Shown here in pieces: positions 1 to 64,000 of a stretch of DNA of 64,000 nt. The translations under genes and the position numbers were made by a program. The stretch is taken from NCBI GenBank assembly GCA_012862575.1, contig BLSF01000021.1, forward strand, positions 186,001 through 250,000, given 5' to 3'. Positions within the stretch are counted from its first letter, which is position 1. Each line of letters opens with the position of its first letter. Below the pieces are notes generated by a model. That model saw only the letters and a list, made by a program, of their open reading frames with translations, was not told the origin of the DNA and searched no databases. Origin of the DNA: Parietichytrium sp. I65-24A (lineage: Eukaryota > Sar > Bigyra > Thraustochytrida > Thraustochytriidae).

Positions 1-1262
1 GTACATGTGACCCTAGATTGAGGGCGTGGGCAGCGTGGGCACCTGGCTCTTTATTGACTTCTAAAGTACCCACTGGTGGTGTTAGATGTTTTCTCACGTG
101 CGAGAGCTAGCAGTGGAAAACCCACCCGTCACGTGCTCAAAAAATTCACACCATACCGGGTACTACAATGTAGACAGTGAGGGTCGCTAAAGGAGAAAAG
201 TAGGCACTCTTCTGGCTTCTTGCACTGGAGGTGAACGATAGTGAGTGAGTTGTGCGAGAGTAGCAATAGCTAGCCAGGCCTTGACCACCAGTGAGTGTGT
301 AAAACGATCTTTGTGGTTCTTGTGAACACTGGGATGTACATAAGCAACTCGGTACTTGGTTGCTGTTGCTGTGGCACTCTACCAGTGGTAGGATTAGGCT
401 TATGCCTGATTTCCATACCGTGCACACAACTCTTCAATTTCGAACTCGCTAAGCTTACGACCCTGGCGCGCTCCTACCACGATGCGTACAGAAACTCACT
501 GACCGTGAATCGGAAAATGAATCAATTGAAAGAAAAACAAACTGGACAAGGACAATGTGAGAACAATGTCAATGAGGGGTGTGAGGGACAATTTGTTACA
601 CTAAGAATTGACAGCACTGCACTGCAGACGACAGTTCGAGATTCCGGCACTACCGAACTGCGTGCTGCTCCACTACTGCATTTCGGTAATGCCGCTAGTA
701 CCGTACTCATCACAGTCACAGAATCGGTGCGTGCAACTGGTGTTTCGTTGTCACCTGAGAGTGATCTTTCGCAACGTCGAAAACTTTCCAACCACCAACT
801 TTGAGCTGTGGAGTTTCGCGCCATGTCACGATCCGCCTCAGTTTCTGTCCTCAGAAGCTCGGAAGAAGAGCCGAAGCGCATATCTCATACCGACGCTCAC
901 ACAAGTACACACCGTTGCTTTTGCAAAACGGAAAAGCTGCACTCTCAATACTCTCAATCGCTCAGTCAATCAGTCGATCAGTCAACCAGTTGAGACTCTC
1001 TCTCTGTCTCTCTCTCACACATGTCGATACATGTCGACAGAACTCTCAGAAGCAGGAGGACAGACAAGAAAGCTGCTGCACATTGCCGCACTGTGACACA
1101 TGCCCCGCTACTGGAGTACACAGTTAGCTTAGCGATGGACTTAGAGAGGGAGCACACATTGCAGTGCAGCGGAAGAGAGGATTTGCAACGCGGAAAAAAG
1201 AAACGTTGCTCTTCGGGACAGGGCTTGGAGGGCTGCGTGGGATCTCGGACAAGTGCGGAGCG
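1..1262. other. 5' intergenic region, no supported gene
   Basis: No convincing gene is seen. Open frames here, the longest at 295-804, start at non-ATG codons and have no domain or coding-like composition. The stretch next to the LRR gene carries CAGTCAAT-type tandem repeats (963-990) followed by a CT-rich tract (994-1017). Similar simple repeats occur in several other promoter regions of this window, so this is probably the upstream region of the gene starting at 1263. Confidence 0.5.
963..1017. repeat. CAGTCAAT-like repeat plus CT tract
   Basis: Three to four imperfect copies of an 8-bp unit (CAGTCAAT, CAGTCGAT, CAGTCAAC) run directly into a CTCTCTCTGTCTCTC tract. It lies about 250 bp upstream of the LRR protein gene. 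Related GTCAATCA-type units are seen near 5305-5330, 18871-18928 and 41775. Confidence 0.7.
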
Positions 1263-2357
1263 ATGAGAGCGGTCGTGCGAGGTAAGTCGAGGCGCGGAAT
1301 GATGATGGACCTGGGGCGTGTGGCTGATGAGCGGCGTGTGGAGAGCAGGGGCTCTGTTGCAGGTGGTTGGCGCTGGAGTGGCGCTTGGCGCGCTCGACTG
1401 CGCTGCGAGCTGGGACACCGCGGGGCTAGCGGCGTTCACCCTGTTGGACGATGATTATTGCGCGATTATGTGCAGCGGCGACCTCAAGTCGTATACTGTG
1501 CCTACCGGACTTGGTTCAGTGAACAGGGGAACCTGCACGGAGTGTTACGTCAGCGTCGAATCTACAACCCAAAAAATCCAAGGGACTATACCATCGGAGG
1601 TGAAGAACTTTTGCAGCGGTGGAACGAGCGCTGATATCGCTTTTCTCGACCAGGAGATCACAGGAATCTCCGCAGATGTAAAGAGCGCGAGCATAATAAA
1701 GGGTCTCGATGTCTCCAACAATCTTATTGCCGGTTCTGTGAGCGAGATTCTTGCAGGCTTTCACTCTGACATTGAGTCGCTCGGCTTAAAGGGCAATCCT
1801 ATCACTGGCAATTGGGATGATGAGGACTTGTTCGACTTTCTTTCCACTCAGGCTAAATTGACCTCGTTTTCGTTGACTCTTTCCGGCAACCCCACCGGTT
1901 GCCTGGACGAGGTTGCTATCAAAGCAGCACGCAAGACCAACGGGGCAGAACTTATTTTGTACATCGACGTTCCAGACGGAGCTCTATGCGCGGTAACAGA
2001 AGCCCCAACCCCGCCCCCATCAACTGCATCGGTAAGTTCCTTTTAAACTGGACGCATTTACTTCGCAACCACAGCAGCTGACCCCGTCCATGTACGTAGC
2101 CTGTTGCGAGCCCCACTTCTTCTCCAACAATGCCGACTGTATCACCGACAAATGCTCCAACGGATCCCACTCGTAAGCCAACAACTTCGCCGCCAACATT
2201 TGCCCCGACCGATTCTCCGACAGACTTTGTGCCCACCAGTTTTCCCACGACTCGCCCGCCGCGAACTTTGGCACCGAACATGGGCAACACTAGCTATGAC
2301 GCGCCTTTCCTGGCAACTTTTCTGTGCATTTTTTTTACGCTGTGGTTCCAAATTTGA
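1263..2357 (+). CDS. Secreted LRR-like protein with SPT/APT-rich stalk and GPI-type tail
   Basis: Three exons are proposed: 1263-1281, 1349-2031 and 2100-2357, with GTAAGT donors and in-phase acceptors giving introns of 67 and 68 bp. The first exon supplies a short basic n-region that joins ALLQVVGAGVALGAL, forming a good signal peptide. An unspliced start at 1318 also gives a hydrophobic leader and cannot be excluded. The mature part resembles degenerate plant-type leucine-rich repeats (GLDVSNNLIAGSV, SLGLKGNPITGNW) with paired Cys at both ends. Exon 3 codes for a Thr/Ser/Pro stalk (SPTSSPT, APTDPT, FAPTDSPT) and ends in a short hydrophobic segment (FLATFLCIFFTLWFQI), as in GPI-anchored surface proteins. 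SPT/APT stalks are common in stramenopile wall proteins. Function beyond surface adhesion or wall contact is unknown. Confidence 0.7.
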
Positions 2358-2936
2358 ATTGTAAGACTATGTCATCTCTTTCTCTCTCGTTTCCAATGAC
2401 AGCAGTGTAGCTCAGCAGATTCCCTCGCGGATCACTTGAACAAGTCTCGTGCTGAAAGTGGGACTGCCGAAACCTCAGCCACCAAATTCGGGCATCATTC
2501 TATGTTTTGCTTGGCACAGCTAAAAGTCGCTCGCGAGACTTCTGCTGCGAGTGGCTCTTCCCCCATAATTACTCACCGAGAATTCCCGCGATCAACGTAA
2601 ACCCCAGTCCCAGACAGGATGATCGATGACTGTGCATCCGAGCAGTGTGAGAGAGGGCGAACTAACTCGTCCAAATCAACGAGGGCCTTCCCACCCTTAA
2701 AACTCAACACCGCTACTCACCATCTCGCCATATCTCGCCGCTGTGCTGTCTCTGCTGGCTGTCGATCTCGGGCATTACTCAAAATCCCGTGTCATGTTCG
2801 GCAGACAATTGTGATTGGTGCTCTAAAATAGCTAGCCAATAGACGCACTGACAGTGGAAACACTACTGACGAAGACGAAGATCTTTTATTTTAGTTTGTT
2901 TTCTGTGTTTTCTGTTGTTTTCTGTGTTGTTCTCCT

Positions 2937-2965
2937 GCCATTGCCAATTGCCAATTGCCAATTGG
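2937..2965. promoter_or_regulatory. Cluster of CCAAT-type units
   Basis: The run reads GCCATTGCCAATTGCCAATT and continues to TGG, giving three CCAAT boxes on the plus strand and matching ATTGG on the other strand. It lies about 240 bp upstream of the kinase ATG. CCAAT boxes bind NF-Y in eukaryotes; use as a promoter element here is inferred from position only. Confidence 0.4.
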
Positions 2966-2987
2966 AAGAAACGGGCCAACAGAGACG

Positions 2988-2999
2988 GTGTCCTCGCGC
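2988..2999 (+). promoter_or_regulatory. Recurrent motif GTGTCCTCGCGC (copy 1)
   Basis: Exact copy of a 10-mer core, TGTCCTCGCG, that recurs upstream of unrelated genes in the window. This copy lies 206 bp before the kinase ATG. Its function is unknown. Confidence 0.5.
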
Positions 3000-3204
3000 A
3001 CCTCTCCGCGGCCACAAGAAGGCGAGACCCTGCAGACGCCGCAGATAGCATGCCACGGCTGGAAGCGGTCGCTCACTCCCACGGCAACGCACTGATCCTT
3101 CCAGCTCTTAGACTCTGAGGCACTCACCACGGCACCTTTCCGTCGAGGACTCGCGTTGGTGATCTCTCTAGCGTCTGCCCGTATAGCGGCGGCGCAGCGA
3201 AAAC

Positions 3205-5070
3205 ATGTGGCGGCACGCAGCAAAGTCAGCAAGGTGGGCCCTGGGCGGCGCCATCGGGGGCGCAGCACTGTGGCATGCGGACAGACTCTCGTCTGCGCAC
3301 AGGTGGGCCTACGCGGAGGAGCGGCGCCAGCTGGTGGTGGAGTCCGACCGAAATGTTCAGAGCCCCGGTCAGCCGCAACAAAAGGAGCAGCAGCAACAAC
3401 AACAACAACAGCAGCAGCAGCAGCAGAATGTTGTACCGGGCACGGAAGCCCGGACCCAGCAGGGATTGCCCAAGAGGTCTGCCAAAGAGCTCAAGAAAAA
3501 GTACAAGCTCGGCGACATCCTCGGGGAAGGCACTTTTGCGGTTGTGCGACTTGGGATAGATAAGAAGAGCAAGGACAAAGTGGCCATCAAGGAGATCTCC
3601 AAGGAGCTGAGCGAGGTGGATGCGCTGGAAAACGAAATTCACATTATGGAGGCCACTGGAAAACACGAGAACATCGTCTCCCTTCGGGACGTCTTTGACA
3701 GCAAAGACATACTGTATTTGGTAATGGACCTGGCGGAAGGCGGTGAGCTTTTTGATCGGATCATTGAGAAAGGAGAACTTTCGGAGCAGGCTGCGGCACG
3801 GATGTTCCTCTCCGCCGTGAAAGGCCTCGAACACCTGCACCGGAAGAAAATAGCGCACCTTGACATCAAGCCGGAAAACCTATTACTCACTAGCAAAACG
3901 GACGAAGCCGGAATCAAAATTGCCGACTTTGGCTTGGCCATCGACCTGAGCTCTTTTTTTGACAACAAGGTACGCGACATGTCTTCCCTGCCCGGTAACG
4001 ATGAAAGCAGTCAGATCGCGTTCACGCAAACGTCGCCAAGTGGATCCACTCGAGTTTTAAATGAATGCGTCGGAACCCCAGCTTACTGGGCGCCTGAGAT
4101 GGTGAAGAACGAGCCCTTTGATGAGAAGGTTGACGTTTGGGCTCTAGGTTGCGTCTTGTACATTATGCTCTGCGGCGCGCATCCTTTCGACCCCCTAGGC
4201 GATGCCACCGAAGCGCAAATCCTCGCCCAAGTCGCAAAAGGAGATTATGACCGAACGAGTCCCCAATACCTGGACATAAGCGCCACCGCCAAGGACCTCA
4301 TCAGGCACATGCTAGACCCGAACCCAAACTCCAGGTACAGCGCGGAGCAGCTCCTGGCCCACCCATGGCTCGCCGAGATTGGTCGACTCAGTGCAGAACC
4401 ACTTTCCGGAGATCATATCACCCGCCTGCGCGGCTTTAGAATCATTCGCTTGCTTCGACAAGGAATGCAGCATATGCTTGGCAACGCAGCCAGTGACCTC
4501 TTCGCAGTCTTCGACGTCGATGGAGATGGCTTCATCTCTCCTCAGGAACTTCAGAACGCTCTGGAGTTGATCGGCCAGCGCGTAAGCAAGCGAGAGGTAG
4601 AGGCTATGATGCGAGCAATCGATGGCAACAATGACGGTAAAATCTCCAGGGAGGAGTTTGACCTCGTGCTCCGCGCACCACCGTCCAGTCCGTACAGCTC
4701 TCTGCGTCTTAAACGAACAAGTGTGGAAGACCTCGAGTTCTTGTTCAGAGTGTTCGACCGCGATAGAGATGGATACATCGAGCAAGCTGATTTTCAGCAC
4801 GTCCTTGGGCTCCTAGGCGCAAGTTTCAACGCTTCAACTCTCTCCAGCGAACTGGCCAAGATAAAGGTTCGAGAGGACGAAAGGATTGATTTTGCAGCCT
4901 TTGTTCAGTATTGGCGAATGATGGAACGTGAGCGCCTTAACAGCGCCAGCGGGCCGTACTCGAGTAGTTTAGCAGTTCCATCCCCAGTTCACATGAAGCA
5001 TCGCCGAACTCGGCTACCGCACGCCGAGCACCACGAGGAGTGTGCAGAAATCTCGGAAATGTCATCTTAA
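3205..5070 (+). CDS. Calcium-dependent protein kinase-like (kinase plus EF-hands) with N-terminal hydrophobic leader
   Basis: A single exon of 621 codons. After a short basic start comes a Gly/Ala hydrophobic stretch (about residues 9-24) that could be a membrane anchor or mitochondrial leader. A 13-Gln tract (about 62-74) and a Ser/Thr kinase domain (about 100-388) follow. Visible kinase motifs are the Gly loop GEGTFAVV, VAIK lysine, HLDIKPEN catalytic loop, DFG, an activation segment enlarged by about 40 residues, and APE. Canonical EF-hand loops follow: DVDGDGFISPQE, DGNNDGKISREE and DRDRDGYIEQAD, with a degenerate fourth. This order matches plant/alveolate/stramenopile CDPKs, which phosphorylate targets when Ca2+ binds. 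The HRD arginine is replaced by Leu, as in myosin light-chain kinases, so control by activation-loop phosphorylation is probably weak. Confidence 0.92.
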   Translation: MWRHAAKSARWALGGAIGGAALWHADRLSSAHRWAYAEERRQLVVESDRNVQSPGQPQQKEQQQQQQQQQQQQQNVVPGTEARTQQGLPKRSAKELKKKYKLGDILGEGTFAVVRLGIDKKSKDKVAIKEISKELSEVDALENEIHIMEATGKHENIVSLRDVFDSKDILYLVMDLAEGGELFDRIIEKGELSEQAAARMFLSAVKGLEHLHRKKIAHLDIKPENLLLTSKTDEAGIKIADFGLAIDLSSFFDNKVRDMSSLPGNDESSQIAFTQTSPSGSTRVLNECVGTPAYWAPEMVKNEPFDEKVDVWALGCVLYIMLCGAHPFDPLGDATEAQILAQVAKGDYDRTSPQYLDISATAKDLIRHMLDPNPNSRYSAEQLLAHPWLAEIGRLSAEPLSGDHITRLRGFRIIRLLRQGMQHMLGNAASDLFAVFDVDGDGFISPQELQNALELIGQRVSKREVEAMMRAIDGNNDGKISREEFDLVLRAPPSSPYSSLRLKRTSVEDLEFLFRVFDRDRDGYIEQADFQHVLGLLGASFNASTLSSELAKIKVREDERIDFAAFVQYWRMMERERLNSASGPYSSSLAVPSPVHMKHRRTRLPHAEHHEECAEISEMSS

Positions 5071-5638
5071 AGACTGCCCGAGCCCTCTTCCACTCCAACT
5101 TCAGAACATTCATGCATGTACAAACAGCAGCTCGCTGTCCAGGCCAAGACGTGAGCATTTCCTTTGCCATGGCTCTCACTCGTCACTCGTACACTACACT
5201 CACCCCCCGTGCCATGCTTTACAAGCCAATTTCCAACTTTCATTTATTTCATTCATCTTTACTGAGATCTGCCATCCGTCATATACTCAACACAATCCAA
5301 CAACCAGTCAATCAATCGATCGATCAATTTCTCTACCGACCGAAACTCGTGCTTGTCATCGCTTGCCGCTTTTAGGCTGGCTGACTTGCACAAGGAACAT
5401 CAGAATCCAGAGTTCACATCTTCAGTCTATTTCACTCAGCTGCCATAGTCACCAACCAACTAACAGCCAGCCACCTATAATTCACAATCCCTTGCTAATT
5501 TGTACTACTAATAGATATGCTTACTGGCTCTCTAGCCGTGAATGAATTATTGGGTCCCTAACCGTCAGCAGAACCGGGCGTCTCAGTTCTCTCAGTCCCC
5601 GAGCAGACGAAAGTGTACGCGCCAGTGCGCGCGAGGAG
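5071..5638. other. Intergenic region upstream of the ASH-domain gene
   Basis: No gene is supported. It contains GTCAATCAATCGATCGATCA-type units around 5305-5330, related to the repeat at 963-990. Confidence 0.5.
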
Positions 5639-8512
5639 ATGGACGCGCGCGAGCAGGGCAAGCTTCTGGCGCTTCGAGCGCTGGACGAGATCGCGCAGGA
5701 CCTAGACGCATCGGCCCTGTCGGTTCCGAGTACCAACGCAGTGCGCGGCGAGGACGGACAAGTCGGACGGATCGGCGAGGGAGATGGAAGCGAAGACGCA
5801 AGGCCGCGGGAGAGGATGCGCCAGGCAGCGGACGGCGCGCTAGGCGGCGGAAGGGCAGCGCAGCTGAGGGTGGAAGCGCGCGCTGCGCTAAGTCCGGCGT
5901 CGTCGAACGCGCTGGGGTCCCCACTGGGGTCGGTTTTTAGCACGGGCAGCGACCTGTGGGGAGGCAGGAACGAAGGCGACGACGAGGACGACGAGGAGGC
6001 GTTCGATGATGAGGAGTTCAAGAGCGGAGGTAAGCGAGAGGGATGGGATGCGGCGGGTCGTTGGGAGGGTTAGGTTAGGGGATGACTGACCCGTTGGGGA
6101 TGTGTTTCCTCTTTGCTGGCGGCTCAGACCAAGTGTTGCAGATGATGGAGGAAGAGGCCAGGTTTCATCGCGCCGACGCGGAAATTGATCAAGGGCTAGG
6201 GGACCACGACTTCAACCCGTACTGGGACGCCGATGCAGAAGTTCTCAAGAATCCTAGGGAGTTCTTTCGAAAACGGTCTGTTCCAATGGTCAAAGACGAA
6301 ATGATCAGAGCCTACGTAAGTCATCTTCTGGGTTGCAGTTCTTCCTATTGATCTGATCGGGTCGCCGGGCATTGTCTAACATGTTTTCTGTGGTTTGTTG
6401 AACCAAACGGGATAGGAAAACTTTCAAAGCCCACCGGCGAGCCCCACATCTAGCACGCCTGGGACCAACTTTAGCGAGCACGCAAAACATCCTGATATCA
6501 AGCCAGCTCTCGATCCAATTGGGGAGGAAGACGATGGTGCTAGACCAACCGTAACTGAGGAACAGCAGGAAGAGCCCACGCATGACCATTCGCAAGAGGA
6601 CCAACTCCAAGAGCATGTACCAGGCTCCATGTTTCCTCGGCGGCAAGGCGTTGAGCGTTTGGAGTTTACTCCGAAACGAACTCAGCTGTCTGCAAAGTCT
6701 TTACGAGTGTTGCAGGAGAAGTTTCCGAAAGGGGTTGTTCCCAACAAAGACTCCCCTTTGCGCAACGAGAACACCTCCAAAGCACCAAATCTGATCGAAC
6801 TTCCTTTCGGCGCGCAGGAGGGCCTGTACGTTACCGCATGCTTTCCCGGGGAGTCTGAATACGAGTTTGAACTACGCAACCAGGGAAGCCAAAGCTGCCA
6901 ACTAATGCTTAAAATTGAACTTGGCTCGGCGCTTCAGGACGGGGAACTTAGCATCCACCCTACCGAGCTTGTAGTGGGTGGTCACCAAACGGCGAGATTT
7001 CGTGTCATGTGCAAGCTCCAAGCAGAGCGTTTCATCAAGGACGCCTTACTTTCCATAACTTGCGACGGAGTTCTTGCACATGCTATCCCAGTTCGTGTTT
7101 CGTGTACATCCTCGCCGTGGGTCTCTCACTCTTCGCGCATGCTTATCTTTTCCCACAACGGCGACAGTCGTGAGCTCGTTTTGCAAAACCGCTCCGACTA
7201 TGTCTTGAAATTGTATCCTAAGGTCGAGGGCGAGAGAGACGCGGAGTATGCTTTCCTGTGTGGCAACGAAGAGTTCCACACCCTATTGCCCCAGGAAGAG
7301 ATCACGCTAAACATCAATTTTTGGCCGGAAGATGCAATTGATTGCAGTGCGATCCTAAACTGTGTCGCAGTGTTAGACCTTCCAGACGGACAAAGCTCTG
7401 GAGAGATACTTCAATGCTCCAAAATCGCTCTGCTCGGGATTGCTGGTCAGGTCGATGTGAAGTGTCTGAGCCAACTTCCTTTACGCTTCGAGAATGAGAT
7501 GCTTGCGAATGACCAGCTCTACGCACAAAGCGCGTTTCAATTGACGAACCAAGGAAATCGTCCTGCGCACGTGCGCATTAGTTGTGAGGAGTTCAGCGAC
7601 TTGATCTCCATCAACCCCGCCTCGGCCGTTATCCCGCCAGCTTTGCAGGAGATGCACTTTTCTGTGCGCGTTCGCAAGCCTTCTTATTCCGACATTGGGG
7701 TAATCATTAGCAAGGCTCGGCTCAAGATCGAGTATCAAGACGAAACGCTTCAGCAATTTCGGACTCTCTCTGCATCGTCTCACCACCTGGAAGACGCCCC
7801 GCATCTGAAATCGCTCGTTGCTACAGAGGCTTCGGTGGAGCTTTTGCGCATTGCTTTGGCTGAGTGCGTGCCGCAAACCTTTTTCCTTGACATGAAATGG
7901 GCGTCAGAACGCAAGTCAAAGGCGCTGCCGTTTACTGCGGACGCTGCCGAAGTCGTTTTCACAAAAGGATCAACGCAGATACTGTTGGTGGAGAATACTT
8001 CTCCCCGTGAAATCAACTTCAAGTGCTCTTTGACGGAAGGGCTAAGGGCAAGTTATGCAAAGACAGCTGTGCTCCCGGGAGAGAAGCTGCCAATCGCTAT
8101 TACGTGCAAAGCAACTGCGCCACGGAGCGTGAAGCACAGCATACGAATCGAGTCCTCCAAGGATGATCGGATCACAATCCCAGTTTTCATCCGAAGGCAG
8201 ACACACCTCGGCTTTCCATTCGAAGAACACACATTCCAATGCGTCAAGAAAGACGACTATGCCTATGAATTATTACAAGTCGCCAACCCAACGGAGGCGC
8301 CAGCTGATCTCACATTCGAAATATTGGACGGCCATGGCATATTTAAAATTCGCAAGGCGCAGAATACGATCCACCTTGGCCGGAGAGCATATACAGAATT
8401 GCCCGTCAAGTTTAAGCCGCTGGAACGAGGAAGGAGGTACGATGCTCGTCTGTTGGCGCGCCAAGCCGGCCGCATTGTCGCCGAGACGAGACTTGTCGGC
8501 GAGTGTAGGTAG
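5639..8512 (+). CDS. ASH/PapD-like domain protein, CEP192/SPD-2-like
   Basis: Three exons: 5639-6029, 6128-6315 and 6416-8512. The introns are 98 and 100 bp, with GTAAGC/GTAAGT donors and phases that fit, giving about 891 residues. The N-terminal third is acidic and Ser/Pro-rich (GDDEDDEEAFDDEEF) and probably disordered. From about residue 265 on, the protein is a series of immunoglobulin-like beta-sandwich blocks with typical ASH/MSP phrases: FELRNQGSQSCQLMLKI, LVLQNRSDYVLKLYPKV, FQLTNQGNRPAHVRI, LLVENTSPREINFKCSL and VANPTEAPADLTFEI. ASH domains occur in centrosome and cilium proteins (ASPM, SPD-2/CEP192, Hydin). The length and the acidic N-terminus favour a CEP192/SPD-2-like centriole scaffold, but the family member is inferred. 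An AATAAA lies about 95 bp after the stop. Confidence 0.75.
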
Positions 8513-8605
8513 TGTCTCCGTGGCTCTGGTGTTGTTCAGTCCGGTTCAGCCTTCTCCTGCCCGCCAAGTACTGTACTACTTTTTCCCGGGATCAGTTGCA
8601 TGATA

Positions 8606-8611
8606 ATAAAG
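8606..8611 (+). terminator. Polyadenylation signal AATAAA
   Basis: Canonical hexamer 94 bp downstream of the ASH-domain stop codon, in the short convergent gap before the Cys-rich protein gene. Confidence 0.5.
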
Positions 8612-8732
8612 CTAAAACATCCATTCGAAACTTTTGGTTTGCGTTTTTATGAAATTCGGTTGGGAAAAAGAAAAGAGAAAACTTTGAAAACAGTAAAGTA
8701 CATTGCAAAAAAAAAAAGAAAACTGCAGTGGC

Positions 8733-9726
8733 TCAGTGAATAGTGACGCACTGCTCGGCCTTAGAAGTTGCCCCGATCGACGTGATGACCTTGGACTCCT
8801 CATATCCGAAATCAGTGTGGATGGGCTTGCATGCCGGAGACGCGGAAGTACCACAGAAGAGGTTGCGGATATTACAGTAGCTAGCCAGCCAGCCAAAGCG
8901 TGGTCGAAACAGAAAATCAATCATACGAAAAAAAACAAATTTGTCAGCACAGAAACCTCTTCCCCGCTCTCCACGGCCATTTCTAGAACAACAACCTACT
9001 TGGTAGAGAAATCCATGACGCTGGGCACCTGGCTTTCGCTGCAAGCCTGCACGACGCACTCCTCGCCGTTCTCGCCCGCGCTCAGGGCAAACCTGATCTT
9101 GTCCGTGTACTTGCGGTCGCCAGTGAGCCTCGTCAGCGAGAACACCCCCTCGCCCTGCACAACAGACATACACAAACACACACACACACAGGCACGCATA
9201 GGTTCCACGTCAGCGCAATCTCCCGGCATCCTGCGCGTCGGTCGTCGGTCGTCGGTCTTCGATCGACGGTCGTCCCCAACCCATTCATTCAACTCACCTC
9301 GTCTCTCAGCCGCGAGTACGTCCCGTTATTGTGCGGGTCCAGCCAGCCATTCGCGCCAAGCGCCCGTGCCGCGGCCTCCGCGCGCACCGCCTCGCAGCTT
9401 GCGCCGAGGACCGCGCGGACCCTGCAGCTCGCGTGCACGGGTCCTCCCGCGGAACCGGGGCACGGGAAGGCCGCATCCTCGTCCTCTCCCAGCCGGTTCC
9501 CCACCGATCGGACAGCTCGCACCGCGGGGACATCTGCGCATCCCGCTAGGCCCAGCGCGGCGGCGGCGAGGACCAACGCCAGCGCGAGGACCACCAGCCG
9601 CGCCCCTCTCCGCCGCTGCAGAGACTGTTCCCGGAACAGTCCTCCGAGCAGCGGCTCGCGCTCCTTCCCCACCGCATCCCGCACCACTGAGCCCCCTCGC
9701 TCCTCCCCGCGTGCGCAGCCTGCCAT
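8733..9726 (-). CDS. Cys-rich type II membrane or secreted protein, novel family
   Basis: Read on the minus strand in three exons: 9726-9298, 9154-9000 and 8880-8733. Donors are GTGAGT and GTAGGT; introns are 143 and 119 bp; phases 0 and 2 both fit. The product is 243 residues. A cytosolic basic N-terminus of about 40 residues is followed by one hydrophobic helix (LVVLALALVLAAAALGLAG), then a luminal part with about ten Cys and an N-glycosylation site (NNGT). The spliced join creates FSTNYCNIRNLFC, a compact Cys motif followed by CKPIHTDFGYE near the end. This join is the best evidence for the third exon. I do not recognise the family. The first intron carries a CA/GT repeat (9168-9190). The gene is divergent from the ankyrin-PDZ gene, 261 bp away. 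Confidence 0.65.
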
Positions 9727-9879
9727 CTCCCTCTCCCTCTCGCTCTCTTTACCCTTTTTTATCGTCCCACTGCCGGGCTGTCCCAGTGTCCGCGCGCACC
9801 CCTCAGCCAGCTCCGAGCTTGAGCGCACCGGATAGGTAGGAGTGGTTAGCGCTTTCGGTAGGAGTGGAGTGCGAGCAGG

Positions 9880-9943
9880 TGAGAGAAAGAGAGAGAAAGA
9901 GAGAGAGTGCGCGTACGTGCGTACGTGCGTAGGTGCGTAGGTG
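9880..9943. repeat. GA tract plus GTGCGTAC repeat
   Basis: A GAGAGAAAGAGAGAG tract (9880-9908) is followed by GTAC/GTGCGTAG repeats (9909-9943). Both sit in the short divergent promoter between the Cys-rich and ankyrin-PDZ genes. Confidence 0.8.
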
Positions 9944-9951
9944 TGGGGCGG

Positions 9952-9962
9952 GTGTCCTCGCG
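9952..9962 (+). promoter_or_regulatory. Recurrent motif GTGTCCTCGCG (copy 2)
   Basis: Exact TGTCCTCGCG core 26 bp before the ankyrin-PDZ ATG, so probably inside its 5' leader. Confidence 0.5.
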
Positions 9963-9987
9963 GGGCAGAGGGGGGTGCGTTGCGGGA

Positions 9988-11364
9988 ATGTTCCACGAAG
10001 GGCTGTTCGACGCGTCGTTCCACGGTCGCGATGACGACGTGCTGCGCGGCATCTTCGACGCGCCGGAGTCGGTGTCCGCGCGCAACGCGGCGGGGAACCA
10101 GTGCGTGCACGCGGCCGCGCACGGGGGCCACGCGCGAGCGGTGCAGCTGCTGGTGCGCGCGGGCGCGGACCCCGACGCGCGCGGGCGCGGGGGCAACGCG
10201 CCGCTGCACCTGGCCTGCGCGCGCGGGAGGACCGCCGCGGTGGAGGCGCTCCTGCGCGCGGGCGCGGACCCCACCGTGCGCAACGCGGCGGGGCTGTCCC
10301 CGCGAGACGCCGCGGCAGCCGCCATCGAGGAGGTGGCGGCGGGCGTCTGGCGCGCGGACGGGGACCCCCCGCGCGACGCGGACCTGCGCGAGTGCGCGGC
10401 ATTGCTGGACAAGTGGGTGATCAGCCGCTGCGCGTTCCTGCCCGCGGCGCAGGCGTCTCGGGAGCGAGAGCAAGGGCGAGGGCAAGGGCAAGGGGAAGGG
10501 CGAACGCGCGGACAAGACGCGGGAAAGGAGGCGGCCGCGGAGACGGGCAAGGTGGATGCGCGGGCGTTGCTGGAGGTCGTCAAGCCGCTCATTGCGGACG
10601 CGAGGCTCAAGGCGATGGGAAAGCAACGGAGCACGTTCCCGGTGATGGGGCCGTCGATGCCGGCGCCAACGCCAGCGCCAACGCCAGCGCCAATGACGAC
10701 TACTTCGACGGCGACAACGGCTGACGCAGCGATTGCGCACGAGCAAGGGGCAGACGAGGCCGGGAAAGTTGACGAGGCCGGGGGTGGCACGACGGAGGAG
10801 GATGCGATCAAGCCACTGGCAGGGCACATTGCGGGGCTGTCTCTGCAAAAGAAGAACGGGTACTTTGTAGAGATTGACGGCGAACAAATCTTTGTTAGTT
10901 TGGATGATGGTGATGATCAGAGCGATGAGGAAGCCGACGATGACGACGAGGACGAGGACGAGGAGGAGTCTGAGCTAGTCCCAAGCCCCGAGCGCACGGA
11001 GCGCACGGAGAGCAAGGAAGTGGGCGTTAGCTACACAAGTAGAGACGGAGAAAGCACTGAGGAACAGAGCTCCAGCGCAGCTTCTGCTACGGAGGAAAGG
11101 GGCGGCGAAGAAAGGCTCTCGTTCACGCTGATACCCGGATCGTTCGGTCTAGGCATACAGCTGGAAGAGAGCGGGCGACTCACTCGGGTCAGTGCACTGC
11201 ACCCGCAAGGCCCGGCTACTGGTGCAGGCGTTCTCGTTGGGGATTTGCTTTGCGACGTAAACGGCACTGACACCTCCGGAATGCTTTTAGGAAACGTGAA
11301 GCAGCTCCTATCGGAAGAGTCGCACTACAACGAAGAAATTTCCCTCACCTTTTTAAGACTGTGA
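9988..11364 (+). CDS. Ankyrin-repeat protein with C-terminal PDZ domain
   Basis: A single exon of about 458 residues. I chose MFHEGLFDASF at 9988 because the longer reading frame begins in the low-complexity promoter repeat. Ankyrin repeats cover about residues 5-110, with canonical NQCVHAAAHGGHARAVQLLV and NAPLHLACARGRTAAVEALL helices. A Gln/Gly/Arg-rich linker, an Ala/Pro/Thr stretch and a strongly acidic segment (about 300-340) follow. The last 85 residues are a PDZ-like fold (FTLIPGSFGLGIQLEE, GVLVGDLLCDVNGTD). Ankyrin plus PDZ suggests a scaffold that binds protein C-termini. The 5' half is extremely GC-rich compared with the 3' half. No catalytic motif is seen. Confidence 0.85.
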   Translation: MFHEGLFDASFHGRDDDVLRGIFDAPESVSARNAAGNQCVHAAAHGGHARAVQLLVRAGADPDARGRGGNAPLHLACARGRTAAVEALLRAGADPTVRNAAGLSPRDAAAAAIEEVAAGVWRADGDPPRDADLRECAALLDKWVISRCAFLPAAQASREREQGRGQGQGEGRTRGQDAGKEAAAETGKVDARALLEVVKPLIADARLKAMGKQRSTFPVMGPSMPAPTPAPTPAPMTTTSTATTADAAIAHEQGADEAGKVDEAGGGTTEEDAIKPLAGHIAGLSLQKKNGYFVEIDGEQIFVSLDDGDDQSDEEADDDDEDEDEEESELVPSPERTERTESKEVGVSYTSRDGESTEEQSSSAASATEERGGEERLSFTLIPGSFGLGIQLEESGRLTRVSALHPQGPATGAGVLVGDLLCDVNGTDTSGMLLGNVKQLLSEESHYNEEISLTFLRL

Positions 11365-12241
11365 GATGTAGAGCCGCAGTTAGAGTAGGGGACCGGGACA
11401 GGGAAACCAATGGTCACTTTAGCGAGTTGACCAAGCATGGAAAGCTCTGGGGAAGTGAGTGCAAAAAAAAAAGCAGCTGCAGGAATGGAGTGGTCCCATT
11501 GCTAATCGGCGCTCTTCAAGTGTGTAAAACGAAAGCTGAGAAAACGCGTGTGTAAAACGAAAGCCGAGAAAACGCAGACCTTCCGCAACCTTTACTTGTA
11601 GCGAACTTTGAGGGGCGACACAGCTGCAACGAATGAACGTTGCTGATGTACAACATAATATGGTGTCCATGAGAATTTGTGCGAGTACTTTTTGAAAAGC
11701 AGTACTCTTGATGTTTTAGTTCATTAGCAAGCCAACTTGACGTGCTTTAGGCTGCGCAAAGCTGGGTAATGTTGAAAAGAAAAGAAAAAGCATGACCATT
11801 GAGCTTCACGTGAGCTTTTCGTGCTCGTCGAATCTCAAATTCCATTTATTTAAAGTTGATCTTCTTTTCATTCTTTCGACTTGTAATCTCAACCTTTGAG
11901 GCGGGCAAGACGAGGCAGATACTTTAAAACAACGACATATCTCAGAAAGTTGATTTTTTAATTTTACTCTTGAAACCACGTGGTCGAAACAAAAGCATTC
12001 CGCCGAGCAGAAGCTGAGGGGCCTGTCTTTCTTGAAAGCCGTTGGCTTCACCAAGGAGCCTGAACCTCTCTTTGCTAACGATGCTGAGGTGACTGAGGTG
12101 CAGTGAAACTCCCATCTGGAAGAATTTGGTTCTTCACCATGCAAGAGCTTAATAAAAAAGAAAAACAAATCGGAATAATGTAAACAAAAACATATTATTT
12201 ACTGAGTTGAAGAGGTCTCGAGGGTACAAAAAGGCGAGGCT
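11365..12241. other. Convergent intergenic region with 28-bp tandem repeat
   Basis: No gene is supported. A two-copy direct repeat of about 28 bp occupies 11521-11575. An AATAAA near 12151 and AT-rich sequence close to the PI3K stop are consistent with 3' ends of the two convergent genes. Confidence 0.5.
11521..11575. repeat. Two-copy 28-bp tandem repeat
   Basis: Two copies of a 27-bp unit beginning TGTGTAAAACGAAAGC, spaced at 28 bp and differing at one base (GCTGAG versus GCCGAG). A recent tandem duplication in a 3' flank. Confidence 0.85.
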
Positions 12242-15200
12242 TTAGCCTGTCTTGAAATTGTGCAAAACATTATCCACGCGGCGATAGGTGTCGTTGAGAC
12301 TGTTTTGAATCTCCCTTTTAAAAGTCTCTGCAGCCTCCTCGTCGGTCCTGTCCAGCGCGAGCTTGTCGCACATGTAGCGAATATCTTGAGCACAAGTCAA
12401 CTCCGGCATGCCCGCCGGGATCATCAGACGGAATAGGTTAATGAGGGAATTGCCATGCCTTCGTAGAATGTTATACGCTCGGCAGCACAGATCCACAAAT
12501 GTCAAGAACGGCTTATCGTTCTTTCCACCCATCACAAAGGCCATCTCCTTGGTGAAGACAAAAGGAGTTCGCTCGCGCTTGAGCCCAAATTTACTCTTGA
12601 AGTGGCCGAGAAAGTGACCAAAATCAATGTGAAAGAGCCGGCCATCTCGCTTGATCATAATATTGTCAGCATGGCGATCTCCTATGCCCATCACATACGT
12701 CGCAACGCAGTAACCTGCACACGACTGCACAAAGTTATCCACGACCTTCGAAAAGTCTTGGCCTGCGTTGCAATCCTGAAGCCAGATTCGCAGAGACCTG
12801 GCGCTCAGAGCGCCGAGCTTCCCATGCTTCTTCTGAATTCCAGCAGTGGTTTCGGAATTGGTCACGATTTCAAGCATCCCCAGCTCGTCCCCAGTGGAAA
12901 TGCAGCCGTAAAGAGTCATTTTGAGGTCCAAGCCCTCGTCAAGCCAAAGCTGATTCATGATACGCAGCATTTGCAGCGTCATCTGGTCCTGTCTGAGGTC
13001 GTCTCCGCATTTGAACATTACCAGAGTTGATTCTCCTCCACCTTCTTGCGGGTCCACGGAGGAGAATTTGAGCCACAGCGGCTTCTTTTTGGAGTTCATC
13101 ACCTTACAGCTCGAAACGACCATTTCGCTTAGCACAATTTTCGGGTTTAAGCAAAGCTGAAAGGACGGTGGAAGATGCACGTTCACCTTCCCGAGCTCTT
13201 CACGGACAAAATTTAAACGATCGACCTTTGAAGAAAATTTGTTCTTGGTCACCCCTACAGCAACCTGCTTGAGCAGGTTCTGCACGTCAACCTGCTGACT
13301 CAGATCTTGGAGGTGCATGGGGCTTGAGTTGCCCAGGTAGGCACGGAGCATGAGGCCGTATCTTGGCGCGAATCTCTTGTTGTGCATCTCTGCCCTCAGC
13401 GACCAGAAAAAGCGAGTCCCAATTTCACGAGGATTCTGCCAGGCCCTCCGCAGAAGAAACCGCGCCAAAGACGACTCATGATAAGGCTCGTACTTGAGAA
13501 CCTGAATAAGCTGCATCATGAGCTCCAAAAGCTCTTCGTCGCTCACCGCCTCTAAGCATCGAACGGCAAACTCGCGTACCCTGTAGTCGCCCTGTACACA
13601 GTCCAAGAGTTCAAGAGCCTGAAGCGTACCAGGCGACTTCCATTCCCCGAGAAGCTCCAGAGCTTCTTCGCGCTGTTCTGCGTTGGTCCAGTCCACAGCA
13701 AACATGACTCTTGGAAGAGCGGTCGGGAGGTTCATCAACTTGTGCCGATCATCCCACAAGAGAGCCTTGTCTGTATCATTGATAGAATACACTTCAATGG
13801 AGTCCATCATTAGTATTGCAAACCCGGCTTCTGAAACCTCAGCCGGTATGTCCACATCAGTCCGAAAGCGACGCTTTTCGGACTGGCCTGAAGGACTCGA
13901 CGAACCCCACTTGAGTCGGCTCAGAATACCACTTTTCTTGCTGCCAGACGAGGGACTCCGTTTATGGCCCTTTCCGGAACTCGACGTGATACCAGAGAGA
14001 TCTGCGCTCGTATGAACGGTGAGGCTCTTGTAACTATTGACACCGAGCATAGACTCGTCCACCGAACCCACGGAACTCAACGAACTTACACGCGAGTGAA
14101 AAGATGTTGACGAGCTTGAATATGCAGACAAACCCGGCGTCTCTACATCTCTGCGCGCTACGGGTGGTGGCAAGGGAAAGTACAGTGGACGCAGGAACTC
14201 GTCAAACTCTAGAACAATCCTCGCATTCCCCTCCAATGGGGTATTCAGACAGAAGAGCCGCTTTTCCGCACTTTGCCGTGGCCACAACACAAGCTCATGC
14301 ATACCACTACGAAAGACATGGCGCTGATCGTAAATCTGAATGCTCGCGCCTGCAAGTATTGCTCCAGATAGATCCGCTGTGCCGGGAGCAACCGGCGGTG
14401 GTGTCGTTACCAAGATCAACGTCGGGTCCGCGCCGAGAGGAGATTGTTGCACCTCGCTTCCAGAAAGCTTCGTCAAGTCGTACAATGTTACGCATAATCG
14501 GGTCGACAGAGGCAGGCTAGAAATAGGAGTGTCAAACCACAGCATTTCTCCCAGGCGAACTGAGAAGCTATCTGGCTTAAATGGCTTGGTGAACTTTGTT
14601 TCGATGGACTGCGAAGCATACACAAGTTGGAAACGCAGACAGAGAGACTCGCAGGACTCAATCTTGCTCAGCCACTGGGTATCTTGAACTCCGATGATGT
14701 TTATACGAAATGGCCATCCTCCTTTCGCAGGCAACATATTTCCCGTGCTCACTTCCTCCCAGGTGTCTTTCACAAGAAGAGATTTTTTGGTGACCTCCAG
14801 CATCATCCGAGACAACTCCTTCGGACTGATGCGCGGTATCCCAGGCAAATCCTCCGGCTCCAGAACTTCGGGAAGCGGGGGAGGTGGCGGGATATTGTCG
14901 TAAAACTCATCGTAGTCATTGTTATTCGGGCTCACAGCGAGACCGCTTGGTATGTCGGCTTCTTTCTCTTTCAGGTTGTGCAATGCGGCGTCAGAATCGT
15001 CCTCTGTGCTCATGATTGTGGAATCCGAAGATATGGATGCCGCGCGGGACGCGAATCTAGAGTTTGAGAATTTCAAAGCATGCGCGCCAGAGCCGTTTGA
15101 GGACGGTGGACACCGCAAGTCCACCAGGGTAGTTGTCATTCGGTGCACCGCAGCTTCCCCGCGGCACAAGTGCGCAATATACTTGTACTGCCGTAATGGG

Positions 15201-18200
15201 ATGTCCCTATACACGAGAAAATCGTTCCTTGATTGAATCTTCATGGCATACACATCGGGGCCAGAAATGTCAATAACACGACCAGACTTCTCGGCATTTT
15301 GAAACGCCTTTTCTACGACTTGCGCAACCGTACTGTTCGTGGTGGCTAGCACGGTGGTTTCCCTGATTTGTTCATCCAGTCCAATGATTTTGATCAAGAT
15401 CTTGCTGCTTGCGCCCATCAGGTCGGGGCGTGTGGAAGGAATCAAGTACACCGGCCAGCACTCGTACAGAACATGAATATCAGCCATACTCAAGCCAACC
15501 TGCTCATAAACCGTCAATGCATGAATGCTCTCTTGATCGCGGACCTCATCGTTCTTGCCGAGCCCTGCAAGGGACTCAATGGACGCTGTGATCCACTCAA
15601 GCTCCTGCGGCGCCATCAGGTGCCTCCGAGAAGATTTTTGCCTGTAGTTGGCAAGGGTCGGCCTCCCGTTCTCAGGGATGGTATCCCTTATTTCTACGTC
15701 CAGGGAGTCGTCTCCGAGTCTGTCTGCGGTCATGGAGCCCGAGTTGAACACGTTCCTCGATGACTGGCTGATCGAATTTCTGGTTTCTAAAGATGCTCTA
15801 CGCATTCGCGAAGAGACCTTGTTGACCACGTCGCGCTTAATTTGGGGACAATCAGCTAAAAAGGTTCGAAAAGCTGCTCCATCCAACACAATGCATCGAC
15901 ATGGACCTTCCTTGACAATCACTGTGGCAGACCGCCGTTCGCGATGAAGGATTGCGATTTCTCCAAAGTACTCCTTCGGCCCCATGACCATTTCTTTCTT
16001 TTTGTGGCCAGCTTCCGCCGTCGCGGCGCCATCGATTGCCGCTCCAGAGGGCACCTCCACCTTCACTAATCCTGACTCGATGATGTAAAATGACGTTCCC
16101 ATGTCCCCGGCCCGTACGATGGCTTCGTTGGTTGAATAAGTCTTATACCTGCATAAGGCCGCTATTGCCTCGAGCTGCTCCCGAGGTACACTTTCGAATA
16201 AGGGTATTTGTTGAAGTGCATCAGCAGATTTTCTCCAAGCTATCCAGGAAGAAGACTCCTGGGCGCCTGGAACTGCATCCAAAAAGGTCGCAAGGTCGTC
16301 GAAAGCTAGAACGAGGGCAACCAGCCCTTTCGTGGAGACAAGGCTATACTGTCTTGGTTCTGCGCTGGAGAGGCCCTCTTCCCCCACGCAATCCCCGGCA
16401 CGAAGATAAGTGTTTCTCTCTGGTATGTGTGCTTCTCCAGACACGATAGCCAGGAACTCGTTGCACTCGTCCCCGTGGCGAAAAATTATTTCGTTGGAAC
16501 GGTATTGTTTGTAGGAGAACAGGCTTGCAAATATATCCATGTGATCTGAGCAGAGCCTTGTAACACTTGCAATACTGCACATTGGGCCGCGCTTGCTTCG
16601 AAGATGGGCCATTTGTGTGAGTTGCTCGCAAACGGTGGGGTATGCGTCTTTTAGCTTGACCAGGCCTTCTTTTCCGCATACGATCAACGTTGAATCGTCC
16701 ACACTCCTAAATCCCACCTTGTGGCGCGCGTCATCGCCATCCAGCGCAAACCTATCCCCGAACCACTGACCTGCTGCGACGACCATCAAGTGCTTTTGCG
16801 CATATGTAACCTCTGTTTTACCTTGCACCACGACGTACAGAGCTAAGAGGGGGTCTGCGACTTCTTCATCATAGATAACCTGCCCCGCTTTGAATCGCTG
16901 CACGTGGAACAAGGACTTGTCGTGGAGAAGCTTCGGGATGTCATCTTCAGTCAGGCCGGCAAGATGAAACAGGATTCTGAAGAATAGCAAGTTGCGAATA
17001 TCCACGACGGCCTCTCCATGGTCAAGCTCGTTCAACGGGACAAACTCAACTTGAGCTGAAGGGTCGTTCTTATACATCTTGCTTTTCTTTCGAATAGGCA
17101 GAACAGCAGGCGGCGCCTCGCTTGGATCTCCTTCTGGGAGTCCTTCAAAGTCCGAAAGCCTGCCGCCGCTTTCTTCGTTGCCTAGTTCCTGAGACGTGGG
17201 ATCTTCGACTTCTTGAATCTGGGAGGGGTGAGTAATGTTAACCACTTTGAGGTAGTTGCACGGGACGACGCCCTTTTTGCCCTGGTCATTCTGAGCCATC
17301 CACCACTCCATCCCCTTGACGGGGGTGACCCACAGGAAGTCACCTTTCGTGAAGCTTAGCTCTCCTTTCTCGCGAGCGTAAAAGTCATACTGACAAATTG
17401 CCACAGATCCCAAATCCTTGTCCTCGTCGGACTGGCTGAGAGCGTCGCTCTCCGCGCTTGACTCCTCTTCGGCGTCACTGTAGTCCTTTTCTTCCTCTGG
17501 AACTCTACTTGCCGAGTCAAATTGTGGATTCACACTTTCAAAGCTTGCTGATTTCGTGACGGGATGTTCGGTGCTTTCGTCCTCGTCGCTCCCCTCCTCC
17601 TCCTCCTCCTCCTCCCCAGAGCTGTCAACAATACTCACGTAGTTGTACGGAACGAGTCCAGTCTCTCCGTCCTTCTCAGCGACCCACCACTGCTCTCCAT
17701 CCACTTTATGTACATATAAATCGTCGCCTTGATTGAAGGATAGCTGTTGCGAATTTTCCGCATTGAAATTAAAGAGTCCGACTGCAAGCACAAACTCTTG
17801 CTCGTCATCGTCCTCATCGGAATCCTCGACATTTTCTTCCTCATCTCCGTTAATCCCGCCGAAATCACCATGGGCATACCCGCGAGCTTGGTCCTCTGCC
17901 CCAGATTCACTCGCAATGTGGTTGGATACCTTGCGAAGTAGCTCGCTCTCCCCTCTTCCGCTGCCTCCCACCGCCTCCTCCGTACTCCGCTTGCCGCTGA
18001 CGATCAGAGTCGAAAGCTCTTGCGGATCCCAGTCTACGGGCTTGAGCTTTAGATAGTTTCGAGGCAGGAAACCAAATTTCCCGTTCAAATTTGCGGGCCA
18101 CCAGTCCTTCTGGTCCCGGGGACTGACCAACACTATGTCTCCTGCCGATATTGACAACACCTGGTTGCTAGGATTCCCTGCAAAGTCATACAGTGCCACC

Positions 18201-18268
18201 GCCCACCTGTCCTGCTCCTGTCTGCCGGTGCTGCCATTTCTCCTCCCGCCGCCATTTGTATCAGACAT
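12242..18268 (-). CDS. Class I phosphoinositide 3-kinase with three SH3 and three cyclic-nucleotide-binding domains
   Basis: One uninterrupted frame of 2008 residues. Order: SH3 at about 21-76 (ALYDFAGN, WWPAN), 159-214 and 287-344, separated by acidic linkers. Three cNMP-binding folds follow at about 450-545, 575-665 and 684-805. The third has a good phosphate-binding cassette (FGE at 768-770, RRSATV at 778-783); the first two are degenerate. Next come a Ras-binding-like domain (about 950-1055), a C2 domain (about 1183-1370), a Ser-rich insert, a helical domain (about 1520-1700) and the kinase (about 1725-1990). The kinase has [20 protein letters not shown], and a basic activation loop KSKFGLKRER. 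That loop is typical of class I enzymes, which make PI(3,4,5)P3 from PI(4,5)P2. No adaptor (p85)-binding domain is seen; the SH3/cNBD array takes its place. Nothing suggests a frameshift. Confidence 0.93.
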   Translation of the reverse strand: MSDTNGGGRRNGSTGRQEQDRWAVALYDFAGNPSNQVLSISAGDIVLVSPRDQKDWWPANLNGKFGFLPRNYLKLKPVDWDPQELSTLIVSGKRSTEEAVGGSGRGESELLRKVSNHIASESGAEDQARGYAHGDFGGINGDEEENVEDSDEDDDEQEFVLAVGLFNFNAENSQQLSFNQGDDLYVHKVDGEQWWVAEKDGETGLVPYNYVSIVDSSGEEEEEEEGSDEDESTEHPVTKSASFESVNPQFDSASRVPEEEKDYSDAEEESSAESDALSQSDEDKDLGSVAICQYDFYAREKGELSFTKGDFLWVTPVKGMEWWMAQNDQGKKGVVPCNYLKVVNITHPSQIQEVEDPTSQELGNEESGGRLSDFEGLPEGDPSEAPPAVLPIRKKSKMYKNDPSAQVEFVPLNELDHGEAVVDIRNLLFFRILFHLAGLTEDDIPKLLHDKSLFHVQRFKAGQVIYDEEVADPLLALYVVVQGKTEVTYAQKHLMVVAAGQWFGDRFALDGDDARHKVGFRSVDDSTLIVCGKEGLVKLKDAYPTVCEQLTQMAHLRSKRGPMCSIASVTRLCSDHMDIFASLFSYKQYRSNEIIFRHGDECNEFLAIVSGEAHIPERNTYLRAGDCVGEEGLSSAEPRQYSLVSTKGLVALVLAFDDLATFLDAVPGAQESSSWIAWRKSADALQQIPLFESVPREQLEAIAALCRYKTYSTNEAIVRAGDMGTSFYIIESGLVKVEVPSGAAIDGAATAEAGHKKKEMVMGPKEYFGEIAILHRERRSATVIVKEGPCRCIVLDGAAFRTFLADCPQIKRDVVNKVSSRMRRASLETRNSISQSSRNVFNSGSMTADRLGDDSLDVEIRDTIPENGRPTLANYRQKSSRRHLMAPQELEWITASIESLAGLGKNDEVRDQESIHALTVYEQVGLSMADIHVLYECWPVYLIPSTRPDLMGASSKILIKIIGLDEQIRETTVLATTNSTVAQVVEKAFQNAEKSGRVIDISGPDVYAMKIQSRNDFLVYRDIPLRQYKYIAHLCRGEAAVHRMTTTLVDLRCPPSSNGSGAHALKFSNSRFASRAASISSDSTIMSTEDDSDAALHNLKEKEADIPSGLAVSPNNNDYDEFYDNIPPPPPLPEVLEPEDLPGIPRISPKELSRMMLEVTKKSLLVKDTWEEVSTGNMLPAKGGWPFRINIIGVQDTQWLSKIESCESLCLRFQLVYASQSIETKFTKPFKPDSFSVRLGEMLWFDTPISSLPLSTRLCVTLYDLTKLSGSEVQQSPLGADPTLILVTTPPPVAPGTADLSGAILAGASIQIYDQRHVFRSGMHELVLWPRQSAEKRLFCLNTPLEGNARIVLEFDEFLRPLYFPLPPPVARRDVETPGLSAYSSSSTSFHSRVSSLSSVGSVDESMLGVNSYKSLTVHTSADLSGITSSSGKGHKRSPSSGSKKSGILSRLKWGSSSPSGQSEKRRFRTDVDIPAEVSEAGFAILMMDSIEVYSINDTDKALLWDDRHKLMNLPTALPRVMFAVDWTNAEQREEALELLGEWKSPGTLQALELLDCVQGDYRVREFAVRCLEAVSDEELLELMMQLIQVLKYEPYHESSLARFLLRRAWQNPREIGTRFFWSLRAEMHNKRFAPRYGLMLRAYLGNSSPMHLQDLSQQVDVQNLLKQVAVGVTKNKFSSKVDRLNFVREELGKVNVHLPPSFQLCLNPKIVLSEMVVSSCKVMNSKKKPLWLKFSSVDPQEGGGESTLVMFKCGDDLRQDQMTLQMLRIMNQLWLDEGLDLKMTLYGCISTGDELGMLEIVTNSETTAGIQKKHGKLGALSARSLRIWLQDCNAGQDFSKVVDNFVQSCAGYCVATYVMGIGDRHADNIMIKRDGRLFHIDFGHFLGHFKSKFGLKRERTPFVFTKEMAFVMGGKNDKPFLTFVDLCCRAYNILRRHGNSLINLFRLMIPAGMPELTCAQDIRYMCDKLALDRTDEEAAETFKREIQNSLNDTYRRVDNVLHNFKTG

Positions 18269-18528
18269 CGCCAGCTCGGTCCTCCTCCAGGGCCATTACA
18301 ACGGCGGACCACCCGCCCAAGATACTTTCTGTATTCCCTCTCCCAGTGCGCCGACGTTGATCTAGCTACACCTTGACCGCTGGCCCAGCAGCTCGAACAC
18401 CGTTTCCCAGCAAGACTTTGCCCGTCCTTCGCCAGCTCGGCCAATACAAACGCAGTCGCCTCGCGCGACAAATTGAGCCACTCGCGCTTCACCTTGTAAC
18501 CGATGATGGGCCGCTGGAAGGCTGGATA

Positions 18529-18573
18529 AATGAATGAATGAATGAATGAATGGATGGATGGATGGATGGATGA
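18529..18573. repeat. (AATG)n/(GATG)n microsatellite
   Basis: About five AATG units merge into about six GATG units, 260 bp upstream of the PI3K start. Confidence 0.9.
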
Positions 18574-18691
18574 CGGAAGGGAGGAAAGGATGATTGTGCG
18601 AACGTTCCAACGTTCCTCGGGGGCTCGCGCGGACGGCGGGGACGGTGACGGTGACGAGTCCTAGCGCACGCGGCTGCTGGCAGGTAGCACT

Positions 18692-18726
18692 CCTTTCACC
18701 TTTCACCTTTCACCTTTCACCTTTCA
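18692..18726. repeat. Heptamer tandem repeat CCTTTCA x5
   Basis: Five perfect copies of CCTTTCA in tandem, in the region between the PI3K and sulfatase genes. Confidence 0.9.
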
Positions 18727-18870
18727 GGTTCGGAGGGCTTGCTTTGCTTCCCCTCGCGGTTGCTTTGCTCTATCTTGCCTCTTGTTTTTTTTGGTTAGAG
18801 AGGAGAATGAACGAACCGGATTGCGATGACGTCAGCAGGCTAGGCAACGTCATTGAGGATCTCACTGTGT

Positions 18871-18928
18871 GTTGATTGATGTTGATTGACTTGATGTTGA
18901 TTGATTGACTGATTGACTGATTGACTCA
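18871..18928. repeat. TTGATTGAC-type tandem repeat
   Basis: Imperfect repeats of TTGATTGA/TTGACTGA over about 58 bp. The same family of units occurs at 963-990, near 5310 and near 41775. Confidence 0.85.
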
Positions 18929-19005
18929 GTGCATGAATAGGTAGGTTCATGAAGTTCTGAATTTTGAAAACATGAACACATGAAAACCATACCATGAAAT
19001 CACAA

Positions 19006-19200
19006 TCACAATCGATGATTCTCTGCTTTTGGTTTTAGTTTTGACCGCTCTTCCGATGCGTTCTGCTCGCAGTCAATGCCCTCGAAGATGGTAAGTTTGG
19101 AGATGTCAACCGGGTGGTGTCCAGTAGGAGGCTCCGCGAAAGTGGGAACCGGTAGAACCGGTTCACTGATGGCGAGAGATGTGGTGGATGGCGGATTCAT
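19006..19200 (-). CDS. Possible small hypothetical protein (64 codons)
   Basis: A short minus-strand frame starting at the ATG at 19200. Its composition looks like protein rather than random sequence: MNPPSTTSLAISEPVLPVP, then PPTGHHPVDISKL and FEGIDCEQ. No domain, signal peptide or membrane segment is visible. It lies 270 bp past the sulfatase stop on the same strand, so it could also be translated-looking 3' sequence or an unrecognised exon. I do not recognise a family. Confidence 0.25.
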   Translation of the reverse strand: MNPPSTTSLAISEPVLPVPTFAEPPTGHHPVDISKLTIFEGIDCEQNASEERSKLKPKAENHRL

Positions 19201-19473
19201 TTTCTCCTTTTCTTCCAACTTGAGACCATGCAAGCTAATCGAGGTGACACACCGAACAGCATGTTCGGAAAACGTTGAAGGGGATTATGCCTTGATGCGG
19301 CATGGGACTTGAGAGATAATTTGACTCATAAATTGTGTCTTGAAAGTAAAACTATGATCTCAGGTGCTCATGGTGCCTGTGAGCTTGAAGGCGTGGAAGC
19401 GATCTAAGTGTTGAATCTGGCTTTTATCAGTTCTTACGAATGTGAATATTAGTTTTGTATTTGTTTCTGCGTC

Positions 19474-21300
19474 TTAGGATCGGAAGATTGCGCCAAGAGC
19501 GAGGGACTCACGGACCTGCGCATCGTCGAGAACTTCATCAGGAAAGAGGCTTTGCTCGTGGAGTTCCTTGTCAACGATCTTCCCGTCCTTGATCTTCACA
19601 AAGGGCCCGTAGAATCCATTGTAATCATTCCGAGCAACATCACAGGCCAACTTCGAGGGTTTGCCACGGTTCGGATTAAAGTTGCTCTTGTTTAATTCCT
19701 CAAGGCGTTCCATCATCTTTGCAACGAGGTCCTCGTTGCCTTGAGACACTTCGTTGTCCTCGTTGGGGTCTTCGTGAATGTTGAAGAGGCAACCAGCCTT
19801 GCAGTTCCTTCCTCTAGTGATGGTATTTTTAATAGCCTGCAGGCCAAATCCATTGGCGTGAACATCAAAGGTAGTGTATTCTTCCGCGAAGGTCTCAAAG
19901 ATAGCGCGATCATTTCCAGTGATCAACTTCCATTGGCCCTGAATCAAAGTCTTGCGAGAGACATGAATTTCTGTGCGAGAGCCGTCCGCCTTTTGCCCTG
20001 AAAGGGTTGGCCACTGATCGATGCCATCGACTGCCGGAAGATTGAAGTTTGCCGCTTGTTCGTCTGCTGCATCCACTCCAGCAAGGCCACAAAAGGTGGT
20101 GTACCAGTCCGAGATATGGACATAGTCACTGATAACCTTGCCTCGCATGCTGACTGGAACAGCACCGCCAGATACGAATGCGTTCACGCGAATGCCACCC
20201 TCCCAATCGCTTGTCTTGCCCCCGCGAAGTGGAAGGTTGGAAGCGGCTCCGAATATTGGGTTGAAGTGTGGCGGGGTGGGAGACACGAGGCTTCCATACT
20301 GCAGTGACTTGTATTTAGTATATATGAAAGGATTCAACTGGAGAACGAACGAACAAAACTAAAAAGGACTTACGATTGGACCTCCGTTATCACTCGAGAC
20401 AACCATCAGTGTGTTTTCCCACATGCCTTTTCTCTGAAGCGCAGCGACCATCTCGCCAAGCGATGTGTCCACGTACTCCACCATACTTGCATACCTTCTG
20501 CGGTGCTTATCGTGCAAGAAGGAGTACCTCTTCTCGTGCTCATGCGGAGGCTGCAGAGGAGTGTGCACGCTTCTGAACGCATGGAAGAGGAAGAGGGGCT
20601 CCTCAGCGTTGTGCTCTTCGATGATCTTCAACGAATTTTCAGTGAACAAGTACTCCTCCCACTTGGTCCCATTGTACTTTCGGGCAGGCCCGGTGGTGTC
20701 CCAGAGGTCCACGAATTCTTCGCCGCCGATTTGGCATAGATCCTGATGAACTGTGCTGCCAGATTGCAGGGTCTCGTCAATCATCGAGTTCGCATGGTGG
20801 TAGTACCCGAAGAAGGTTTCGTAGCCGCGGCCCATCGGGGTCTGCTCGTAGGTAGCCATGCCCGCGTCCCACTTGCCGGTCATGTGCGTCCGGTATCCAG
20901 CGCTCTTCAATTTGGCAGCAATACCAGTCATTTTGGTTGGGATACCACTGAATCCACTCACCGGGTCATCCGGATTCATGGAGAGCGGGTCGGTGTTCTC
21001 CACGGACACATGCACGGGAAGCCGTCCGCTTTGGAGGGCAGACCTGGTCGGCGAGCAGTAGTTGTACGTGTAGTGGCGATCCAGCTCGAGTCCTGATTTG
21101 ACAAGATTGTCGATGTTTGGAGTGTTGATTTCTGCGTCAACGTGCTCATTTCCAGTCAGTCTCTTCCTGTGGTAGCCCACATCATTCCACCCCCAATCAT
21201 CCACCAACACGAGAAGGATATTGGGCTTGCTCGCAGCTTGTGACTCGGGCAACTCTGCCAGCGCCAGCCACGTCAACGGCACCCACAAAGGCAACTTCAT
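19474..21300 (-). CDS. Secreted type I sulfatase (arylsulfatase-like)
   Basis: Two exons, 21300-20374 and 20298-19474, with a 75-bp intron (donor GTAAGTCC, phase 0) give 583 residues. It opens with a signal peptide (LPLWVPLTWLALAELPESQA). Sulfatase hallmarks follow: the metal-binding pair in LVDDWGWNDVG, the formylglycine motif CSPTR at about residue 82 (Cys matured to formylglycine), TGKWDAG, and SSDNGG just before the splice. After the intron, NLPLRGGKTSDWEGGIRV is the classic continuation in arylsulfatase B-like enzymes, which confirms the join. It should hydrolyse sulfate esters, probably on polysaccharides, outside the cell or in a lysosome-like compartment. The substrate cannot be read from sequence. 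Confidence 0.92.
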
Positions 21301-22619
21301 TGTGGCCTCTCCCCAGTCGCTCTGTTTCTTTCAGCTTGCTCTTGCTCTTGCTGCTCTTGCTCGCTCTTCGTTCCGGGTTTGCTGGTGGCTTGGCTTTTGC
21401 TTTTGGCCTTGACATGTTGATTGAAACCAGTGCTAATTACTCGTCCGCCCCTTTCGCTATCAATCCATCTGTTCATTGGTGCAATCTTGTGATCGTAACA
21501 CTCATTGACAGTCAAGTTGATTGAACCGGTAAACGATCGCAGCACAATCACTACCACCGTATGCTGCTGCTTTCTGCATCTTTCTTCTGCTTTCGCTGTC
21601 AGCAAAATCAATACAAAATTAGCAAGCTTGGTAATCACTGTGCGTAAAGGGTTTCAGAATCCTTTCCTCCATCCTCTTGGTGGTTCACACCCACAACGAA
21701 TTACATTTTGCAGCGTGAATGCGTAGACTGCTGATACGTAGTCGGCAGTGAGGATTGCAGGATCGCGGGAATTGCAGGGTGGAAGGAAGACTTGTTGTAT
21801 TTGATTTTGATTGCCTTGCCCAGACCGGTTTGACTGTTAACCGCGGCTGGCACTGGCAAAATATCTGGATCGCAGATTGGCCGGATTGTACAAACTAAGG
21901 CTGGCTATTAGAATCTGTACTCGAACCGCGGCATTTACTCCCTGTCGCTAATTAGAGTATCCAAAGTTTCAGAAGTCTTCGTTTGGAGAAGTGAGTACCC
22001 GGGGACACTAGAAAACTCTAACACTCCCGGACAGGTTTCGCTACTTTCACTACAGTCACTAAACTTCATTCAGGGAGAAATTTCGGTGCAACGCTGCCCA
22101 CTTCACACCGATCAAAACGGGCTTCTGACACTGAGCGAAGTGATGAGCTTCTTCTGATGATTGAAAAGTGAGGGGCGCGTAAAAAGGCGCCAAGGTGCGC
22201 AATCTCTGAGGTGCACAAATCTTCTGAAACCTTGCCGGGGTCATTGATGTTGAACTACACGAAAACCTCAAAGTGGACCAGCGGTGAGAACCACCGCTTT
22301 ATTCAGGAAAGGCAGGGGAATTGTGTGGTATAAATTTGTTCAGGATATCTGTGTTACGAATTACGCGTCGTCTCCGACGATCGCGCAAGGTTATATAACA
22401 GCACAGAAAATGTATGCAATCTGCACATTTACGTGTTGGAACCTCATTATCAGCAAGGGACTTCAAATCTTCAGCCCTGCCCTGCTGCGTTCTACCTTGT
22501 GGAGAACCATGGTGCTTTAGGCGTCCACGCCCTGCGGAACAAGCCCGATGCCGGTATTCAATGACATCCCAACCACCATTCATTCCCCTCAGGCCGAACC
22601 ACTGACCTGCGCAGCTTCT
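21301..22619. other. Intergenic region, no supported gene
   Basis: About 1.3 kb lies between the sulfatase start and the end of the sororin-like gene. Only short frames without domains are present. No repeat of note was found. Confidence 0.45.
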
Positions 22620-23036
22620 TCACTTTCCTGCATTGGCCACCTCCAGGTCAAACTCGTCCACCGCAGCAAACATCTTTCTGAGTCTCTCGATCTCCTGCGC
22701 TTGTTTGTCCGAAAACCCCGCCAATCTCACATTCTCTTTCTCATCTTTGTTTCTGTCCTTCCTCGCCGCCACCATCTCTCCTTCTTCCGACCTCCGCCCG
22801 CGGCTCTTCCGCCCCGACTTTCTCTCTTTCGCCGCCCGCGATGCGCCTGCCTTCTTCTTGTCGAGCGCCTTTCCCCTCACATGAGCGCTCTTGACGACGG
22901 AGGGCTCTCCTTTCTCGCTCTTTTGCGACCCTCGAGAGAGGCGAGCGGACCTCCTCCGCGGCGCCTCTTTATTCTCCTGGTTGCTCACGTCCGCCTCCCG
23001 CAGGGGCCGCAGGGGCCGCCGCCTACTCGCGGGCAT
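22620..23036 (-). CDS. Small basic nuclear protein, sororin-like
   Basis: 138 residues from the ATG at 23036 (MPASRRRPL); the frame remains open upstream but there it reads through promoter-like sequence. The protein is mostly Lys/Arg/Ser. Three features recall sororin (CDCA5), the cohesin-protecting factor: an ENKEAPRRRSARLS block near residues 21-34 like the SPRRSPRIS region, a KEN degron at 100-102, and a C-terminal helix RLRKMFAAVDEFDLEVANA (119-137). The helix resembles the conserved sororin end (in vertebrates an acidic helix followed by FDLLVE). Sororin sustains cohesion by countering Wapl and is destroyed through APC/C via KEN. Homology rests on short motifs, so it is a hypothesis. 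An alternative is an unrelated basic chromatin protein. Confidence 0.5.
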   Translation of the reverse strand: MPASRRRPLRPLREADVSNQENKEAPRRRSARLSRGSQKSEKGEPSVVKSAHVRGKALDKKKAGASRAAKERKSGRKSRGRRSEEGEMVAARKDRNKDEKENVRLAGFSDKQAQEIERLRKMFAAVDEFDLEVANAGK

Positions 23037-23422
23037 TTCTTCTTTATACCGCGTACACTTCGCCTGTCCGCGCGCACAGGGCAACGAACGCGCGGGTTTC
23101 CCGCGGTTCCGGAGCGGTGTGAAATGGTGAATTATTGGCACTGAGTCAGGGAGCGATTATTGGCCTCTCGAATGATTGATTTTGTTGAGGTTTGGAATGT
23201 TTTGCAAGGCTGCGAAACAGAGAGGGGTTGCAGGTCTAAAGAAAAGGTCCTTGCGAGGAGAAGTTCCGTTCCGGTTGTCGGTGGTGACGGCGAAAATTGA
23301 CAGCGGTTCTTTCAAGGGTGGGTGGAGTTTTCCGCTGTGTGGAGGACGTGACGGCTGGACTGTGCATGTGGTTTCAAAATGATGTTTTGCAAATACTGCG
23401 TTAAATAAATATAAGGAGGTGG
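23037..23422. other. Intergenic region between sororin-like and oxygenase-like genes
   Basis: 386 bp, no gene. A CTGTCCGCGCGCACAG stretch about 30 bp upstream of the sororin-like ATG is a weak relative of the recurrent TGTCCTCGCG motif. Confidence 0.45.
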
Positions 23423-24742
23423 TCAGCACACCATGTTTGAGGTCTTGAAGAGGGCGCAATAATTGAACGGGACGAAAGATTTGGACGGGGGCGGGTAAGG
23501 GTACTTGACAAACACTTTCATCAACCAAAGTGCCAGTTCAAGCCGGTCGCGGGGAGCTGGTGTTCCAGAAACCTGCTCTCCTCGAGCGGCGAGCTTCGAA
23601 AGGAGAGACTCTAGATCAAAGCTGGCAGCACTGGACTTTAGCTGGTCCTGATAAGCCTGCGCTTTCGTGGCGTTCTCGAAGCAACGGGCGCGATACACAA
23701 TGGAAATGCGAAATTCTTCCGTGTCATACTCGGCCAAATCCTTATCGTCAGACCTGAGAGCCCATTTATCTTTTTCTGAGTCGTATACCAACTCATTTCT
23801 CGTGTCTTTGCTGATGAAGGGGGGGCGCACATCTGGGCGGTAGAGGGTGGTGGTGTGAACGACCTTGCTACCATCAATTGCGTTGCCGCTGCGAGGCTGT
23901 GGCAGGAATGAGACGCCTTCGGGATCCGAGCTGTTCCAGAAAACGAAATCTCCAAACTTGCCGCGGGAGGACACGTCAAGAGTGTGGTTCCAATCCGACA
24001 CGTAGCCGACAACCTGCACCTGGTCAATAAATTGCTCTTGAAACATCCCGGAGAACTGCATGACGGCAAGCAACCACTGTGGGATTTGGAATCGCGACGC
24101 ACCCCAAAAGTAGACGCCATCGACATGAGTAGCAACTGCTTGTCCAGGAATCTGGACGATAAAGTTGAATTGGAAAGGGTCGAGGTGTTGCTTGTCCTTT
24201 GGGCAGATGGATTTAGCTGCAGCGCGGAATTTCTCCGACCCGAACAGCTTTCGAATGACCGAGTGCTCCTCGCTATCAAGGTCGAACAAATACATTCCAA
24301 AAGATTGCAGCCGAGAAAACAGAAACTGCAGATTTTCCTTCATGCCGTTGTACCCACCAGTAAGCGCAAAATTCTGGGCGATATCAATTCTACCCGGAAG
24401 AATGCAGAGCTTCTTGTCAGAGCTTGGAATCAAGTATGGATGCGAGCAGGTGCCGTCGTTTTCGATCTCTTGGGCCTCACCAATATGCTCATGCACAGTC
24501 TTGTAAAAAGACCTGTCGGCATTGTTGCTCGGGATTTTCTTTTTGGACTTGAGTAACTCAAGAAGCTCCTGCTGAGTTTGTCGGTCGAACAACTCCGCGA
24601 CTTGCACGGCAGGTAGGCCCAGCAAGTGCTCAGGAAAATCCACAGCGAACGCTCTTCTTCTCCACGTCGCCGTCAACGCCGCTACCAGCAGCACAAGCGC
24701 TGCTCTGGCCAGCGTCCACTTGTGCTGTGCTTTCATGGCCAT
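23423..24742 (-). CDS. Secreted or type II membrane Fe(II)/2-oxoglutarate oxygenase-like protein
   Basis: One exon of 439 residues; an N-terminal hydrophobic segment (ARAALVLLVAALTA, about 12-25) can act as signal anchor. The central part looks like a double-stranded beta-helix. FNFIVQIPGQAVATHVDGVYF contains an HxD pair (His206, Asp208); a later His (VVHTTTL, about 296) and an Arg in FRISIVYRAR (about 355) would complete a 2-His-1-carboxylate site plus 2OG anchor. The HxD is followed by a run where the distance to the second His is normal for this fold. Six or more Cys fit an oxidising compartment. The family was not recognised by name; a hydroxylase role is inferred from motif order only. 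Confidence 0.6.
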   Translation of the reverse strand: MAMKAQHKWTLARAALVLLVAALTATWRRRAFAVDFPEHLLGLPAVQVAELFDRQTQQELLELLKSKKKIPSNNADRSFYKTVHEHIGEAQEIENDGTCSHPYLIPSSDKKLCILPGRIDIAQNFALTGGYNGMKENLQFLFSRLQSFGMYLFDLDSEEHSVIRKLFGSEKFRAAAKSICPKDKQHLDPFQFNFIVQIPGQAVATHVDGVYFWGASRFQIPQWLLAVMQFSGMFQEQFIDQVQVVGYVSDWNHTLDVSSRGKFGDFVFWNSSDPEGVSFLPQPRSGNAIDGSKVVHTTTLYRPDVRPPFISKDTRNELVYDSEKDKWALRSDDKDLAEYDTEEFRISIVYRARCFENATKAQAYQDQLKSSAASFDLESLLSKLAARGEQVSGTPAPRDRLELALWLMKVFVKYPYPPPSKSFVPFNYCALFKTSNMVC

Positions 24743-26294
24743 CGCGTCACCTCGACGTCTGTGTGCCTGTCCTCGCGGGCAGTCCTCGGCCTCGGATGCT
24801 CCCTTTTGGAACGTCTCTGTGGAGGCGCAAAACTCGCGTCTCCCATGTTTTCATCCTATCTGTTCAACATTGTTCAACTCTTCACATGTCAATTCAATCC
24901 CAGATCCCGGATCAGATTTGCAAGATTGGTAAGAAACGAAACAGTACTCAGCACTAAAGCGCCACTACTACTACTACCGGATATTTAGCAGGTTGATAGG
25001 ATAGATAGAGCTACAAAATAGCAGGATAGCACCACCTATGAAGTAAAGTTCTATTGGTTGCTCACTTTCAATTGAAGATCTTGTAGTGGCTATTTGTTCT
25101 GTAAGAAGGGGGAACACCCCACTATAGCCAGGGTTAAGTTAATGCCTCTCACGAACTTTACATATCGTTACTATAGTTAGCGAAGTCAGCTATCCTTCAC
25201 TGAACATAACATGCCTTGTGTCGGGAATCCCGGGGTGGCAATACAGAACTGACAGTGAATACAGTTACCGTTACTACTCCCGGAACCGTTCCTCCCGGAA
25301 GGCTTCGTTGAGCTGTTGCAACAGCACGCTTACTTTAAGTCTGGGTGACCGGATCTTAATTTCTATTTACTATGACTTAATAGTTGACCGACGATGGGCT
25401 GGGAACGATTTTGCCGCTAGCTACTGGGTAGCTACTGCTATGGCCGAGGGAGCCGTTGAATTGGAGGCTAGCCAAATGATAAGTACGGCACTAGGATTGA
25501 TGTATCAAAATTGACTCCTGTTGGCCTCCTGTTGGCACTTGTGGACAGGCCTTTTGCAAAAAACAAGTCTCCATTTAACGCCGCTGCTCCTCTCAAGATC
25601 CCCAAGAGCGAGAGTATGTCAAGAGTGTGTCTGGACTTTCCTCCGAGCAATTATCGAGAGTCGAAGAAAACGACTCGCGGACCAGTGGCCCTGTCAGGCT
25701 CTAAACATCCAGTGACGAAAAGCTGAGTTCGATTTCCCCCCGTCCGATGAGTCCGGTGCGAGAAACACAAAACGCTGTATGTAAGTAGAGTTTACAATTC
25801 TTAAAAGATTTACAATTCCTGAAAGGTTTATAATTTAATTGGAACGGGAAATGACTTTTGTCACTCGTTGAAACAGGGCGCACGCGGCTCCGTGCGGCGG
25901 CCCCATAGATCATTATCATACTGGCGCAGTCGAAACCAGACAACCCCGGAGCCTCGAGCTAGAAAAGTGCAGGGCTTAACCGAGGGCGCTGGGAACTGCG
26001 TACGTACAGTAGCCGCACAACGAACATGTAAGCAACGGGCATTGCTTTCCACTCACAGTCAAACACGAAAACTGGCAACAGATCCTGGCGAAGTGGAGTG
26101 TCTAGCAATGGCTAAATGAAACAACTACGATGCGAGTGAGTGGCCGAGTGAATTGAAAAAGGGAGTCACTTCTTCCGTGGTCAGCTCTTGCGCAACACCA
26201 CTCCTTCCATCCCCGGCGCAGCTCGCTCGCGCGGGTGCGCAGATAGATAGATTAATTGCTTTGAACTCGTCCCTGTTGCAATGGAGAGTCGAGT
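24743..26294. other. Divergent intergenic region, no supported gene
   Basis: About 1.55 kb between divergent genes. Only short frames without recognisable domains are present. One copy of the recurrent TGTCCTCGCG motif lies at 24768-24777, close to the oxygenase-like start. No tRNA could be folded by eye. Confidence 0.45.
24768..24777 (+). promoter_or_regulatory. Recurrent motif TGTCCTCGCG (copy 3)
   Basis: Exact 10-mer 25 bp upstream of the minus-strand ATG at 24742. Relative to that gene it is in reverse orientation. Confidence 0.45.
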
Positions 26295-28145
26295 ATGAGT
26301 TCCATTCTGGAGGCCACAGTGAGAGAGAATCCAGACTCTGCAACGTGGAAGGAGGGCGCCAAGCTCAAGGACAAGACGGAGGAGCAGCTTGTGGAGTACT
26401 TGCTCCAATGTTTAGGCGCGTTCGACGAGCAAAGCTCGGGCAGCAATGGGAAGACTGGCAAAGAAGACTCGCCCGACTGTGAACCGACACGAGTCATCTT
26501 CCCGATCGCTCACGTTGTGGAGGTGGACACAGCGGACACGCTATGGTCACGACTTGTGGGCAAGTCCAGGGCGGAGTGGGCGTGGGAAATATACCGTAAG
26601 CCGTTCAATCTATACAGCGCGCAATCACTGCTTTCTTTGAGCTCCGCATTGTGTTGCTGTGGGTATCTGTGGAAGAATTGGAACTTGAGTATAGTAGGGC
26701 TCTTTCTCGGGTTTCCAATCATATTAACTTCGAGGTTCTATTGCTATAGCCAGGTGGCAAAGCTGTGTCTGTTGAGGTGGGACATTTGTTTTCTTTATTT
26801 CAACATCATTTGTGTCACCGTCGTTCTTCCGAAAATAGATTCGAGCGGAACGGCTGTACCTTGTCTGATCCTGTTCACTCCGCTATTCCTTGGAACACCC
26901 CTTCAAGACGCACTTCCTCAGACTGCCCGAATCAGCAGTGGCAAAGGGCTCGTTGTCGTGGCTGCGGCCATCGTGGTGGCAATTTTGAAGCTCAGAAGCG
27001 AGGCTGGAAGGCCCGAGTTTGAGGATGCGAGAGAGTTGTTTGATCTTGTGGCATACGCTCTTTTCAATGTTGCATACTTTACTTGCATCTCTGTCTACAA
27101 AGCTTTTCGAGAAAAGGACACTTTCGCCTATGTTCGATCGACGTCGGCCTCAATGAAAGTGGAGAAACGAGTGGCCAAATTACTCAAGGCCATCTTTGAG
27201 ATCCAGAGGCTTCTCGTGATGGATTTGAAGCCCTCAAGAACAAGTCAAATTTCTCCAGCTGAGAACGCACAACTGAGAAAGAATACAGTGCGCAGTTTGC
27301 AAATAAACACTCCAGATCTGAAAAGAATGTTTGATTGCGGCGAGCCTCATGTGCAAGTCATCTTTCCAGTGTCAAAAGTGCGCACTGTGAACTCTAAGAA
27401 TACTCTCGCACGTGCTCTATTAGGGGATCGTGTCGGAACGTTCATGTTTCAGTTCCAGCGAATCCGCTGGTTGGGAATCTTGCTTGCTTTATCATGGTAC
27501 CTGACAATCTTTTGCTCAATGTCACAATTTTATTTTCAAGAATCAGAAGGAAATGCAACACACAGTTGGATGTACAGTGCACAATGGTCAGTGATCCCGG
27601 TGGCTGTTGTTGTAACCTCCAATTACTCTGTAGAAGTGCTGCGTGTCTCCATGACTCGGTTCGAGAATATATTTATTCTGATGAGCATATCCATGTTTGC
27701 TGTCCTTAGCATGGTAATGTATGCGGAAAGAAGAGCCCGCGTTTCTGCCGTAGTTTTGTGTGTCACCATGGCCATCGGCGTCTGTTGCGATGCGTACCCA
27801 CCGCGCCTACGAAGATTGACCATTGCCCTGGCCTGGGGCCAAATGTCCTTAGCGCTGGGTTTCGTTGCCTTCTGTATTGACTCTCGGAGAGTCGCTCTCG
27901 CGGAAGATGGAAGAGCTTGGGTGTTAGGCTTTGCTGTGACGGTTTCTGCGCTGTATTCATGCATATCAAACATCATCTATTTTGGTGTGAAGTATACTTT
28001 TCATTCGATCATGTTCCCAGAACGACTCGTTGCTATTGAGGCCGACATGGCCACCTCAAGATTGCCGCGACATCTTGCCAAGGCGCTTGGGGCAGCCACC
28101 CCAGAAATACTGACGAAAATTTTGCGTGCACGCGACAGCCATTAG
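26295..28145 (+). CDS. Polytopic membrane protein with internal duplication
   Basis: One exon, 616 residues. It has a hydrophilic start (about 1-65) and then two homologous halves. Half one opens with RVIFPIAHVVEVDTADTL and WSRLVGKSRAEWAWEIYRK; half two, about residue 355 on, opens with VQVIFPVSKVRTVNSKNTL and ARALLGDRVGTFMFQFQRI. Each opening is followed by about five or six predicted transmembrane helices (for example SLLSLSSALCCCGYLWK, LGILLALSWYLTIFCSM). A cytosolic linker of about 100 residues joins the halves. No transporter signature, nucleotide motif or catalytic residue was recognised. A two-fold repeat of a six-helix unit suggests a channel or transporter, which is inference. Confidence 0.75.
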   Translation: MSSILEATVRENPDSATWKEGAKLKDKTEEQLVEYLLQCLGAFDEQSSGSNGKTGKEDSPDCEPTRVIFPIAHVVEVDTADTLWSRLVGKSRAEWAWEIYRKPFNLYSAQSLLSLSSALCCCGYLWKNWNLSIVGLFLGFPIILTSRFYCYSQVAKLCLLRWDICFLYFNIICVTVVLPKIDSSGTAVPCLILFTPLFLGTPLQDALPQTARISSGKGLVVVAAAIVVAILKLRSEAGRPEFEDARELFDLVAYALFNVAYFTCISVYKAFREKDTFAYVRSTSASMKVEKRVAKLLKAIFEIQRLLVMDLKPSRTSQISPAENAQLRKNTVRSLQINTPDLKRMFDCGEPHVQVIFPVSKVRTVNSKNTLARALLGDRVGTFMFQFQRIRWLGILLALSWYLTIFCSMSQFYFQESEGNATHSWMYSAQWSVIPVAVVVTSNYSVEVLRVSMTRFENIFILMSISMFAVLSMVMYAERRARVSAVVLCVTMAIGVCCDAYPPRLRRLTIALAWGQMSLALGFVAFCIDSRRVALAEDGRAWVLGFAVTVSALYSCISNIIYFGVKYTFHSIMFPERLVAIEADMATSRLPRHLAKALGAATPEILTKILRARDSH

Positions 28146-28309
28146 TTTAGTGGGTACAATTGAAGGCACGAAATGCAAAAACTTGATGTGTCTTCTTCTC
28201 TTTGCGTTTTCTATTTTTTTCGGTACCAATATTCAATTTAAGAGGAGGCAAGTTTTGCGGTTGCCCCCCCCCCTTCCCCTAAAAGAAGCAAAAATAAAAG
28301 TGAGGCTTA

Positions 28310-29452
28310 TTACATTTGGACTTCAACGGTGGGTTCGACCGTTTGTTGCACCTTTTTGAAAGGAGAAATCGGTTCCAAAAATCCCCGGAACCTATTTCCA
28401 GAGGCTGTCCAGCGCGCCCCATACCCGTTTTGATGCCGTATTTCTACAATACCAACCTGCTTCTTATTTGATGGAAGCGTGTGAACATTAACCCACGCTG
28501 GGGCACTTAAGATCTCCAAAAGCTTTTCTAGCCCTCTCGCGTTTTTCTCGCTGTCAGAGCCTTTTGACTCTGGCCAAAATCCAGTGCTCCTGTGATGGTG
28601 CTTTGTGAAGGCCCTGCCTCCAGTGGTGAGAGTGCTCCCTGGTCGTGTTGGCGCATTAAAAGCTTGGAGCAGGACACTTGTCGGGGGACACAATGTATTC
28701 GCCGACCCAATCGTGGAACGGTGTCCAAGCAAGTAGAGCACACCGGGCTTGCGCAAGGCTTTAAAGAGTTCATCAACTCGCTCATCAATCATTTCCTTTG
28801 GCGACTTTTCGCGGATGGCCACCATGAGTCCCAACATCGCACGTCTGGCCTTTCTCCGCAAGGTGTCAAGGTTTGGCAATCGTTCGACAACGCCACTTAT
28901 TGAGATATAGCGGTATCTGCGGACAGGTAGGATGCCTTTCCTTACGATCACGAAAAGTGAATATAACAGCGAGCGAAGCGCAGGTTTGGCATTGAAAAAG
29001 CGATTTTTTACTTTTCCAGCCGCGTCTTCAACAGGATACGTTCTCATGAGCTCTTTACAAAGCTCGAGTGGAATAGCATATTGACGGCATTCCGTGGACG
29101 GGTCCTTGGACATATCTTCAGGTTCGCTTTTTTCTCCGGCTTCCACCACTACAGTCCAAGCTTCGTCCGCCGCCAGCTCGGCCCCGGATTCTGCGTCTTC
29201 TGAAAGAGATTCCTTGATCTCCCAGAACTCTTCGAAAGTTGCGGTCTCATGCTCCTCAAAGCCGTCCCCAGATGCCAGACTGGCTGCCTCAAAACTTTTC
29301 TCGGAGCCATCAGCTTCCGGATTCGCCTCAGCTTCCTGCTGTAGCAGATCCCGAAACCGCGCTTTCACAGCCAGCGCCACTTGCCAAGGCTCCACCGCCT
29401 CTAGCAATGAATCAATCTCTTCCTTTGTCCATTGTCCTGACTTCGTTGCCAT
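28310..29452 (-). CDS. Conserved-looking protein of unknown function with YGARW/FRGFLEP end motif
   Basis: One exon, 380 residues from the ATG at 29452; a GTG 27 bp upstream is not needed. The N-terminus (QWTKEEIDSLLEAVEPWQV) is helical and is followed by an acidic linker. A basic central block (about 150-245; FFNAKPALRSLLYSLFVIV, RRKARRAMLGLMVAI) is probably globular. The C-terminus has VEIRHQNGYGARW and RFRGFLEP, a pattern I have seen as a small repeat-like motif in plant and algal proteins of unknown role. No membrane segment or enzyme motif is seen. It converges on the membrane protein gene with a 164-bp gap. Confidence 0.7.
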   Translation of the reverse strand: MATKSGQWTKEEIDSLLEAVEPWQVALAVKARFRDLLQQEAEANPEADGSEKSFEAASLASGDGFEEHETATFEEFWEIKESLSEDAESGAELAADEAWTVVVEAGEKSEPEDMSKDPSTECRQYAIPLELCKELMRTYPVEDAAGKVKNRFFNAKPALRSLLYSLFVIVRKGILPVRRYRYISISGVVERLPNLDTLRRKARRAMLGLMVAIREKSPKEMIDERVDELFKALRKPGVLYLLGHRSTIGSANTLCPPTSVLLQAFNAPTRPGSTLTTGGRAFTKHHHRSTGFWPESKGSDSEKNARGLEKLLEILSAPAWVNVHTLPSNKKQVGIVEIRHQNGYGARWTASGNRFRGFLEPISPFKKVQQTVEPTVEVQM

Positions 29453-30474
29453 TATTTCGTTGTTGTCGTTAAGGTGCACCCTCTCCTCGACTCACCGTTT
29501 GGAGCTCAGATTTTCTGATTCTGATTCTGATGAAACCGACTGCTTCGTTTGTGAGATCCAGAACTGCTGACCGTTGTTTGTCGCGATCAAAGATCAAAGA
29601 TCAAATGGCTCAGGTTCAAGCCTGTGTCATTGCTTCTTCTGAGTTCAAGCACTAGAGCTGTGCAGCGTCCGAGGGCTTCACAGCGCCTGTCTCGCTCCCA
29701 AAGTCTGCTTTGCTATTGAGGGACTGCGACGCGGCAAATCGGGACAAGTCCGTCACAGTCAGCGCGCGCTGTCTCTTTTTCTTTTTTGTTTCTATGTTGT
29801 CACTTTGTTGTCACTTGGTTGTCTATGTATTGTCTTTGTGTCTACTTGTTCGATTCCAAAGTTGGTGACTTGTTGTTCCAAGTTTCTTCGCCCGTTCCTC
29901 AATCGCTCCTAGAACGCTCCAAGAACCTTCCGGACCACCTTGCGGAACGCTTACCAGTCCCCCAGACATTTGAGGTTCCTTAGTTACGATCATTCCGCAT
30001 GTTCACTCTGGATGCTACGTAACAGAGGATCTCATCACGTCACTACCATCACCCACTATTCCGCCCTCACAGACCTCACAGTATCTCACAGTCCTCACAG
30101 ATTCTCACTATTCTCATCTTCCAGTACTTCCCGTGCTGGCTGACTTTGGCGACTGCTAGTAGGAGTTGCTATCAGCCGCATAGGGACAGCCGTGACGAGC
30201 TGAGGGATTAGTGAGAGAGAGAAGAGGACAGGTGACATACGAGTCCCAAAAGGGACGTCCTCGGCGCGTACACCACTCTGTCGGGAGGCATCATCAGAAG
30301 GGTGTGCACATTTCTTCTGGGCAAAGGTGCGGTGCGTGCGTGGTAGTGCGGAGCACAGAGTATTGACTGTGAGTGTAGTTCCCGGGGGGGGGGCCCAAAG
30401 GACATACGCGGGTGTTATCGTACCGAGGACACATAGGACACAGAGGACACACGGAGGGGTGCGCGTGAGGGGGA
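29453..30474. other. Divergent intergenic region with CTCACAG repeats
   Basis: About 1 kb, no gene. It has a pyrimidine-rich stretch near 29770-29800 and several CTCACAG units (about 30066-30103). Close to the cNBD gene there are repeats of AGGACACA (30424-30452), a relative of the recurrent promoter motif in reverse orientation. Confidence 0.5.
30424..30452 (-). promoter_or_regulatory. CGAGGACAC/AGGACACA cluster
   Basis: CGAGGACAC is followed by TAGGACACAGAGGACACAC. The first unit is the reverse complement of GTGTCCTCG, the core of the recurrent motif. It ends 22 bp before the ATG at 30475. Confidence 0.4.
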
Positions 30475-31974
30475 ATGGCGAATACGCAGGATGGGCAGGC
30501 GCTGATGGCAGAGGTAGTGGCGCCTCGTAGCGGTAATGATGAGGAGCTGTTCGTGAGCGAGGAAGAGCACGAGCTGAGCGAGGAAGAGGCGCAGAGCGGA
30601 CTGGCGAAGACGCTGTCGGGGCTGGGGTCAATAGTGCGGTGGGTGAGCGACAGCTTGGGTGGGAAACAGCATGAGAGCAAGCTGGTGTCGAATCTGCGGA
30701 AATCTACCATGTTTAGATACTGCTCGGAGAGCTCGCGGCTGATGCTGGCGAATAGCATGGAGCTGGAGACGTTTAAGAAGGGTGACGTGCTGATGATTCA
30801 AAGCGAGCCTCAGAAAAGCGCTATTGTGGTGGTGGATGGCTCAGTGGCCAGGCTCCGCATCTTTGACAATCAGCTGCACCACATGGGCACGATGGGGAAT
30901 ACGGGTAGCGGATCCACGATTGGTATGCTTCACTTGATGCGCGAGGAGAAAACCTTTGCGACGGTCCGAGCGCTGACCGACGGAGCTTGCTTCAGAATCC
31001 AAGCAGACGTCTTCCGAGAGCTCCTGGAAGAATCTCCTGAATTCGCCCAGGAGGTTATATTTTCGCTTTGCAAAGAAGTGAGAGCACACACCAGGCTTCA
31101 ACGAACTCCGCTGTTCTTGCAGTCCGGGAAAGCCATGCCCGCCGAGCCGCTGCCGTGGTTTGCTATTTCTTGCGCGGCCGCTATCGAGTCTTTCTACCGT
31201 AGCGGTCTTAATTCCATTCTCAACGCTCAGCTTTCAGGTCAACCTCGAGGAAAGCTGTTTCCAAACATGCACGTTCAGTTGCCGACAAGAGTGGTGTATA
31301 TCCTTGGGTTCAAGTCCTTGCGAAACATGTTAGACAGCAGAGTACAGATTAGTGAATTTGACAATCCTGAATTGGTAGGACTCGGGCTTGCTATCCTTCC
31401 CGGAGTGATCATGACCCCGATCAGCTCTCTGCTGGAGGCCTGCAATGCAGGAAACACCAACAAAGAGGCACTCCAACTCCGCTGGACGAGAGGCATAGTC
31501 CCTCGCTGTGGCCGTGAAGTCATCTTTGGAATCGGCATTAACCAGCTTTCGGACTTTTGCGAAGAGCGTATGGAGATTTTCGAGTCCCAAAAGCTGAAAA
31601 ACATGGGTGGAAGCTTGGTGGCAGGTGTTTTGTCAGGGTATTTTAGTCACATTCCGCACAATCTCTCGACACTAAAGTTGCTCTACCCTCAAAAGTCGTA
31701 CCGGGAACATTTTGCGGACCTTCAACGCCCATGGAAGACCTGGTTCGATTCAGAAGTAGCACCAATGGGAGTGAACGAGAAGAAAGGCGGCTTCTCGCTA
31801 CGGAATCTCATTCGCTCAATCGCGGTACCAACGTTGACCTGCGTACTTCCAAAGGGTTCATTGATTCGCACTACCCAGATTGCAGGCTCCTTCGTGATCA
31901 TCAACTCCACTATGAATGCGCTTTCGCACATTAACGTGAATGTCTCGGTGTCTCGCACACCAAGCTCGGCGTAG
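30475..31974 (+). CDS. Cyclic-nucleotide-binding-fold protein fused to a mitochondrial-carrier-like domain
   Basis: One exon, 499 residues. An acidic N-terminus (about 1-45) is followed by a cNMP-binding fold (about 75-205: MFRYCSESSRLMLANSMEL, FKKGDVLMIQ, VVVDGSVARL). Its phosphate cassette is degenerate (IGMLHLMREEKTFATVRA, lacking FGE and the usual Arg), so it may no longer bind cAMP/cGMP. The rest (about 225-480) looks like a divergent SLC25-type carrier with repeated half-motifs: GLGLAILPGVIMTPISSLLEA, RWTRGIVPRCGREVIFGIG and SLVAGVLSGYFSHIPHNLS. Mitochondrial carriers exchange metabolites across the inner membrane. The carrier assignment is moderate because the PxD/ExxK signatures are weak. 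The fusion suggests a regulated or scaffold-like carrier. Confidence 0.72.
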   Translation: MANTQDGQALMAEVVAPRSGNDEELFVSEEEHELSEEEAQSGLAKTLSGLGSIVRWVSDSLGGKQHESKLVSNLRKSTMFRYCSESSRLMLANSMELETFKKGDVLMIQSEPQKSAIVVVDGSVARLRIFDNQLHHMGTMGNTGSGSTIGMLHLMREEKTFATVRALTDGACFRIQADVFRELLEESPEFAQEVIFSLCKEVRAHTRLQRTPLFLQSGKAMPAEPLPWFAISCAAAIESFYRSGLNSILNAQLSGQPRGKLFPNMHVQLPTRVVYILGFKSLRNMLDSRVQISEFDNPELVGLGLAILPGVIMTPISSLLEACNAGNTNKEALQLRWTRGIVPRCGREVIFGIGINQLSDFCEERMEIFESQKLKNMGGSLVAGVLSGYFSHIPHNLSTLKLLYPQKSYREHFADLQRPWKTWFDSEVAPMGVNEKKGGFSLRNLIRSIAVPTLTCVLPKGSLIRTTQIAGSFVIINSTMNALSHINVNVSVSRTPSSA

Positions 31975-32347
31975 GCGAGAGAGGTTTCCGCAACTCGGCA
32001 AGTCGCCATGAGTTTTGACGATTGTATTTGTCTCGGTACACTCTGCGGGCTACTCGGCGTGTTTTTGCACGGGATGTTCATTTATTTTTTCCAATCATTT
32101 TTCGCATCAGCAGTGAATCGTTTTTTTCTATAAAAATATATATTAAAATGCTGTTCCCAGATCCTCCAAACTGCGCTTGCGCTCCGGCTGGCAAAGAACC
32201 CGCGTGAAGATATGAGGTAGATTCATCTTTAATCAAGCTACCTTATCGCTGTATTATTCGATCGGACGGCATGGAACGAGACGTGTCTAAATGCTAAGCG
32301 TCCCAAATCTCCGACGGGCTAGCTAGCCGGAATCTCCACCTCCGCAA
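31975..32347. other. Convergent intergenic region
   Basis: 373 bp between the cNBD-carrier stop and the hydratase stop. It is AT-rich with a TATAAAAATATATATTAAAA stretch near 32130-32150, plausible 3' end sequence. No gene is seen. Confidence 0.45.
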
Positions 32348-33508
32348 TCATAGCTTACTTTGTGGCGCAGAATCGTCTTCTTCTACCTGATGAAGGTGAA
32401 TATTTACGGCCTCATGAAGGTGCACGTGAACCCCGCTTTCGTCATCCCTGTCTCCGCCCTGCTCTTGCTGCACCAGTTGTTGCTGTCTCGCTGGAGCTTC
32501 GTCCACCTTTGGAAGCGCTTCACCTTGGCGAGTAGTGTTCCCTTGGTCGTTCTGTACCGTAGGAGCTGGTTGCTTCTCCTCGGTCTTCTCCTCCGGTTTC
32601 GCTGCAATCTTCGGGGCGGTTGCTTTTTTCAAGGGCTCTATGACCCTTTTCCCTCCTGTGTTTGCAGGCCTGGACTTGAGTCCTCCAAGCTGTGCGGCCT
32701 TGGTAAGCAGGTTTCCCGACGTGGAGTGAAACATGAGAGTTTCAAGGTCGACGCCGTGCCTAAGATTTGCTCTCATCCCCTGAGTTTCGAAGGCTCGGTA
32801 TACGCTCCGTTTATTATACGCCAAAAGATCAGCAGGGATTTTGGCCACCCTTTCCGCCATCTCGAGAGTTTGAGACTCAAGGCCATCCAGAGATGAGCAT
32901 TTTGTAGAAAAGCCACGCTCCACGGAAGACGGCCCGTCCATTGTCTCAGCGAGTAGCATTATCGCCAGCGCATTCCGCATTCCGCACAACCAAGGGTAAA
33001 TTTGGTAGTCTGGTAAACCCATGTTTCGCCCCTCGGGGTAGCCGATGCGGGCATTCTCTGCAACGCAGACAATATCGCAAGCAGCAGCTAGTTCCATACC
33101 GCTGCCCAAGCAGTCGCCATGTACTTGAGCTATGACGGGCTTGGCAAGGTCCATGATGTGAAACCATGTTTCCACGGCATTCCGCATTCCCTGGCCGTCT
33201 GACTCGTTAGTAAAGAAAGGGAGAGCGCCCCTGCTTCTTGCGACATCCTGGCCGGAGCAAAAGTCATCTCCTGCACCTCTGATAATGGTCACCCTCACGT
33301 CCGGATCTTGGTCATTCATGAACAGCTGGTTTAACAGCTGCGCTCTCATCACATGACCCATACGATTCTTCCTTTCAGGCGCGTTCAGGGTGATCCTTGA
33401 GATGAACTGTCCAGGACTATCGACAAGAATCTCCGATGGCTCCTCCACCAGCTTGGCGTAGTCCGCCACCGTGTACACCTTCTTGCTTTGCAAGGTCTTG
33501 GAAGGCAT
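32348..33508 (-). CDS. Enoyl-CoA hydratase/isomerase-family protein with PTS1 (SKL) end
   Basis: One exon, 386 residues from the ATG at 33508 (MPSKTLQSKK). The crotonase fold covers about 25-260: RITLNAPERKNRM, the oxyanion-hole segment GAGDDFCSGQDV, and GDCLGSGMELAAACDIV carrying the first catalytic-type Glu. ARIGYPEGRNMGLP carries the second. A Lys/Pro/Gln-rich linker and a His-alternating strand (VHVHLHEAVNIHLHQVEED) follow, and the protein ends in PQSKL. A terminal SKL is the canonical peroxisome signal, so the likely role is beta-oxidation or CoA-thioester chemistry in peroxisomes. The 125-residue tail is unusual for the family. The exact reaction (hydratase, isomerase or hydrolase) is not decided by sequence. 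Confidence 0.88.
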   Translation of the reverse strand: MPSKTLQSKKVYTVADYAKLVEEPSEILVDSPGQFISRITLNAPERKNRMGHVMRAQLLNQLFMNDQDPDVRVTIIRGAGDDFCSGQDVARSRGALPFFTNESDGQGMRNAVETWFHIMDLAKPVIAQVHGDCLGSGMELAAACDIVCVAENARIGYPEGRNMGLPDYQIYPWLCGMRNALAIMLLAETMDGPSSVERGFSTKCSSLDGLESQTLEMAERVAKIPADLLAYNKRSVYRAFETQGMRANLRHGVDLETLMFHSTSGNLLTKAAQLGGLKSRPANTGGKRVIEPLKKATAPKIAAKPEEKTEEKQPAPTVQNDQGNTTRQGEALPKVDEAPARQQQLVQQEQGGDRDDESGVHVHLHEAVNIHLHQVEEDDSAPQSKL

Positions 33509-34335
33509 TCTGGACACCGCTTTCACACTTTCCGTCGCGCTCGTTAACTCGGCTCTCGTTTCGCCAGGACTTCACACAGGTTTTAGCTCGCCTAGTCTGC
33601 TCTGGTCTTGCTCACTCCTTTTCGCAGCACTTGGCCACCGTCCGTCCGTCCGTCCTTGTCAGTCGTTACTCACGAGCAATGTTTCAGGTCTGACTGCCTT
33701 ATGTTTCCGCTTTCAGAACGCTGCTTTTCCTTACAGTTTACACTGTTTACCATACACACGCTTCGATATAATCTGCAGAGCCTCGGAGCATGAGTATTCG
33801 ACCTTTGTTCTTCTTTCCTTCGTGGCCACTTCAAGCCAGTCGCGTTTCACACGTTTCAATCGACTTTGATTGAAATCAAGAACAACAACACCGTCAAAAA
33901 GTTGCATTCACATTCAGCGACATGTCCTATCATCCCGCTGCGGAACGCATTTTGCAAACCGTTGTCGTTCATGTCGTTCATGTCGTTCGTTGTTCTTATT
34001 GTTCCTTCACTGGTCTCTCTACCTATGCTCTCCACCTGAGCTACCGACACCATAGCTGGCTATATTCAATCTTAATGGATTCCTTAGGCAGATTGACCTT
34101 TTACATACCCACAAAATCCCTCGACCCTCCTATCGTTTACCATGGCCACCCTTACCACGCGCACAACAACCTCCCTAATCTCGCTACAATAGATTAAAAT
34201 CTACCCAAAACCCACACCAGAGCCCTACCCCCCGCTACTGCATACTCTACCCGCGGGAGGGCAAAGTGCCGGGGAGGGGTAGGCACGGCCTAGCAGATAC
34301 TCTGGAATCGAGCCCAGTGTTACACACACGTCTCT

Positions 34336-34385
34336 CACACACACACACGCCGTCCTCTTTTCTCTCTCTCTCTCTCTCTCTCTCT
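34336..34385. repeat. CA and CT dinucleotide repeats
   Basis: A CA repeat (34336-34349) is followed by a pure CT tract (34360-34385) in the divergent promoter upstream of PP2C. Confidence 0.9.
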
Positions 34386-34460
34386 GCATAAAACTATTCA
34401 CTCTCACACGACGGGGAAGAGGACAAGAGGACAAGAGGAGAAGAGGACAGGACCTGGAAA

Positions 34461-34520
34461 CGAGAGAGAGAGAGACAGAGAGACAGAGAGACGAGAGAGA
34501 GACAGAGAGAGAGAGAGAGG
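34461..34520. repeat. GA/GACAGA repeat
   Basis: GAGAGA interrupted by GACAGA units over about 60 bp, upstream of the PP2C gene. Confidence 0.9.
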
Positions 34521-34658
34521 GGACAGGTCCGCGACGCAGGTGTGGGAAAGACAGGGTTACAAGGTATAGCTGCGGGATAGACGGTTGCGGAGTGGGAGTT
34601 GGTGTGCGCGACGACCCGGGGAGAAGGGGAGCAGGGGAGCAGGGGGCACAGCAGCGGA

Positions 34659-34689
<31 letters not shown>

Positions 34690-34690
34690 G
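34659..34690. repeat. GA tract next to PP2C start
   Basis: An AGAGAGAGAA(GA)n tract ends 3 bp before the ATG at 34694. GA or CT tracts also precede the Vps34, ankyrin-PDZ and EF-hand/RCC1 starts. Confidence 0.85.
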
Positions 34691-34693
34691 AGG

Positions 34694-35896
34694 ATGGACG
34701 GTCTGCCGCAGCAGTTTGGAATCGAGGCGCAGAGCCCGTACTTGCAGCAGCCGATCACGAGAAAGCACACGCTGGTGGGCAAGGGCAAGGTTGCGGGCAA
34801 GGAGATCAGATGGGGGCTGAGCTCCATGCAAGGATGGCGCGTGACGATGGAGGACGCGCACGCCCATCAGCTGCCGATCAAGAGCAACAGTGACATCGGG
34901 TTCTGGGGTGTGTTCGATGGCCACGGAGGAGACTTCATTGCGAACCAAGTCTCTGCCAACGTCTTGCAGTACATCGAGAATAGTGAGAGCTGGGCCCGCT
35001 ATTTGCAGTCTAAAGATAAAGATCCTGACAATCTTGCGACCGCACTTGCCAAAGCAATGATGGAGGGATTCATCGATTGCGATGAGGCTTTGAAGGAGCT
35101 TCCGCCGGTGCGCTCTGGACAAGACTTTAGCGGGTCCACCGGTGTCGCGTGCATGGTGACTGATACGCACATCATCTTTGCCAACACGGGGGACAGCCGT
35201 GGTGTCCTGTTTTCCAACAACAAACCAAAATTCGGAACGAAGGATCAAAAGCCTTCGGACCCTGAAGAAGTCGTAAGTTTATCTCTGTACTGCGCTATTT
35301 ATAAGGTTGTTTCCTCTGATAAGCTAACCCGTGGATGTTGTAATATTGCTTGAATTTCTCAACAGGCTCGCGTAGAAGCTGCGGGTGGCACCGTGACGGA
35401 CAATCGCATTAACGGAGATCTTGCCTCCGCTAGGTCTTTTGGCGACTATCGTTACAAACTCGATACGAGCCTTCCTCCTTCAAAGCAGCAGATTACCGTG
35501 CTTCCAGAGACAACCGTCATTCGTAAGTTGGCCTTCCTTTTCTTCTGCCTGCTCATCTCCTATGCAACACCGCACTCACTAACTTTGATCTCAATTTCGT
35601 ACTCAGGCCGGTCTACCGAAGATCAGTATATTATCCTGGCGTGCGATGGTGTGTGGGACGTTTGCAGCAATTTTGAGGTCTCAAACCTTTGTCTTGCAGC
35701 AATGAAGCTCGGGTGCGGTATCGGAGTAGTGTGCGAGAAGATTCTTGATGAGTGCTTGATGAAGAGCTCTGGCGACAATATGTCTATGATGTTGATTGTT
35801 TTCCCTGGTGCACCAAAGGAGATCGGCAAGGCCAAGCCTGGCCGCGAGCCGTCTTTGGACGTCATCCGCGAAACTATGGTCAACGCTGTCATCTAA
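34694..35896 (+). CDS. PP2C-type protein phosphatase
   Basis: Three exons, 34694-35272, 35366-35522 and 35607-35896 (introns 93 and 84 bp, both GTAAGTT donors), give 341 residues. All PP2C metal-site motifs are present: GWRVTMEDAH, VFDGHGG, STGVACMVTDTHIIFANTGDS, the NGDLASARSFGDYRYK block and LACDGVWD, plus GDNMSMMLI near the end. The enzyme is an Mn2+/Mg2+ Ser/Thr phosphatase. No signal or membrane segment is present in the spliced form. The second intron is exactly 28 codons long with no stop in frame. Retaining it would insert a hydrophobic segment (LAFLFFCLLISYA) just before the last metal-binding motif. Confidence 0.93.
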
Positions 35897-36199
35897 TAAC
35901 TATATATGTTGTTTTCCGCTGTTTTCCCATAATTATGTGGCATTTTCTTATCAGCTTTTTGTTTTCTCGCCGCCAATCTCGGCTTGTGTGACTTTCATCT
36001 GGCAAGCCTCTAGTAGAGCTGCACTGGAAGAGAGGAGTAGTGAAAACAGTACGGCTGCACACTGTCTGATATTCCCACTTGCAGTTCAACATTTTCTTAT
36101 TCTTCGTAATTCTGAATCTGAATTCTGGAAAAGTTGAAAAGCTTCTGCGCGTTCGTGTGCTCTCGTTCTCCTCAAGAAGAGGCGAGGTGCGAGCAGATC
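35897..36199. other. Intergenic region downstream of PP2C
   Basis: 303 bp, no gene; presumably the PP2C 3' end and the promoter of the DMAC1-like/SAYSvFN pair. Confidence 0.4.
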
Positions 36200-36488
36200 A
36201 TGGCAGAGACGACCCTTGAGAGCTGTCTCACGTAAGTTTGTGCACTCGACTTATAAGAGCGAGCGTGCGTGCGGCAATGAATGGGTCTTCGAGACTAACA
36301 ACCCTGGCGCTTTTTTTTTTTGCAGGTGTCGCGTGATTGGAACAGGGACTTTGGGCGGGGTGTCCGGGTACCTACTGTGGCAGCGGACGACGCTGCCAAA
36401 GTCGCTGGTCAGCAGGAGGGCGACGCTGGCAGTGACTAGCGCTGCATTTGCATCAGCGGCTGTTTACCGATGGAATATGGATATTTAG
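36200..36488 (+). CDS. Small DMAC1/TMEM261-like (DUF4536-type) membrane protein
   Basis: Two exons, 36200-36231 and 36326-36488, with a 94-bp intron (donor GTAAGT, a T11 tract before TGCAG), give 64 residues. The join creates ESCLTCRVIGTGTLGG, matching the CLSCR-x-GTG start typical of DUF4536/DMAC1 proteins. A hydrophobic helix (VIGTGTLGGVSGYLLW) and a second one (RRATLAVTSAAFASAAVY) follow. DMAC1 assists assembly of the distal membrane arm of respiratory complex I in animals; the same role here is inference. The last 19 bases overlap the start of the next gene in another frame. Confidence 0.6.
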
Positions 36489-36994
36489 GAGGCCAGTCTG
36501 GGCCCGAACGAGAGTTGGCCGCGGAGGAAGAAGCTGCCGAACGCGATCTGAACAGACTGCTCTCGTGGAGGTTTTGGGTGAGAAGCAAGTATTTTTGGGG
36601 GGTGGTGGGCTGGTGGGCCGTGACCAGGATCTTGTATGAAGTTGGTGGCGACTACGGTCTCCACTTCATGTGGGTGATTGGGAGCCTCTTTGTGTTAATG
36701 ATGCGAAATCTCGGAGTGCGCGCCCCGGGAACGCTTAGCGCCTGGGCCATGCTCAATGAGAACCTGCAGGCCATAGCGGGATCTACTTCTGGGCAGGAGC
36801 TAGACGCTCAGTTGCGGTCCGGCCCCGCAATGGCGGATCGTGATGAAACTCCGTCTCGCCCCCAGCAATCTCGTATGGACGAAGATGACTTGGATGATGA
36901 GATGTTACAAATGGCTATAGCGGAGTCTTTGCGAGAAACGGATGCTTTGAAAAAACGCACAGGTAAGAAGAAGGGCCGGAGGCTCATATCTTGA
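36470..36994 (+). CDS. SAYSvFN-domain protein with C-terminal ubiquitin-interacting motif (SAYSD1-like)
   Basis: 174 residues in one exon. Two hydrophobic helices (about 40-56 and 64-80) precede GTLSAWAMLNENLQAIAGS and GQELDAQL. This is the SAYSvFN signature (typical GELSAYSVFN...I.GT...EQFD). SAYSD1 binds ufmylated ribosomes at the ER translocon and helps clear stalled nascent chains. Near the end, DDEMLQMAIAESLRE (about 142-156) is a textbook UIM, with the core Ala149 and Ser153, followed by a basic tail. The UIM is not part of the vertebrate protein as I know it and would add ubiquitin binding. The frame upstream of the ATG is closed, so translation must start inside the DMAC1-like reading frame. 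Confidence 0.78.
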   Translation: MEYGYLGGQSGPERELAAEEEAAERDLNRLLSWRFWVRSKYFWGVVGWWAVTRILYEVGGDYGLHFMWVIGSLFVLMMRNLGVRAPGTLSAWAMLNENLQAIAGSTSGQELDAQLRSGPAMADRDETPSRPQQSRMDEDDLDDEMLQMAIAESLRETDALKKRTGKKKGRRLIS

Positions 36995-37212
36995 GACTTG
37001 AAACAAAGTCGAGAGGATTTTTTTTTTCTGAATTCTGAAATATGGACGCTTTAACAAACTAGAAGGATGAATAGAAAAAGTTTTTTATTTTAAGTTTTTG
37101 TTTTTAACGACATCACCATGCGTGATGGAACGAGCGTTTAATTCGTACAAGTTTGAAGTCTTAATCAAGCTACCCACTCTATACAGCTTGCAACCTTGCG
37201 ACAAAAGAATGC

Positions 37213-38064
37213 CTAGTTTTCCAAATGTGGATTCTTGTTTTTGACTGGCGACACCGAAGGCTCGAGATCTACGTAAATCTCCTCGATCCACTCTTTCGCT
37301 TTAGTCAAGCCGTCCTGCACATCGGGCGCGGCTTCTGAGCCGAGGTCTCTGACCGTATTCACGAAGAGGTTTGCAGCAGCGCGGCGGGCGATCGGCCAAT
37401 TCGCAGTAAGTTTTTCGGCATGAAGCAATTTTTGCAGACGTTTCCGCAGCGAGCTGCGATCGCGATGCGGCCGGTCGATGTTCGTCGCAAGCATGCGGTT
37501 AAAGTTGTCAAGCATCGATTTGAAGGGGTTCTTTTCGGACTCTTGGAGGACCGCAGTCAAGAGCAAAGCAAGGTTCTCGTGCCAGGTGAAGATCTTGTTC
37601 GCCCTGTCGTGCATGGCCTTCGGAATCGGCGGGTCTGTCAGCCTCAACTGGTCCACCAAATTGTACATAATCGACTTTTTATTCGCGGGCAACAGCGGCA
37701 CCACGCAGTTCTTGCCTTCGGCAGCCAACGCCGCGCTCATGCCGCTCTTGCCGACCTTCCTCATTGGGATCAGAGAGTCCTTCTCCCCGTCGCTATCGTA
37801 CCCTCTACCCCACGCCGAATTTGAGGCCGATTTCTTCCTCGACTCCGACGACGACTCATCCCGCGGCCTCTTTTTCTGCAGCTGCGAAATCAACCCCCGC
37901 TGCACGATGATCATATCGCATCGCTGCATCAGCACTTCCAAAGGCACGCCCGACGCCATACCGCCGAGCCCACCGAGACTTCCGCCCATTCCGCTCATTC
38001 CGCCCATGCCTCCCATGCCGCCCATACCTCCCATGCTGCTCATATCGGACTCCAAGCTCAGCAT
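37213..38064 (-). CDS. Unknown protein with N-terminal Gly/Met repeat
   Basis: One exon, 283 residues from the ATG at 38064; an in-frame GTG 18 bp upstream is not needed. The N-terminus is a run of MGGMGGMGGM/SGMGG repeats (about 8-40), then PLEVLMQRCDMIIVQRGLI, a helix. A basic/Ser linker (KKRPRDESSSESRKKSAS) resembling a nuclear signal follows. The C-terminal 150 residues are helical and conserved-looking (MYNLVDQLRLTDPPIPKAM, WHENLALLLTAVLQESEKN, ANWPIARRAAANLFVNTVR). I do not recognise the fold. A nuclear scaffold is possible but unsupported by any specific motif. Confidence 0.7.
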   Translation of the reverse strand: MLSLESDMSSMGGMGGMGGMGGMSGMGGSLGGLGGMASGVPLEVLMQRCDMIIVQRGLISQLQKKRPRDESSSESRKKSASNSAWGRGYDSDGEKDSLIPMRKVGKSGMSAALAAEGKNCVVPLLPANKKSIMYNLVDQLRLTDPPIPKAMHDRANKIFTWHENLALLLTAVLQESEKNPFKSMLDNFNRMLATNIDRPHRDRSSLRKRLQKLLHAEKLTANWPIARRAAANLFVNTVRDLGSEAAPDVQDGLTKAKEWIEEIYVDLEPSVSPVKNKNPHLEN

Positions 38065-38723
38065 CTCCGTCTCCTCTCCCACCTATTCCACCTATTCCAC
38101 CTCTTCTTCTCCGACGTCTCTATTCTTGCGACCTGACTGACCTGACTGACCTGACCTCTCCTTCGACACTTGCTGCTGCCCGCTAGCGAACTACACTATA
38201 AAAAGCTAAGAGTTGTGAGGAGCGAGGAGCGAGGGCCGCGCACTGCCCCGGTCGTATGATTCTGGTACGCGCGGACAGTAGGGCGAGAATGGGACCGCGC
38301 TAAGGGTGGGCAGGTTGGGCTAGAGTTTGATAGGCTTGCGCGGTAGGGATGGTGGTAAGACGTTAGGAGTTGGGCTAGGTGGAAACTGTAAAAACGACCC
38401 CACCCCGAGATAGGATTAGATAGGTAGCCGTTAAGGAGAAGGTCGTAGTGAGTGGTAGTGAATTGGCGTAGGAGATTTTTTCCGTTCGTGAGTATTCGCC
38501 CGTCATAATGACGGAATTTGTTGGGGGTGTTGGGCTCATAGTACTCGTGGTTTGAGGAAACCCGGAAGGATCGTCTGGTTGAGCTCACAAGTGCGGCGAA
38601 TACAGTGAAAAGAGAGTTCATCATGATAGAGGGAACTAGAGAACATGCAGAATGTTTCATAATGTACAGAGGCCTGGGAAGGGTGATGATGGACCGGGAA
38701 TAATCAGCAGCATTCACTGTCAG
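38065..38723. other. Intergenic region between two minus-strand genes
   Basis: About 660 bp. A 173-codon minus frame at 38196-38717 starts 7 bp after the methyltransferase stop but has no domain and looks random, so I treat it as 3' flank and promoter. TATTCCACC and CTGACTGAC repeats occur near 38085-38150. Confidence 0.5.
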
Positions 38724-39437
38724 TCATACTTTCTCAAAGACGTAGCAAAAGTGCGACTTGCCGGGCGAGGGGTCCTCGTAGTTGGTTAGATTAGATCTTG
38801 GTATCTTTACGCATTCCAACATGCGCCAAGCCGTCTGTGCAATCTTGAAATGAGGTAAGCGGGTGCCTGGAGGCCCATATGACACGACAAAATAAAGACC
38901 TCCGCGGCGAAGGACGCGGTGCATCTCGTCGATCATTTGCGATATTTTCGTGGGACTGTCAACCCCACAGCAGACAGAGTCAAAGAGAGCTTTGTCAATC
39001 ACCACATCAAAGCAAGATGTCGGAACATTCATCTGACACACGTCCATCGCGACCCAGTCGATGGAGCTCAGAGCCTTGTGTTGGTTCTTCAAATGTTGAA
39101 TAATTATTTCGGAGAAGTCAATGCACGTCAGGTTCATAAAGCCGTCGTTGTGCATTTGCAACGGAATCGATGACGATCCGCAGCCTGCGATGAGCACCTC
39201 CACGTCTGTATTCTCGCCAACGAATCTTTCCAGCGTCGGCTTCAGCTCTTCGTAGCCCAAGTACCACTCAAAGCCCTCTCTAGCGGCTTCCTTCGTTGCA
39301 TACCTCTCCTCCCACTGCGCAGCATTCACTTTTCACTCGTGAGATCTTTCCTCCACTCCGTGGCCGAGGTAACCGCTCGTGAAAACCACTCAACTTACAT
39401 ATTCGAGTTTGGAAAAGTCCACATCGTGGCTGTCCAT
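38724..39437 (-). CDS. Small class I SAM-dependent methyltransferase (EEF1AKMT4/METTL13-N type)
   Basis: Two exons, 39437-39399 and 39314-38724, with an 84-bp intron (donor GTAAGTTG, phase 0), give 209 residues. The join makes LEYWEERYATKEAAREGFEWY, which is the expected opening of the EEF1AKMT4/METTL13-N group. This decides the acceptor. Motif I is VLIAGCGSSSIPLQM, the acidic post-I residue is in LTCIDFSE, and motif IV is VVIDKALFDSV. The group methylates lysines of translation elongation factor 1A; that target is carried over from relatives and not shown here. Confidence 0.85.
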
Positions 39438-40177
39438 CCTGCAAGCCAGCCGCTGGCTCCTGCTGTGATCTCCTGACCCCAACGTATCGATCTGTGTTCA
39501 AACGTTCGCCCTTTTACGCTTGGCAGCCCTGGTTGTCTGGTTGTCTGCTTGCCTGCTTGACGACAAGACGACAGGCAAGAAGACAACTTTGGCCAAACAA
39601 AATCGAAAGCGAGGAACAAACCAGCTTCTCATTTGTTCTTCATTAGAGAGCTTCCTTTTTATTCGTTAATTCTCAACTAAGCTATTCTATGGGAAAGCCA
39701 CGCTAGACCTCACTATATCGTCCATACCCTCTCCGCACTACAATCTCCGATATTTTGAACATTACCAGTACCAGAACGATAGCGCTTCTCTGTAGCAGCC
39801 AGTAATACTGCCTCCTACCCCCTCTTCCACCGCTCCTATCGTTATCTACTCACTATCTACTCTTACATCTTCCGCCCGGTCGTGTATGCTTCCCTAACTT
39901 AAAACACGTATATCCAAAACCATAATAAACCGTGCACACCTCGATACCGAGTACTAGCACAAGGCGTTATGAGACGTTACAGCCGCAGACACCACGATAA
40001 CTTACTCCATACTCGTGCTACTGGGTTACTGAGTACTCACTGTCACTTCGAAGGTGGAGATAGGTGGAGAGAGTTGAGAGAGTTGCGGAATGGAAAGAGG
40101 CAATTAACTTGATTGAGAGAAGACAAGTAAGAAGACAAGTGAGGTGGGAGCTGCGACGTTCAAGTTGCAGTGCGCCG

Positions 40178-40237
40178 CAGTGGTTGCCAGTGGTTGCCAG
40201 TGGTTGCCAGTGGTTGCCAGTGGTTGCCAGTGGTTGC
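40178..40237. repeat. Decamer tandem repeat CAGTGGTTGC x6
   Basis: Six consecutive perfect 10-bp units, ending 73 bp before the ATG of the actin-related protein. Confidence 0.95.
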
Positions 40238-40270
40238 AGTGGCCAGGAATGAGCGGGTGACGACGCAGAT

Positions 40271-40301
40271 AGTGAGTGAGTGAGTGAGTGAGTGAGTGAG
40301 T
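40271..40301. repeat. (GTGA)n microsatellite
   Basis: About seven GTGA units ending 9 bp before the actin-related ATG, so probably inside the 5' leader. Confidence 0.9.
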
Positions 40302-40310
40302 GCGTGATCG

Positions 40311-41738
40311 ATGGAGACAAAGCTGAGCGAAGGCGAGCTGAAAGAAGCGCTGTCGAACTTGCTGCTGGACGACGAGCACCATGACGCGGTGATCGTGGTG
40401 GACTGTGGGTCGGGGGTGTTCAAGGCGGGCTTGAACGGTCACGTCGAGCCGTTCTGTGTGTGGCCGAATGTAGTGGCCTCGCCGGGGAGAGGCTTGGAGG
40501 CCGTGGTTGGAGATATGGCAATGGTGATGCCGAGCCCGATGAGACCGGTCGTACGAGGCTGTGTGACGGACTTTGACGCGCTGGAGAAAGTATGGCGGCG
40601 CGCTTTCGTCAAAGAACTCAGCGTCAAGACTGAGGAGTTCCCCATAATCTTTACAGAGCAACCATGCAGTCCGAAAGCGACCCGGGATCGTTTGATCAAA
40701 CTGGCGCGGGAAAAGTTCAACGTCAAAGGTGTTTACGTCTCCGCTTCCCCGGTGTTAGCGCTGCTTTCAACAGGGCGAGTTTCAGGGCTAGTCGTAGATG
40801 TGGCATACGAGAGCACGCGAGTTGTGCCGGTCATAGGAGGCATCGCCATTACCAAGGCTATCGTTGAGACTCAAGTTGGTGGGGAGCAGATAACTCAGTA
40901 TCTTTGGCAGATGTTGTATGATAGAGATCCTAAATTCGCTCCGAATGAACTATCGCAGCTAAACATAGCGCAGGAGGTTAAGGAGCGTTTTGGTTACATC
41001 GCTCTCAACTACGGTGCTGAGGACGCAAAGGGTGTAAGGTCTCTTGAGAGGGAATTTGAAGTGCCTGGAATCGAGAAATTGCTCAAAGTCGACCGCGAGA
41101 GGTTTAAGTGCACAGAAATTCTCTTCAACCCTGTACTGTTAAAGGAGCTCAAGGATGAGAAGGGAATCCCCGAGGCTGTCCTCAGATCCTTAGATGGGTG
41201 CCAAAGCTCGCTTCGTGAGATGCTTTGTGGAAACATCGTCTTGTCTGGGGGGTCATCTCTTTTCCCTGGTCTGAAGGAGCGGCTAGAAAAAGAGCTTTCA
41301 GACAAAGCGCCCGCCTCTTTAAAACGGCATATCCAAGTGCATGCCCCAGCACATCGCAAATACGGTGCATGGGTTGGAGGCTCGCTTCTTGCTAGTTTAC
41401 CATCTTTTTTTGATGAGTGTATGTTCTCAAGTCCTCCTCGGCGAAAGGTCGGACACGAGCCTGAGCCTTCTCCCGAGCCGAAAGCGGTCACTCTCAAATC
41501 CACAGAGAAACCAAAGCGAGCGTTGATCAAAAAGGCAGATTCGACCGCAAGCGGTCTTGATCGGCCCCAACTTGAAAGGCTTCAGAGTCGAAAATTGCCG
41601 CCTTTACCGACTGCGACAGAGCCTCCCCTTCCTTCTGCGGCAAAGCCGTCGGATGATGAACTATTAGCCTCTCTCCGAAAGCGGCCTTTGCCACCACCTC
41701 CCACTAATTCTCCTCTAGCGTGTTGCGTGTTGCAGTGA
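40311..41738 (+). CDS. Divergent actin-related protein with proline-rich tail and CaaX-type C-terminus
   Basis: One exon, 475 residues. Actin-fold motifs are clear but divergent: AVIVVDCGSGVFKAGLNG (phosphate loop 1), VDVAYESTRVVPVIGG (phosphate loop 2 region), NIVLSGGSSLFPGLKERLEKE (adenosine motif) and YGAWVGGSLLASL near the actin C-terminus. The DNase-binding loop is not recognisable. After about residue 375 comes a 100-residue Pro/Ser/Lys tail (RKLPPLPTATEPPLPSAAKP, RPLPPPP). The protein ends in ACCVLQ: CVLQ fits a CaaX box for farnesylation, with a neighbouring Cys available for palmitoylation. It belongs to none of the ARP classes I know. A membrane-attached actin-like scaffold with SH3-binding PPPP sites is inference. 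Confidence 0.8.
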   Translation: METKLSEGELKEALSNLLLDDEHHDAVIVVDCGSGVFKAGLNGHVEPFCVWPNVVASPGRGLEAVVGDMAMVMPSPMRPVVRGCVTDFDALEKVWRRAFVKELSVKTEEFPIIFTEQPCSPKATRDRLIKLAREKFNVKGVYVSASPVLALLSTGRVSGLVVDVAYESTRVVPVIGGIAITKAIVETQVGGEQITQYLWQMLYDRDPKFAPNELSQLNIAQEVKERFGYIALNYGAEDAKGVRSLEREFEVPGIEKLLKVDRERFKCTEILFNPVLLKELKDEKGIPEAVLRSLDGCQSSLREMLCGNIVLSGGSSLFPGLKERLEKELSDKAPASLKRHIQVHAPAHRKYGAWVGGSLLASLPSFFDECMFSSPPRRKVGHEPEPSPEPKAVTLKSTEKPKRALIKKADSTASGLDRPQLERLQSRKLPPLPTATEPPLPSAAKPSDDELLASLRKRPLPPPPTNSPLACCVLQ

Positions 41739-41947
41739 GGAACATTTTTCAAGGTACAGTATGGCAGCTCTCGATTGATTGACTGAGTTAGTGAGAGATT
41801 TTTATGCTAGTAAATTCTCCCGAGTGAATATGTACATTTTGCGCTTATATTCTTTTATCATGTAAAGTTTCTGATTCGCCCACCTCAGTTGTATCGTTCA
41901 CGCCATTCGCAAAGAATGCGCCCTTGAATCTATTATGCCTATCGCGA

Positions 41948-43150
41948 TCAAGAGAGCACAACCACCTGTTCGGCAACTTCTTCTGGAAGAGCATCGACAA
42001 AATCGGATACACGGAGTCCATTACACCGTTCAGCCTGCAATGTGCGCAACTTCCGGCAACGTTCCAATCCCTCAATAGATACAAGTCGCCACAAGTGTGC
42101 CAATGCCAAGTAAGTGATCGTGCTTCCACATCTACCTACAGGTTCGATGTCTTCTATGTTGCAGCACGAGATCTTCAGAGTGGTGAGCCGCGATAGATGG
42201 CTCCCGAGTCCTTCCAAGTTGTAAAGATTTGGAAGCCAGCATAGCGTCAAACTTTCAAGCGGTAGCTTTGTGCCTGCCTCAAGACATCGGATATACTTTA
42301 CCTGAAACAAATTGACGAGAGAAATCTCTACCAACGAAGCGCTTCGCTCAATCCCGCTCAAGTCAGCCAGGTTTTCAGCACTGCATATCGAGAGGTGGCG
42401 CAAGGATTTGCATGCACCGACCGCGGACACGTCTTGTAAAGCTGCTGCCTGTACAATCTTCAGCAGCTCCACGGGCGTGCCCTCCAAACCATTCAGCGAA
42501 AGCAAATTTGGGCAGTTTCCTATGTATACTGATGCTAACTTTTTACAAGGCTCAAGCGCCGACAAGTCACTACGCAGCGTGGGAGCGTCGAGCACGCGGA
42601 GCTCTCGAAGCCATTTAAAGTTTGACCCCACCTCTGTTAAATTATCCCAATGCAGGTGCCGCACCCAAAGTCGGCGAAGCTTGTGCAAGGACCTATCGTG
42701 CTCCTGAAAAACTGTGTCTAAAAGGTGCTTCCATTTCGGCCCGCCTTCTTCGCCAGACGTGGCGTCCATCCGCACACTCAGTCCGACGAGGGCCCAATTC
42801 ATCGGCTTTCCCACCGCCTCTTCATCTAAAGCCGAGCAGCTCAAGATGCGCGAGATGACCCATCGCGCGGGCCAAAAAAGTACTTGTTCTCGCCTCTCCT
42901 CGTGTCGCTGCAGCAAATTCTCCTGGTGAAATCCATTCTGCTGCTCTCTTCCATCCCCGCCAATATCACTCACAGGAGGAAGAAACTGGATGAGATCCAA
43001 TTCCAACTGGGCAGCGCCAAGTTCGCGTCGAACAGTTTTATTTACGCCTCGCAGTCTCCACACTTCCGAAGCGCGAAGAATACCAGACCTCCTAGCCAGA
43101 GCAATCGCCTGGGCCAACGCCACGCCGTCGTCCCCAATTTTCCCCGCCAT
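41948..43150 (-). CDS. Leucine-rich repeat protein
   Basis: One exon, 400 residues from the ATG at 43150 (MAGKIGDDGVALAQ); an in-frame GTG upstream is not needed. The N-terminal 60 residues are helical (ILRASEVWRLRGVNKTVRREL), F-box-like in rhythm but without a clear F-box. From about residue 180, nine or so irregular leucine-rich repeats follow, spaced about 22-25 residues: LRELRVLDAPTL, LASVYIGNCPNLLSLNGLEG, LRHLSICSAENLADLSGIE, LESLTLCWLPNLYNLEGLG. Cys and Asn positions resemble the Cys-containing (AMN1/F-box) LRR type. Likely a protein-binding adaptor; a ubiquitin-ligase role is only suggested. Confidence 0.75.
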   Translation of the reverse strand: MAGKIGDDGVALAQAIALARRSGILRASEVWRLRGVNKTVRRELGAAQLELDLIQFLPPVSDIGGDGREQQNGFHQENLLQRHEERREQVLFWPARWVISRILSCSALDEEAVGKPMNWALVGLSVRMDATSGEEGGPKWKHLLDTVFQEHDRSLHKLRRLWVRHLHWDNLTEVGSNFKWLRELRVLDAPTLRSDLSALEPCKKLASVYIGNCPNLLSLNGLEGTPVELLKIVQAAALQDVSAVGACKSLRHLSICSAENLADLSGIERSASLVEISLVNLFQVKYIRCLEAGTKLPLESLTLCWLPNLYNLEGLGSHLSRLTTLKISCCNIEDIEPVGRCGSTITYLALAHLWRLVSIEGLERCRKLRTLQAERCNGLRVSDFVDALPEEVAEQVVVLS

Positions 43151-43290
43151 ACTTTTCCCCACAAACTTCCTGGCCTCCCTACTTCGTGACCCCCGCTTTG
43201 ACTCCTCCGCCAACACAATCCACACACCGATGAACGGACCAAAGACGGAATCAACTCTTTACACAACGCTTCATTCACCGCCTGTGCCAG

Positions 43291-43344
43291 CGTACGTACG
43301 TGTGTATGTATGTATGTATGTATGTGTGTATGTATGTATGTGTA
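43291..43344. repeat. (TATG)n microsatellite
   Basis: TATGTATGTATG units with occasional GTGT over about 54 bp, between the LRR and Vps34 genes. Confidence 0.9.
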
Positions 43345-43395
43345 CGCGCAAGATTTCGGCGGTCCAGTCCCTCCTACTCGTCCCGCTCCTCCGTC

Positions 43396-43443
43396 GAACC
43401 AGAGAAACCAGAGAAACCAGAGAAACCAGAGAACCAGAGAACC
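43396..43443. repeat. AACCAGAGA tandem repeat
   Basis: Five near-perfect copies of (A)AACCAGAG(A) in tandem. Confidence 0.9.
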
Positions 43444-44000
43444 CGGTTCCTGTTCGCTCGAGCCACACGCTCCAGGTTTCGGCTCTCAGTCGCCAGTTCT
43501 CCGCCCGGCAGAACTCAGAATGTCCGATTCCCTCTCGGCAAAATAGGTGTCCTCGCCGAGGACTTGGCGAAGAGCACGCTCATTCATCTATGCACTTGGC
43601 TCACTGATCTTTCTTCATCGCTAAGCCTCTTTACGCGAGGCTCTAATACCCTGCCGAAGAGGAGAACCCTTTTGTGGGCCTACCCAGGAAAACTTGTATG
43701 GAATAGATTAATCAATGAGGTATTGGGTGGAGTGCGGAACGTAAAAATCTTACCACTTTCCTCACTTTCCTCCCCGTTCCTCACAGTCACCTTCCTTTTT
43801 CCAGGAGATAGCTTCCCGGGGACACTGTGTGGGGGGTACTCGCTGGGTGGGACGCACGATATCTCTCGGGCGGTGGGACTTGATAGTCAAAAAAGTACAA
43901 GGCTGGGACTGACCCTCACGCCGCGCCCGCCGGACCTGTGGGGAAAGGCGCAGACGAGACATACTCCAACGAAGGGCGCGGTACTCGCGGTTTCAACGAG

Positions 44001-44011
44001 GTGTCCTCGCG
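44001..44011 (+). promoter_or_regulatory. Recurrent motif GTGTCCTCGCG (copy 4)
   Basis: Exact core, followed 4 bp later by the variant GTGTCCGCG. It lies about 270 bp before the Vps34 ATG. A one-base variant (GTGTCCTCGCC) is at 43547-43557. Confidence 0.5.
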
Positions 44012-44213
44012 GAAGTGTCCGCGAAGCACTAGTCGCTCTCTGCACTCTTCACTCTGCTCTCTGCTCTCTGTCTGTGGCCGGCTAAGTCACCGGCTGATTG
44101 GGCTGTCGCTCAGTGGGTTTGCGTCGAATGCGAAACAGGAGTGCGTTTCGGTGAAGATCTGTTGTGAGTCGGAGGAACTGGAGTCAACTGTTTCGCCGTG
44201 AGTACTGCTTAGA

Positions 44214-44215
<2 letters not shown>

Positions 44216-44244
<29 letters not shown>
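44216..44244. repeat. GA tract upstream of Vps34
   Basis: A pure GA run of about 14 units ending 35 bp before the Vps34 ATG. Confidence 0.9.
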
Positions 44245-44278
44245 TGCGAGCACGACGGTGGTGTGAAGGAGGTGGAAA

Positions 44279-47200
44279 ATGATGGCCGAACTGCCATGCA
44301 GGGAGTTTCCGTATCTTTTGAGTTGCGAGGTGAACTTGGAGGTAGCCATCAAGCTGCGCAGCCTCGACGGCGTACGACGCATGGGTGAGGTGTTTGTCGA
44401 GGCGAGACTATTCAACGGCGGATTCGCCAGCCATCTTCCGCCTCAGACGACGCATTATTGCGCCGAAGTCAGCTCTACGGGATCGGGGGCGCACGGGTCC
44501 ACAAGCCAAGTGGGACAGCGCGCCGTATGGGGCGAGTGGCTGATACTACCGCTTAAGTATTCCGAGCTGCAACTCAACGCCTGTGTGGTTCTGTCGGTCT
44601 GGAATGCAGCCGATGGTTTAGTCGGGCACGCCATTGCGGACTTGTTTGATGAGTGTGGGAGACTGCGCAGGGGCCGCGTGCAACTGCCGGTGAAGGAAAA
44701 CGTGGCGTTGGAGAAGGTGACAAAGTCGTGGAGCGGAAATGCCTCAAATGACAGTGCATCGTCCGGAATAGCTGCAGACCCAGGCGACTTTGAGGAGGCG
44801 GAGAGAAATCGCATATGGACTCTTGGAGAGAGATATAATCACGATGAAATGCTACGCCTCGGGTGGCTTGATGAGCTGGCAAGGAAAAGAACGCGCGAGA
44901 TCACCAGCTTCATCTCTGCGCGCCGGACGTCTACGCTGGCAATCAATGATGACATCCGAAGCGAAAACATGATGTTGACTGTAGAGTTGCCCTACTTTGG
45001 TCACCAGGTTGTGTTTGAGGAAAAGGCGTACTATAGCGAGACAATGGACGTGATTTTCTCGTCGCGCTCGCAGGAGCAGCAGCCGGAGAGAGCGAGTTTT
45101 CGCTCCCGCTCAACAAGGAATTTTTATACGGGCACGGCTGATGACGCCGCAAACGCGCTGCAAAAGACTTTTCCATGGGAGAACCAGTTATGCGTGGTAT
45201 ACGACCCAGAGATGGTGCATGCGCAGGGCCGCACCCTGGACACGAAGGAGACACTGGACCCCGTGGAGGAAAAGTACCGCAAGCTGAATCCTTCGATGGT
45301 CCGCGGCATCGTAGATCGGTCGCTAAAGCCGAACAAAGATGAGCGAGAACACATCCAGCAGATCATTCAGTCGTCTGTGCGCTTGAATCGTAAGCACCAA
45401 GATCTATTGTGGAAATTCTGTTACTCACTGGTAAATGACAAAAAGGCGCTCGTCAAATTCGTCATGAGTGTGAACTGGAACAACGATAGCGAGGTTCGTC
45501 AGGCGGAAGAGCTTTTGAAGGAATGGGTTCCGATTGATATTGCTGACGCGCTGCGTCTTTTGGGTGATGAGGCCGAATTTCGCAATGTTGTGGTTAGGGC
45601 TCACGCTATCAGGGTTCTGGACGTTGCGAGCGACTCAGAGCTGCTCCTCTATCTCCTTCAGCTTGTCCAAGCCCTTCGCTATGACGATGCCCACGAAAGC
45701 GAATCTCAGCCGGATGTAACTGGGGCAACCTCGTCCGCCGCGCCATCTCCGGCACCGCCAGTGTCGCCCAAATCCGGGTCTTCGCAAGGTGCCCGAGATC
45801 CTGGAACGCCCCCTGCGCCTCCCTCATCCCCATCGTCAGCTTCGAGCAAGTCCAGTCGCCTAGCACAAGCAGACGGCAAGTCATGGCGGCCTGGCCTCTT
45901 GGCCAAATTCCTCATTCGGCGCGCTATTAACAGTGAATCTCTTGTGTCTTTCCTCACATGGTATCTCTCAACGGAGGTGGAGCACAAGGAGAGTGGCTTG
46001 CTCTTTGGAAATGTTCACCACGAACTTCTGCACCAACTTCGGACAACCTCGCAAGGGCGAGCTCTGTCCATGCAGTTGACCGAACAAAGCAATTTTGTTA
46101 AAAAGATTATGAACATGGGCAAGGAGGGTCGCGGTAGAGCTGTTACGCGCCAGAATTACCTGCAACGGATGCTCAAGCAGCCGGATGGCAAATATCACGA
46201 GCTGTGCAGACTGCACACTCCTGTGATGCATCCTCTCTGTCCTTGGAAGCGAGTTGTCGGCGTCAACCCAGACTCACTAAAAGTGTTCAACAGCAAGACT
46301 CAACCTATCAAACTAGATTTGCTGATTGAGAGCCCGTCAGATGACACGGAGGTTTCGCCCGGGTTTTTCAAGGTGGGAGACGACCTTCGGCAAGATCAGC
46401 TCGTGCTCCAGCTTCTCGGAGTGATGGACAAGATGTTTAAGGATGTGAATCTTGACCTAAAGCTCACCTTGTACAGAGTATTGGCATTTTCCAACGACGA
46501 AGGGGTGACGGAATTTGTCAGTGGATCACACTCACTCTCGCAGATTCAAAAGAACTTTGGAACGATATCTGCCTTTTTTAAAAAACAAGCGAAAGAAAAA
46601 CATGCCGCCGAGGTGGAGCTGGCAAAGTCAAGTCACGCTGTGCAACGACAAGACTCCTCAGAGGTAGACGCAACGCAAGCGTGGACCGGAGGGAATAGAT
46701 CCCAGACCAATGTAAAGACTCGCTCTGAGAAGGAAGTCTACGACGAGCTGGTGAACAACTTTATCAAAAGCTGTGCTGGGTATTGCATGTGCACATACAT
46801 TTTATGTGTTGGAGGTAAGTCTCTTTCAATGCCCCAGCATCTTCCCTGGTGCACAGCTTGTACTAACTCGTGCATATTCTCGGCAATTTAGATCGACATC
46901 TGGACAACCTGATGATCAAAAGCTCTGATGGTTCACTATTTCACATCGACTTTGGATTTATCTTGGGACACGTAAGTCGCGCGCCATCATCAAAAATTCG
47001 AACTGCTTGGCTTTGGGGATTGAATGACTGACTCTAATGCTTTTTTCGTGGGCTATTGCAATACAGGATCCGCGAAGTTGGGCTGTCGGTCCTATTCGTC
47101 TAACAAGAGATATGGTACGTTGCAAGTCTTTCAAGCGTGGTTCCCCGTACTTGGACTGCATGTTTTGCTAACCTCTTTTTTCTCTGTCTCAGATTGATAC

Positions 47201-47504
47201 CATGGGAGGTCGCGGAAGCTTGGGGTTTGAAAAGTTCATATCCTATTGCTGCCAAGCGTACCGCATCTTGCGAAAAAACTCTGATCTCATTCTCAACTTG
47301 CTCTATTTGATGAAGGACTCCAAGATCGAGAATCTCTTCGATGATCACGAGGCTGTGATCAAGATTGTGCGAGACAGATTTGAGCTGGACCGATCGGACG
47401 AGAGCGCAGAAATCTGGCTGCTTGACAAACTCAACAAGTGCGAAGACACATTCATCACTGCGCTGAGTGATACCTTGCACAATGCAAATGTATTTTTCAA
47501 TTAG
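44279..47504 (+). CDS. VPS34: Class III phosphatidylinositol 3-kinase (Vps34)
   Basis: Four exons, 44279-46814, 46892-46971, 47067-47114 and 47193-47504 (introns 77, 95 and 78 bp), give 991 residues. A C2 domain (about 18-150) is followed by a helical PIK domain (about 330-600) carrying a Ser/Pro insert of about 55 residues. The kinase (about 650-985) has [16 protein letters not shown]; splicing restores [10 protein letters not shown], then [12 protein letters not shown] with MGGRGS after it. This class III activation loop lacks the basic class I patch. The ending ([23 protein letters not shown]) also matches Vps34. The enzyme makes PI3P for endosomal sorting and autophagy with Vps15/Beclin. 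All three introns cluster in the last fifth of the gene, inside the catalytic region. Confidence 0.95.
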
Positions 47505-47609
47505 CACAATCAGTATATACATTATGTTTCATAAGAGCCACTCTTTAGCGACAGACTTCACTCCTTCCTTCGACACTCGCTGCTAGCTGCTCGCAAACAC
47601 AAGAGAACA

Positions 47610-50600
47610 TCAAGCTTCCCTCTGGTTGGTCGAACCCATCGACGCCGTGCGTTTCAGGTCGGATTGCGAGCCGGCAACTTCAGGCCCTTCTTTCGCGTCA
47701 AGAATCCCTTCTGTTTGCACATTGGACAAGCTTGCGGCTGTCTGCGAAGTCTTCAAAGGAGGGAGCTTAGTTCCCTCTCCGGTTCCGTCTTCAGACTTTT
47801 TGTTTGGAGCTAGCGCATCGCCAGAGCCCTTGGAGGGGGTTGTGCTTTGCCTCCTTTTTTTGTTTTTCCTTTTCACCGTGTGAGTCTTGTCCATGTGAGT
47901 ACAGTTCCGACAGATACTTGTGTTGAAGCGCAACGGCTCAAATTCATCGCACATCTCGCAAGCAGCGCAACCGTAGAATTGCATCTCGTTCTTGCCCTTT
48001 GCTTCGGCTTCAGCGGCATCACCTCCTTGAATCTCGCCCCCGGCAGCCAACTCTGCATCCTCAGCCTCTTTCATTTCCTCCATTTGCTTCAATATATATG
48101 CAGTACTAATATCTGCCTCATGCAGGGTGAAATTGAAGTAGTCTTTGGCAGTTTGTCTAGCCAGCAGCCTGTTGCTACTGCGGTTGAAAAAGCCTTTCAT
48201 CGTGTCCACTGTGCGCAAAACTCCTGCAACAACACTATCGGTTTTGGCCCGTATCATTTCGTAGTTCATCGGAGGTGGGTTGTGCTCGAGTACGATGCGG
48301 CCGTACGATTCTAAGCGGCGAATGCGGCCATCGGGCCCAGGCTCGTGATCTATCTGCCAGCGTGATCTGAAATTACAAACTTCGCAGCGAATGGAGCCTC
48401 TATCTAGAGGGCACCTATGTATGTTCTCGCAAAATCCATATGTGTCCCAGCATTTGAAATAGGTAGGGTACTGTCTCAGTATAAATGCATTTGCAGGGTC
48501 CGCTTTCACAGCTCGGAGGTAGGCGTTTTCAACGTCCTCTTGACTCTTGCATGGCTCAGAAACTGCCACTAAAATCTCCTTCCCTATGCAGATCGACGAC
48601 ACCTTTCCGACGGGCCGCTCCAGGCCGGGAGTTCCAAACACCTCAAGCTCAGCAAAGTGCAGATAGTTAGTACCTTCCAGTTGCACGCGAACGTAGCGTC
48701 CGGACGTGTTTGACGGCAGAGTCCACACTGAACGCCTTTTATTCTTTGAGAACTTCTTTTTGGCAGTGCAACACGAATAGGCGTTCACCAATTCGCGAGG
48801 AAACGGGCTGTTGCTCACCATTACCCAGCATGGAAATAGTCTTCGCGAAAAGTGATCTTCAGACGAACTGGAGTCCTTGGGTTTATCCTCGCGGTTCCAT
48901 AGGTGAATACTCTCAATAATTCCAATTCGGCCAAGATCAACTTCCCAGAATGCCTGGGCATCGACTGCGAAATGAACAATTTGCGTGTAATTAGTCTTCA
49001 AGAACGAACATGCAGAGTTCCTCTTGTGTCATGTGTCTACTTACCTTGTGTATGACAGCAGAATCGCTCTCCGTCCCCGCAACGATCTCCATTTACAGCT
49101 ATCTCCGACGTCCGTTTGTTATAAACGCTGCTCTGTTTCGTTTTTTTGTGCAAGGCAAGGTTTTGGGGAACGGAGTATAGGCAACGAACTCGGCGAGGCT
49201 TTCGGACAAACTTTCTTGTTGGCTCATGACCAATGCAGCCACTCTTATTCGATCCCCACGTGTATAATTCGCCCTCAGCGCTCGCGCAGGCAACGTTGCT
49301 GTAGCCGCAAGAGACCTGCTTAATAGGCACCTCGCTCAACTCGCGGACCAGATGGAATTTTGGACGGTCCTTGCCAAGGACCGACGATGGACCGGCCACA
49401 TAAACAATACCTCCCTGCGCCTTCTTGACACGATTTTGTCCAGTGCCTTCCCACCCATCGACAATTGCTGAGCAAATTGCGGTATGTGTACACCCACAAG
49501 ATACTTGCTTGACATGAACTCCAGCAACATGCAACGTGCGGACGAGGGTCGGGGTATCCACCACCGCATTGAGGGTCTTGCCTAAGCCAAGCCGACCAGA
49601 GTCTGCACATCCCCACATGAACAGGCGGCCATCTTCCGTCACCGCCCCGGTGTGAGAATTTCCGCACGAAACCTGTGTGATTCGGAATTGTTCAGAGAGC
49701 GGCAATCGAACTGGATAAGGGCAATAGCACTCGTACTCCCCGGTGATTGGCCCAAGACCAAGCTTGCCGGTATCACCGCCACCCCAAATGAACACCTCCC
49801 CCGACGATGCTACCGCCGCGGAATGCGAGAAGCCGCAGGAAACTTGGGAAATACGAAAGCTGGCAAGATCTTGAACCTGAGTGGGGAGGGCAATATCGTA
49901 TCGGGAAGCATTCGCCCGAGCCGCAGCTTCTGAGGCAGCAACCACGGCCACAATATTTCTCCGAGAATCATAGACTTGATCCATATTGTATTTTTCGCGG
50001 AGCTTTGCCTTTGCTCCGGTCTCTTTAGTCGTAATGTGTTGACGCATTCCCGGACCTTGACCTTGTCCAAGACGCCCAAAATTACCATCTCCCCAGGTGT
50101 ACAGCCCTCCGTTAGCATCCAGTGCGGCGACATGGAAAGCTCCTGCTTGTACCATCGTTAAAGCTTCATCCGCTTTTGAGAGAGGCTTTGGGCCCTCGCC
50201 ACGCTCAGTAACCAGAGTGAGGGCTGGCATTTGCTTGCCCAAATCACTGCCCTTCCGCTTGGACTTTCGTCTGCGCGATTTGGAAGGAGCACTATCGCAA
50301 GCTTCGAGCGATGTCCTCCAAAGCTTGTATTCAGAGTTATGAATCAGCTCTCTCTTGGCTCGAAGCTCACCCTTCTCGCGTTCAATCTCTTCTTTCCACT
50401 CAGCCTGTATTTTCTGTAGCGGTCTCCAAATGGATTTCGCGGTTTGTTCGATAAGGTCGGCCTTTTGCTGCTTTCGGTCTGCTCGCAGCGCCCAAATCTC
50501 TATCTCAGCGTTCCGATACGCTTTCATGAACTTGAACCCAGCCATCTTTGTCTCCACTTGTAAAGCATCGTGAAGAAGATGAAGCATTTGCTTCTTATTT

Positions 50601-52642
50601 ATTCCAGATGCATTGAGTCCCCTCATAGTGAGAGAGAGCGTCACGTCTTCGAAGCGCAACTTGGGTAACAAAATGTTTTCCATGTGCTGCATTTTCAAAT
50701 CTTCCACAGGACACTGTTCCCAAATTCCATAGTATTCATTGGTAACGAACTTGAGCTTGTCGTAGATTTCGTCTTCGGATTCTTCTAATTTCAGCTCTGG
50801 TTCAACAACGTCAGGCCATGGCGTGGAAGTCGGATGCACTGTCAGCATGAGCCCAGACCGGTGGGTGAATTGGCCGCTCGTTGTTTCCGATTTCTCACTT
50901 CCTGGCTTAGGTACCGGCACCCACCACTGATCTCGGCCACCCCAGGCCAGGATCTGGCCGGCATCAGTGAGCGCGAATGCGGTGTTGATCCCAACAGAAA
51001 CGTCGATCACTCTGCGACCCCAAAGTGCGGCACAATTGGGCGCGCACACAATATCAGTGAAAGGACTTTCCCACGCCTCTTCGTCGGAGTCATCTTCATC
51101 CTCAGATTCGGCTTCTTCTTCACCTTCAGGAACTCCTTCTCGAGCACTTTGGTCCGGCATCTTGTTCGAGGCGCCAAAGGCTTCGGCTTCCTCTTCCTCA
51201 CTATCGGGATCATCTTGTATGCCAAATTCTGATCCTCGAATGAGCTTATCGATCGTTGTTCGCGGATTGTTAGGAAAAAGAAGATCAAGGCGCTTCTCTC
51301 CATCCGAAAAGTCGTCTGCGATTGCTTGAAGCAATTCGTCGCGACCGGGTAGATTATTCGCCTCGCTAGCATCGTATTTTTGTTCTTCTAAGGCAAGCTC
51401 ACGCTCTTTCTTTTCGCGTTCTGTCTTTCTCGTCCGTCGACCAATTTTGGTCGGGGAGTAAACAATTGGGTACTTGGTGCGCTTCTTTAAACTCTTGTCC
51501 GCTTGACCGATGTTTCGGTACTTAATGTCTAGAACTCCGTTTGGCATTACTCGAGACTTCCACAAGTCTTGAATGACCTCAAATTGCTTGAAAACCTTGC
51601 TAGGCCTAGATGCTTCTGCAGTGAATTGCCCGTGAGCGCCAGCGCCGAAAGCGTACACTTGCCCGGCCACGTCCAGCGCATACATAAGCTCGCTGCGAGC
51701 TCTTTCTTTTGCAGCGAGCAAAGCCTCGTTTTTTTCGTCCTGTTCAGCTTGCCACTCCCGCCACGCTTTTGCCTGTGCCAACGCTTGCTCTTCTCTCTGT
51801 TCCTCTTCTTCGAGGATTTCTTCCAGCCTGCGCATCATGACAGCTTTTGGCGTTCGCTTGCCCATCTCAATACCGCGTTTCTCCAGCTCCCCGCGAATAT
51901 CCGAGAGCTGAAGCCAGATCTTTCGGAACTCCTTATACTCAATGTACCCACTTCGATCGGAGTCGTACTTTTTGAACAGCTTTTCGGCTTTTGCGTCTGT
52001 GAGTTGCAAGCCCAGATACTCAATGACATCTCGAAACTCGTCTTCGTCCACCTTGCCGGATTCGTCCTCGTCAAACAGTTTGAAAGCGTCCTTGGGCCCC
52101 AGCGCTGCAGACGGTGAGAAGCCAATAGTATTACCAGAGTTTGGGTCGCACGCGAAGAGAGCCGCTTTGAACTCCTCCAACCCCAGCGCTCCGGACCCAT
52201 CACTGTCCAGGGTCTTAAAATACCTCCTTGCTTTCGCCTCCGTCATCGTCACGCCAAGGACCGGAAGCATTGCAAAGAACTCTGTAAAGTCTATGAGCCC
52301 AGAGTCGTCCTGATCAAACTCCTCGAACAGATCTTCCGGCGTCTTCTTCAATATCTCATCCGCCGTGAGCGTCTTGCTCTCCGCCTCCTTGAGCCGCACT
52401 TTGCCTTCGAACAATTTCTTCGCTGCCGCCAGGTCCCTGTCTCGCATCTTCCCACTTGCCGTCAGAGAGCCCATTCCGCCGCCATCGCGCTCTTTGCTCT
52501 TCCGCTTTCGCTCTTGATCGTCCAATAGGTCTCTCTCCTCCAGCTTCTCCAGCAAATCATCCTCCTTTCCGCTTTTCCCTTTCGCATTCGCATTCGCCTT
52601 CGCGCTCCCTTCGCTGCCCTGCTTCTTGCTCCGCTTCCACAT
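47610..52642 (-). CDS. EF-hand, RCC1-repeat and F5/8C (discoidin-like) multidomain protein
   Basis: Two exons, 52642-49045 and 48964-47610, with an 80-bp intron (donor GTAAGTAG, phase 1), give 1650 residues. Four EF-hands sit at about 110-121, 146-157, 191-202 and 227-238, all with good Asp ligands. Coiled or acidic linkers and RCC1 blades follow (GQILAWGGRDQW, GGLYTWGDGNFGRLGQG, EVFIWGGGDTGKLGLG, RLFMWGCADSGRLGLG, ELYTWGSNKSG), each preceded by VSCG-x-x-H-type strands. The intron falls inside a galactose-binding-like domain: QNLALHKKTKQSSVYN is followed across the splice by AFWEVDLGRIGIIESIHLWNR. A Cys-rich knot (CAACEMCDEFEP, CRNCTHMDKTH) lies near the end. No signal peptide is present, so this is an intracellular Ca2+-responsive scaffold; RCC1 folds can act as GEFs, but that is unproven here. 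Confidence 0.87.
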
Positions 52643-52653
52643 TCCTCCTCCTC

Positions 52654-52707
52654 CTTTTTTTTTTTTTTGTTTTTTTTAATGTTTATTTTTTTTTCTCTCT
52701 CTCTCTA
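52654..52707. repeat. T tract and CT repeat
   Basis: T-rich run merging into CTCTCTCTC, 12 to 65 bp upstream of the minus-strand ATG at 52642 (GA/A tract on the coding strand). Confidence 0.85.
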
Positions 52708-52743
52708 TGCGTCTCCGCGCCGCTATGTCTCTTTCAGGGACCC

Positions 52744-52774
52744 TGCGAGGACACTTAGGTGTGCGCGAGGACAC
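52744..52774 (-). promoter_or_regulatory. Recurrent motif, two copies (copy 5)
   Basis: TGCGAGGACAC (52744-52754) and CGCGAGGACAC (52764-52774); the second is the exact reverse complement of GTGTCCTCGCG. Both lie 100-130 bp upstream of the RCC1-type gene and read forward relative to it. Confidence 0.5.
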
Positions 52775-52813
52775 CCAAGCCCCACACCTCGGTGGAGCCG
52801 GCCCCGTAACACT

Positions 52814-52831
52814 TTGTGTGTGTGTGTGTGT
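52814..52831. repeat. (GT)n microsatellite
   Basis: Nine or so GT units in the intergenic region upstream of the RCC1-type gene. Confidence 0.9.
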
Positions 52832-54222
52832 CGGGGACTGGACCTTACGACTTTGACTATTGGTGGCACCGTAGCATTCGGGCGGTTATCCTGCGCATAC
52901 GTTACTGACAATGGTAACGGCTATCAACGCGGTTGGGAGGTGCGCGCGGACAGAGGAACGCGCTTCCTTGGACTGGTACTTGGGCTATACAGTGGCACCC
53001 AGTGTCACCAACGGCAAAAAGAGTCGTTCATTGTTCGTGAGCAGAGAATGGATCCTCCGGAAGGCGCGGGTGCTGGGTCGCGGAGGCGTAGGTGTTGGCT
53101 GAGGATAATGGGAACATTGCAAATGGTGGCTCGTGGTTTACACATGTTTACACCAACCAATCTTGGTTTTGGTGGGGCGATCTTCTCTGTTCAACTCTCT
53201 TTGATTGAAAAAGTAATCTTACCGGTACTGACAGTGAGTACTCAGTACGCGTACCCGGTACATTGCGCATCACTGATTGCAATGATCGACAAGCGCTGAG
53301 CATCGATCGACGATGAGAAAAGGCACCACGAAAGTATCGAAAGTGAAATGGGTGGAAGGAAGCCAAGCAATGCCTCTACCATCGCCAAGGTAGCAGCAAG
53401 CCGTGTCCGTCGAGCGGGCTCAAAAGGTCGCTCACAGTCAATCAATCCACGTACCGGTACTCGTACTCGCTGCCTCTGCCAAGTGATCCATCGATGACTT
53501 CGATGACGCCGCTTCCCGTGCGGAATTGCGGAGTGCGGTAGAGTCTCCAGATAACTTCTTCCAAAGCAATGGTTCTAGTAGCCTCCAACTTGAACTTCAA
53601 TGACAGTGAGTCGACGGATCTTGAGTAAGTCTTACTTGTACAAGTCCGCCAGAGCGTAGAGTGTGACGAAAGAGTAAATTTCTTTGTGAGAATCCAACAA
53701 CTTTTGTGCCACCGTGACAACCGTGACCCCACCACCACCGACCTGGCGACAAGTCTGCGGTGGCTAACGGTGACTTGCATTTGCTTCCAGAGTCAACACC
53801 AACCAGCTTGGTTAATAACTAGCATCTTCCCCTTCGGCTCACCAAGACATACCAAGCAAGACGCAGACAAAATTTCGGATGCCATCCCATCGCACCCTCA
53901 ACATCGAGCTGCTCTTGTTTTTAACCCTCTTCGTGAGCAGCGCATCCATCCATCCGTCCAAGTTAAAGATAAAAATTCAAAGAACGTCAGGCATTTTCAT
54001 TTTTTAGACCTTTGCCAAATATTTGTTGGCTCAGCGACGGACTAGCGCCTATTGCGCGTTAAGAAATTGTGGAGCACAAGTTGGCGCTGTTAGCGCCCAA
54101 GATCAAGTCAAAAATCCATCTCGAGAAATAGAAGTTGGGAGAGGAAAGAGGTCAGTGTAGTCTTCGACCCGAGTGGCGGAAGGAGCGAGCTGTGAAAGAG
54201 AGAGTTGGAGGCAATCGGCAGA

Positions 54223-55752
54223 ATGAGCGTTGTACTGGTGCTCGGAAACGGCGGCCGCGAGCACGCCATCGCGTGGAAGCTCAGCCAGAGCAGCAAGGTC
54301 AAGGTCGTCTACGTCGCCCCTGGAAACGGTGGGACCGACGGCGAAGGCCAAGGGAAGGTGGTGAACGTGAGCGTGCAAGCCTCCGACAATGTGGCCATCG
54401 TGGCGTTCTGCAAGGAAAAGAAGGTCGAGTTGGTGTGCGTTGGACCAGAGATCCCGCTTGTGAATGTAAGTTGGAACGAACAAGAGGGTACGGTACGTTG
54501 GAGCGATTATTAACTCCCTCTGGCGAAACAACGCAACAGGGTGTGGGCGATGACCTCAGGCAAGCGGGAATTCTCTGCTTCGGGCCCTCCAAGCTTGCTG
54601 CGCGCCTCGAGGGGAGCAAGGCCTTCTCCAAGGATTTCATGCAGAGGAACGAGATCCCCACTGCTGCTTTCAAGAACTTTCGGGACCACAAAGCTGCGAT
54701 CGAGTACCTCGAGCTCTTGAACCAAAAAGTAGTGGTGAAGGCTTCCGGACTCGCGGCAGGAAAGGGCGTCATCCTCCCTGAGACAAAGGAGGAAGCGATC
54801 CAAGCAGTGAAGGAAATCATGGTGGAAAAGGCCTTTGGCGAAGAGGCCGGCGAAGAGGTAGTTATCGAGGAGCTCCTTGAGGGACCGGAGGTATCCGTAT
54901 TTGCATTCTCCGATGGAACCAATATTCACGTGCTTCCTCCTTCCCAGGACCACAAGCGCATCTTTGATCGCGGTACGTTCTTCATGTGTATACATGACCG
55001 AAAGAACTTTCGAGGTACTAACTGTACGAAATTCTGTGTAATATGTCATATCAGATCTCGGCCCAAACACTGGTGGCATGGGGGCGTACTGCCCAACTCC
55101 CGCGCTGCCTGCATATCTCCAGGAGCACGTGAAGCAGGAAATTGTGCAGCGCTCCATCGATGCCGCAAAGAAGGAAGGATTTCCATTTGTTGGTCTCTTG
55201 TACACCGGTCTCATGATTACCAAGAATGGACCTAAGGTCCTCGAATACAACTGCAGGTTTGGCGACCCTGAGACTCAAGCAGTTCTGATGCTTCTCGGAA
55301 GCGACCTCTTCACAATCATGCGCGCCTGCGCCCAGGGAAATCTCGGCTCCGCTGGACCCATCATCTGCCACACCGAGAAATCCGCCGCGACGGTGGTGCT
55401 TGCATCGAAGGGCTACCCAGGTACTTACGAAAAGGGCAAAGTGATCACTGGAGTTCAGGAGGCGGAGGCATCCGCAGGGGTGAAGGTATTTCACGCAGGA
55501 ACTGTTCTCAAGAACAAGGAGGTTCTGACTTCTGGTGGACGTGTGCTTGCTGTGAGCTCCGCTGCACCAACTTTGCAAGAGGCGCTTGACAAGGCGTACG
55601 CAGGAATTCAAAAGATTCACTTCGAAGGTATGCAGTACCGCAAGGATATCGGTCAAAAGGGGCTCCCAAAAGACAATCGCGCGCAGCGGCTCTATATTCT
55701 TGCTGCGGGTTGCGTTCTCGCCGTCGCTCTTCTCAAAGCGTGGAGGTCTTGA
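54223..55752 (+). CDS. purD: Phosphoribosylamine-glycine ligase (GAR synthetase), monofunctional, with C-terminal hydrophobic anchor
   Basis: Three exons, 54223-54465, 54540-54972 and 55055-55752 (introns 74 and 82 bp), give 457 residues. Start chosen at MSVVLVLGNGGREHAIAWKL; an in-frame ATG 18 bp upstream would add MEAIGR. ATP-grasp landmarks are complete: VGPEIPLVNG across the first splice, FGPSKLAARLEGSKAFSKDF, VVVKASGLAAGKGVIL, SQDHKRIFDRDLGPNTGGMG across the second splice, and EYNCRFGDPETQ. It catalyses the second step of purine synthesis. Unlike animal and plant/fungal fusions with PurM or PurN, it stands alone. Beyond the normal end there is a basic spacer and a hydrophobic helix (YILAAGCVLAVALL) ending KAWRS, resembling a tail anchor, which is unusual for this soluble enzyme. 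Confidence 0.93.
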
Positions 55753-56781
55753 TCCCAAGAATCAAGAACACCCCCTAACCCCCCCATCCCTTTTTTCCCG
55801 TTGAGAGAGAGCACCAAAATAGCAGAGTCTGTTACATTCATATTCACATTCAGCTCTCCTCGGTCACTCCCATCTCCACTTGTAGCGCCAGCTTGGATCG
55901 CGAACCCATCCACATTTCCGCTTCCAAAACCTCCTCAGATTCCACAACGCTAGTAAACATCGAACTGAGATATTCTGTCCGTTTCTATAGAGCCTTTCAA
56001 GTTCAAAGTTCAAGTTACACAAACCTTGGAATGTCAATGACAAACAGCTCAGGTTCCAAGAGACCCGATTCGCGTGCAATAATTTTACAAAGCGTATTTC
56101 ATTTGGAAGCGCATAAAAATATGATGTACATCAAAATGATGGTCAACTCGCTCTCCGTCTGATCGTCTGCATTACGCACAACATCATCAACATCAACATC
56201 AACACGTCTTTTCACAGTCATTTCGAAAACACATCTTTCCTGAACTGCTTTTCCGCGTCGCGGCAAATTCCTATCTTTCTTGCATCATCAGCCCACGACA
56301 TCACAGCCCGTTAAACATAGACTACTTTAACAATGACATCATTCTTCTTCGTCAGCAGCGTTGCCACGTCAGCTGCTCAGCATTGCTCAGCCTTCTTTTA
56401 CTATACCCCGTAATCCGCTCCTACCTGGAGAACGCGCACCATGAAAAGTACCAGAACAGAAAAGCGACCTAAACTTCGAGAAATACTGTGAAACCAAGGG
56501 TCTTGCTTATGTTTTACCTTAAGATGCGACTAAGGCACCTGGCAGTGGTAGGTACATGACTAAGGGCGCGAGTAGGCGAGAGAGATTTGCGTTGAGGAGA
56601 GTGGGCTGGGACGCGCACATCCGCGTGTTGCGATTCACAGGAGAGTCCCAAGGACAGGTCCCACGGAGCGCAGTAGTCTTTGAGAGCGGTGTAGGACGCG
56701 AGCTGAGGGATTAGGGAGTAGAGAGTAGGGAGGAGGCGGAGAGAGCGCTAGAGAGACTGGGTGAGTGGGTTAGAGAGGAAG
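55753..56781. other. Intergenic region between GARS and calnexin genes
   Basis: About 1 kb on the plus strand with no supported gene. A CATCAACATCAACATCAACA-type repeat lies near 56185-56204. Confidence 0.45.
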
Positions 56782-58386
56782 ATGAAGCAGACGGTTATCC
56801 TGGCAGCAGCAGCTGCACTGAGCGCGAATGGGGTACGCGCTGCGCACTTTTTTGAGGACTTTGCAGGATCCACTGAGGGATGGGTGGAGAGCAAGGACGG
56901 AAAGTACTCGGGACAGCAGTGGGACTGGAAGAACGGGGCTTTGGTAGTTGGCAAAAAGCATAAGTTTTACGGGATTACCAAGGTCTTGGACGAGGAGGTG
57001 AATCCTGCGAGCCCGGATGGCTTTGCTGTGCAGTACGAGGTCAAATTCAGCGAAGGCGTGACGTGCAGTGGAGCGTATCTCAAGCTGCTGCTGGATGATG
57101 GCTCCATCGATCCGGAGAACTTGGTGGAGTCCAGCCCATACTCTATCATGTTCGGGCCAGACAATTGCGGTGCAAACAACAGGGTGCACGTTATTTTCCG
57201 CCAGGAGAACCCAAAAACAAAGAGCTGGGAGGAGAAACACATGACCACGAGGGTCGGCGGAGTGAATGACAAGATCCCCCACCTGTACACGCTGGAGGTC
57301 CACCCGGACAACAGCTTTGAGGTGAAGATCGACGGTGTTGTCAAGTCTTCAGGCAGCCTCTTGAGCTCCAACGACTTCCTGCCTCCATTTCAGCCACCAA
57401 AGGAAATTGACGACCCAGAGGACAAGAAGCCAGCAGATTGGGTCGAAAATGCCAAGATGCCAGACCCCGAGGCAACCAAGCCGGATGACTGGGATGAAAG
57501 TGCCCCAAAGAAGATTCCGGATCCTTCCGCGACCAAGCCCGATGGCTGGCTGGATGACGAGCCAAAGGAGATTCCAGACCCAGCCGCTTCTCAACCTGAG
57601 GACTGGGACGAGGATGACGATGGTGTCTGGGAAGCACCTCCTGTTCCAAACCCAAAGTGCGCGAGCGGGCCAGGCTGCGGAGAGTGGACTGCACCTCTCA
57701 TCGACAATCCAGCATACAAGGGCAAGTGGTCGGCGCCGCTCATTGACAACCCAGACTATAAGGGTGAGTGGAAGCCACGCCTCATTCCAAACCCAGGTTA
57801 TTTCGAGTTGGAGAACCCTGTTGCAAGCGTAAAGCCAATTAAAGCTGTCGCAATTGAAATTCTCGCGAATGACAAGGGCATCGAGTTCGACAACATTATG
57901 TTGACTAATGACCTTGCAAAGGCGCGCGAGTATGCAGCAACCACCTTCTTGGAGAAGCAAGCTTCGGAGAAGGCACAGTCCAAGGACGTTGCCAAAAAGA
58001 TGGCAAAGGAGCAACGTCTCAAGGCCCTTAAGGATGGCGGCATCGGTGGAATTCTCCAGTATTACTATGGAGAAGCATCTGACTTTTTTATGGACCTCTT
58101 GGATGACCAACCATACCTCATCTACGGAGCTGTGTTCTTTATCGTTGCAATCCCTCTCTTCTTTCTTTTGCGTAGTGGAACCCCGTCCAGCGATGACGGC
58201 GCAGCGCACAAGAAGGACGATGACGCAGATGCTGAAGAGAACGACGACGAAGAGGCTGAGGATAGCGGCGCAGCTGCTGAGGGTGAAGACGAAGAGGACG
58301 AAGACGACGAAGACGAGGAGGAAGAGGGTGAAGAGGAGGAAGGCGAAAAGTCTGGCGCTCGCCGCCGCGCTCCTAGGGCAACCTAA
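56782..58386 (+). CDS. Calnexin
   Basis: One exon, 534 residues from the ATG at 56782 (a GTG-started extension is not needed). It has a signal peptide (MKQTVILAAAAALSANGVRA) and a lectin domain with QQWDWKNGALVVGKKHKFYG, SGAYLKLL, YSIMFGPDNCG and HLYTLEVHPDNSFEVKIDG. The P-domain carries four type 1 repeats (MPDPEATKPDDWDE, IPDPSATKPDGW, IPDPAASQPEDWDE and a degenerate first) and three type 2 repeats (GEWTAPLIDNPAYKGKW). One transmembrane helix (about 450-470, YGAVFFIVAIPLFFLL) and a long acidic cytosolic tail ending RRRAPRAT follow. It retains monoglucosylated glycoproteins in the ER for folding. The basic end is a plausible ER-retrieval signal. No introns. Confidence 0.96.
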   Translation: MKQTVILAAAAALSANGVRAAHFFEDFAGSTEGWVESKDGKYSGQQWDWKNGALVVGKKHKFYGITKVLDEEVNPASPDGFAVQYEVKFSEGVTCSGAYLKLLLDDGSIDPENLVESSPYSIMFGPDNCGANNRVHVIFRQENPKTKSWEEKHMTTRVGGVNDKIPHLYTLEVHPDNSFEVKIDGVVKSSGSLLSSNDFLPPFQPPKEIDDPEDKKPADWVENAKMPDPEATKPDDWDESAPKKIPDPSATKPDGWLDDEPKEIPDPAASQPEDWDEDDDGVWEAPPVPNPKCASGPGCGEWTAPLIDNPAYKGKWSAPLIDNPDYKGEWKPRLIPNPGYFELENPVASVKPIKAVAIEILANDKGIEFDNIMLTNDLAKAREYAATTFLEKQASEKAQSKDVAKKMAKEQRLKALKDGGIGGILQYYYGEASDFFMDLLDDQPYLIYGAVFFIVAIPLFFLLRSGTPSSDDGAAHKKDDDADAEENDDEEAEDSGAAAEGEDEEDEDDEDEEEEGEEEEGEKSGARRRAPRAT

Positions 58387-58764
58387 GGCCACGAGAATGC
58401 CCGACCCTATCGCTATAAATTCATTCTTTTTCATTCTTTTTATTTTAAAAATCTTTTTTTAGATCTCAAAAAAGAATAAGCCAATTTTCTTCCAGCTAGT
58501 GGCTAGCTATAGTTCTTTGTCATGAACATTGAAGAGGACAGGAATTATGGAAACGGCAAATTTCTGCCAGAAACAGTATAGATGGACAGGTCATAGTCTG
58601 ACGAGGATCGTCATTTGGCGAGGCCAGCGTCGCTAAAGAACATGTCGCAACCTTGCGCCTACGATCTTCGCGATCTTCGATGTTTTCTGATTTTTCCAGC
58701 GACAGATTGTACACTGAGCAAGTGACCGTAATCGAAATCAGTATAAAGGGCAACTCAAAGTCAG
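58387..58764. other. Convergent intergenic region
   Basis: 378 bp between the calnexin and GTPase stops. AT-rich at its left end; no gene. Confidence 0.45.
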
Positions 58765-60108
58765 TCAGTCAAGGATGTACGTCTCCCAGTTCGTCTCCTC
58801 GTCCTCTCGCTTTTTCTTTCTCTTCTTGTCTAGCTTGCGCTGCCTCTTCTTCTCACGCTTCCTCTCTTCGCGACCAGCAGCACCCTTCACCCCTTCGATC
58901 TTCCCTTCAAAAAGGCCCTCCAACTCAATCATGTCCGGGGTCTCCCACGTAATTCTCCCGAGGGCACCTTTTCGAGCGTCATTTATGAGCCTCTCGCATG
59001 CCCTCTGAAGGTCCGGTTCGGCGCCTTTGTTCAGGCAGCCTCGTTTCACGGCTATCTGCGCAAGTGCTTGCAGCACAGTGTCATCCTCTCCGACAGCGGT
59101 ACTCTGGCCCAGCTCAGCCACCAGCTCTTTAGGCAACCCGTAGGTGTCCACCAGAGCTGAAGGATATTGCTTCGCCAACATCCGGACAGCTGAGATTCCG
59201 ATGTCAACGTAGTCGAAGGCCACATCCTTAACAGCTCCAGTAATGGCGAGCCTGTCCGCGCACACTTTAGGAGATAGCTTTGGCCAAAGAAACCCGGGAG
59301 TATCAAGCAGATTAAACCGTCCACCGGACAGAGGTATTAGTTGTTGCTGACGAGTGATGGCGGGCGTGTTGCCCGTCCGGCAAACTGCTCGTCCTGCCAA
59401 ACTATTTATCAGGGTGGATTTCCCTACGTTCGGAATGCCGGCAACCATTAGCGTCCTCTGGCGGCGACTCCATTCTATGTCGTTGTTTTCCTCGCCTCCA
59501 ACCGCTGGTTCAGTATTGTCCTGCTGTGCGGTTTGCTGAGACTTGGAAGCAGCCTTTTTTGCTTTTTTCCTATGATCTCGGAGGAGTTTCTCAGCAAGGC
59601 GCAAGACTTCCGCACAGTCTGCTGCCTCCACCGTGCGCACAGCAATAGCCGCATCTCCATAATACTGAAGCCAAAGTTTCGTTTTCTCGGGGTCCGCAAG
59701 ATCAGCTTTCGCCAGCACCTTGACCACTATCTCTGCGCTAATCTTGTCGCTATTGGCTCCGCTTCCGCTTCCGCTTCCGCTTTGCTCACCACCCTCTCCG
59801 CTCGCTGCGATGGACGACGCCAAGGACAGCAGAGGGTTGGCTGAGCTGAACGGAACTCGCGCATCGAGCACTTCGAGCACCACGGCTGCCTCTCGCGAGG
59901 CTTCTGCGGCCTCCTTCCTGGCCTTATGCATGTGCCCTGGAAACCAGCTCATGCCCGAGCTCATTGACCTCCACCTCGACCACCTCGACCACTTCGACCA
60001 CTTCGAACACCGCAGCCACGCTGGGCTCAGCGAGGTCAGCGAGCTCAGCGAGCTCAGCGCCGGAGGAGAGCCGTTCCCGAACCGCCGCGCATGTGCGCGC
60101 GCCGCCAT
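58765..60108 (-). CDS. RbgA/YlqF/MTG1-type circularly permuted GTPase
   Basis: One exon, 447 residues. The first about 50 residues form a basic, Ser/Trp-rich leader with a KWSKWSRWSRWRS repeat, likely mitochondrial targeting. Then comes WFPGHMHKARKE, the hallmark start of YlqF/RbgA. G motifs appear in permuted order: the G4-like AKAD first, then G1 GIPNVGKSTLINSL and G3 LLDTPGFLWP. The C-terminal helical domain ends in a very basic tail (REERKREKKRQRKLDKKRKKKR). A Ser-Gly insertion (SGSGSGSG, coded by a GGAAGC repeat) lies in the early part. RbgA/MTG1 proteins mature the large ribosomal subunit; here probably the mitochondrial one. Confidence 0.92.
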   Translation of the reverse strand: MAARAHARRFGNGSPPALSSLSSLTSLSPAWLRCSKWSKWSRWSRWRSMSSGMSWFPGHMHKARKEAAEASREAAVVLEVLDARVPFSSANPLLSLASSIAASGEGGEQSGSGSGSGANSDKISAEIVVKVLAKADLADPEKTKLWLQYYGDAAIAVRTVEAADCAEVLRLAEKLLRDHRKKAKKAASKSQQTAQQDNTEPAVGGEENNDIEWSRRQRTLMVAGIPNVGKSTLINSLAGRAVCRTGNTPAITRQQQLIPLSGGRFNLLDTPGFLWPKLSPKVCADRLAITGAVKDVAFDYVDIGISAVRMLAKQYPSALVDTYGLPKELVAELGQSTAVGEDDTVLQALAQIAVKRGCLNKGAEPDLQRACERLINDARKGALGRITWETPDMIELEGLFEGKIEGVKGAAGREERKREKKRQRKLDKKRKKKREDEETNWETYILD

Positions 60109-60803
60109 GGCCGCCTCTCTCCCAGCTTGTTCCTTCTGTTCCTCTCCTGTTCCTCTCCTGTTCCTCCTGTTCCTCCGCCCGTTCGTCGTCGAGTTTCTGT
60201 TGATTGGGCTGGGTCTATGGATCTTGGGATCTTATGGAGCTATGGAGCTATGGATTTTGCACGCCAACTGCGCTTTGGACAAGTTGGACAAGGCGCTCTT
60301 CCATGCGAGAGGCTTGCCTTGGCTTTTCAGCCAGGGGTTCCGCGTGGAACGGCTGGGGGTCCCCGCGTACACCTGCGTATGTGTTAGCTGTGGATGGTAG
60401 GATAGTTGTATGGTAGGTGTTGTATGGTTCGAGGAATGAATGTGTACTAGTTAGTACATTGCAAGCTAGCACGAAAACTCTCGAGCATCACTAGCGAAAC
60501 TCATGAGTATTTGCGTAAGAGTCCCGATCGCTATTCACGTAGTAGTCTCACCCGCTAGAGAATGTTTTGAGAGGTACATTTTGCGCATCGCAGGAAACGA
60601 TGCTAGGCCGTCTCAATACCTATACGTAGTCCAAGTAAGGGATTCCTGCACCTCACGGTTACGTCGTTCTCTACAGAGAACTGTACTACACTGAAGAAGA
60701 ACCGCTTTTTCCCCACAGCTCGCAGTGTCCTCGCGCACGGGTCCCTGTGGGCCCTATCTCTGCGCTGATAAGACCTACTCATAGGGAGTCATACTTGCAA
60801 GAC
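60109..60803. other. Divergent intergenic region between GTPase and STN1
   Basis: About 700 bp, no gene. The recurrent GTGTCCTCGCGC motif is at 60725-60736. Confidence 0.5.
60725..60736 (+). promoter_or_regulatory. Recurrent motif GTGTCCTCGCGC (copy 6)
   Basis: Exact core 68 bp before the STN1 ATG. A further exact copy lies inside the STN1 reading frame (60930-60941), close to its start. Confidence 0.5.
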
Positions 60804-62180
60804 ATGCAAGACATGCAAAACATGGCAGGCGCAAGAAGCGGCGTTCCCGAAGCGCTGTGCTGGGGCCTTGACCCTCTGTACTGGAGCCACGCACCTTTGG
60901 TGTCCGCGCAGGTGTCCGCGCTGGAAGTGGTGTCCTCGCGCAGGTGCGACCACGCCTTGGGCGGGCGGCGGGCGCTGAGCAAGGTCAGCGTGGTTGGCGT
61001 GGTGGTGGGCGACGAGCGGCGCGGGCCTAGTGCCAGAGTGCTGCTCCTGGACGATGGCGCTGGCGACATTGTGAGCTGCCTGGAGTTTGTTGAAGAGCAG
61101 GACGCCGTTGCCAGCGACGCTGCCTTCGCGCTGGCCAACAAGCCAAAGGACCGCGACTTGCGTGATGGCCAGCAAGGGCATCTTTACAAGCAGCGAGTGG
61201 GGCACATGCACATGGAAAGACGAGCAAGCGATCATGTAGATGGCATGGAAGCGGGGAAGCAGCGGTTGCAGGAGAAGCACAAGGGGATGGGAAGTGGGAT
61301 GAAGAATTGTGAGGAGGAGGAGGAGGTGCAGGTGCAGGTGCAGGTGCAGGCGGGTGGCACGCTGGACAGGAGCAAGAAAAGGACGGGCGGGGGACGCAGG
61401 CGTGCTGGAAGAGCTGCGGTTGGGCTCGGAGATGTTGTGTTTGTGGAAGGATCGCTGAGGCTGGACAAGCGGAACGGCGGGGACGGCGAAGAGACCGCGG
61501 AGGACGAGGCGGGCAGAACTAGGAGGGTGGTATATGTCGAGAGCGTTCGAAAATTGTCGGACCCCAACGATGAGATGGCGCAGTGGTGCAGAATCGCTCA
61601 GCTGTCCAAAGGCGTTTATGCGGAACCTCCGCCAGGTAGCATCAAACAAGCTTGGGACAAGCACAATCGGTCTGTGGTCGAGAAAAGCGGGGGTCGACGC
61701 GGTATTACCGGCATTCAAAAGCTAGTGGAGCAGAACATTCTCGAGTTGCTCAAGTCCAAGCAGGTTTTCTTGAAAAGCGACGCGCAACAAGCCCTTTTCT
61801 CAAGCACCGCCTTACTTGAGATGACAGAGACCTGGGAGCACCTAGCGCTCAAGACAAGCACGTCTATTGGACAAATCAGAGCCTGCATTTTACCTGCTCT
61901 CACTGTTCTTTGTGAAGAAGCCAAGTTGTTCCAGATTGACGGAGAAAAGTATGGCTTGCTCGACGTTGAGCACATCCTTCGTCCTGCAATCCTCACGCGG
62001 CTTGCAAAGTACGACGAAGAGCGAGGCATATCGTTTGACTATCTCCTCGGTTCAATACTTATTGATGTTCGATGCAATGGTGTCAGACGGGACATGCTCG
62101 ATTCCGAGTTACAAGCCATGCTCTCCGCCGGATTGCTTTATTGTCCTGCAAAAATGCGATACAGGCTGAAGCGGGGCTAG
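60804..62180 (+). CDS. STN1: STN1-like telomere/CST complex protein
   Basis: One exon, 458 residues from the first ATG of three in frame (60804, 60813, 60822). LDPLYWSHAPLVSAQV, then VSVVGVVVGDERRGPSARVLL and DDGAGDIVSCLEF form the N-terminal OB-fold pattern of STN1 (in animals DPLF... VDVLGTVIGV... DDSTGVINC). The fold resumes with GLGDVVFVEGSLRL and RRVVYVESVRKLSDPNDEMA. Between these parts there is a charged, repetitive insert of about 100 residues (EEEEEVQVQVQVQAGG). The C-terminal 160 residues fit tandem winged helices. STN1 with CTC1/TEN1 binds telomeric single strands and directs C-strand fill-in. No CTC1 or TEN1 was seen in this window. Confidence 0.8.
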   Translation: MQDMQNMAGARSGVPEALCWGLDPLYWSHAPLVSAQVSALEVVSSRRCDHALGGRRALSKVSVVGVVVGDERRGPSARVLLLDDGAGDIVSCLEFVEEQDAVASDAAFALANKPKDRDLRDGQQGHLYKQRVGHMHMERRASDHVDGMEAGKQRLQEKHKGMGSGMKNCEEEEEVQVQVQVQAGGTLDRSKKRTGGGRRRAGRAAVGLGDVVFVEGSLRLDKRNGGDGEETAEDEAGRTRRVVYVESVRKLSDPNDEMAQWCRIAQLSKGVYAEPPPGSIKQAWDKHNRSVVEKSGGRRGITGIQKLVEQNILELLKSKQVFLKSDAQQALFSSTALLEMTETWEHLALKTSTSIGQIRACILPALTVLCEEAKLFQIDGEKYGLLDVEHILRPAILTRLAKYDEERGISFDYLLGSILIDVRCNGVRRDMLDSELQAMLSAGLLYCPAKMRYRLKRG

Positions 62181-62342
62181 TGAGACAAATTCTGAGCAAG
62201 GAGTGCAATTTTATACGTATGGATTTCTATACTAGTACATCAAATGTTCAGAGACTTTGGAGGTAAAGTCGAAGCAAATTTCGTCACGCGAGGAAAAAAG
62301 ACTCTATTTGGCCTTTTTGCAGAATAGGAATACAAGAGAGCC

Positions 62343-63950
62343 TCAATTGGGCGCTCGCAGAGCCCTGTTCAGGGTCATTGCTTCTTCTGACGTCCAGCCT
62401 TTTCCGACAAGTGCAATCTGCTCCATGTTATAAAGGGCAGCTTGCATGCCTTCGGCGATGATATTCTTTATGAGCTCCACTTGAGAAAGTGTAGGACTCC
62501 GCGGCCTTGTATTGGGTCGTATCTCATTCTCTTCGCCAAGGTCAAGTGCTGCTGTGTCAATCTCGGCCTGGACGTTTTTTTTCATGCCTTTCAGAAACTC
62601 TCGGTGTTCTGCAGCCGAATTGCCGCTACTTTTAAGCATTGCTTCCTCATTCTTAGCGCGCTGCGGACTTTTCGGCGTTCTTCTTTCCACTTGAGACGCG
62701 ACTCTTGGAAGAGACTTGGTTGGGCTTCTTATCGAGGTCTTGCAACTTGGTGTTTTTCTCTCTGGGTCAGAGCTGTTTTTCGAATTCGAGTTGGACGGGC
62801 TTTTCGTAGGGGATCTGCACGTTTTCGCCCGCTGTTGCTCCTTGTACCATGCTTCCATTCTCTTCACACAAGTTTGGTTGTCGCTGTATGCGGTCACAAT
62901 TCGTCGCACTGGGTTGTCTCGTTTGTGGCGAGGCGTTAAAGGCGCATGTGGTGACCTCGGCTGCACCGCAGATCGTTTCTTTGGGCTGGACGCCCGTGAC
63001 CTTGGACTCGCCTTTGTGGACGTGTTTCCGTTTGAGGACAGGCTATCTCGCTGCAAACGAGCCTGTATCGTGGCTGGGACAGTGGATGGCCTTTCGGTAT
63101 TGCTATTGCCATCGCTTGCTGGCCTTGATACCCTAGAGTATCTGCTTGACGCATTTGACAGCTCCTCTGTGTTTGACAGCTCCTCTGTGTTTATGCGGGT
63201 ATTGATTTTCGGCATGTCAGCAGTCTTTGGCCGCGCCTCCTTTTTTGTTGGGCTTGCCTCGCCCGCAGAATTTGAATTAACTGGTCGCCGCGGCTCTTCA
63301 GTTTTCAGCAACCCTTCTCGTCGGAGATATGCCTCCCGCTTCTCCTTCTTTGTTTTGAAGTTCATTGCTGCAACTCTTTCAATAATCTGCTTTGTTGGGA
63401 CTGTGCTGACAAATTCTGCGTTTGTCATAAATAAGAATGATAGCTGATTAAAGCCAGCTAGCTTGAAGAAGCACTCGAATTGCTTGATTTTGATTTTGGA
63501 CACATTTTCTGCATGTGTCGCCATATCCGTACAGATCGCGCGTAAGCGCTTGAGTACCTTTGTGTTTATCCATGCCTCAGAAACGTCAGTATATGCCCGC
63601 CGTATTGTCGGGTCGGTGTGATTTTGCGCTAGAAACGCATCCAGAGCCCGCATTCGTTCTTCTTGCCTGACGTCTAGAAACGGACTGGAGTCCGAGTCGA
63701 ACCTTTTCGCTTCCGCCACACAATGCCCAGCGAGCCATCTTACCTTGACGATTGAAAAATCCTCGTCTGTAACTCCAAGGCGTTGAATAATGGCGGCGCT
63801 CTCCGATACGACTTTATGTTCAAGGCTGTGCCGTAGCTCTGCCTCTGTTAGGTACTGCGCCATTTGGCCCTTTCCGCGATACAACATCGCCACCTTGCGA
63901 TCTCTTCTGTGGCTGTTGCTATCTGCGCCGAGTATGGAAAATGAATCCAT
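62343..63950 (-). CDS. Unknown basic, Ser/Pro-rich protein; may extend past the window edge
   Basis: 535 residues if started at the ATG at 63950 (MDSFSILGADSN). The frame stays open to the right edge of the window (64000), so the real start may lie outside. The first about 230 residues are helical and ordered-looking (MLYRGKGQMAQYLTEAELRH, FECFFKLAGFNQLSFLFMTN). The middle is a long disordered linker full of SP/TP sites (SPRSRASSPKKR, SPTKSPSNS, KTPSCKTS) with a small duplication NTEELSNTEELSN. The last about 60 residues look folded (SQVELIKNIIAEGMQAAL). Many SP/TP-basic sites suggest CDK-type phosphorylation. I do not recognise the family. Confidence 0.65.
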   Translation of the reverse strand: MDSFSILGADSNSHRRDRKVAMLYRGKGQMAQYLTEAELRHSLEHKVVSESAAIIQRLGVTDEDFSIVKVRWLAGHCVAEAKRFDSDSSPFLDVRQEERMRALDAFLAQNHTDPTIRRAYTDVSEAWINTKVLKRLRAICTDMATHAENVSKIKIKQFECFFKLAGFNQLSFLFMTNAEFVSTVPTKQIIERVAAMNFKTKKEKREAYLRREGLLKTEEPRRPVNSNSAGEASPTKKEARPKTADMPKINTRINTEELSNTEELSNASSRYSRVSRPASDGNSNTERPSTVPATIQARLQRDSLSSNGNTSTKASPRSRASSPKKRSAVQPRSPHAPLTPRHKRDNPVRRIVTAYSDNQTCVKRMEAWYKEQQRAKTCRSPTKSPSNSNSKNSSDPERKTPSCKTSIRSPTKSLPRVASQVERRTPKSPQRAKNEEAMLKSSGNSAAEHREFLKGMKKNVQAEIDTAALDLGEENEIRPNTRPRSPTLSQVELIKNIIAEGMQAALYNMEQIALVGKGWTSEEAMTLNRALRAPN

Positions 63951-64000
63951 GATGTGTTCGACGGTCAGATTCTGCCGATTTTTCACAAGAATCTGGTGGG

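Follow-up and report, generated by a model that had tools for sequence, protein, structure and literature searches.

A single open reading frame on the minus strand of the window (the whole stretch of DNA that was analysed, 64 kb) joins three SH3 domains, three cyclic-nucleotide-binding domains (cNBDs), a Ras-binding domain (RBD), and the C2, helical and catalytic domains of a PI3-kinase (PI3K), as seen in the ORF analysis, the Pfam search and genome mapping. We read its product as an intact single-chain class I-type PI3K in which no p85-binding part was found and in which a regulatory arm in front of the RBD would gate the kinase, driven by the third cNBD; in our judgement the chances of this account being right or wrong are evenly balanced. 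The original prediction had placed adaptor, second-messenger sensor and lipid kinase in one chain: SH3 domains, cNBDs and class I-type PI3K are indeed encoded in one frame, but the reading of the SH3 part as a p85-type adaptor is not supported.

Integrity of the reading frame

The frame (12242..18268; like all features below on the minus strand) spans 2008 aa from its ATG and 2017 aa from stop to stop and contains no internal stop. Its protein maps at 100% to a single place in the 42.5 Mb genome. The intact frame proposed at the outset was borne out. When codon usage was scored in 34 windows of 60 codons each, this frame surpassed the other five in 32. Its score was zero or below in seven windows, one of them aa 781-840, where cNBD3 ends; this is also one of the two windows with another frame ahead. 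A scan for GT-AG introns of 40-399 bases that start at a strong donor and preserve the frame gave ten candidates across the whole frame and none within aa 340-430 and aa 815-960. The domain search that had been suggested along with the original prediction was carried out, and each of the predicted domains, all three cNBDs included, scored above its Pfam cut-off. Pfam values for the SH3 domains, cNBDs, RBD and C2 domain were obtained from separate protein pieces.

Class assignment of the PI3K core

The core consists of a Ras-binding-type domain (aa 954-1036, 15161..15409; PI3K_rbd E 5e-6), a PI3K-type C2 domain (aa 1211-1336, 14261..14638; PI3K_C2 E 2e-11), a helical or PIK accessory domain (aa 1494-1654, 13307..13789; PI3Ka E 7e-45) and the catalytic domain with DRHADN and DFG (aa 1750-1958, 12395..13021; PI3_PI4_kinase E 8e-61, alignment to p110-beta). 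The PI3K_rbd score was 27.0 bits on the separate piece and 22.6 bits in the whole protein (cut-off 22), and a single-sequence search of the PDB with this piece returned no PI3K and one irrelevant match at E 1; the putative RBD is thus a Pfam-only assignment. The activation loop KSKFGLKRERTPF (aa 1891-1903, 12560..12598) aligns to KSKFGIKRERVPF of p110-beta and has both basic boxes of class I type, which confirms the class I-like loop noticed earlier.

Among the 60 of 574 PDB matches listed, 57 were named class I isoforms and three carried generic names, the best being p110-beta (E 2e-132). This preference for class I over class III (Vps34), together with the order RBD-C2-helical-kinase (RBD by Pfam only), suggests a class I-type PI3K in the broad sense. 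Class II PI3-kinases have C-terminal PX and C2 domains. The protein studied here ends after the kinase domain, and class II sequences were absent from the same 60 listed matches. According to Philippon et al. (PMC4617754), bikont sequences group with unikont class I without significant support. A separate class III gene, with Vps34 as its first match, lies elsewhere in the window.

Candidate roles of the SH3 domains

SH3 domain 1, with an ALYDF motif, occupies aa 24-74 (18047..18199; Pfam SH3_9 E 8e-11, SH3_1 E 2e-9), domain 2 aa 165-214 (17627..17776; SH3_1 E 3e-11) and domain 3 aa 293-341 (17246..17392; SH3_1 E 4e-13). A PPPPPLP stretch between RBD and C2 domain (aa 1127-1133, 14870..14890) is, by its sequence, a possible internal SH3 ligand. 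p85 touches p110 via its inter-SH2 and SH2 domains. Pfam detected no adaptor-binding family in the 2008-aa protein at E values up to 1, and an exon-by-exon search of the genome, run without a p85-bearing control genome, gave no match to the p85 inter-SH2 domain. On these grounds the idea of a built-in adaptor in the p85 sense was given up; the combination that marks class IA enzymes, an adaptor-binding domain and a p85 partner, was not found. A docking or intramolecular role of the SH3 domains is more plausible than one as p85 substitute.

The three cNBDs and their cassettes

cNBD1 (aa 457-539, 16652..16900) reached 29.6 bits with Pfam cNMP_binding (E 7e-7, cut-off 27.5), cNBD2 (aa 587-664, 16277..16510) E 8e-11 and cNBD3 (aa 709-805, 15854..16144) E 1e-16, the latter also with PKG and PKA-R matches. 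A genome-wide cNBD search picked up cNBD2 and cNBD3 and missed cNBD1. cNBD1 and cNBD2 align with the third and fourth cNBDs of Plasmodium-type PKG, and cNBD1 with the third of PDB entry 5ezr. Three cyclic-nucleotide sensors had been predicted, but a complete phosphate-binding cassette, FGEIAILHRERRSATV, with both Glu and Arg retained, is present in cNBD3 only, which is also the cNBD nearest the kinase core, just N-terminal to the RBD. In cNBD2 Glu and Arg are retained and followed by Gln-Tyr at positions that are usually small, which makes it a doubtful ligand site. In the cassette alignment of cNBD1, Asp replaces the ribose Glu, and because of this exchange the domain is probably unable to bind a cyclic nucleotide; malaria PKG CNB-C, with the same change, does not bind cGMP according to PMC6628679.

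For comparison within the genome, which has 121 cNBD matches, 84 rows were aligned: 80 fetched domains (full-length or nearly so, taken roughly best first), cNBD1-3 and a further cNBD from the window. These cover 83 of the 121 matches (the 80, cNBD2, cNBD3 and the other window cNBD), the remaining 38 being partial or lower-listed. The Glu-Arg pair was kept in 53 of the 84 and absent from 31 in the alignment.

Whether cNBD3 would bind cGMP or cAMP is a question on which the evidence is split. At the selectivity place cNBD3 has the Ser of an RSAT motif, which leans to cGMP and recurs at two of the sites in PKG (entry 5dyk). For PKG, PMC3080414 reports a 4-fold loss for cGMP when Thr at this place is changed to Ser and a 27-29-fold loss with Ala or Val, and a cGMP preference of just two-fold for the isolated CNB-A. 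In the 84-row comparison the two domains nearest to cNBD3 (L026 and L021) sit in protein kinases with three cNBDs, and the third nearest (L028) in a 452-aa, PKA-regulatory-subunit-like protein with two cNBDs and no kinase domain. Of the three printed single-domain alignments to the PDB, the second cNBD of PKA RII-alpha was best (48.9 bits vs 27.7 bits for the best 5dyk domain). A lean towards cGMP, drawn from RSAT and the context of L026 and L021, was considered and dropped, since L028 and PKA RII-alpha point to the cAMP side. Dropping it leaves the odds of the overall account unchanged because these are independent of the identity of the nucleotide.

A further cNBD-bearing PI3K

Besides the window PI3K, one class I-type PI3K was found in the genome, on contig C7 (L012:2418-6452). 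It also carries a cNBD in one uninterrupted frame, so that both class I-type PI3Ks found possess cyclic-nucleotide sensor domains. Its order is WW x2 - cNBD - GAF - C2 - helical - kinase, and it shares 42% identity with the window PI3K over 520 aa of helical and kinase domain. In both proteins the cNBD part lies N-terminal of these domains; in the C7 protein, however, two WW domains stand in place of SH3 domains, there is a single cNBD, and a GAF domain adjoins C2 at the place of the RBD. The cassette of the C7 cNBD is complete. The GAF domain is phosphodiesterase-like and contains NKRGGAPFSEEDE, whose NK...F...DE pattern is that of the NKFDE motif. The pattern is common to the GAF domains of PDE2A and of the adenylate cyclase 1ykd, which are joined to a phosphodiesterase or cyclase, whereas the C7 GAF is joined to a PI3K.

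Common ancestry of the cNBDs in the two PI3Ks was considered and found no support: in the list of nearest domains the C7 cNBD stood in 18th place for cNBD3, and cNBD3 in 16th place in the reverse comparison (84 rows, counting the query itself), and the cNBD tree was mostly unresolved, with three of 81 inner branches starred and 44 open. A single fusion behind both is therefore not supported by the sequences, and nothing in them would speak against an old one. With cNBDs so abundant in this genome, a fusion with one is less telling here than it would be elsewhere. Counted in favour of direct gating, the genome also has 29 cyclase-domain, 16 PDE and four PTEN-C2 matches.

Among the open-access papers listed by literature searches, no title or abstract opening described a PI3K with cNBD or GAF domain; the 2006 Phytophthora survey by Meijer and Govers is outside this scope. 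The predicted novelty thus holds insofar as no described enzyme of such order appeared in the searched listings, but the window PI3K is not alone, given the cNBD and GAF of the C7 protein. No relatives were confirmed among viral contigs or prokaryote genomes, as expected for a eukaryote gene. A search for the PUFA-synthase family, meant to place the organism in a group, gave no match above its cut-off.

Proposed gating and competing explanations

Direct gating of the window PI3K by a cyclic nucleotide is plausible from the domain content. Binding of cGMP or cAMP to cNBD3 would shift the linker to the RBD together with the C-terminal helix of cNBD3, and this shift would free or position the RBD-C2-helical-kinase core. 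cNBD1 and cNBD2 might chiefly serve as a relay that binds weakly or not at all, while the SH3 domains may dock to proline-rich partners or clamp the protein's own PPPPPLP. Ras-family GTP is a possible second input, and the product, judged by the activation loop, would be PIP3 made from PI(4,5)P2.

The cNBD array could instead be structural, because two of its three members look impaired. The cNBDs would then have lost ligand control and serve spacing, dimerisation or contacts, with SH3 docking and Ras driving the kinase. The missing Glu of cNBD1 and the Gln-Tyr after Arg in cNBD2 fit such a scaffold, as does the absence of the Glu-Arg pair from over a third of the compared cNBDs (31/84), which indicates that loss is common. 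Yet cNBD3 is complete and closest to the kinase core, and the C7 PI3K combines a complete cassette with an NKFDE GAF, and we consider a scaffold unlikely, albeit the most serious competitor to direct gating. Clearly less probable is an indirect action, in which PKA or PKG phosphorylates RRASL (aa 823-827, 15788..15802), a PKA/PKG-type phosphorylation consensus, and the cNBDs merely place the enzyme near those kinases. The position of this motif between cNBD3 and RBD and the presence of protein kinases at eight of 20 chosen cNBD loci would suit it, but a single RRx[ST] among 2008 residues is at chance level (0.88 expected in shuffles).

We regard two further explanations as very improbable. In one of them, the gene model or the assembly merged two genes lying in the same frame, one for SH3/cNBD and one for a PI3K. 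The frame is known from DNA, and aa 781-840 scores better in another frame; against a merger stand 2017 codons without a stop, domain borders devoid of strong frame-keeping introns, the single genomic place and the C7 protein with its own uninterrupted frame. In the other, which we rate just as low, the ligand of cNBD3 would be something else instead of a cyclic nucleotide, in analogy to trypanosome PKA-R, whose CNB domains take up nucleosides. CNB folds are able to switch ligand, but the nucleoside form combines an Ala to Glu with an Arg to polar residue exchange, according to PMC10959531, and cNBD3 retains the Arg and has Ala, not the nucleoside-specific Glu, two places past the cassette Glu.

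Comparison with known systems

Extending direct gating to both class I-type PI3Ks found, we propose, tentatively and with somewhat less than even confidence, that they are controlled by cyclic nucleotides through a separately recruited cNBD, or cNBD plus NKFDE GAF, which would replace p85 and make PIP3 a direct output of cGMP or cAMP. Animal cells keep cAMP/cGMP and PIP3 signalling apart, with intermediate proteins bridging the two messenger systems. If the proposal is true, a cyclic nucleotide would be a direct input to PIP3 within one chain, and class I-type PI3Ks would be regulated without p85, which bears on the control of this clade outside animals. The C7 paralogue provides a second case for the same claim, and for the window PI3K the claim is testable with one protein and two nucleotides.

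The window PI3K shares RBD, C2, helical and kinase domains and the catalytic motifs with p110-beta, -alpha, -delta and -gamma; unlike these, it has no reported adaptor-binding domain and carries three SH3 domains and three cNBDs in its chain. Tandem cNBDs ahead of a kinase are also found in the PKGs 5ezr, 5dyk and 4rz7, which we take to be of Plasmodium type, but these are protein kinases with four cNBDs and not a lipid kinase with three. In PKA, RII-alpha regulates a protein kinase from a separate subunit, whereas cNBD3 lies within a lipid-kinase chain. In rods a class I PI3K is physically tied to a cyclic-nucleotide-gated protein: p110-gamma is bound to the CNGA1 channel, described as an anchor of the kinase in the abstract of PMC4326362; there two separate proteins are involved, in the window PI3K one chain.

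A single frame joins SH3, cyclic-nucleotide-binding and PI3-kinase domains

The gene at window 12242-18268 on the minus strand forms one ORF, 2008 aa long when counted from the ATG (2017 aa stop to stop) and free of internal stops, and its protein mapped to a single site in the 42.5 Mb genome, on contig C21, at 100%; the closest further PI3K relative lies on contig C7. Pfam returned the order SH3 x3, cNMP_binding x3, PI3K_rbd, PI3K_C2, PI3Ka and PI3_PI4_kinase, so that the intact frame with all domains originally predicted was confirmed. When pieces were scanned separately, the SH3s through C2, including all three cyclic-nucleotide-binding domains (cNBD1 to cNBD3 from the N-terminus), each exceeded their own family cut-off, with the lowest margins for cNBD1, the weakest cNBD (29.6 bits vs 27.5), and the RBD (27.0 vs 22). 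Because cNBD1 was missing from the genome-wide list of cNBD matches and the RBD piece matched no PI3K among PDB sequences, these two are calls by Pfam and position.

A codon-usage model trained on eight other frames of the window favoured the main PI3K frame in 32 of 34 segments of 60 codons each (exceptions, aa 781-840 and aa 1021-1080), the score being zero or below in 7 of the 34; four inter-frame stretches, assumed to be non-coding, had scores no higher than -0.12 in every one of the six frames. A scan for strong donors paired with an intron that preserves the frame gave 10 across the whole frame and none in either of the two domain borders. On sequence grounds, we take the predicted fusion of the SH3/cNBD part with the PI3K part as real.

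Class of the kinase and the p85 question

The top PDB match was p110-beta (446 bits), and among the best 60 of 574 matches 57 were named class I isoforms, the other three carrying generic PI3K names (1e7u, 1e7v and 8so9, which we take to be p110-gamma). The catalytic motifs DRHADN and DFG and the activation loop KSKFGLKRERTPF are all intact, in line with the class I-like loop that had been predicted. Class II PI3K carries a PX-C2 tail, whereas this chain ends after the kinase domain. A Vps34-like class III gene lies 26 kb away (window 44279-47504, plus strand); the first match of its first long frame (44279-46891) was Vps34, and its catalytic part is divided over frames near 46.85 kb in an intron-like manner, DRHLDN resuming in another frame.

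An adaptor in the same chain had also been proposed. Three SH3 domains are indeed present, but equivalence to p85 was rejected: p85 contacts p110 via iSH2 and SH2, Pfam reported no adaptor-binding domain, and an exon-wise genome search, which did not include a p85-bearing control genome, gave no p85 inter-SH2 match. SH3 is common in the genome (52 matches), while SH2 gave only four. RBD and C2 are separated by a segment containing PPPPPLP (aa 1127-1133), which could be an internal ligand of the SH3 part. By its sequence features the enzyme is assigned as class I-type without the class IA adaptor feature; 'class I-type' is the careful name since, in the available part of their paper, Philippon et al. 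(PMC4617754) report no significant support for placing bikont sequences together with unikont class I.

Which cNBD may bind, and what

Of 84 aligned cNBDs, 53 had both conserved residues of the phosphate-binding cassette, Glu and Arg. cNBD3 keeps both (cassette FGEIAILHRERRSATV) and has none of the substitutions described for the trypanosome nucleoside form, Ala to Glu and Arg to a polar residue (PMC10959531, available part). cNBD2 keeps both as well, followed by Gln-Tyr in the two positions after Arg. In cNBD1 Asp replaces Glu, as it does in CNB-C of malaria PKG, a domain that fails to bind cGMP (PMC6628679, available part); cNBD1-cNBD2 align to the third and fourth cNBDs of malaria-type PKG. 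The main rival, a structural and ligand-free array, is favoured by this change in cNBD1 and by the Gln-Tyr of cNBD2, but the Glu and Arg retained in cNBD3 argue against it. Thus, of three proposed sensors, cNBD3 stands as a candidate, cNBD1 probably does not, and cNBD2 is equivocal. Direct gating of PIP3 synthesis by cAMP or cGMP is the best single reading, with roughly an even chance of being right.

The evidence on the nucleotide for cNBD3 is split between cGMP and cAMP. On the cGMP side, its selectivity position is Ser, and a Thr-to-Ser change there carries a 4-fold cost in PKG, compared with 27-29-fold for Thr to Ala or Val (PMC3080414, available part); its RSAT recurs in two sites of 5dyk; and its two nearest cNBDs among those compared (loci L026 and L021) both belong to proteins that combine three cNBDs with a protein kinase. 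On the cAMP or neutral side, the best of three printed single-domain PDB alignments was to PKA RII-alpha, at 48.9 bits compared with 27.7 for the top domain of 5dyk, the third-nearest cNBD (L028) belongs to a protein that has two cNBDs and no kinase, and isolated PKG CNB-A prefers cGMP only two-fold (same source).

The architecture is real and uncommon. No PI3K with a cNBD or GAF was met in a literature search by title or abstract opening; in the available text, the ciliate phosphoinositide kinome (PMC3823935) does not contain 'cyclic', 'cNMP' or 'SH3', and neither the Phytophthora kinome (PMC3019232) nor the Plasmopara genome paper (PMC4594904) mentions such a PI3K. The nearest idea met was the anchoring of p110-gamma by the CNGA1 channel (PMC4326362, available part).

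A second PI3K with sensor domains

PI3K helical domain matches occurred in at least three places of the genome: the main gene, the Vps34-like gene and contig C7. The C7 PI3K (locus L012:2418-6452, 1344 aa) has the order WW x2, cNBD, GAF, C2, PI3Ka and kinase, with 42% identity to the main PI3K over 520 aa, p110-beta as top PDB match and the activation loop FKSKLGVKRERAPF. Its cNBD keeps the cassette Glu and Arg. Its GAF matched both an adenylate cyclase (1ykd) and PDE2A, with E 1e-24 and 1e-23 respectively, and the sequence NKRGGAPFSEEDE conforms to the NKFDE motif that marks cyclic-nucleotide GAFs. Both class I-type PI3Ks found in the genome thus carry predicted cyclic-nucleotide sensor domains. 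A single conserved cNBD-PI3K fusion behind both genes is disfavoured: the cNBDs of the two are not each other's nearest relatives, and the cNBD tree gave little resolution.

Cyclic-nucleotide domains in the genome

The genome gave 121 cNBD matches. In 20 loci, picked for long frames or closeness rather than randomly (five frames cut at the fetched ends), Pfam partners were protein kinases in eight (three also with PP2C), ion channels in six and sulfate transporters in two; four had no other family at E 1e-5. cNBD fusion is thus frequent in this genome, which renders the cNBD-PI3K fusion less surprising and may also make real sensing likelier. Two of the ion channels (L099, L101) are multi-unit and combine a cNBD with an RGS domain at the C-terminus, and L102 and L104 are sulfate-permease/STAS proteins bearing cNBDs. 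A 499-aa protein at window 30475-31974 (plus strand) has one cNBD without the cassette Glu and Arg.

Cyclase domains (29 matches), PDEs (16) and PTEN-type C2 domains (4) were also found. At four places of the assembly (G000 C41:204196-211554, C83:70479-76361, C31:267526-270981 and C17:401687-405919) cyclase-domain and phosphodiesterase matches lie on one strand in equal-length open frames, suggesting cyclase-PDE fusion proteins.

Further, a 1201-aa protein at window 49037-52642 (minus strand) combines EF hands and RCC1 repeats, and a 5583-codon frame at G000 C66:8562-22499 gave matches to the PfaA model under the cut-off, four to an early stretch of the model and three to a later one; the product of the frame is probably a large polyketide synthase.
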